From assembly GCA_021604825.1 (NCBI GenBank), contig BQJS01000032.1, positions 1 to 30,032 on the forward strand: DNA of 30,032 bases, given 5' to 3'. Both the position numbers and the translations under genes were made by a program. Every line of letters starts with the position of its first letter. Position 1 is the stretch's first letter. This DNA is from Phycisphaerae bacterium (GTDB lineage Bacteria > Planctomycetota > Phycisphaerae > UBA1845). Positions 1 to 30,032 of this stretch are shown here, piece after piece. Below the pieces are notes generated by a model. The model did no database searches. It saw only the letters and a list, made by a program, of their open reading frames with translations, and was not told where the DNA came from.

Positions 1-2184
1 CGTCGTGAACGTCGAATTGACCAGCGAGAACGTTGGCGTGATGTCGAGTACGTCGTCTGGTGCGATCAGGTCGACGGAATCGCCGGCGTCCATTTCCACA
101 ATCGTCGAAGCACCGGAATGGATCGCGACACCGTTGCGCCGCAGTGTGAAGGGTACGGGCTGGGCAAATTCCATTTTGATGCGCACGGTTGGCGTGAAGC
201 TGTAGGTGAACTGCTGATGCAAATCCGTGTCTACTTTTAGATCCAAAATCAAATAGCTGCCCCAGATCGTGTATTGGCCGAACAACGTCCAAATCGGAAT
301 CTCCGGAACTTCAAGCTGCACACCTGGAGGCGCGCCCAGTGCTTTCAGAATCCACTTGTCCATGTCCATGCTGAGCGTCGTGAATTGATCGGAACCACTG
401 GTGACCAACGTTCTTCCATTGGCGACGGACGTCAGTGCAGGGTTTGGCGGCACGGACATATTGGGCGTGTCCAGGTTGCCGCCGATTCCCGTCAATGCTT
501 CGATCGGAACCGGAATGTCGAACGGCGTGCTGACCAATGGCAATTGCTCGTTGATCACGGAAACCGTTCCGCCATCTGTGTCGAGTCCGACGATGGTCCC
601 CGTTCCGCCCAAATTGATCGAAGGAAACATGTTGACGGAGTCGCAACCAAATATGCAAGCCTCAGCCGTCACGTTCGCGGTGACGTTGGCGCGGGCGTCA
701 AGGTCCATGTTCAATTGGGGGCTGTTGACGTGAACGTAAGGCCCGCTCTCGGTTTCAACGCGGACCGATGTGTTGATGGTGACCAGATCACCTGCACGGA
801 ATTCATCTTGAGCGGGACCAGCCAGCGTGACATCGACCGGATACTTGACGCCGACTTGGCCCGGTCCAATGTCTTCGAACTTGATTTGGAAACCGAAGTC
901 GCCAGTGACGCCCGCATAGACGCCAGCACCAAATTCGCTGCCCGCAATGTTGACCACGTTGCGATCGGCGCGGAAGTCGTTGCTGTTGATCGTTAGGAAT
1001 TCAACGCGATCGGAGTTGCGCGGTTTTGCTTGTGTGCCCGGTCCCCACATGCTTTGGCCGGCATTTTGAAACGAAACACTGTATGCCGGTACGCACGAGA
1101 TTCTTGCTTCCCAACCGGCTTTGTTGACGATGTTGTCGGATACGAACTTGAACGTCAGGCTGCCGTCGGGTGCGTTGGACGTGATGGTTCCGGGCGCTGT
1201 TCCAGTTCCGTCGCTTCTCGGAAAGTACACGCCGATGAGTGGAGCGTTCGTGCTGTTGCCATCGTAGATCTCCAACCGATCGAAAGGGTTGGCCGGCAGA
1301 GGCGGGGTTTCTTCAATCTCGAACATGAGGAATTCAAAACGAAGCTTCTCACGGCTGGGTTCGACCGGAATAAAGGTCTTGATGAAATTCTCCGAATCAC
1401 CGTGGTTCCCAAAAAACCCCGGCCGCTGGGGGCCACCGGAATCGTAGAACCGACCCGAGCAGGTGACGACGGTTGTGTTGTCCATGAAGTATTGCGCCGT
1501 TTCGTCGTGATTGGCGCGGGCTGAAGATGTAGCAGCAATCGAAATAAGGGTGGCGACCAGCGCAAGATGGCGGTTGGGTGATCGGCGCAAGGTTTGGCGC
1601 GAACGCACCAGGCATCCAAGGCCGAGGGCGACGAGTAGGCATGTTGCAGGTTCGGGGACAATGACTCTGTAGTCTTGCCCTGTATCGACCGACGGGATCT
1701 GATTGAAATTCAAATCGCCAAAGACCAGGTTGCTTAGATTCAAAAAGTAATCGCCCGTTGCGGCGAGCGGGTCAACCGAGATGCTGACGGTTGCGAAGTC
1801 GAACGTGCCCACGCCGATACCGTTGATGACATCGTCGGCGATGCTGCCAAACACTCCGGACGTGTACCCGTTGCCTGCCGTGAGTGATTCGGTCGTTGGA
1901 TCAACGACAATGCCCAGGTTCCAATCCGCATCGGTGAACGCAACGCTATCAAGGGTGAACATCCCCGATTGCGAAAGTTCCTGAATTCGAAATTCGCCAT
2001 TGACCAAACTCTCCGCAGTGGATAATCGCACCGTGACATCAAAAGTGTCGCCTGGTGACACTGCGGTTGAGTGTGGATTTCCGAATGGGTCAACGATGCT
2101 AGCGGTCACGGTTGATGCGGACACGTTCGCTGGCAAACAAAATCCAGCAAGCATTGCAACGATGGTAACGATGCACTTGGACAT
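1..2184 (-). CDS. Secreted protein with an internal PEP-CTERM signal followed by a CUB domain (partial, 3' end outside window)
   Basis: Reading the minus strand from ATG 2184 gives one uninterrupted frame of 728 codons to the left edge. A GGAGAAG Shine-Dalgarno lies about 6 bases before the ATG. Residues 1-24 are a signal peptide (MSKCIVTI, then AMLAGFCLPANVSA). Residues about 25-170 form a beta-rich, cohesin-like region (SPGDTFDVTVRLS). Residues 176-200 are a textbook PEP-CTERM signal: VPEPAT, hydrophobic CLLVALGLGCLV, then RSRQTLRR. Such a signal normally ends a protein, but here the frame continues into a second signal-peptide-like segment (residues 206-222, ending SSARA) and a CUB domain (residues about 242-364; paired Cys242 and Cys364; DRLEIYDGNS; GWEARISC). 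The remaining 360 residues are beta-rich and unrecognised. The PEP motif would direct exosortase processing at the envelope. Either two genes have fused by loss of a stop, or translation can restart internally (GTG 1608 or TTG 1590). The domains are clear; how the product is processed is unknown. Confidence 0.8.
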   Translation of the reverse strand, partial: MSKCIVTIVAMLAGFCLPANVSASTVTASIVDPFGNPHSTAVSPGDTFDVTVRLSTAESLVNGEFRIQELSQSGMFTLDSVAFTDADWNLGIVVDPTTESLTAGNGYTSGVFGSIADDVINGIGVGTFDFATVSISVDPLAATGDYFLNLSNLVFGDLNFNQIPSVDTGQDYRVIVPEPATCLLVALGLGCLVRSRQTLRRSPNRHLALVATLISIAATSSARANHDETAQYFMDNTTVVTCSGRFYDSGGPQRPGFFGNHGDSENFIKTFIPVEPSREKLRFEFLMFEIEETPPLPANPFDRLEIYDGNSTNAPLIGVYFPRSDGTGTAPGTITSNAPDGSLTFKFVSDNIVNKAGWEARISCVPAYSVSFQNAGQSMWGPGTQAKPRNSDRVEFLTINSNDFRADRNVVNIAGSEFGAGVYAGVTGDFGFQIKFEDIGPGQVGVKYPVDVTLAGPAQDEFRAGDLVTINTSVRVETESGPYVHVNSPQLNMDLDARANVTANVTAEACIFGCDSVNMFPSINLGGTGTIVGLDTDGGTVSVINEQLPLVSTPFDIPVPIEALTGIGGNLDTPNMSVPPNPALTSVANGRTLVTSGSDQFTTLSMDMDKWILKALGAPPGVQLEVPEIPIWTLFGQYTIWGSYLILDLKVDTDLHQQFTYSFTPTVRIKMEFAQPVPFTLRRNGVAIHSGASTIVEMDAGDSVDLIAPDDVLDITPTFSLVNSTFTT

Positions 2185-2351
2185 GAGATCTTCTCCATGG
2201 GGGCTTTCGGCCTTCCCTGCTTCGCCTTCCCCAAGACGAATTGGCCATCCATCTGGGTAAAGCCAAAAGACCCCCAAACGTGCCGGTCGAATGCAGGTTT
2301 TTCTTGAGAAACACTTCGGGTGAGTGCTGTAAGTGTTGTATTGGCAGTGGT
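2185..2351. other. Intergenic leader between divergent genes
   Basis: This stretch separates the divergent PEP-CTERM/CUB gene and sigma factor gene. Near 2190-2240 the minus-strand leader is rich in GGGAAGG/GGCCGAAAGCC-type segments that could form small hairpins just before the start codon. I could not fit it to a known riboswitch and see no convincing minus-strand promoter. Confidence 0.4.
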
Positions 2352-2380
2352 TTGAGAGGGCGGGCGGTTACGAATACAAT
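2352..2380 (+). promoter_or_regulatory. Sigma-70-like promoter of the sigma factor/kinase operon
   Basis: TTGAGA (2352-2357), a 17-base spacer and TACAAT (2375-2380) give one mismatch per hexamer to the housekeeping consensus. The predicted start of transcription, near 2387, would leave about 38 bases of leader before ATG 2425. It is a pattern match only. Confidence 0.5.
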
Positions 2381-2424
2381 AGGAGTGCAAATCGATAAGG
2401 GTCCAAATAACAAGGCACTAGATC

Positions 2425-2991
2425 ATGGCGTCAGATCGCAACGCGACGGAAATTCTCGACCGGCTTAGCGGTGGCGATCCATCGGCTGCCGACGAGCTTC
2501 TTCCGCTCGTGCATGACGAACTGCGTGCGATTGCGGCGGTTCGGATGCGTGGACAGAATCCCGGTCATACGTTGCAGCCAACAGCGCTGGTGAACGAGGC
2601 GATCGTTCAACTGCTCGGAAGCAAGAACGCGAGTTGGCAGAGTCGAGCGCATTTCATGGCGGTGGCTGCAACTGCGATGCGGCAGATTCTGATCAAGCAT
2701 GCGCGGCGGGGAAATGCTGAAAAACGCGGCGGCGGATGGCAGCGCGTGACACTCAGTCAAGCCGTTTCACCCGGCAAGAATCAAGATTGGGATATTGAGT
2801 CATTGAATGAAGCGCTCGTAAAGCTCGCGACCTTGAGTCCACGTCAATGCCGAATTGTCGAATTGCGATTCTTCGGTGGGCTGACTATAAAGGAAACGGC
2901 TTGCGCGCTGGGCGTAAGTACGACGACCGTCGCGGACGATTGGACGGCAGCGCGGGCATGGCTGTCGATCCAGTTGGCAAATCATGACTAA
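2425..2991 (+). CDS. ECF-like RNA polymerase sigma factor (TIGR02999-type)
   Basis: This 188-residue protein matches the planctomycete-expanded ECF-like sigma family. Region 2 contains LLPLVHDELRAIAAVRM, HTLQPTALVNEAIVQL and FMAVAATAMRQILIKHARR (residues about 25-95). Region 4 contains LSPRQCRIVELRFFGGLTI, ETACALGVSTTTV and DWTAARAWL (residues about 137-180), a helix-turn-helix that would read a -35 element. The start is ATG 2425 with a weak AAGG about 10 bases upstream, behind a good promoter. Its last 8 bases overlap the start of the kinase gene, so the two are probably translationally coupled. In this family the sigma factor is commonly paired with a Ser/Thr kinase, and the inference is that the kinase relays an envelope or cytoplasmic signal to it. 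No anti-sigma factor is present. Confidence 0.92.
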   Translation: MASDRNATEILDRLSGGDPSAADELLPLVHDELRAIAAVRMRGQNPGHTLQPTALVNEAIVQLLGSKNASWQSRAHFMAVAATAMRQILIKHARRGNAEKRGGGWQRVTLSQAVSPGKNQDWDIESLNEALVKLATLSPRQCRIVELRFFGGLTIKETACALGVSTTTVADDWTAARAWLSIQLANHD

Positions 2992-5911
2992 TCCAGACCA
3001 AACCCATCACGAAAAAGTCTGCGCGATATTCGTTGCGGTTCGGCGCTTGGCCCCCGATGAGCGCGGCGCTTACCTCGATAAGGCATGCGGTTCTGATGCA
3101 GAATTGCGCCGCGACGTCGAGATGTTCCTTTCAGTCGATGAGGAAGACGGCGACGCGCTGGCCACTCAGGCACTGGGCGATAGATTCGAAGAATTTGTGG
3201 CACAGGCGATCGTCGGCGACGATGCACTTCCCGAATCCATTGGCAAGTACCGCATCATTCGCAAAATCGGCGAAGGTGGAATGGGCGTCGTGTATGAAGC
3301 ACGACAAGAGAATCCGCATCGCAGCGTGGCGTTGAAAGTGATTCGGCCTGGCGTCACCACACCGAAACTGCTGCGCCGCTTTCAGCACGAAGCGCAAGTG
3401 CTGGGCCGCTTGCAGCATCCTGGCGTGGCGCATATTTACGAAGCTGGCGTGGCTGACACGGGTCAAGGCATGCAGCCGTTTTTCGCCATGGAGTTGATCG
3501 AAGGCCGACCGCTCCTCGAGCACATCAACCACTACCAGTTGAGCGCCTCTCAGCGGTTCACGCTGCTTGCGAACATCTGCGATGCCGTCGAACACGCTCA
3601 CCAAAAAGGTGTGATTCACCGCGATTTAAAGCCTGCGAACATTCTCGTGACCAACGCCGGGCATCCGAAAGTGCTGGATTTCGGTGTCGCTCGTGCCACC
3701 GATTCGGATGTGCAAGTGACTACGATGCAGACTGATGTCGGGCAACTCATCGGGACGCTCGCCTACATGTCGCCCGAGCAAGTTGTCGCCGATCCCTTGG
3801 CGCTCGATACCCGTAGTGACGTTTATGCGCTGGGCGTTCTCGCCTACGAAGTGCTTGCCGGCCGTTTGCCGTATGACATTGGTAACCGGATGATTCACGA
3901 AGCCGCCCGCGTCATTCGCGAGGATGATCCAACGAGTATCGGGACAATCGACCGCTCGCTTCGTGGCGATGTGGAGACGATGCTCCTCAAAGCACTAGAG
4001 AAAGACAAGACACGCCGTTATCAATCCGCCGGAGAATTTGCGGCAGACATTCGTCACTTCTTAAAAGATGAACCCATCGTCGCGCGTCCGGCTAGCACGT
4101 TCTACCAAGTGCGTAAGTTTGCGAAACGTCATCGCACGTTGGTATCGGGGGTCGTCGCGACTTTTCTCGCTCTGGTCATAGGGTTGGTTGTGAGCATCAG
4201 CATGTATTGGCAGGCGGAGCGTGCGCGTGATTCAGAAAGTGAACAACGCGCCATCGCTCAGCTAGAAGCGGATAAGGCAAAAGCAATCAACGATTTCATT
4301 TTGACTGGTTTGCTTGAATCTTCGAACCCATGGAAAACGTATAGCCGCGATGTCTCGATGGTGGATGTACTCGACAATCTTGCAGCATCCGCATCGGAAA
4401 CGTTCACTGATCAGCCGGCCCAGGAGGCGGAAAGCCGCCACACGCTTGGCGTCACGTACAACGGGCTCGGAGATTTCGAGAAGGCGATCGAACAGTTTAA
4501 TATCGCAGCCCAACTGCGACGCAAGCTGCATCCGGACGGGCACGACGATCTGGCGGAAAGCTTGCTACAAGTTGCGTTCACTCTGAATACCTCCGGGCAA
4601 TACGACGAAGCTGAAATGAATGCCCGCGAATCGCTCAGTATTCTTCAAAAACTGCATGATGACACGGACAAGTCGGTTATTAGGTGCAAGACTGCGTTGG
4701 GGCAAATCCTGATGCGAATGGGCGACTACCAAGCGGCAGAACCAATACTTCGCGAATCCCTTGAGCTTCGTCGCAAGTACCTTGGCGATGATTTGCAGCA
4801 AGTGGCTCGTGGAGCCAATCAGCTCGGCTCACTGCTGAACGCAGTCGATCGCAACGAAGAAGCTGAACCTCTCATGCGGGAAGCGTATGACATTTGCAAG
4901 AAAATCAAACCGGATCATCCGGCGACAGCCAGCTGCATTAACGACCTCGCTGCCGTCGTACGAGAGTTGGGCAGGACGGACGAGGCAATCGAACTTTATC
5001 AAATTTCGTTGGCGATGTATCAAAAGCATCTGGGGCCAGAAAACCACCGCACGCTGGGCGTCAAACGAAATCTCGCCAACGCCCTTCGTATGGATGGAAA
5101 CATTGAAGAAGCAGAGCCACTGTTGCGTGATGTCGCCGATGTGAGCGAACGAACGCTTGGGCTGGAGCATCCTGACACGCTCATCGCCCTCAATACGCTG
5201 GCGCTCCTTCTTCATAAGTCCGACCGTATCGAAGAAGCTGCGCCGATCTATGCAAGGGTCGTCGAGATCTCGAAGAACACCCTTGGTGCAAACCATCGTG
5301 ATACGTTAAGCGCGACATACAACTTGGCTTGGTTGCATCGTAACCGTAAGAAACCGGAAATAGCCGAACCGCTATTTCGTGAAGTCGTCGCGGGATTTCG
5401 CGCCAAGCTTGGCGATACGCATGGCGACACGATCACCGTGATGGGCGGATTGGCGCAATGTCTGGTCGAGCTGGGAAAACTCGAGGAAGCCGAAACAGTC
5501 TATCGCACGATCCTGGAAGCTCATCAAGCAAAATTGGGTGAAAGCGCTCCGGGTTTGGCCAAGCCGCTCAATCAATTGTCGGATGTGTTACTGGCACAAA
5601 AGAAATTCGACGCAGCATTGCCATTCATGAGTCAATGCCTGGCGATCTTGAAGTCAGGTCCGTTGGCCGATCATTGGCAGATCGCAGAACTGCGTAGCAA
5701 GATGGGTGGGTGTCTATCCAACCTGGGACGATTTGCGGAAGCTGAATCGAATCTTTTGGAGAGTTTTGAGGCTCTTGAAAAGAACGACGAAGCTCCGAAC
5801 CGTGCGATCGTAGAGGCACTCGATCGCATCATCGCCATGTATGAATTACTCGGAGATTCGGTGGAAGTTGAAACCTACAGAACAAGACGATTCGAACGCC
5901 AGTCCGAATGA
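2984..5911 (+). CDS. Membrane Ser/Thr protein kinase with C-terminal TPR array
   Basis: A 975-residue PASTA-less Hanks-type kinase. After an N-terminal helical region (1-85), the kinase domain spans about 88-360. It has a glycine loop GEGGMGVVY (96-104), VALK with Lys118, Glu136 in the C-helix, HRDLKPAN with Asp214, DFG at 232-234, and GTLAYMSPEQ (about 257-266), so every catalytic residue is present. One transmembrane helix follows (about 386-406). The C-terminal 490 residues are about ten 42-residue kinesin-light-chain-like TPRs (EEAEPLLRD, LGPEN/LGLEHPDTL spacing), likely a protein-binding sensor on the far side of the membrane. The gene starts inside the sigma gene (8-base overlap), so they form one operon. 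The phosphorylation target is unknown; the cognate sigma factor is the obvious candidate by context. Confidence 0.93.
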   Translation: MTNPDQTHHEKVCAIFVAVRRLAPDERGAYLDKACGSDAELRRDVEMFLSVDEEDGDALATQALGDRFEEFVAQAIVGDDALPESIGKYRIIRKIGEGGMGVVYEARQENPHRSVALKVIRPGVTTPKLLRRFQHEAQVLGRLQHPGVAHIYEAGVADTGQGMQPFFAMELIEGRPLLEHINHYQLSASQRFTLLANICDAVEHAHQKGVIHRDLKPANILVTNAGHPKVLDFGVARATDSDVQVTTMQTDVGQLIGTLAYMSPEQVVADPLALDTRSDVYALGVLAYEVLAGRLPYDIGNRMIHEAARVIREDDPTSIGTIDRSLRGDVETMLLKALEKDKTRRYQSAGEFAADIRHFLKDEPIVARPASTFYQVRKFAKRHRTLVSGVVATFLALVIGLVVSISMYWQAERARDSESEQRAIAQLEADKAKAINDFILTGLLESSNPWKTYSRDVSMVDVLDNLAASASETFTDQPAQEAESRHTLGVTYNGLGDFEKAIEQFNIAAQLRRKLHPDGHDDLAESLLQVAFTLNTSGQYDEAEMNARESLSILQKLHDDTDKSVIRCKTALGQILMRMGDYQAAEPILRESLELRRKYLGDDLQQVARGANQLGSLLNAVDRNEEAEPLMREAYDICKKIKPDHPATASCINDLAAVVRELGRTDEAIELYQISLAMYQKHLGPENHRTLGVKRNLANALRMDGNIEEAEPLLRDVADVSERTLGLEHPDTLIALNTLALLLHKSDRIEEAAPIYARVVEISKNTLGANHRDTLSATYNLAWLHRNRKKPEIAEPLFREVVAGFRAKLGDTHGDTITVMGGLAQCLVELGKLEEAETVYRTILEAHQAKLGESAPGLAKPLNQLSDVLLAQKKFDAALPFMSQCLAILKSGPLADHWQIAELRSKMGGCLSNLGRFAEAESNLLESFEALEKNDEAPNRAIVEALDRIIAMYELLGDSVEVETYRTRRFERQSE

Positions 5912-6098
5912 TAGACGTTCGACGCTGCCGTTCAGTGTTGAATGTGTGTCCCAATAGCGAAAATCTAGACAAGTTCAAATCCACGCTTCGTCCGCCTCCT
6001 CTCGTTCCTTGGTGCAGGCAACGTTTCTCGCAATTCGCGTCTTCGATCCAGCAAGATTCATGAAGTCAGTCTGGCGCGGTATATATTTTACGAAGGGC
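5912..6098. other. Intergenic region upstream of the blaI-type promoter
   Basis: About 190 bases follow the kinase stop codon. No gene, tRNA or T-tracted terminator is evident. Confidence 0.4.
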
Positions 6099-6128
6099 TT
6101 GACACCTTGATCGCTTGGCCGTTACTAT
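6099..6128 (+). promoter_or_regulatory. Promoter of the BlaI/M56 operon
   Basis: A perfect TTGACA (6099-6104), an 18-base spacer and TACTAT (6123-6128) form a strong candidate promoter about 75 bases before the repressor ATG. The -10 element overlaps TACTA-type half-sites, as expected for an autoregulated repressor. Confidence 0.6.
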
Positions 6129-6136
6129 TGTAGACG

Positions 6137-6152
6137 TACTAGAAATATAGTA
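6137..6152. promoter_or_regulatory. Putative BlaI/MecI-type operator
   Basis: TACTA-GAAATA-TAGTA is a perfect 5-base inverted repeat with 6-base spacing, lying just downstream of the -10 element. A further TACTA at 6123-6127 overlaps the -10. MecI/BlaI repressors bind short TAC/GTA dyads at their own promoters, so autorepression is the natural reading. Binding is inferred from position and symmetry. Confidence 0.5.
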
Positions 6153-6202
6153 GATAGATTCGGGCGACACCATGCAGCACGACTTGTTTGGAGAAAACGC
6201 CA

Positions 6203-6634
6203 ATGCCCACCCGATTGCCTCGACCGACCGATGCAGAACTCCAGGTTCTTAGCGTTCTCTGGGATCATGGCCCCGCGACGGTCCGACAAACGCTTGAGCG
6301 CATGCCAGACGGAAAAACCCGTTCCTACACGACGATCCTCACCATCATGCAACTCATGCAAAAGAAGGGTCTGCTCAAGCGGCGTGATCAAGGGCGGGCA
6401 CACGTATACCGAGCCGCCGCGGGCAGGCCTCGAATCATGCGCCCGATGCTCCGGGATTTGGTCAGGAAGGCCTTCGGCGGGAGCCCAACGCATCTCGTCC
6501 AACAACTCCTGGATGACAATCAAATAAGTTCCGAGCACCTCGCTGAGATTCGCACCCTGCTCGACGAGCTGAAAACGAACGATGCCTCGGCCACGCAACG
6601 CGACGCTAAGAAAAGGGAGAAAAAAGATGATTGA
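6203..6634 (+). CDS. BlaI/MecI-family transcriptional repressor
   Basis: A 143-residue winged-helix repressor. The N-terminal half has the family pattern: PTDAELQVLSVLWDHGPATV, TRSYTTILTIMQLMQKKGLL, then RDQGRAHVYRA (residues about 7-75). The C-terminal half (about 80-125) would be the dimerisation region. In known systems the paired M56 protease cleaves this repressor upon signal. I chose ATG 6203 because GGAGAAA (6190-6196) sits 6 bases upstream; a TTG 15 bases earlier is possible but would place that Shine-Dalgarno inside the coding sequence. The 3' end overlaps the receptor gene by 8 bases. The charged Lys/Asp tail is not part of the fold. It probably regulates its own operon through the dyad at 6137-6152. 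Confidence 0.9.
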   Translation: MPTRLPRPTDAELQVLSVLWDHGPATVRQTLERMPDGKTRSYTTILTIMQLMQKKGLLKRRDQGRAHVYRAAAGRPRIMRPMLRDLVRKAFGGSPTHLVQQLLDDNQISSEHLAEIRTLLDELKTNDASATQRDAKKREKKDD

Positions 6635-9600
6635 TATTCTCCGATACTTTGACGGCAGTCTGTGGCATTCCGTCGTGACAACACTTTTTCATACGCTTTG
6701 GCAAGCACCGCTCATTGGGGTGGCGATGTTCCTTATCTTGCGACGAATTCCGGCGAAGCGAAGCCAATTCAGATATGGGCTTGGTTTGGCTGCGTTGGCC
6801 AGCGTGCTGTTGGTTGGTTTGATTACACATGGCGTGTTGGTCGAAACCGCCCGTCGTGCCATTGCTCCCCATGCAACCGCAGACATGGCGGGGCTGAGTC
6901 CGGCGACGATTCAAGAGGGCGGCACTGAATTCAGCTCGGGTATTGGGAATGTTTCGCCACTTGTTTCGCCCGGTGCCCAAACCGATCTTTCGCCATCGAA
7001 ACCTCAGGGCGCGGACGCGCGACACGAGGTTGCTCTCGATTGGAAACCGATAGCGATGATTGCTTGGCTCTTTGGCGTTGCGATCATGTTGGTTCGGACG
7101 GGGATTGGGTTGATTGTCCTTAAGCGTTGGACCACGCGCGGATCGACCCACGCAGTACCTGAATCGGTGACCCGAGCGGTCGATTCACTCGCTGCGGCGA
7201 TGCAGTTCACTCGCCGCATTCGCGTGGTGTTGACCGATCGCTTGAAAAACCCGGCGGTGATCGGCGTCATTTGGCCGACGATCCTTATGCCGCCTGCAAC
7301 GCTACTAGGCTTAACCTCTGAGCAACTCCGCATCGTTCTTGCCCATGAATTGGCCCACATCCGGCGGCACGACTACTTGATCAATCTGGTGCAGAAGCTC
7401 ATCGAGGCATTGCTATTCTTCAATCCCGGCGTTTGGTGGATCAGCAGGCAGGTCCGCATCGAGCGCGAGGCTTGCTGCGACGAGTTGGCTGCTCGAATTG
7501 TGGGTGACCGCCAAGCCGTCGTTCGCGTACTCTACGACGTTGCTGCGTCGATGTCGGTGGCACCTTCGTCTGCATCCAATCTGGCCCCCGCGTTTGCTGG
7601 CGATGAAAAAGACTCGACACTTGTCAATCGCATCCGGCGCATTGTTCGCCCCGGTGATTCTCCCGCGATGCGAATGCCGTGGTACAGTTTTGCGCTCCTC
7701 GCGGTCGCAGTTCTCGCCGGCATTTGGTTGGCCAGCCAAGGCGTCAGCAGCGCAGTTCAGATCGTCGCCCAAGTGCTTGATGGTCCGAAGCACATCAAAC
7801 GTATCGAGGAAATCGAAACCAGCTACGGTGAAGAACGTCGCCGCCTCTACGACGTCGACAAACCGATACAAGAGCTTGGCCGTCTCTCAGGGACCGTCCG
7901 CACCCACGACGGTAAACCGCTACCGAATCCCACCACCGGTAGCATTCGGTCAGAGTACCAAAGGGGAGTTTCGGCATACGGTTTACACGTCAAACCGGAC
8001 GGAACTTGGCAAATGAGCGGCGTGAATCCCGGCGACGTCGTGGTAGCGTTTTCGGCAGTCGGGTACGCACCTGACTTTTACGGTCCATTCAGACTAAAGC
8101 GATCGGAGTCCAAGGAAGGCATTGACCTTGTTCTGGCGCAAGGGTTCGACATGAAGCTCCGACTCTTGGACGAACACGACGCGCCCATCGCTGGCGTTCC
8201 AATTGAACTGAGTTTGGAATTGCACGATACCCGCGTCAGAAGAGCCACCGTTCACACCGATGAGCACGGCGTCGCCACGGTTGCTGATCTCGTCGAGTGT
8301 AAGCTCCTTGTGGAAACCACGCGGCCCGGTTATGAACGACTCAAGGAGACCATCGACACCGCTGAAGGCGAAACGAAGGTGATTCGATTAATACCCAGTC
8401 GCCCGGTCACTGGACGCGTGCTCTCCGCCATCACCGGCAAACCCTTACCCGGCGCCGAAGCCCGAATGATCTATCGTTCGAATCCGGGGTACTCGTGCAA
8501 CCCGCGCTCTCGCCACGAGCGCGAAAAACCGCCATTCGCAGTGGCAGACGTGGATGGGCGGTTCTTGCTAGACTCGCTTGAGTCCGGATCGACCTATACG
8601 TTCTGGTTCGAGGCCCCCGGTCATCGCCCGGCGATTGTCTACGGGGTCGCGGCCGGGAAGGACGAGCTGACCGTTCAACTGGAAAGTCCGATCGTTGTCA
8701 CGGCGGAAGTTATTGGTCCGCTCGATATGTTGCCCCGCAACAAGGACGGTCTGCCTCAGTTGAGATACAGCCAAGGAATTCAATGCAGTGCAGAGTCGTC
8801 GCACGGAAGCGGTGGTACAGCGGTGGTCGAGGTCAAGGACGGCAAGCAGATCGCCGTTTTCGACGACCTGATCTTGCCCGGGAGTTTGACCATTCGTACG
8901 CCCGAGCAGCAGCGCGACGCGTTGATCGAGAATGCCGCTGATGCCGGTCATGTTACGGTGGACCTGCGGCCGGAAGCCAAAGTTGCCACGCGAACTGTCA
9001 TGGTGAAGCTCATCCCACCTGAAGGTTGGCCAAAACCGACGGGCTGGCTTCGCGTTGATTACGTTGAGCCGGGCAGCAACATCAGTCGCCAGTTCGATCT
9101 CGACATCGAAGCCGGGCAGGTTTCCATCGATGTGCCATTGAATGAGAGCGGATTCGGTAGGTTCACGTGCGGCCAACTAATCTCGCCCGGTTACTGGATC
9201 GAAGAATCTCGGTACGAACAAACCCAGGCGGGAGAAGACCCACACATAATTGAGATCCCCATCCATCCCGCCGGTTCGGTTTTCGGAACAGTGGTCGACG
9301 CCGATGGGAATCCTTACTCAGGTGCGAGTGTGAGGCTCAATGAAGTCGAACAACCGACAGGTCGTGCTATTGACTCCGATCACTTGCAAGCAAAGACGGG
9401 CGCTGACGGGCGATTCGCGCTCACATTGGTTCCGCTGGATGGCACATACATCCCCACTGTATCCGACTATAGTGCGGGTCTTGAGAAACATGTGTACGGA
9501 GACGAGATCGAGATCAACGCGCAATCTCCGACGCATGAGATTCGGTTGGAAATGCCCAAAGGCGTCGACGTGCCCGTGCAGGTGGTTGGTCCCGACGGGG

Positions 9601-10160
9601 CGCCAGTACCGGGTGCTCAGATCAACCTGAATCACCAAACGGGAACATCGGGTTTCGGCGGCATGACGCATTCTTGCGACTCGGGCGGCCGCCACACATT
9701 CAAGGGCGTCAACTTCGACGTTCCCGGAACATACTCCATCATTGCAAGACCAACGGCGACTCTCGCGGGGACGTCGGTTGAAATTGATTCTTCATCAGTT
9801 CCAGTCACGATATCGCTTAGCCAAGGGTGTCGGCTTGTGGGCGTGCTGATCAATCAAAAGACAGGTGAGCCGATTTCTGGACGTATCGTATCCGCCAGAC
9901 CGGTACACGGCAGTGATGTGCGTTACACCCATCAAATAGAAGCCGGCACCGACGATAAGGGAAAATTCGTGTTCCAAAACCTCGCCCAGGGAACGTATCG
10001 ATTGAACGCCCACCGCACCGCGCCCAGCAACGCGACGGTCGTTAGACATCCTGATGGCACCTTGGAATTCCAATACAAGGGGAAGCCCAAAGACGACCGT
10101 TCGGTGAAAGTGCCGCGCGAGTCTGACGCGCCTTTTGAACTGCGGGTGGTTCCCTATTGA
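6627..10160 (+). CDS. M56 (BlaR1-like) membrane metalloprotease with carboxypeptidase-regulatory-like repeats
   Basis: 1177 residues from ATG 6627, with GGGAGA 6 bases upstream and an 8-base overlap with the repressor gene. Membrane helices lie at about 18-38, 51-72, 141-165 and 353-373. The M56 protease motif HELAH is at 240-244, and the downstream EREACCDE (Glu281 the likely third zinc ligand) completes the active site. The region after the last helix is not a penicillin-binding domain as in BlaR1/MecR1. It is about 800 residues of carboxypeptidase-regulatory/CnaB-like beta-sandwich repeats, near residues 418 (LSGTVRTHDGKPLPN), 594 (VTGRVLSAITGKPLPGA), 883 (GSVFGTVVDADGNPYSGA), 982 (VPVQVVGPDGAPVPGA) and 1068 (LVGVLINQKTGEPISG). 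Inference: an extracytoplasmic signal activates the protease, which destroys the BlaI-type repressor. The ligand is unknown. Confidence 0.9.
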   Translation: MIDILRYFDGSLWHSVVTTLFHTLWQAPLIGVAMFLILRRIPAKRSQFRYGLGLAALASVLLVGLITHGVLVETARRAIAPHATADMAGLSPATIQEGGTEFSSGIGNVSPLVSPGAQTDLSPSKPQGADARHEVALDWKPIAMIAWLFGVAIMLVRTGIGLIVLKRWTTRGSTHAVPESVTRAVDSLAAAMQFTRRIRVVLTDRLKNPAVIGVIWPTILMPPATLLGLTSEQLRIVLAHELAHIRRHDYLINLVQKLIEALLFFNPGVWWISRQVRIEREACCDELAARIVGDRQAVVRVLYDVAASMSVAPSSASNLAPAFAGDEKDSTLVNRIRRIVRPGDSPAMRMPWYSFALLAVAVLAGIWLASQGVSSAVQIVAQVLDGPKHIKRIEEIETSYGEERRRLYDVDKPIQELGRLSGTVRTHDGKPLPNPTTGSIRSEYQRGVSAYGLHVKPDGTWQMSGVNPGDVVVAFSAVGYAPDFYGPFRLKRSESKEGIDLVLAQGFDMKLRLLDEHDAPIAGVPIELSLELHDTRVRRATVHTDEHGVATVADLVECKLLVETTRPGYERLKETIDTAEGETKVIRLIPSRPVTGRVLSAITGKPLPGAEARMIYRSNPGYSCNPRSRHEREKPPFAVADVDGRFLLDSLESGSTYTFWFEAPGHRPAIVYGVAAGKDELTVQLESPIVVTAEVIGPLDMLPRNKDGLPQLRYSQGIQCSAESSHGSGGTAVVEVKDGKQIAVFDDLILPGSLTIRTPEQQRDALIENAADAGHVTVDLRPEAKVATRTVMVKLIPPEGWPKPTGWLRVDYVEPGSNISRQFDLDIEAGQVSIDVPLNESGFGRFTCGQLISPGYWIEESRYEQTQAGEDPHIIEIPIHPAGSVFGTVVDADGNPYSGASVRLNEVEQPTGRAIDSDHLQAKTGADGRFALTLVPLDGTYIPTVSDYSAGLEKHVYGDEIEINAQSPTHEIRLEMPKGVDVPVQVVGPDGAPVPGAQINLNHQTGTSGFGGMTHSCDSGGRHTFKGVNFDVPGTYSIIARPTATLAGTSVEIDSSSVPVTISLSQGCRLVGVLINQKTGEPISGRIVSARPVHGSDVRYTHQIEAGTDDKGKFVFQNLAQGTYRLNAHRTAPSNATVVRHPDGTLEFQYKGKPKDDRSVKVPRESDAPFELRVVPY

Positions 10161-10249
10161 CGCGGCTACGGCAATCTGTGATTTGAAGATGACAAGATCG
10201 CCATTTCATCTTAAGATCGGTTTCGTAATACAATGGAGAATCAAGCAGC

Positions 10250-10471
10250 ATGGCACACATCGACGGCAACACCACGGTTCGAGATCTTCTCACGAAATAT
10301 CCCCGCGCATTTGATGTACTCGCGTCACACGGCATGTGTCAAAGTTGCAAGGACGATCCGCCGCCCGTGCCGCTTGAGCATTTCGCCATGAAACATTGCG
10401 GTGGCGATCTTGACGGGCTCATCGGAGAAGTTGGGGTCGCGATTCGAGATGACGGCTCACTGGATTCGTAA
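10250..10471 (+). CDS. Small Cys-containing protein, DUF1858-like (redox-disulfide type)
   Basis: 73 residues. TTVRDLLTKYPRAFDVLASHGM, then CQSC (Cys30/Cys33), PLEHFAMKHCGGDLDGLI resembles the DUF1858/ScdA N-terminal helical fold: a leading helix pair ending in a Cys motif, then a second pair with another Cys (Cys50). Such domains are associated with redox or iron-nitrosyl chemistry. The assignment is by pattern only. GGAG lies 11 bases before ATG 10250. It sits alone, 89 bases after the M56 gene, and may have its own promoter (TACAAT near 10228-10233, without a good -35). Confidence 0.6.
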   Translation: MAHIDGNTTVRDLLTKYPRAFDVLASHGMCQSCKDDPPPVPLEHFAMKHCGGDLDGLIGEVGVAIRDDGSLDS

Positions 10472-10526
10472 GGCCCAAGAACGGTAGTGCGATGGAATGG
10501 TGCGACCGTGGCGGCGAAAATCGACA

Positions 10527-10844
10527 ATGTCCAATACCTCAGATCGCCCGTGGTTTGTTTACCTGCTTCGGTGTGCTGACGAATCGCTGTACACCGGCGT
10601 CACGATTGACGTCATGCGTCGGTGCGAGCAGCACGAAGCCGGAACCGCTTCTCGCTACACCCGCAGCCGCCGTCCCACCCGTCTCGTCTATCAGGAAAAA
10701 GTCGACAATCAGAGCAAGGCGCTGAAGCGTGAATTGGCCATCAAGGCCTTGTCTAGGCGCGAGAAGTTGAAGCTGGTTCGGTCAGCGGCGGTGGGGGTCA
10801 AGGCGAGCCATGCCAATTCATCTCCCAACGAAGCGATTATTTGA
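10527..10844 (+). CDS. GIY-YIG domain protein (YhbQ/UPF0213-type)
   Basis: 105 residues. The GIY-YIG core is evident: FVYLLRCADESLYTGVT, then RRCEQHEAG, SRYTRSRRP, and KRELAIKALSRREK with the conserved Glu. The family is a small stand-alone nuclease fold of about 100 residues; related proteins act on DNA, but its role here is unknown. ATG 10527 is chosen because the family normally begins 5-12 residues before the VYLL strand. ATG 10497 is also possible (115 residues); neither has a strong Shine-Dalgarno. The final 20 residues after KLKLV are outside the core. Confidence 0.85.
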   Translation: MSNTSDRPWFVYLLRCADESLYTGVTIDVMRRCEQHEAGTASRYTRSRRPTRLVYQEKVDNQSKALKRELAIKALSRREKLKLVRSAAVGVKASHANSSPNEAII

Positions 10845-10933
10845 AATCCAGTTAACAACTCCGGACTCGCACTCCGATTTTGCTGGTTCAGTCTGCAGAC
10901 AATTCTAAACTGCCTTACTATGATCCCGGCATC

Positions 10934-11476
10934 ATGAATGAAACCACATTGAAGTTTCCAGCTCATTACCGCACGACTGTCCGGGTCTATTTGCGTTTCG
11001 CATTGGTGTTCTTGGTGGTGGGGCTGCTTAGCGGTGTTGCCTTCCAGGAGTCGTCGAAGAAATTTGATCCATCGGAAGCAGGCGACATCGGCTATTGGGA
11101 TGCGAATCTGCGATTGGCCCTTGTGCATGGGCACATTTTTTTCATTGGCGTTCTATTGCCGGTGGCGCTGCTGGGCATGATGCACTTGGCTTGGGCGCAC
11201 GGTGGTGCAGAGGTTGGCCCGAAGGCGATGCGATGGACGACGCGGTTGTATTTGCCGTGCGCGGCAGTCACCGTGGCGCTGATGCTCTATAAGGGGTATC
11301 ACGTGTTGCTAAGCGCCCGTTTCGGGTCGACGGACCTCGCAGCGATCGACGCCGCGTACTTTGGCGGAATAACTGCATTGCGGCACACGGTTTACGGCCT
11401 CGCTCATGTCGGGATGGCCGTCGGCTTGGGGATTTTTGTCTGGTCCTTGTGGCGCAGCTTGCGTAATTCCACTTGA
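10934..11476 (+). CDS. Four-helix membrane protein, DUF2871-like
   Basis: 180 residues with hydrophobic helices near 17-37 (VYLRFALVFLVVGLLSGVAF), 65-85 (HGHIFFIGVLLPVALLGMMHL), 100-120 and 145-168. The pairing of a helix ending LxSGVAFQE with a following helix beginning LALVHGHIFFIGV resembles DUF2871, whose H.H motif could bind a metal or haem; that is only a suggestion. ATG 10934 is favoured over TTG 10880, which would add 18 residues without homology-like character. No strong Shine-Dalgarno is visible. It is not clearly co-transcribed with its neighbours. Confidence 0.6.
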   Translation: MNETTLKFPAHYRTTVRVYLRFALVFLVVGLLSGVAFQESSKKFDPSEAGDIGYWDANLRLALVHGHIFFIGVLLPVALLGMMHLAWAHGGAEVGPKAMRWTTRLYLPCAAVTVALMLYKGYHVLLSARFGSTDLAAIDAAYFGGITALRHTVYGLAHVGMAVGLGIFVWSLWRSLRNST

Positions 11477-11807
11477 CCATCAAACACATCGACAACACTA
11501 CACAAATTCTCGTTCTTGGAACGAGCGAGACACAAGCCCGGATTGCAGCATAACCGAGAAGGTCTGCTACGGCGTTTTCCGCCCAATCCAAGCAGTGCGC
11601 ACGCCTTGGCATTGAGGCCATCGGATTTAAGCCGATCGAAATCGTATCGAAGTTCGGGTGACGGGCGAATTCAAACCAGCGGTCGATTTAACGATTGACG
11701 TCCACTTTCTCGGCTGTAACAACCGGTGGGGCCACCGCACCGCATTCGCCGATCGAATTAGGGCGGGAGGCAGATCGTGAAACGTATGTCAAGAAAACCT
11801 CAGTTGG
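11477..11807. other. 330-base intergenic region upstream of the ars promoter
   Basis: Only a perfect 7-base stem-loop near its start is notable. The short open frames here overlap each other and lack gene-like composition, so I read this as non-coding. Confidence 0.4.
11509..11525. terminator. Stem-loop after the DUF2871-like gene
   Basis: CTCGTTC-TTG-GAACGAG is a perfect 7-bp stem with a 3-base loop, 32 bases after the stop codon. There is no T-tract, so intrinsic termination is uncertain; it may only stabilise a 3' end. Confidence 0.35.
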
Positions 11808-11836
11808 TTGACAAAAATGACGGAAGATTGTATCGT
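11808..11836 (+). promoter_or_regulatory. Promoter of the arsenic cluster
   Basis: A perfect TTGACA (11808-11813), a 17-base spacer and TATCGT (11831-11836). The -10 coincides with the left half of an inverted repeat, which is where an ArsR repressor would be expected to bind. Confidence 0.6.
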
Positions 11837-11855
11837 TAATCGTAGATAGACGATA
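11831..11855. promoter_or_regulatory. Putative ArsR operator
   Basis: TATCGT (11831-11836) and ACGATA (11850-11855) form a perfect 6-base inverted repeat around a 13-base centre, with further imperfect symmetry outside (TTG left, CAA right). The left half is the -10 box. ArsR/SmtB repressors bind such dyads and leave on binding As(III); operator identity is inferred. Confidence 0.5.
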
Positions 11856-11877
11856 ATGCAAATGGCGGAGACAGTCT

Positions 11878-12204
11878 GTGGGCAAGAAAGTGGTCAAAAG
11901 GGGATGTGACTCAGCACCTCGAAAGCTAATGCCGGATGCCCTCGCGGACGAGATGGCCAAGCTGGCATGGGCAATCGCTCATCCTGCTCGCGTGCAAATC
12001 CTTCGCTTGCTCATTGGGCGAGATGCTTGCATGTGCGGCGATATCGTCAGTTGTTTACCGCTCGCTCAGTCCACGGTTTCGCAGCACCTCAAGATTCTGA
12101 AGGACTCCGGGTTGATTCAAGGCGAAGTTGATGGGCCCAAGGTTTGCTACTGCGTCAACGGTGCGAACCTGTCAAAGTTGAAGCAACTGATTGGGAGTTT
12201 GTGA
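11878..12204 (+). CDS. arsR: ArsR-family arsenite-responsive repressor
   Basis: 108 residues from GTG 11878, preceded by GGCGGAG 7 bases upstream. The winged helix has the recognition pattern LAQSTVSQHLKILKDSGLI (residues about 62-80). An inducer-type metal site is present as CMC (Cys51, Cys53) at the start of the DNA-binding helix pair, similar in place to the CVC of characterised ArsR proteins; Cys59 and the VCYC pair (Cys90, Cys92) are additional candidates. It would repress the cluster through the dyad in the -10 box and release on As(III) or Sb(III). It is the first gene of arsR-arsD-arsA. Confidence 0.92.
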   Translation: MGKKVVKRGCDSAPRKLMPDALADEMAKLAWAIAHPARVQILRLLIGRDACMCGDIVSCLPLAQSTVSQHLKILKDSGLIQGEVDGPKVCYCVNGANLSKLKQLIGSL

Positions 12205-12263
12205 GTTTTTTATCCTAGTTCATCGTTAAGCGGCGATGAACGATTTGATAGATGGAGCAAGTT

Positions 12264-12632
12264 ATGAGCCATGTTCAAGTTTTTGACCGAGCAATGTGTT
12301 GCAGCACGGGTGTTTGCGGGCCACAGGTTGATCCCGAGCTTCCCCAGTTTGCAGCCGACCTGGAGTGGCTAAAAGGCCAAGGCCACTCGGTCGATCGATT
12401 CAATCTGGCACACGATGCAGCCAATTTCTCTGCAAACGCATCCGTTCAAAAAATGCTCAGCGATGAAGGAATGGAATGCTTACCTCTTATCCTCGTCGAC
12501 GGAAAAATCGTCAGTCGCAATGACTATCCCACCCGCGAAAACCTCGCACTTTGGGCGGGGTCGAAACTGCAAACAAAACCAGTTCACACAGTGCCGGAAG
12601 GTGGCTGCTGCGACGGTTCAGACTGTTGTTGA
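12264..12632 (+). CDS. arsD: ArsD arsenite metallochaperone
   Basis: 122 residues. With ATG 12264 (GGAG 6 bases upstream) the N-terminus MSHVQVFDRAMCCSTGVCGP places Cys12, Cys13 and Cys18 exactly where characterised ArsD has its As(III)-binding triad. The C-terminal vicinal pairs (Cys115/116, Cys121/122) also match the plasmid R773-type protein. The middle is a thioredoxin-like fold (LADLEW-type helix, PLILVDGKIVS strand). ArsD passes As(III) to ArsA and raises its affinity. It lies 59 bases after arsR and 23 bases before arsA, in one apparent operon. An ATG 12 bases upstream is less likely because it falls on the Shine-Dalgarno. Confidence 0.93.
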   Translation: MSHVQVFDRAMCCSTGVCGPQVDPELPQFAADLEWLKGQGHSVDRFNLAHDAANFSANASVQKMLSDEGMECLPLILVDGKIVSRNDYPTRENLALWAGSKLQTKPVHTVPEGGCCDGSDCC

Positions 12633-12655
12633 TCGACTGCGAAAAGGCGATTCCC

Positions 12656-14458
12656 ATGGATTATCTTAAGTCACCCACACGCAACATGTTGTTCACAGGC
12701 AAGGGCGGTGTCGGTAAAACGTCAATGGCATGCGCGACTGCGGTTACCCTGGCCGATCAAGGCAATCGCGTCCTGTTGGTCTCGACCGATCCGGCTTCAA
12801 ATCTTGACGAAGTTCTCGCAACAACGCTTGCGAACCGACCAACCAAAGTCGAATCAGTTGCGAATCTCTGGGCGATGAATATCGATCCTGAACAGGCAGC
12901 ACACGAGTATCGCGAGCGGATGATAGCGCCCTACAGAGGTGTCTTGCCGGATGCGGCGGTGCAGAGCATCGAAGAGCAGTTTTCTGGATCGTGTACGCTG
13001 GAGATCGCGGCGTTTGATGAGTTCGCAAAGCTGCTTGGTGATGCGACCGCAACGAACGAGTTTGATCATGTTATCTTCGATACCGCTCCCACTGGGCATA
13101 CCCTTCGCTTGCTTACTTTGCCCTCTGCGTGGTCCGGATTCATGGAGACAAATACGTCGGGGACTTCGTGTCTGGGACCCCTCGCAGGATTGCAAGCCCA
13201 GCAAACGATTTACAAATCCACCGTCAAAGCGTTGGGCGACCGGGAGAAAACAACGCTCATCTTGGTAACGCGTCCCGAACCCTCTGCCTTGCGAGAAGCT
13301 GACCGTACAAGCCGCGAACTTCGTGAACTTGGAGTTGGGAATCAGCACTTGATTGTCAATGGTACTTTTGCGGCGAGTGATCACTCAGATTCAATTGCCA
13401 CGGCCATGCAGGAACGGTGCGAGGCGGCTATTTCATGCATGCCTTCTGGCCTCACCGAGTTGCAGCGAACAACCGTTCCACTAGCGCCATCCAGTCTTAT
13501 TGGAATTGCGTCTCTGCGAAATCTTGGTCGCGATCCGGCGCAACACAATCCGACTTCTGCGAACTTCAGCGAGCGAGCATCAATCGTAGAAGCTGAGATG
13601 CGTTCCATGCATGACCTTGTCGAGGAACTCGCCGGGAAAGACCATGGCGTCATCTTGACCATGGGCAAAGGTGGCGTGGGAAAAACGAGTGTCGCAGCCG
13701 CAATCGCGGTGGCTCTTGCTGATATGGGCAAGAAGGTTCACCTATCGACAACCGATCCGGCTGCACATCTCACGACCTCGCTGGCCGAGGAACAACTCGA
13801 GGGGCTGACGGTAAGCCGCATCGATCCGGCTGAAGTGACAGCCGCCTACCGAGACGAAGTGATGCGAACAGCCGGTGCAAACCTTGATGCGCAAGGGAAA
13901 GCGCTTCTCGATGAAGACCTCCGTTCGCCATGCACCGAAGAAATCGCCGTGTTTCGGACCTTCGCACAAGTTGTGGCTGAAGGCGAAAAGGGCTTCGTCG
14001 TGTTGGACACTGCCCCTACGGGACACACAATTCTCTTGCTCGATTCGGCGCTGGCCTATCATCGAGAGGTGACCCGTCAAGCCAGCGAAATGCCAGAATT
14101 CGTTGAGGAGCTTTTGCCACGACTTCGCGACCCGGACTACACCCGCATTCTGGTCGTGACCCTGCCCGAATCGACCCCCGTCCACGAGGCGGCGAGGCTG
14201 CAACAGGATCTACGTCGCGCAGAGATCGAGCCATTTGCTTGGGTCATTAATCAATCACTTACCCCACTCACAGTGAAAGCCCCGGTTTTGGTTGGGAGAC
14301 AACTCAGCGAGATGCCTCTGATCGACGAAGTCCTTTCTGAGCACGCCAAACGAACCGTATTAATTCCTTGGCTCGTTGAATCCCCGACAGGCTTAGGCGG
14401 ATTGCGCAAGTTGATCGAAGCCGATATAAAACTGCAAGCAACCGGAATCCTACCATGA
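12656..14458 (+). CDS. arsA: ArsA arsenite-stimulated ATPase (two-domain)
   Basis: 600 residues, the usual full length for the double-headed ATPase. Each half has a deviant Walker A, GKGGVGKTS (residues 15-23 and 337-345), and the signature DTAPTGH (142-148 and 451-457). The metal-site cysteines are present: Cys113 (GSCTLEI), Cys172 (SCLGPL) and Cys426 (SPCTEEI), against Cys113, Cys172 and Cys422 in the R773 protein. It normally energises the ArsB permease to expel As(III) or Sb(III). ATG 12656 is chosen because the upstream extension overlaps arsD and lacks homology. Its stop overlaps the next ATG by 4 bases. No permease gene follows in this window. Confidence 0.95.
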   Translation: MDYLKSPTRNMLFTGKGGVGKTSMACATAVTLADQGNRVLLVSTDPASNLDEVLATTLANRPTKVESVANLWAMNIDPEQAAHEYRERMIAPYRGVLPDAAVQSIEEQFSGSCTLEIAAFDEFAKLLGDATATNEFDHVIFDTAPTGHTLRLLTLPSAWSGFMETNTSGTSCLGPLAGLQAQQTIYKSTVKALGDREKTTLILVTRPEPSALREADRTSRELRELGVGNQHLIVNGTFAASDHSDSIATAMQERCEAAISCMPSGLTELQRTTVPLAPSSLIGIASLRNLGRDPAQHNPTSANFSERASIVEAEMRSMHDLVEELAGKDHGVILTMGKGGVGKTSVAAAIAVALADMGKKVHLSTTDPAAHLTTSLAEEQLEGLTVSRIDPAEVTAAYRDEVMRTAGANLDAQGKALLDEDLRSPCTEEIAVFRTFAQVVAEGEKGFVVLDTAPTGHTILLLDSALAYHREVTRQASEMPEFVEELLPRLRDPDYTRILVVTLPESTPVHEAARLQQDLRRAEIEPFAWVINQSLTPLTVKAPVLVGRQLSEMPLIDEVLSEHAKRTVLIPWLVESPTGLGGLRKLIEADIKLQATGILP

Positions 14459-14841
14459 GCGAAGGCAATCCGATCGTTTTGCTTCAAGAAATCGCTCGCT
14501 TCGTCGAAGTGCGAAGGTCCGAATTGAGTCAGATTTCCAATTCGCGTAAGGAAGAACTCTCGCGGCTGGCCGACTACGTACGAGATAGCCTGAATGATTC
14601 CGGTGTCGCGCAGCTGACCTTCATCTGGAAACCCGCACAATGTGAGCATTGGAGAGACAAAAAGAAAGCTCGCAACGCCGCCGGTGAGAGTATCGAAAGC
14701 CAAAAAGAGGCCATTTCGATCGCGAAGGTGATTCGGGGCGACAGGACACCCGTTGAGCTTTTCCTTACCGGAATCGGCGTCTTTGAACTGGTGAAAGAAG
14801 CTTGGTTCGACCAAGTAGCGCTTGGGCTGGACTTGGCATGA
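14455..14841 (+). pseudogene. Truncated, chimeric arsenate reductase (LMW phosphatase family) N-terminus
   Basis: 128 codons, coupled to arsA by an ATGA overlap. Residues 1-57 read as the start of the phosphatase-type arsenate reductase found in such clusters: an IARFVEVRRSELSQI helix, RKEELSRLADYVRDSL, then the first strand VAQLTFI. In that family the strand should continue directly into the catalytic CTHNSRR-type loop. Here it changes at about base 14626 to WKPAQCEHW and 70 residues of unrelated sequence (including RGDRTPVELFLTGIGVFEL). The CX5R loop, and so the activity, is absent. I infer a deletion or rearrangement joining arsC to foreign sequence. The family match is from memory, not a search; it could instead be an intact small gene. 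Confidence 0.55.
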
Positions 14842-14843
14842 TG

Positions 14844-14866
14844 TTGGAGATGTCTCGATCTCCCAA
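14844..14866. terminator. Stem-loop after the ars cluster
   Basis: TTGGAGAT-GTCTCG-ATCTCCCAA folds as an 8-bp stem with one bulged C, 3 bases after the last ars ORF. There is no T-tract. Confidence 0.4.
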
Positions 14867-14884
14867 GACCATTCTGTCGGCCAC

Positions 14885-14915
14885 GTAAAGCCACTAGAAC
14901 ATTCGCTGGCTTTAC
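14885..14915. terminator. Inverted repeat between convergent genes
   Basis: GTAAAGCCA (14885-14893) and TGGCTTTAC (14907-14915) form a perfect 9-bp stem with a 13-base loop. It lies between the convergent ars cluster and dockerin/FGE gene, a place expected for a bidirectional terminator, though flanking T-runs are short. Confidence 0.5.
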
Positions 14916-14933
14916 ATATCACTTGTTCGATGC

Positions 14934-16103
14934 TCACGGTATAAGTGCGACCCGAAAGCCGAGGTTGTCGAATTGGTCCGACGAGTGCATCACATCGTCG
15001 ATGTCGAAAACAGCCATGCCACCAGCTGTGTCCCAGGCGCCATCGTGGATCCGACGAATGTCCGACTCAGGAACGGTCTCCGTGAACTCCATTACGTTGC
15101 CGGCTTGGTCGAAGGTGCCGTAAGGGCTCGCGCTGTTTTCGTGAGTCCCGACTTCCGTGCGATTGTAGGGTGCGCCGATGGTATAATCGCCTATGTTTCG
15201 GAAGTGCGTTGCGTTGTTCCCCGGGTCGGGATCAATCAAATCGTTGTCCGGCTTGGGGTCTGAACTCGTCCCGTAATTCCAGTAGTTCCCAGTCACGCCG
15301 TCATTCTTGTGATAGGCGGCCTTGTACCACTCGCTGTCCGTCGGGAGAATCCAGGTGGCGTCCGGCTCGCGGACGACGTCCTCCAGATGATTGTCTGAGT
15401 TCTCGTGTATCCCGTTAATAAAGTATGAGCCATCCTCGGTGGTGGACAAGTTCTGCGTGCCGGTTGGTTGGCCGTTGTGCAGCCAGTTGACGAAGCGAAC
15501 CGCGTCGGCCCAGGACACATAGTTCACAGGCCGGTTCGCCCAGTCGAACGCGACACTGTACGTGTAGCTGCCGGACTCACCCGCACGTTTAATATTGCAC
15601 CCGATACGGGTCGGATCGGCGTCGTAGTCCATCCTCGTGTGATACAAGTTGTACGTATCGGTCGCGGCTACGGCATTGAGAAACGTGACATATTGGCCGG
15701 CAGTCACTTCGTACTTTCCGATGTTATATGTGTACGCGACTCCGCCGTAAAAAGTCGGGTCCCCATTCTGAAGCCTGGACTGCTCGCCGGCGTTGCTAGG
15801 GTTCCCAATGGTGACGGCCTCGATCACCACTTCCTGCGTCGTTCCGAATGCCAATTGGAATCCGGCGAAGTCGAACACGTCGACGTCCAGGTCGCCATCG
15901 AAGTTGAACGAATCGCAGCCGGCGCCCAAACCGCCACCAGGACCGCCCAGGCAACTGGGAAATTCGGCGTAATCAACCGCATCGACACTTCCGTCGCCAT
16001 TGAAATCGCCCAAGCCTCCCGCCCGCGCGAAGGGCACAGTCTGAACAAGAATCAGGCCAATGGCCAGCGTCAAGAATATCGCCACACTCCGGTTGCGCAT
16101 CAT
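14934..16103 (-). CDS. Secreted protein: dockerin-like EF-hand pair plus FGE-sulfatase (SUMF1-like) domain
   Basis: 389 residues from ATG 16103, with AAGGAG 7 bases upstream; an upstream in-frame ATG would add 12 residues without a Shine-Dalgarno. Signal peptide at 1-28 (ending PFARA). Residues about 32-87 contain two Ca-binding loops, DFNGDGSVDAVDY and NFDGDLDVDVFDF, in a dockerin-like pair. Residues about 98-388 form the formylglycine-generating-enzyme fold: YNIGKYEVTAGQYVTFLN, NYVSWADAVRFVNWL, WILPTDSEWYKAAY, DQAGNVMEFTE and GFRVA. The catalytic Cys pair of true FGE is not visible (GFRVA, where enzymes have a Cys nearby), so a binding or structural role is more likely than sulfatase activation. 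Not in an operon. Confidence 0.88.
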   Translation of the reverse strand: MMRNRSVAIFLTLAIGLILVQTVPFARAGGLGDFNGDGSVDAVDYAEFPSCLGGPGGGLGAGCDSFNFDGDLDVDVFDFAGFQLAFGTTQEVVIEAVTIGNPSNAGEQSRLQNGDPTFYGGVAYTYNIGKYEVTAGQYVTFLNAVAATDTYNLYHTRMDYDADPTRIGCNIKRAGESGSYTYSVAFDWANRPVNYVSWADAVRFVNWLHNGQPTGTQNLSTTEDGSYFINGIHENSDNHLEDVVREPDATWILPTDSEWYKAAYHKNDGVTGNYWNYGTSSDPKPDNDLIDPDPGNNATHFRNIGDYTIGAPYNRTEVGTHENSASPYGTFDQAGNVMEFTETVPESDIRRIHDGAWDTAGGMAVFDIDDVMHSSDQFDNLGFRVALIP

Positions 16104-16200
16104 CGCGCTCTCCTTGGTGGAGACAGCCGTCGCATTCAAACGCGATTTGCGATGAGAATCGCTAGGGTGTCTCGACCGTCATCAAACGCCCGGAACTCAA

Positions 16201-16234
16201 CAATAATATACGTCGCAAGCGTCGAGTATTATTG
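16201..16234. promoter_or_regulatory. Dyad upstream of the dockerin/FGE gene
   Basis: CAATAATA (16201-16208) and TATTATTG (16227-16234) are a perfect 8-base inverted repeat with 18-base spacing, about 100 bases before the start codon. The AT-rich arms contain a minus-strand TATATT that could serve as a -10. It could be a regulator site; nothing identifies the factor. Confidence 0.35.
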
Positions 16235-16351
16235 CGTGCAATATCTCGGTTGCCGAGTTGAGCATGAATAACGGTGTGCAACGATGAGGAATAACTCAAC
16301 GGGAAGGACTCAGCATGCATCGCAAGTCCAACCGTTCGTGTGGGTTACGAA

Positions 16352-16425
<74 letters not shown>

Positions 16426-16576
16426 TGGCTTTGGATTGCGGGAAAACTTGTAACTTCCGGTTTCCCGGAAAGTTGCGTGTGATGCTATTCAGATCGGCGA
16501 AATCTGTCAATCAGACGGCTGGGTAATCGGGCCTGGAAACGTGCGCTTTCCTTTCTGGCGAATCTCCGGCTTGGTT

Positions 16577-18985
16577 TTATTGGGACGGGTAGAGCAACAC
16601 CCGATCCTGCGAAATCATCACCAGATCGTCGAATCCGTCATTGGTGAGGTCCACGATCTCGACCCAATGGGGCTGAGGTATGGTGTTGCCTCGCCGGCTA
16701 AACTGCTTCCGAGCGAAGACGCGAAATTTGTTGGCCCGCACCAATTCCTCTTCGGGGCCAAACGTCAAAATCTCTACCGCGTGGTCCTTGTGATCGACCA
16801 CCACCAAATCAGATCGGTCGTCGTGGTTGAGATCGCCAACCGCGATACGGGTTAGGCGGGCATCTTTGATCGACGATTCGTAAACGCCGACTTCGTTCGC
16901 TTGCGGCGCGGGCGTCTTGGGCAGAACGCGGGCGATGCGTTGTTTGTCTGCTAGCAAGATTTCAGTTTGGTTCTTCCCGCTCAAGTTGGTCGCCTGCATC
17001 GCCTGCAAGTCAAACAAGCCGACCGAGATTGACTGATCGAGCGTGTACGTCGTCTCCGAATCCGGTTTCAAAACATGCACTTCGCGACTCTGTCGATCGT
17101 ACATCGCCAAGTTCGGGCGCTTTTGATTCTTCATGTTGACCGTCGCGATGCCGGTAATATTGGCGTCGCTGCCCGGCGCGTTGTATTGATCGACCGTCTC
17201 CCACGCGCCTTGCTCGTTGATGCGAAGGGCCCGAACGAATTTCTTTTGGGCTAAGAGTACCTCACCAACCCCGTCGCCATCGGTATCGGCGTAGGTGTAA
17301 CCTTCGATCTTGGCCTGCTTCACCAGACCGGTCTGCGTGCCCGATTCTTTGGAGCGGGCGACGAATGTTCCGTCCTCGTTTTGCAAGCATGCAATCAGCG
17401 GTGCGTATGACGAGAAGATCAATACGTCAGTCCTTCCGTCGCGATTAACGTCAGCCAACCGGACAGCCGTGGGGGGCTCGTCAATGTCTTCGAGCGCGAC
17501 GGCATTCTTGTCGGTTTCTTCGGCGTCTGCCGGTTTGGATCCGTCAAGGTCACCGATGTGCAGGTGATACTCGGAATCGTCGTTGCGCGAAACGTAGGCC
17601 AGTTTGGGCTTCTGCCCGTCCTGCAGGGTTCCAATGTCGAATGCGAAAGGCTTGCCGTTGACCGGAATTGACTTTGGAAACGACAATCGATCGCCTTCAT
17701 AGCGACTTACCGCTATCGCGTCTTCGTTGGCGCTGACCACGTACAGTTCGCGTTTGCCGTCACCGTCTACGTCGTAGCATCGAGCGCCGCGCATTTTGGT
17801 TTGTCCGCCAAAGAGCTTGGGAGGCAGCAGACCCAAGTCTTTCTCTTGCTTGAACAGGATCATCTGTGCCGCGTCGATGTTGGCGGTTATCAAGTCGTCA
17901 AGTCCGTCGCCGGTGACGTCCCCGATCGCCAAAGGCAGCACGGGTGAGTCTGACTTCGCGGGGATGGGGTGGTATAGGACAGCGGCTGACTCTTGCGACT
18001 CAGTTTGCGAGTTCAAACCGATCTGCCATCGCTTAAGTCGGCCCGACACGCGCTCGACGCCGAACAGATCGTTGGCTTTTCGATCGAGGCAGGAGGCCAA
18101 ACACACGCTGCGCAACCCCGGCAGCTTAACGCGATTGACCGGGCCAAGATGTCCCCGCGAATCCTGATAACGAAGCCACAGGGGGTATTCCTCATCCGAC
18201 GTGAAGATGACAAGGTCGAGGCGCTCGTCACCATTGAGGTCGGCCAACTTGACGCCGCGCGGGTTATCAACCGCATGCGAAAAACGGTCGGCATACTCCA
18301 AGCCGCCATCTTTGCGTTGACGGAAGATCAGCAGGTCCGATTCACCCAGAAGCGTGACGTCGGTTCGTCCGTCACCATTGATGTCGCCAACGTCAAATGA
18401 ACCGGGTAGCGCCAAACCATCGCGCACGTTTCTGGTGTCGGGCGAACCGAATGATCCATCGCCACGCCCTGGAAGGATCACCAATTCTTTGGGATCGCCA
18501 AAGAACACCAAATCTGCATTGCCATCACCGGTGAGGTCAGCCACCTGAAGACATACGACCTCCCAAATCACGGAGATGCGTTTGCGCTCAAACCGCCAGT
18601 CATTGACCAACTCGTTGACCTCGGCGGGAGTGTCCATCTCTGAAGGAGGCGTTTCGCGCTGCAGCAGCACTTCGATCGTACTCTTGCGATTGTTCGCGAG
18701 GACGAGATCCATGCGGCCGTCATTGTTGAGGTCGCCATAGCGCAACTGCGTGATGCCGTCCTCAATCTTGAATATTTCCAGCGGGTCAAATCCGAAGTGT
18801 CTGGGAATGTCGTTGCGCTGTGCCGCGGTTAGTCCGCTCTCAGCGTACGCGTGGAGCGATGGGAAAAGTCCCGTCGCAAGCATCCCAATCGCGACGAGCC
18901 ATCTTCCGCCGAAACTCTGGTGTTTTGTCATTGCTGTCGCCAACTTGCGGGTGGTCAGGTTTGGTATGGTCATCGGTGGTTGCAT
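16577..18985 (-). CDS. Secreted FG-GAP/VCBS repeat protein
   Basis: 802 residues with many FG-GAP/VCBS repeats, each centred on a Ca-binding loop: GDLNNDGRMDLVLANN, ADLTGDGNADLVFFGD, GDINGDGRTDVTLLGE, ADLNGDERLDLVIF, GDVTGDGLDDLITANI, ADVNRDGRTDVLIFSS, GDLNHDDRSDLVVVDH and VDLTNDGFDDLVMISQ at the C-terminus. These build an integrin-like beta-propeller, suggesting a calcium-dependent extracellular or periplasmic binding protein. A signal peptide is clearest from the Met at residue 19 (MTKHQSFGG, then a hydrophobic core ending SLHAYA at 48); no start has a good Shine-Dalgarno, so the true start may be 18931 rather than 18985. No enzyme domain is present. Confidence 0.85.
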   Translation of the reverse strand: MQPPMTIPNLTTRKLATAMTKHQSFGGRWLVAIGMLATGLFPSLHAYAESGLTAAQRNDIPRHFGFDPLEIFKIEDGITQLRYGDLNNDGRMDLVLANNRKSTIEVLLQRETPPSEMDTPAEVNELVNDWRFERKRISVIWEVVCLQVADLTGDGNADLVFFGDPKELVILPGRGDGSFGSPDTRNVRDGLALPGSFDVGDINGDGRTDVTLLGESDLLIFRQRKDGGLEYADRFSHAVDNPRGVKLADLNGDERLDLVIFTSDEEYPLWLRYQDSRGHLGPVNRVKLPGLRSVCLASCLDRKANDLFGVERVSGRLKRWQIGLNSQTESQESAAVLYHPIPAKSDSPVLPLAIGDVTGDGLDDLITANIDAAQMILFKQEKDLGLLPPKLFGGQTKMRGARCYDVDGDGKRELYVVSANEDAIAVSRYEGDRLSFPKSIPVNGKPFAFDIGTLQDGQKPKLAYVSRNDDSEYHLHIGDLDGSKPADAEETDKNAVALEDIDEPPTAVRLADVNRDGRTDVLIFSSYAPLIACLQNEDGTFVARSKESGTQTGLVKQAKIEGYTYADTDGDGVGEVLLAQKKFVRALRINEQGAWETVDQYNAPGSDANITGIATVNMKNQKRPNLAMYDRQSREVHVLKPDSETTYTLDQSISVGLFDLQAMQATNLSGKNQTEILLADKQRIARVLPKTPAPQANEVGVYESSIKDARLTRIAVGDLNHDDRSDLVVVDHKDHAVEILTFGPEEELVRANKFRVFARKQFSRRGNTIPQPHWVEIVDLTNDGFDDLVMISQDRVLLYPSQ

Positions 18986-19222
18986 TCCGCTGTTGTAGGT
19001 GATTGGATACTTCTGAACATGCCTTTACAGCATAACGACGGGCACGTCCGCAGAGAAGGTATTATTCTAGGATTCGCGGCAATGAGAGCAAGCGCGCCCG
19101 ACAAGGTTCGACACCTTTCGTTACGGTGGCGGTGTATCCCTGCGCGGTATTTGCTTATAGTAGCTCATACCGATACGGTGGATGTGATTGCTTATCTCGA
19201 ATGCAATAGGGAACCAATAACG
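18986..19222. other. Divergent intergenic region
   Basis: This 237-base region separates the FG-GAP gene and the protease gene. A TATAGT at 19156-19161 could be a -10 for the protease, but no matching -35 is apparent. Confidence 0.3.
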
Positions 19223-20266
19223 ATGAAACGTGACAGAACCAACCGTGCCGCCCAGATCATCGGGCGAAGAGTGGTCATCGGAATTCTTGCCTTGCTGGCC
19301 GTTACGACGCATGCCAACGCCGGCGATGTCGTGATCCTTGCAGGTGGCGATCGACTTGAAGGCAAGCTCTTCAAAGAAACATCGCAAGCCGTGTTCCTCG
19401 ACATTGGCTACGACATCATCAAAATTCCGCGCGAGCAGATTCAAACGATCGAGAAGGAAGATGCAAAAGACAAGTCGAAACCGAAAGACTCGACATTTGC
19501 CCGCAACGTAAATCAAACGCAGGATCTGTATCGCACCGGTGATCTTCCTCCCGCCTCATTGGAAGAACTGAGCGATCGGTTGGGCGAGGGCGTGGTGATG
19601 GTCAAATCGCCCTCCGGTTTGGGCAGCGGGTTTGTCATTCACGAAGACGGGTACGTGATCACGAACTTCCATGTGATTGAAAACGAAACGCAGCTTTCCG
19701 TTCACATCTTTAGGAAGACGGGCGGTGTGTTCCGCAACGAGAAGATCGAAGACATTCGCATCATCGCGGTGAATCCGTTCATGGATCTCGCGCTGATCAA
19801 GTTTGACGTGCCCGAAGACCTCGACATCACCGTCATGCACTTGGCTGAAGATCGGCCGTTGACCGAAGGCGACGTCGTGTTTGCGATTGGCAATCCGCTT
19901 GGGTTGGAACGTACCGTGTCGCGCGGCATCATCAGCAAGAAGAACCGCGCCGAGCAAGGGCTGACCTACGTTCAAACCACGACGCAAATCAATCCGGGCA
20001 ACAGTGGCGGGCCGCTATTTAACGAGCGCGGCGAAGTCATCGGCGTCACCAACATGGGATACATGTTCGCCGAAGGATTGAACTTCGCCATCCCCATCCA
20101 CTACGTCATCGATTTTCTGAAGAACCGCGACGCCTACGCCTACGATCAGGACAACCCCAACAGTGGCTACCAATATCTCGAAGCCCCAACACGACAAGAC
20201 GATTCGCCGCCGTTGTTTCTGTTGCCCAATGCGTCCCAACAGGAAAAGGGCAACGCCTCGGGTTAA
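19223..20266 (+). CDS. Secreted trypsin-like (HtrA-type) serine protease without PDZ domain
   Basis: 347 residues from ATG 19223 (TAGGGA about 10 bases upstream). Signal peptide at 1-32 (ending THANA). Residues about 33-75 (DVVILAGGDRLEGKLFKET, IPREQIQTIE) look like a small SH3/Sm-like barrel. The S1 protease domain (about 115-310) has the whole triad: His150 (VITNFHVIE), Asp188 (NPFMDLALIKF) and Ser261 (NPGNSGGPLF). There is no PDZ domain after it, only a 35-residue polar tail, unlike classical DegP (about 450 residues). A role in envelope protein quality control is plausible but unproven. It lies upstream of the DUF3352-like gene on the same strand, 121 bases away. Confidence 0.88.
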   Translation: MKRDRTNRAAQIIGRRVVIGILALLAVTTHANAGDVVILAGGDRLEGKLFKETSQAVFLDIGYDIIKIPREQIQTIEKEDAKDKSKPKDSTFARNVNQTQDLYRTGDLPPASLEELSDRLGEGVVMVKSPSGLGSGFVIHEDGYVITNFHVIENETQLSVHIFRKTGGVFRNEKIEDIRIIAVNPFMDLALIKFDVPEDLDITVMHLAEDRPLTEGDVVFAIGNPLGLERTVSRGIISKKNRAEQGLTYVQTTTQINPGNSGGPLFNERGEVIGVTNMGYMFAEGLNFAIPIHYVIDFLKNRDAYAYDQDNPNSGYQYLEAPTRQDDSPPLFLLPNASQQEKGNASG

Positions 20267-20387
20267 CCGGGCAATTGTCGTACCGATTAATTGACGTTTC
20301 ATAAGGCGGCTGCATTGTTGCAATGAGGCGGCCAACAGTTGTTCAGCTACGAACGGGTCCAGCTCTTTTTTTATAGCGAGTTCTACG

Positions 20388-22262
20388 ATGAAGAATCTTC
20401 GGTTTTCAGCATCAGCCGCCCTCGGTTTTGCGATGCTCATGATCGTTCCGCAAGCAGCAACGGCAGCCGGCAAGAATCCCTCGGCGTTGGTTCCGAAGGA
20501 CACGATGATCTACGTCGGGATTCGCAATTGCGACGAGTTGGGCGAGTCGATCAAAAAGTCGGCGATGTGGCGCATGTTTGAAGATCCCGCGACGAAGGAA
20601 CTGAAGCAGTCGTGGATGAAGATGGGATCCAAAATCAAGGAATACGCCGCGAAGAAACTGAACCTCGCCAGTCCAAAGGATTTGGACGTTGTCCCGCACG
20701 GCGCGTTGGGTGTGTATCTGTCTCTCGAGCCGCCCAAAGCAGAGGGGGCTGAGCCCGAAGTGTTTGCGGCGCTTGTCATGGAAATGGGGGAGGATGCTGA
20801 AAAGACGCGGACCGTGATCGATTCCATCGTCCAAAAAAGCATCGACCATGGTGGTAAGAAAGATACGCGAGAGCTAGCCGGCGGTGAGATCATCTCGGTG
20901 CGATTTGAGCCAGACGCGGACGTGTCTGACGAAATGCAGGTGAACAAGGACGCGCCATTGCAGGCTACGATCGATGAAATCGTCGACTTGATCGGTGATG
21001 ATCTACCGGGCGGCGTGCCCAAAGAGTTCCTCGAAGCATTGCTCAGTGAATTTCAGCTTCCGGAAGAGGTTGTGTTTGCCTTCCGTAAAGACGTCGCCGT
21101 TTTGGCATCGAATCAGAACACCGCCGCGAAAATCCTCCGAACGCTCAAGTCAGGCGGCGAGGATTCTTACGGCGGTTCAAAAGCGATCAAGGCGTTGGGG
21201 CGGCGGTTGAGCAAAGACGCTCAGGTTGAAGCGGTCATCGACATTCCTCGAATTGTTGAGACCTTCGCCCAGCAAGACGAAGAGGTGAAGTCGGTCATTT
21301 CGGCACTGGGCGTCGACACCTTTGGCCCCGTGCTTTACGTCGCCAATTTCGTTCCGTCCCCAGGGATTGAGTCGAACGGGTCGGTTTTCATGAAAATAGG
21401 GGACAAGTCCAAGGGGTTGGGCAAGATCTTCATGATGTCCAACAGCAAAGTGACTGCACCCGCCACGGTTACCGGAAATGCTGTCGGATTTGGATCAGTC
21501 AACGTTGATGTAGCCGAAGTGTTTGAGGAAATTATCAACATCGTGACCCGCATCGATGCGGCTGAAGGCGAATCGTTCCGCAACAACCTTGTGATACCCC
21601 AAGCCGATGGCACCACGTTCGACATTCGCAAAGATCTTATCGCTCATCTCGTGGGACCAGCCGTCACCGGTTTCTCGATTGAAAAGCCTTACGGCCCAGA
21701 GAATTACGACTTCTTCATTTCCATCGGACACAAGTCGCGGGAAGCCTGGGACAAGGTGATCAGCATGATTCCACCAGGATTCTTGATGACGCGTGAAATG
21801 ATGGGGGCTACCGTGATGGACGCGGCGCTGCCCATCGGCGGCATATCGATGGGGTTGACCGATCGGTCCTTCATCTTGATGGGAACGACCAGTGCGGTGG
21901 AGGGATTTGTCCGTCGCGAAGGTCGCAGCGAAGGAGGGCTTAGAGAGTCGCCAGAGTTTCGGCGCATCGCGAAGTTGTTACCGAAACGGGCTTCTATCGT
22001 TTTCTTCTTGAATGGTGAAGCCGAATTCGCGGCGCAGTTGGCTGCCAAGAAAGCCGGCTACATCGCGACGGAGCAGCCGCCGATGTTTGGTCCGGTTGGC
22101 GGAATCTTGCAGTGGATGGTCATGCAACGATTCATGGGGTTGGGGATCGACAATCCGGAAGCATTGAAGAAGTATCAACAGTCATCGATGAGCGTCGTGG
22201 TCACCGAAGACGACGGAATCAGGCTCGAACAGGTTCAGGTCTTGGTGAAGCAAGATGAATAG
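20388..22262 (+). CDS. Secreted DUF3352-like protein
   Basis: 624 residues with a signal peptide at 1-26 (MKNLRFSAS, hydrophobic core, ending AATA). The body begins SALVPKDTMIYVGIRNCDEL, matching the opening of DUF3352-type planctomycete proteins, where a P-x-D-T-xx-Y strand is followed by long alternating beta/helical modules. Internal segments such as LPEEVVFAFRKDVAVLAS and DAQVEAVIDIPRIVETF and the C-terminal YQQSSMSVVVTEDDGIRLEQ fit a duplicated beta-sheet architecture. No catalytic motif is visible; the function is unknown. It follows the protease gene on the same strand, and the two could share a transcript. Confidence 0.7.
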   Translation: MKNLRFSASAALGFAMLMIVPQAATAAGKNPSALVPKDTMIYVGIRNCDELGESIKKSAMWRMFEDPATKELKQSWMKMGSKIKEYAAKKLNLASPKDLDVVPHGALGVYLSLEPPKAEGAEPEVFAALVMEMGEDAEKTRTVIDSIVQKSIDHGGKKDTRELAGGEIISVRFEPDADVSDEMQVNKDAPLQATIDEIVDLIGDDLPGGVPKEFLEALLSEFQLPEEVVFAFRKDVAVLASNQNTAAKILRTLKSGGEDSYGGSKAIKALGRRLSKDAQVEAVIDIPRIVETFAQQDEEVKSVISALGVDTFGPVLYVANFVPSPGIESNGSVFMKIGDKSKGLGKIFMMSNSKVTAPATVTGNAVGFGSVNVDVAEVFEEIINIVTRIDAAEGESFRNNLVIPQADGTTFDIRKDLIAHLVGPAVTGFSIEKPYGPENYDFFISIGHKSREAWDKVISMIPPGFLMTREMMGATVMDAALPIGGISMGLTDRSFILMGTTSAVEGFVRREGRSEGGLRESPEFRRIAKLLPKRASIVFFLNGEAEFAAQLAAKKAGYIATEQPPMFGPVGGILQWMVMQRFMGLGIDNPEALKKYQQSSMSVVVTEDDGIRLEQVQVLVKQDE

Positions 22263-22303
22263 TGCATCGGGCGTGATGCGTCGTTTCAAGGTGATCTAAG
22301 CGA

Positions 22304-23071
22304 ATGTCATTCGAGACCACGCACGCCTTGCCTGACTTGCACGAACGGCGCGAGCGCGTCTTTATTGTGTTGGCCGGCGTATTCCTCGGCTCGATGACGA
22401 TGCTGAACATCCTCGGCATCACCAAGTTTATTCAGCTTGGTGGGTTGTCGTTGGCGGTGGGGGTGCTGCCGTATCCGTTGACGTTTCTGTGTACCGATTT
22501 CATCAGCGAGTTCTACGGCCGCAAGCGGGCCAACTTCGTGGTTTGGGTTGGCGTTCTGCTGAACGTCCTGGTCATTACGTTTCTCTACCTCGGCGATTGG
22601 GCACAAGGTGTCGATCCCAAAGCCCAGCCACCGTGGCAGATTCTGAACCTCGCCACCCCAGTCATGCTCAACACCGGCAAGGAAGTCAGCGGCAACGTCG
22701 AGTTGTTCCACTTCATCTACACGTGTACGCGCGGGGCGGTGTTGGCCAGCATGGTCGCTTACGCCGCCGCACAATTTTGCGACGTCTACCTGTTTCACTT
22801 CTGGAAGAAGGTAACAAGAGGCAAGCACCTGTGGCTACGAAACAACGGTTCAACGATGATCAGCCAGCTCGTCGATTCGACGGCTGTGATTACGATCACA
22901 TTCGGCGCCGCATGGTACGCCGGCGACATGCCCTTCAAGATGATCCTGACTTTGATTGGCAGCAGCTACCTGTTCAAAGTCATCGTAGCCGCCGTCGACA
23001 CAGTCCCGTTCTACCTGGGCGTCAAGCTGCTAAAGCCATACCTAAAGCTAGACCCAACCCAGGAGCATTGA
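22304..23071 (+). CDS. YhhQ/VUT-family queuosine precursor transporter
   Basis: 255 residues with six predicted membrane helices. The family signature is clear: LNILGITKFI, PYPLTFLCTDFISEFYGRKR, ANFVVWVGVLLN, SQLVDSTAVITITF and ending FYLGVKLLKPYLKL. YhhQ takes up queuosine precursors (preQ0/preQ1) for tRNA modification. The ATG 22304 has AAGGTGAT 8 bases upstream. A longer cytoplasmic loop (WAQGVDPKAQPPWQIL) between helices is an insert often seen in longer members. It stands alone, and the first palindromic repeat follows 29 bases after the stop. Confidence 0.9.
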   Translation: MSFETTHALPDLHERRERVFIVLAGVFLGSMTMLNILGITKFIQLGGLSLAVGVLPYPLTFLCTDFISEFYGRKRANFVVWVGVLLNVLVITFLYLGDWAQGVDPKAQPPWQILNLATPVMLNTGKEVSGNVELFHFIYTCTRGAVLASMVAYAAAQFCDVYLFHFWKKVTRGKHLWLRNNGSTMISQLVDSTAVITITFGAAWYAGDMPFKMILTLIGSSYLFKVIVAAVDTVPFYLGVKLLKPYLKLDPTQEH

Positions 23072-23099
23072 TGGAAGTTCATTGAAGATCGAAAGAAGA

Positions 23100-23126
23100 G
23101 GTGCCCCGCCCTTCAGGGTGGGGGAC
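23100..23126 (+). repeat. Palindromic intergenic repeat family A, copy 1
   Basis: A 27-base sequence, identical at three places in the window, that folds into a near-perfect hairpin: GGTGCCCCGCCCT, tip TC, AGGGTGGGGGAC, with one G-U pair and one mismatch. It lies 29 bases after the transporter stop and may also act as a 3' stabiliser between convergent genes. Confidence 0.85.
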
Positions 23127-23143
23127 AGAAGGCACGTCGAGAA

Positions 23144-25195
23144 CTACTCAACAATTGAAGACCCAGAACCCGGTACCTCATAAAGCACCGCATAAACATT
23201 CGCACCATCATTAACCGCAAACCGCGCAACTTCCTTCAGCCCAACACCAGCCAACTGCTCAAACAAACTAGGCGTGATCGAATCCCAGAATCCATAAGTG
23301 CCCCGCAAACGCCGCATCTCGCTGTAATGAACCAGCACATGCGTATACCCTTGATCGCGAAGCCAATCCAAGATGACCGCCGGAGACGGGGCACTCTCCG
23401 CAACTTCGGCAAACGGGTTACGATTAAATACCACGCAGTAATCGCACTTACGCTTCAGATAAAACGCCCGGGCGTCGCCCACCAGCAGCACTCTCGCCTC
23501 GGCAGGAATTTCTTGATTGACGTATCCGACATGTCGCTCACTTTCAAGAACGCCATCGGTAAACGCATTGGTAGCCCCTTCCAAGTTGAATCGCTGGCCA
23601 GCATGCTCGGTATGCCTGGCGTATAGTTGATACGCGAAAAACGAATTCAGAAACGCCCCAGCCAACAACACGATGGCAAACGGCTTTGTCAGCGATTGGC
23701 ATTTGCTGACTGCACCGCGCGCCGCAAGCAGGATCAACGGAACCAACATGGGTATGGCGAAGCGCGCATAAAGATGCGTCACCGTCATCCATGCGATGAT
23801 TTGCACGAGCAGCATCAAGGACAGCGCCGCATCGAGTCGCGATCGATGTTTCGCCCAAGCCACCACCGCCAACGCGAGCATCACCGCACCAAACCGATGA
23901 TCCGAATCGGCGATGATCCGCTTCCAAATCAAACCGAATCGCTGACCAACGGATTGCTCATCCGGCAGTGGCTGATGTGACGCCGCGAAGTGAACGCTCT
24001 CTGCTTCGCCCCAACCGGGAATGTCACTATCGAACCACGAGCCAAGCAGCGGAAACACCGGGTTGTTCGTCATCACTGCATTCTTGATGAGCCAGGGAGC
24101 GAAGGTCAGCGTACATCCCAAGCAGAAAACCAACACCGCATGAATGTGTCGCGACATGGGTTGCTTGCTAATGACAAGGATCATCGCACCGATCGGAATC
24201 GCAAAGAACACGACGGCGGTGTATTTGAATCCACACGCCAAGCCAGCCAGAACTCCCGCCAACGCAATCCATCGGATCGCCGCATTGCGCTCGTCGGTCT
24301 TGGCGAACTGCATCAAGCAACCGACCGACAGCATGCCCATCAACAACATGCCGCCTTCGACGTACGCAATCCCGCCGAGATACGCCAGCCAGCCGCACGT
24401 CCCGGCAACCACCGCGCCGCCCACGCCACAACCGACCGACGCCTCCCGCCCAATGGCATACGCCGCAAAACCAATCAGCAGCACAATCAACGCATTTGTG
24501 CATTTGGCGATTGGCCAAGCGTCGATCGTCTCGCCCATGAATTGATTGCCGAACAGAAAAAGCATCTCAGCGTTCGAAGGAAACGAAGCGTAGACGTTGT
24601 GCGGAAGGTATTCGATCCGACCGGCATCGAAATATTCTTTGGGTGTTTGCAGGTGATACTCAAGGACATCGTAGCCATGCCCTTCTTCCTGCCACGCCAC
24701 ACCAGGAGGAAGAGTCGCGCCAAGCACGATGATGGCCGCGATCGGCGTCGTGGCAAGAACAAGCCAACGCACCCAAGGCTGCTCGGCGACGGCTGGGCAG
24801 TTCAGACGAATAGGTGTTCTAAGAAGAAATCCAATCGCACCGGTCGCCAAGAAGATCCCGGGCAGCACATACCGATGCCCCGCGCCGATCCAACCAGCCG
24901 TCCCGCAAGCGAGCGTCAGTAAACTCAAAAACCCCAACCCCAAGCCAGCCGCCAGCGAGACTTGAAAGTGCCACGATATGGCATTCAGTCGCAGCGACCG
25001 TAAGAGGCCAAGTCCAACGCAGGTGGCCGTAGCAAGAATCAACAAAGCCACGACCCCGTCGAGCGCCCAAATCACCAGCGAGTGGGGGGCTTTGAAAGCA
25101 ACCATCGCAGCCACGAGAAACGCAAAGACGGCTGCGACACGGAATCCCTGCGACTTGGCAAAGCTGGTGGCTTGAACTTGTTCGGTGTCGGTCAC
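23144..25195 (-). CDS. GT-C type membrane glycosyltransferase (PMT/ArnT-like)
   Basis: 683 residues from GTG 25195, which overlaps the preceding gene's TGA by 4 bases (GTGA), so they are translationally coupled; longer in-frame starts lie inside that gene. About 12-13 hydrophobic helices fill residues 18-560. The first large periplasmic loop has the GT-C pattern HGYDVLEYHLQTPKEYFDAG, then SFPSNAEMLFLF, with the acidic D-x-x-E-Y region near the expected catalytic Asp. The C-terminal 150 residues are soluble. Such enzymes transfer sugars from lipid carriers to envelope acceptors; donor and acceptor here are unknown. It probably acts with the secreted protein encoded just upstream. Confidence 0.8.
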   Translation of the reverse strand: MTDTEQVQATSFAKSQGFRVAAVFAFLVAAMVAFKAPHSLVIWALDGVVALLILATATCVGLGLLRSLRLNAISWHFQVSLAAGLGLGFLSLLTLACGTAGWIGAGHRYVLPGIFLATGAIGFLLRTPIRLNCPAVAEQPWVRWLVLATTPIAAIIVLGATLPPGVAWQEEGHGYDVLEYHLQTPKEYFDAGRIEYLPHNVYASFPSNAEMLFLFGNQFMGETIDAWPIAKCTNALIVLLIGFAAYAIGREASVGCGVGGAVVAGTCGWLAYLGGIAYVEGGMLLMGMLSVGCLMQFAKTDERNAAIRWIALAGVLAGLACGFKYTAVVFFAIPIGAMILVISKQPMSRHIHAVLVFCLGCTLTFAPWLIKNAVMTNNPVFPLLGSWFDSDIPGWGEAESVHFAASHQPLPDEQSVGQRFGLIWKRIIADSDHRFGAVMLALAVVAWAKHRSRLDAALSLMLLVQIIAWMTVTHLYARFAIPMLVPLILLAARGAVSKCQSLTKPFAIVLLAGAFLNSFFAYQLYARHTEHAGQRFNLEGATNAFTDGVLESERHVGYVNQEIPAEARVLLVGDARAFYLKRKCDYCVVFNRNPFAEVAESAPSPAVILDWLRDQGYTHVLVHYSEMRRLRGTYGFWDSITPSLFEQLAGVGLKEVARFAVNDGANVYAVLYEVPGSGSSIVE

Positions 25196-27015
25196 GATGG
25201 ATCCGCGAAAAGGAGTTGACGGGCTTTGGTCATGCCGATCAAGGCGTGTTGGCAATTGTCGAGGCGGATGCGCCAATCCATCGGCGATGTGCGAACGCCA
25301 TTGACGGTATCGGGAAGGCTCCGGACGAAGAAGCATTCCTCCTTACGGATTTGCAACTGCATCACAAACCGGACAGCCAACCGACAGGCGTTGCGATAAC
25401 GTTCGAAGCGCTGCGAGTCGCCGGTTTCTTTCGCAAGCTGGGCGGCTTCCACCAATCCGCTCAGCATCGCCGCCGTCGCTGCGTTGGCCGGCAAGATGCC
25501 CGGAGCAGCGATGGCCCCAACCAACATCTTCGCGTCGCGGTTGGTCGAGGTGATCTGATGGTCACAGACCTGGTCGGCCATCCTGAATGCGAAATCGCGG
25601 TACTTGCCTTGTTTGGTCAATCGCGCCATCTGCGAATAAGCCTGCATGTGCCAAGGGATCATTGCCGGTGATCCGACGCGTTCATAACGATCTTGATAAA
25701 CGGGAAACGCGCGATCGATCGCGTCGAGCAGTTTTTGCGACGGATTCAATTCGTAACACCGCACGAGGGCGAGGACGGCTTGTCCGGGTGCGACGTCTTC
25801 GCCTTCAAGCTTGCGATTGGGCGGAAACGTTGTCACAAAGCGGCCGGTTGGTTTTTGCAACCACATGATCGCATTGGCGAGTTGCTCGCGAATGTCCTGC
25901 GTCAACTTCGGATTCGGCGAGTCGGCCAATGCCAGGCAAAATTGCGCGGTTGCCCCGAGTTGATTCTTCATATCAGGCGTCTGCAAGAACGCGGCATTCT
26001 CAACGCCGGGCAATTTGATCATAAGACTGCGCCGCGCCCGAACGCTGCGTTGCAAGGCGGCTTCGATGGTTGGTGAATGGGTGGCATTGGCATGAACAGC
26101 CAGCGCCCAAACAGCGCCCGATTGGGCAATTTCATCTTCGTCGGCTACATAGGAGTCGGCGGCCGGGTCGTATCGAAACGCAAACGTACCGTCGGGTCGC
26201 TGGCGATAGGTCAAATAGTCGCCGACACGATCGATCGAAGTATTCAGCCCCGCGTCCGTCACACGATTAAGCGGAACATAAATCATCCCGCGCTGCAAAG
26301 TGTGGATCTCGCCACCGATCTCGCTCTCCCACCAATGCAGCGTGCGGAACTTGGAGAGCTTCGCAGACACCAGCGACCGCGAATCGAGTGTGATTTCTTT
26401 GCCGAGCGTCTTGATCGCCTGCCGAACACTGACCCCTCGGGAGAGCAACTCTGATGGTGTACACCATCGCCGCTCACCGTCGAGAAAAAGGCCAATGCCA
26501 TCCAGCCCGGGATCGATGAAACTCTCGACCGCACCGGGCGTCATCCACCCGCCCTTGTTGGAATGAAACGATTTGGTTCGCCCCAAGACCTGAGCGTCAA
26601 TCAATACGTCATCCAGCATGAATGAGGCACCTTCGATACTGCTGCGGGCACTGCTCAGCGCAACCAATGCCGCTTCTTGTGCGGCTTCGACGATTGGCTT
26701 CAGCAGCGAAACTCCGATGCCTCGGGCGTATCCATCGATGCGCAGGATCACGACCATTTGGCTTTTCGTATCGACCAGCGCGGGTGGAACATACTCCGGT
26801 CGATAGGGCGGGGCGTTCGCGATTTTGGCTTCGAGGGTACGACGGATAAGTTGGGTAAGGAATCGTTGCTCGTTGGGGCCGACGTCGAGCGGATCATATT
26901 CGGCTTCCATGCTCGACATCGAGGGCGGATCAGCCGATAACATGACCGGGTGCGCGACGTGGCATATGATGGCGATGACCAAAAGCAGTTTCATGGCGGC
27001 GGCAAGAAGATTCAT
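25192..27015 (-). CDS. Secreted protein with AMMECR1-like N-terminal region and helical-barrel C-terminal region
   Basis: 607 residues. Signal peptide at 1-28 (ending PVMLSA). Residues about 40-230 resemble a diverged AMMECR1 domain: a VILRIDGYARGIGVSLL strand, EAAQEAALVAL helix, then MLDDVLIDAQVL. Residues about 270-600 have paired helices with recurrent Trp/Ala and Gly patterns (QSGAVWALAVHAN, QLGATAQFCLALADS, DVAPGQAVLALVRCYEL, MIPWHMQAYSQMARL), as in alpha/alpha-toroid enzymes and terpenoid-cyclase-like folds. A carbohydrate or polymer substrate is conceivable, but no catalytic residues can be named. It is coupled to the glycosyltransferase gene. The start is uncertain: ATG 27015 would be almost leaderless from the predicted promoter, and ATG 26994 is an alternative. 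Confidence 0.7.
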   Translation of the reverse strand: MNLLAAAMKLLLVIAIICHVAHPVMLSADPPSMSSMEAEYDPLDVGPNEQRFLTQLIRRTLEAKIANAPPYRPEYVPPALVDTKSQMVVILRIDGYARGIGVSLLKPIVEAAQEAALVALSSARSSIEGASFMLDDVLIDAQVLGRTKSFHSNKGGWMTPGAVESFIDPGLDGIGLFLDGERRWCTPSELLSRGVSVRQAIKTLGKEITLDSRSLVSAKLSKFRTLHWWESEIGGEIHTLQRGMIYVPLNRVTDAGLNTSIDRVGDYLTYRQRPDGTFAFRYDPAADSYVADEDEIAQSGAVWALAVHANATHSPTIEAALQRSVRARRSLMIKLPGVENAAFLQTPDMKNQLGATAQFCLALADSPNPKLTQDIREQLANAIMWLQKPTGRFVTTFPPNRKLEGEDVAPGQAVLALVRCYELNPSQKLLDAIDRAFPVYQDRYERVGSPAMIPWHMQAYSQMARLTKQGKYRDFAFRMADQVCDHQITSTNRDAKMLVGAIAAPGILPANAATAAMLSGLVEAAQLAKETGDSQRFERYRNACRLAVRFVMQLQIRKEECFFVRSLPDTVNGVRTSPMDWRIRLDNCQHALIGMTKARQLLFADPS

Positions 27016-27022
27016 GACCGCG

Positions 27023-27051
27023 AGTATAATCCGCGCAACGGCACGTCACAA
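27023..27051. promoter_or_regulatory. Overlapping divergent promoters
   Basis: The 8-base AGTATAAT (27023-27030) reads TATAAT on the plus strand (27025-27030), ahead of the cyclase gene. It reads TATACT on the minus strand (27023-27028), ahead of the secreted-protein gene. On the minus strand TTGTGA (27046-27051) is 17 bases away and completes a promoter; the plus strand lacks a good -35. Simultaneous use of both would be mutually exclusive. Confidence 0.45.
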
Positions 27052-27074
27052 TATCAACCGCGAGACCAACCCCA

Positions 27075-27968
27075 ATGTGCGAATCGGAACGTAACCACGC
27101 CAAGGCAATCGTCGAGTCAGCCGGCGTGGTGGCCAAACAAGTCAAAGCCAAAGCCGTCATCGCACGCTTCGATGCCGTTCACGACATCGCCCGCTTGTTG
27201 GAAATCATCCCCAAACAAATACGGGTGATTGTTTTTGGTGCAGAGGATCAGGCAGAGAAACTCGAAGACAATCGCATCATTCATTTGGATGTACCGAGTT
27301 TTCAATTGACGCGGATGGACCAAATCAAGATGGCCACCGTCCTGGCGCTCAGTCAACGGGTGCTTGATGCGGGCGATACGTTTGTGGCACTGACGGGCGT
27401 CGCTGGAAAACTGATCGATACCCTCGTGGTGATGGAAGTCGGCAAAGAGTACGAACTCTTCGATTCAGTCGGTCAGCCGAAGCTGACGGAGCACGTGCGG
27501 CGGGTTGTGTTTCAGCGCGTGCTGACGATGGCGTTGGAGTTGGCCAACGAAGGGCGCGAAGGCAAGCCGACCGGTGCATTGTTCGTCATCGGCAACATGC
27601 GCGAGCTTCAAAAGTACAGCGAGCAGAACATCATCAACCCGTTTCGCGGTTACGCCGAAAAGGATCGCAACATCCTCGACGACCGTATGCGAAACACGGT
27701 CAAAGAATTCGCCGCAATTGACGGCGCGTTTCTCATCAAAGGAAACGGCGTCATCGTGTCGGCTGGCACAACCCTTCGCCCTGATACGAGCGGTGTTGAA
27801 TTGCCGCAAGGCCTCGGCGCCCGACACGGGTCAGCTGCCGCTATCAGCGCATCGACCAAGAGTATCGCCATTACTGTGTCCGAATCGACCGGAACAGTAC
27901 GCTTGTGGCGTCTCGGCAAAATGGTGATCGAGATCGAAAAAGCCCCACGAGCCCCAACTCCGACATAG
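27075..27968 (+). CDS. Diadenylate cyclase (DisA_N/DAC domain, DacZ-like)
   Basis: 297 residues. The C-terminal DAC domain (about 130-290) has the catalytic DGA (216-218), followed by FLIKGNGVIVSAGTTLRP and GARHGSAAAIS (248-258); both sites needed to join two ATP into c-di-AMP are present. The N-terminal 125 residues are an alpha/beta domain with the order seen in DacZ-type cyclases (VVAKQVKAKAVIARFD, RVIVFGAED, LTRMDQIKMATVLALSQ) rather than the membrane helices of CdaA or the DNA-binding tail of DisA. The start ATG 27075 lacks a clear Shine-Dalgarno; 59 bases separate it from a divergent gene. c-di-AMP commonly controls potassium and osmotic balance; no target is encoded nearby. Confidence 0.88.
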   Translation: MCESERNHAKAIVESAGVVAKQVKAKAVIARFDAVHDIARLLEIIPKQIRVIVFGAEDQAEKLEDNRIIHLDVPSFQLTRMDQIKMATVLALSQRVLDAGDTFVALTGVAGKLIDTLVVMEVGKEYELFDSVGQPKLTEHVRRVVFQRVLTMALELANEGREGKPTGALFVIGNMRELQKYSEQNIINPFRGYAEKDRNILDDRMRNTVKEFAAIDGAFLIKGNGVIVSAGTTLRPDTSGVELPQGLGARHGSAAAISASTKSIAITVSESTGTVRLWRLGKMVIEIEKAPRAPTPT

Positions 27969-28017
27969 AACGTCGTATCCTTCGAGCTGGTCGTGATGTG
28001 GCGGAGACGTTCGCCGT

Positions 28018-28092
28018 TGTGCCACTGCTCTGTGAGCAGTGCTGGGCCGTTGGCGAGGATCTTAAAATCACTGCTCACAGAGCAGTGGCACA
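28018..28092. repeat. Repeat family B: head-to-head pair of palindromic units
   Basis: Two perfect 24-base arms (28018-28041 and 28069-28092) face each other across a 27-base loop. Each arm contains its own hairpin, CACTGCTC-TGT-GAGCAGTG. The element lies between the convergent cyclase and PHP genes, overlapping the last six codons of the PHP gene, including its stop. It looks like a REP/BIME-type element and may act as a bidirectional terminator. I did not see another copy in the window. Confidence 0.8.
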
Positions 28093-28899
28093 GATTCTAC
28101 CGCCCTTATAGCAGGCCAAGTGCGTTAAGCCCGCGTCTCTCATCAATCCAAGTGCATGTTCCGAACCCGCACCGATGTCCTCCGCTCGATGGGCGTCAGA
28201 CCCAAACGACATCATCGTCCCACCCAATTCCGCGTATCGCTGCACAACTTCGATCCCCGGCATCGACGACGAAAGGCCCTGCCGAAGTGTCGATGTATTG
28301 ATCTCTGGAACAATGCCTGCATCAAGACAGTTGCGCAGAATCTCATCGATCAACGCGGGCTCGTTCAATCGTCCATCGAACCCGAAAAATCGAAGTGCAG
28401 AACGCTTTGCATAATCGAGATGACCAAGCACGTGAAACGGTTGATATCCGTCGCGCTTCATGCGGACAAGGTGGCCGGTGCAGTCGCGCACCGCTTCAAG
28501 ATAGAATCGCAAGTACTCGTCGCAGGTCATTCCCTTGAACTGGCTTTGCAGATGCACAGCTTTGCCGTCCGCCCAGTGTACACTTAGAAGCACAACGTCA
28601 AACGAGTGCGCATTTAGAAAATCAAGAATGAAATCCATCCGCTCGGGTTGATAGCAGACTTCGATTCCTTTCCCGACAAAAATTCGATTACCAAATTGCT
28701 CCCGAAGTTCATGTAACTCGCGTTCGATTTTTGCATCGTCGTAAACGCAACCGTCCCATTCCGAAGGGTGAGTGTCGAAATGCTCCGTAAACGTCAGACC
28801 CGCCAAGCCAACATCAATCGCATGTCGAACGTTGTCAGCCGGTGGCGTCTTGCAATCGAACGAGTTCCAAGAGTGCAAGTGCTGGTCGAAGATTTGCAT
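28075..28899 (-). CDS. PHP-domain phosphoesterase (histidinol-phosphatase type)
   Basis: 274 residues from ATG 28899, with GGAAGAG about 6 bases upstream. Longer starts (to 29034) would translate through repeat copy 2 and are rejected. PHP motifs occur in order: DQHLHSWNSFD (His7, His9), FTEHFD (His40), GKGIEV (Glu80), SVHW (His108), VLGHLDYAKR (His160) and FGSDAHRAED (Asp235, His237), together a trinuclear metal site. Members hydrolyse phosphate esters such as histidinol phosphate; with no his genes nearby, the substrate is open. The last residues CATAL and the stop are encoded by repeat family B. The gene is convergent with the cyclase gene. Confidence 0.88.
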   Translation of the reverse strand: MQIFDQHLHSWNSFDCKTPPADNVRHAIDVGLAGLTFTEHFDTHPSEWDGCVYDDAKIERELHELREQFGNRIFVGKGIEVCYQPERMDFILDFLNAHSFDVVLLSVHWADGKAVHLQSQFKGMTCDEYLRFYLEAVRDCTGHLVRMKRDGYQPFHVLGHLDYAKRSALRFFGFDGRLNEPALIDEILRNCLDAGIVPEINTSTLRQGLSSSMPGIEVVQRYAELGGTMMSFGSDAHRAEDIGAGSEHALGLMRDAGLTHLACYKGGRICATAL

Positions 28900-28918
28900 C
28901 GTTCTCTTCCACATCGTG

Positions 28919-28945
28919 GGTGCCCCGCCCTTCAGGGTGGGGGAC
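28919..28945 (+). repeat. Palindromic intergenic repeat family A, copy 2
   Basis: Identical over 27 bases to copy 1, in the same orientation. It sits only 19 bases before the PHP start codon, so it would be transcribed in that gene's leader and could form a hairpin just upstream of the Shine-Dalgarno. Confidence 0.85.
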
Positions 28946-29138
28946 TCAAAAGTCATCGACGCATCATACGCAACGGACGTTGTATCACCTCGCGCGAAAT
29001 GATATTCGAATCGTTCGTCGAATGATCCGCGCATGAGGGTCTATGAAGGCGCAATGATTGAGCTGGTCTGGAAATGATGTGCGCTGGGCACTTGGCGATT
29101 TAATTGGCTTGGGGGTTCGTCAGTTTGGAGATTCGTCA

Positions 29139-29165
29139 GTCCCCCACCCTGAAGGGCGGGGCACC
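29139..29165 (-). repeat. Palindromic intergenic repeat family A, copy 3
   Basis: Identical over 27 bases to copies 1 and 2 but inverted. It starts 6 bases after the HU gene stop and in that gene's orientation, so it may end or protect the HU transcript. Confidence 0.85.
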
Positions 29166-29171
29166 CGTCGG

Positions 29172-29531
29172 CTAGGCTTCGCGCGATTGATTGGGAACTT
29201 GCGTTTGTGGGGCGACTGCATCGAGGACGTCTGGCGGTGGCGATCCGTCTCCGACCAGTCGTTCTTTCATCAGCCGGCCAATCTTGAACTTGACCGTGCG
29301 CTTAGCGGCCACATCCACCGGTTCGAGCGTCTTGGGGTTCTGGGCCCGTCGAGCCGCTCGGATCTTGCATTCAAACACACCGAAGTCTCTGAATTCCAAG
29401 CGGTTACCGTTCCCCAACTCATCGATGATGTTGTCGAGGAATCCCTGTACGATCCGCTTAACGAGTACCCGCTTCGCGCCGGTTTCCTCTGCAATTCGAT
29501 CGATCAGCTCTTTTTTGGTTACCGTGGACAT
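29172..29531 (-). CDS. HU/IHF-family DNA-binding protein
   Basis: 119 residues from ATG 29531 (TTGGAG 7 bases upstream; an ATG 12 bases earlier overlaps that site). The fold is complete: MSTVTKKELIDRIAEETG, the dimerisation helices KRIVQGFLDNIIDEL, the strand NRLEFRDFGVFE, then the DNA-binding arm RAARRAQNPKTLEPVDV and KRTVKFKIGRLMKERL. The NP motif that intercalates into DNA is present. A 28-residue Pro-rich tail (DGSPPPDVLDAVAPQ) beyond the usual 90-residue family length is an extension. It would bend and compact DNA. Monocistronic, followed at once by repeat copy 3. Confidence 0.93.
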   Translation of the reverse strand: MSTVTKKELIDRIAEETGAKRVLVKRIVQGFLDNIIDELGNGNRLEFRDFGVFECKIRAARRAQNPKTLEPVDVAAKRTVKFKIGRLMKERLVGDGSPPPDVLDAVAPQTQVPNQSREA

Positions 29532-29854
29532 CGATTGCTCCAACTTCCGGCTGCGACTTTGCAGAGGTCCTAGCCCAATTCAGGGACACCCACACGAGCC
29601 GATACGTCACCCATTTTGGTCAGACGCGACCGGAAAAATCAAACGCACAAAATCTATCAGGAATCGCCTTGTGAATTCGCGCAAGTCATACTACGACAAT
29701 GTGGTTACGGCATCAAGCAGATTTCACAGGGGCCCCGATTCGAGGTGGCAAACCGGGCGTTTTGAGGCTGATTCGGGCCTCTTGAATCGCGGTTTTTCAT
29801 GACTGGTAGAGGGGCGGTGGGGCTGGCAATACTCGGAAATCAGACCCGGATCGG
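29532..29854. other. Intergenic region upstream of HU
   Basis: No gene or RNA is recognised. A short GAGGC/GCCTC stem near 29764-29781 and a GGGGCCCC palindrome near 29730-29737 are the only symmetric features. The HU promoter should lie here, but I could not place it. Confidence 0.35.
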
Positions 29855-30032
29855 CTAACGGACGGCTGACCCTTCGCGAATAAGCCGGAATCGCCGGATC
29901 GGAAAGCGGTAATTTCGGAAGTTGTATCCCTGAATATCGTAGATTCGCTCCTGATATCGCAGTTTTTCAGGGTTCGCATAGTAGCCGTCAGTGCTGGGCC
30001 AATCGCTTCGGACGTTGCCCAAATCGGCGAAT
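29855..30032 (-). CDS. C-terminal fragment of an unrecognised protein (5' end outside window)
   Basis: The minus strand from 30031 is open for 58 codons and ends at TAG (29857-29855). The product reads DLGNVRSDWPSTDGYYANP, then RYQERIYDIQGYNFRNYRF and ends REGSAVR. Its dense Tyr/Arg/Asn content without low-complexity runs looks like real protein rather than a chance frame. I do not recognise a family. The start is beyond the right edge. Confidence 0.5.
   Translation of the reverse strand, partial: FADLGNVRSDWPSTDGYYANPEKLRYQERIYDIQGYNFRNYRFPIRRFRLIREGSAVR

Follow-up and report, generated by a model that had tools for sequence, protein, structure and literature searches.

Phycisphaerae is a bacterial group known mostly from environmental DNA. 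The PEP-CTERM sequence is described as a terminal signal. On one Phycisphaerae contig, such a signal lies in the middle of a single open frame, and a second signal-like peptide and a CUB domain come after it. The question raised by this locus is whether the frame encodes one secreted protein or two. The window, meaning the whole stretch of DNA that was analyzed, is 30,032 nucleotides long. In the available part of Haft et al. (2006, PMC1569441), the motif is followed by fewer than 10 residues in 87% of PEP-CTERM proteins, and the few long-tailed ones are suggested to be possibly non-functional.

Architecture of the fused gene

The gene lies on the minus strand. It starts at an ATG at 2184, with a GGAG seen directly 8 bases upstream, and the frame is open down to base 1, giving 728 codons without a stop at the point where the edge of the window is reached. 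The first signal peptide covers residues 1-24 (2113..2184, minus) and is followed by a cohesin-like domain of about 150 residues (residues 25-173; 1666..2112, minus). The internal PEP-CTERM signal occupies residues 176-196 (1597..1659, minus) and is composed of the VPEP motif (V176-P-E-P179), a hydrophobic helix with its core ending at V193, and the start of an Arg cluster, R194-R205. The Arg-rich loop (residues 194-206; 1567..1605, minus) is both the basic end of the PEP-CTERM and the n-region of a second signal-peptide-like segment. This second segment spans residues 207-224 (1513..1566, minus), with a hydrophobic stretch at residues 207-221 and a predicted cut at SSARA224/N225. The CUB-containing half begins at residue 225 and continues past the window edge (1..1512, minus). 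Its CUB domain, residues 278-361 (1102..1353, minus), reaches 23.9 bits with PF00431, above the cut-off of 21.4. The translation and the profiles thus confirm the architecture given in the original prediction, namely an open minus-strand frame with a mid-frame PEP-CTERM, a second signal-like peptide and a CUB domain.

A frame-shift or overlapping-gene reading of the junction was considered and is unneeded, as there are zero in-frame stops. Promoter-like sites in a scan of the window were within chance, and 5 terminator-like sites were found against 3.2 expected (sd 1.3).

The strength of the internal signal was measured by profile search. With TIGR02595, the 728-aa product scored 16.5 bits and its first 205 residues scored 18.0 bits, so that the cut-off of 16 is just reached; the Pfam profile PF07589 gave 16.2 bits, below its cut-off of 20.7. 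The signal is not at the extreme C-terminus, since at least 532 residues come after it, and the window gene is therefore a variant rather than a canonical PEP-CTERM protein.

The same junction in related genomes

The fused junction is kept in frame in the window and in three other genomes, at identities down to about 50%. The closest copy, L001/L033 from the Phycisphaerae MAG OFTM112, is 83% identical to the window, L034 is about 70% identical, and L036 about 50%. The L001 frame is 2632 aa long and carries PKD, DUF11 and FG-GAP domains and a dockerin-like end. VPEPA and the [A/V]xA site are at the expected place in 4/4 fused proteins (window, L033, L034 and L036). The Arg loop differs in length among the relatives, and the reading frame is kept in all four. 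Database entries P0002 and P0005 are L034 and L036, respectively, and are not independent. The L036 product meets an in-frame TAA after its residue 418, downstream of the CUB domain and well beyond the junction (G491:C167). Because of this stop, the copy may be broken or mis-assembled; the TAA may reflect damage, mis-assembly or a real end.

The distribution of the fusion was determined by searching related genomes. Within the order of the L001 genome, 13/114 genomes gave any match: the gene is fused in G001, G487 and G491, and the CUB gene stands alone in G420 and G468. In seven others, the match is only to first-half relatives or to a CUB domain within a different protein, or is weak, and the G002 copy, whose contig begins inside the CUB half, was scored as neither fused nor unfused. 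The database protein P0003 is also CUB alone. A family-level alignment search matched 5/51 genomes, none beyond those of the order-level search, and an even draw across the phylum matched 1/392, which was G001 itself. A protein search with the first half alone gave 662 candidates, none of them at E 1e-3. Two plasmid records carry CUB-only partial matches.

Unfused relatives of the first half (L039, L040, L046, L042 and L048) end in VPLPGA or PAPGA plus a basic tail, not in VPEP; from their sequences, these ends are perhaps another sorting motif. At L040 1507-2716 (G430:C9), two unfused first-half paralogues lie directly in tandem.

The age of the fusion follows from the same comparison. The original prediction had offered a recent loss of a stop codon as one origin. 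This is rejected, because the same fusion is present in L033/L001, L034 and L036 with synonymous sites near or past saturation. Nor are the homologs always split at the junction, the outcome it had named as contrary evidence: three other genomes have the fused gene, and two genomes plus P0003 have CUB alone. An assembly or sequencing artefact, in which the fusion would exist only in the contig, is already refuted by the same junction in the separate assemblies of L001, L034 and L036, and its probability is practically nil.

The conserved cut site also bears on whether the chain could remain in one piece. The two middle segments could form an uncut helical hairpin that tethers both halves to the inner membrane, and a continuous frame with two neighboring hydrophobic segments, joined by an Arg loop, is consistent with such a membrane protein. 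However, the [A/V]xA site is kept in 4/4 fused proteins, and it aligns by eye with the signal peptides of the unfused CUB proteins; in L037, L038 and P0003, the signal peptide is at the position that corresponds to the internal one of the fused proteins. A helix that needs no cut has no reason to keep an [A/V]xA site, and this counts against the uncut hairpin, which is considered unlikely.

Neighboring genes and history of the fusion

A divergent ECF sigma factor is encoded at 2425..2991 on the plus strand (PF07638, 184.8 bits), and beside it a Ser/Thr kinase with TPR repeats at 2984..5911, also plus (PF00069, 154.1 bits). The sigma-factor gene, together with the beginning of the kinase gene, also adjoins fused L001, L034 and L036 and unfused L037 of G420; the flank examined around unfused L038/L052 of G468 showed neither gene. 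The CUB gene therefore stands alone at the same locus in G420, which indicates that the fusion is dispensable. Elsewhere in the window, an ArsA-type ATPase with two nucleotide-binding halves is encoded at 12659-14455 (plus).

Trees were built for each half. In the tree of first halves, the four fused sequences group together with moderate support (80/87). In the tree of CUB halves, fused L036 stands beside unfused L037 of G420 (100/100), and this pairing requires at least two changes. One fusion followed by a later loss in G420 would be the simpler account; the same pair may instead have fused twice at one site.

Signal strength and selection at the junction

TIGR02595 scores in the fused relatives were 22.8 bits for L033 and 21.1 for L036, both above the cut-off of 16, and 14.2 for L034, below it. 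With L034 under the TIGR02595 cut-off and the window under the Pfam one, the internal signal may be loosening, that is, losing strength as a sorting sequence. The exosortase, PF09721, is present in 6/6 of the relatives' genomes examined.

Selection was measured as dN/dS between the window and L033 by the Nei-Gojobori method, with segment borders within two residues of the parts listed above. The cohesin-like body gave 0.04 and the CUB part 0.08. The PEP-CTERM gave 0.26, the second signal 0.27 and the first signal 0.21; all the ratios are rough, because synonymous divergence between the two is 0.9-2.5 outside the Arg loop and is often beyond computing in wider pairs. The Arg loop, with 8 comparable codons, gave 1.4, indicating no constraint. 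Both inner signals therefore evolve like the N-terminal signal, neither frozen nor free.

These measurements bear on a neutral fusion, in which the PEP-CTERM would be a dead leftover and only the second signal would work. The suggestion on long-tailed examples in the available part of Haft et al. (2006, PMC1569441), the sub-threshold L034 score, and a motif dN/dS exceeding that of the domains all point in this direction. Against it, VPEPA is retained in 4/4 fused proteins at near-saturated synonymous divergence, the value of 0.26 resembles that of the first signal, and L033 and L036 score above the cut-off. A dead PEP-CTERM is accordingly rated as quite unlikely.

How rare internal PEP-CTERM signals are

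PEP-CTERM matches were examined in five related genomes, and 175/179 were terminal and 4/179 internal. TIGR02595 gave 51 and 57 matches in G001 and G002, and all 108 were extended downstream: a stop is reached within 35 residues of the motif start in 105/108, and 3 run on. In G487, G420 and G491, 71 of 138 matches were extended; a stop lies within 40 residues in 70 and 1 runs on. The 71 were made up of 30 reported loci, 40 with an open frame of at least 300 aa (long frames were chosen deliberately) and G491:C167. The other 67, one with a frame of exactly 300 aa and the rest shorter, are excluded from the count. The PEP-CTERM of L034, at 14.2 bits, was too weak to enter the lists of 179 matches.

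In 4/4 internal cases, the chain goes on past the PEP-CTERM to a basic loop and then a second signal-like segment. Two belong to the cohesin-like/CUB family, and two to a second family of tandem paralogues. Internal signals at 4/179, together with a junction in frame in four genomes, indicate more than chance.

The junctions were also scanned by a crude signal-peptide rule of our own (basic n-region, hydrophobic core, small residues at -3/-1). Exactly one internal site, at the junction, was found in 12/12 fused proteins (4/4 of the CUB family and 8/8 of the second family). As background, eleven further window proteins, 6409 aa in total, gave 2 sites, of which one is by eye near a true N-terminus. 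The rule is weak on four unfused controls, where it found the full signal in 1, a core without a cut site in 1 and nothing in 2, and it missed the N-terminal signal of P0085.

A second fused family

In G001, G002, G486 and G488, two PEP-CTERM paralogues are fused head to tail in proteins of about 405-410 residues. The family consists of L136-L139 and the database proteins P0084-P0090, of which P0085/P0086 appear to be L138/L139 and thus are not independent entries. P0089 and P0090 are only 41-42% identical, and P0088 and P0090 look N-terminally short. The single stop counted in L138 and in L139 is the end of the frame. The order of elements recurs: after the first PEP-CTERM come a basic loop and a segment ending in AQA or KA. 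At G487:C125:16656-17859 (L140, L158), the pair is unfused, and the separate genes are in different frames with an 8-base stop/start overlap ATGGGTAG. This overlapping pair is plausible as the state before fusion. The first halves of the two fused families gave no sign of kinship outside the sorting tail by BLASTP (E 17), and their profile comparison aligned only the sorting tail.

Both families were inspected for internal starts. A separate CUB protein could also be made by ribosomes that initiate within the junction: the window has an in-frame GTG (193) and TTG (199) at which translation of an intact second signal could begin, and L033 has an ATG. An ATG is also shared at one place in L136-L139, so internal starts are possible in the paralogue family. 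However, L036 has no ATG, GTG or TTG from the PEP motif to the middle of the second signal, the only L034 start that would provide a basic n-region lies within the PEP-CTERM helix, and P0089 and P0090, for which protein sequences only are available, do not carry the methionine. Internal initiation is therefore viewed as highly improbable.

Cohesin-like and dockerin-like modules

A cohesin fold is predicted for the first half of the window protein. The Pfam cohesin profile PF00963 gave no match in the window protein, and the best values in relatives, 19.7 bits for L039 and 18.5 for L048, do not reach the cut-off of 24.1; the domain is therefore labeled cohesin-like. Among solved structures, a profile search yielded no more than a weak cohesin lead (5n5p, E 0.17).

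At the other end, the L001 C-terminus has a dockerin-like repeat with 22.1 bits for PF00404, just under the cut-off of 22.9. The window stops short of this end. The unfused protein of G420 (L236) had no PF00404 match at its end and only sub-cut-off EF-hand matches there. The AlphaFold2 model of the dockerin-like end had a pLDDT of 49.6, too poor for a structure search.

Two other dockerin-like sequences were seen. In the window, an FGE-sulfatase-type protein at 14937-16064 (minus) carries, close to the N-terminus, a dockerin-like repeat (PF00404 20.7 bits, cut-off 22.9), and is a possible further cohesin partner. At L039 2232-2970, the next gene encodes a similar secreted protein that by eye ends dockerin-like.

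Proposed mechanism

We lean towards the reading that the gene encodes a bacterial polyprotein, from which signal peptidase I would free the CUB half and the exosortase would process the cohesin-like half. The first signal peptide would export the cohesin-like domain. The PEP-CTERM helix would then halt transfer and leave the Arg cluster inside, and the second hydrophobic segment would take the same Arg cluster as its n-region and restart export of the CUB half. Signal peptidase I would cleave after A224 and release the CUB protein, and the exosortase would treat the cohesin-like half at the PEP motif as it does with any ordinary PEP-CTERM substrate. Two neighboring genes for secreted proteins are the probable source of the fusion, which would then have become locked in, since the second half relies on the start of the first.

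The original prediction had also proposed a polyprotein, with the exosortase as the splitter. The conserved fused junction supports the polyprotein reading, in which the cutting is predicted. The weight shifts from one enzyme to the other: after an exosortase cut at the PEP motif and nowhere else, the second segment would still anchor the CUB half in the membrane, and signal peptidase I acting at SSARA/N is therefore likelier to free the CUB half.

A broader and rather doubtful extension is that Phycisphaerae repeatedly evolved exosortase-linked polyproteins, each giving equal amounts of a PEP-CTERM-anchored cohesin and a giant adhesin released by signal peptidase, the dockerin end of which would bind the same cohesin. 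If true, the two products would be a self-assembling surface pair encoded by one frame.

Comparison with known systems

The gene shares the signal peptide, PEP motif, helix and basic cluster with PEP-CTERM/exosortase sorting (TIGR02595, EpsH/PF09721). It differs in that the signal is internal, with a further stretch of about 500 residues (window) to about 2,400 residues (L001) behind it that has its own export signal. FbcH, the cytochrome b/c1 polyprotein of Bradyrhizobium, has an internal signal sequence and is cut by signal peptidase into two proteins. The likeness is one bacterial chain with an internal signal sequence, with the cut only predicted here; the difference is that FbcH gives respiratory subunits and has no PEP-CTERM or exosortase. 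To our knowledge, cellular polyproteins cut by signal peptidase are rare in bacteria. A limited literature search gave no paper combining PEP-CTERM with a polyprotein, and no bacterial precedent was recognised in it. In the excerpts available on viral polyproteins cut by host signal peptidase, an internal signal peptide likewise separates two products, whereas the gene here is a cellular bacterial one.

A cohesin-dockerin "planctosome" has been proposed for freshwater planctomycetes, according to the available part of PMC6461901. It likewise places planctomycete cohesin and dockerin modules outside cellulosomes, but as separate proteins with other anchoring domains. In the present family, the cohesin-like domain and PEP-CTERM are in one chain with a CUB protein, and a relative has the dockerin-like end.

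Mass spectrometry of one published exosortase mutant never recovered peptides that cover the PEP-CTERM, as given in the portion of PMC12188702 at hand. In the fused proteins, by contrast, a cut would separate the large domains that flank the junction; this makes them a natural reporter of both exosortase and signal peptidase, read out by size. Internal PEP-CTERMs that are conserved and lead into a second export signal run counter to the suggestion, in the available text of Haft et al., that long-tailed examples are possibly non-functional.
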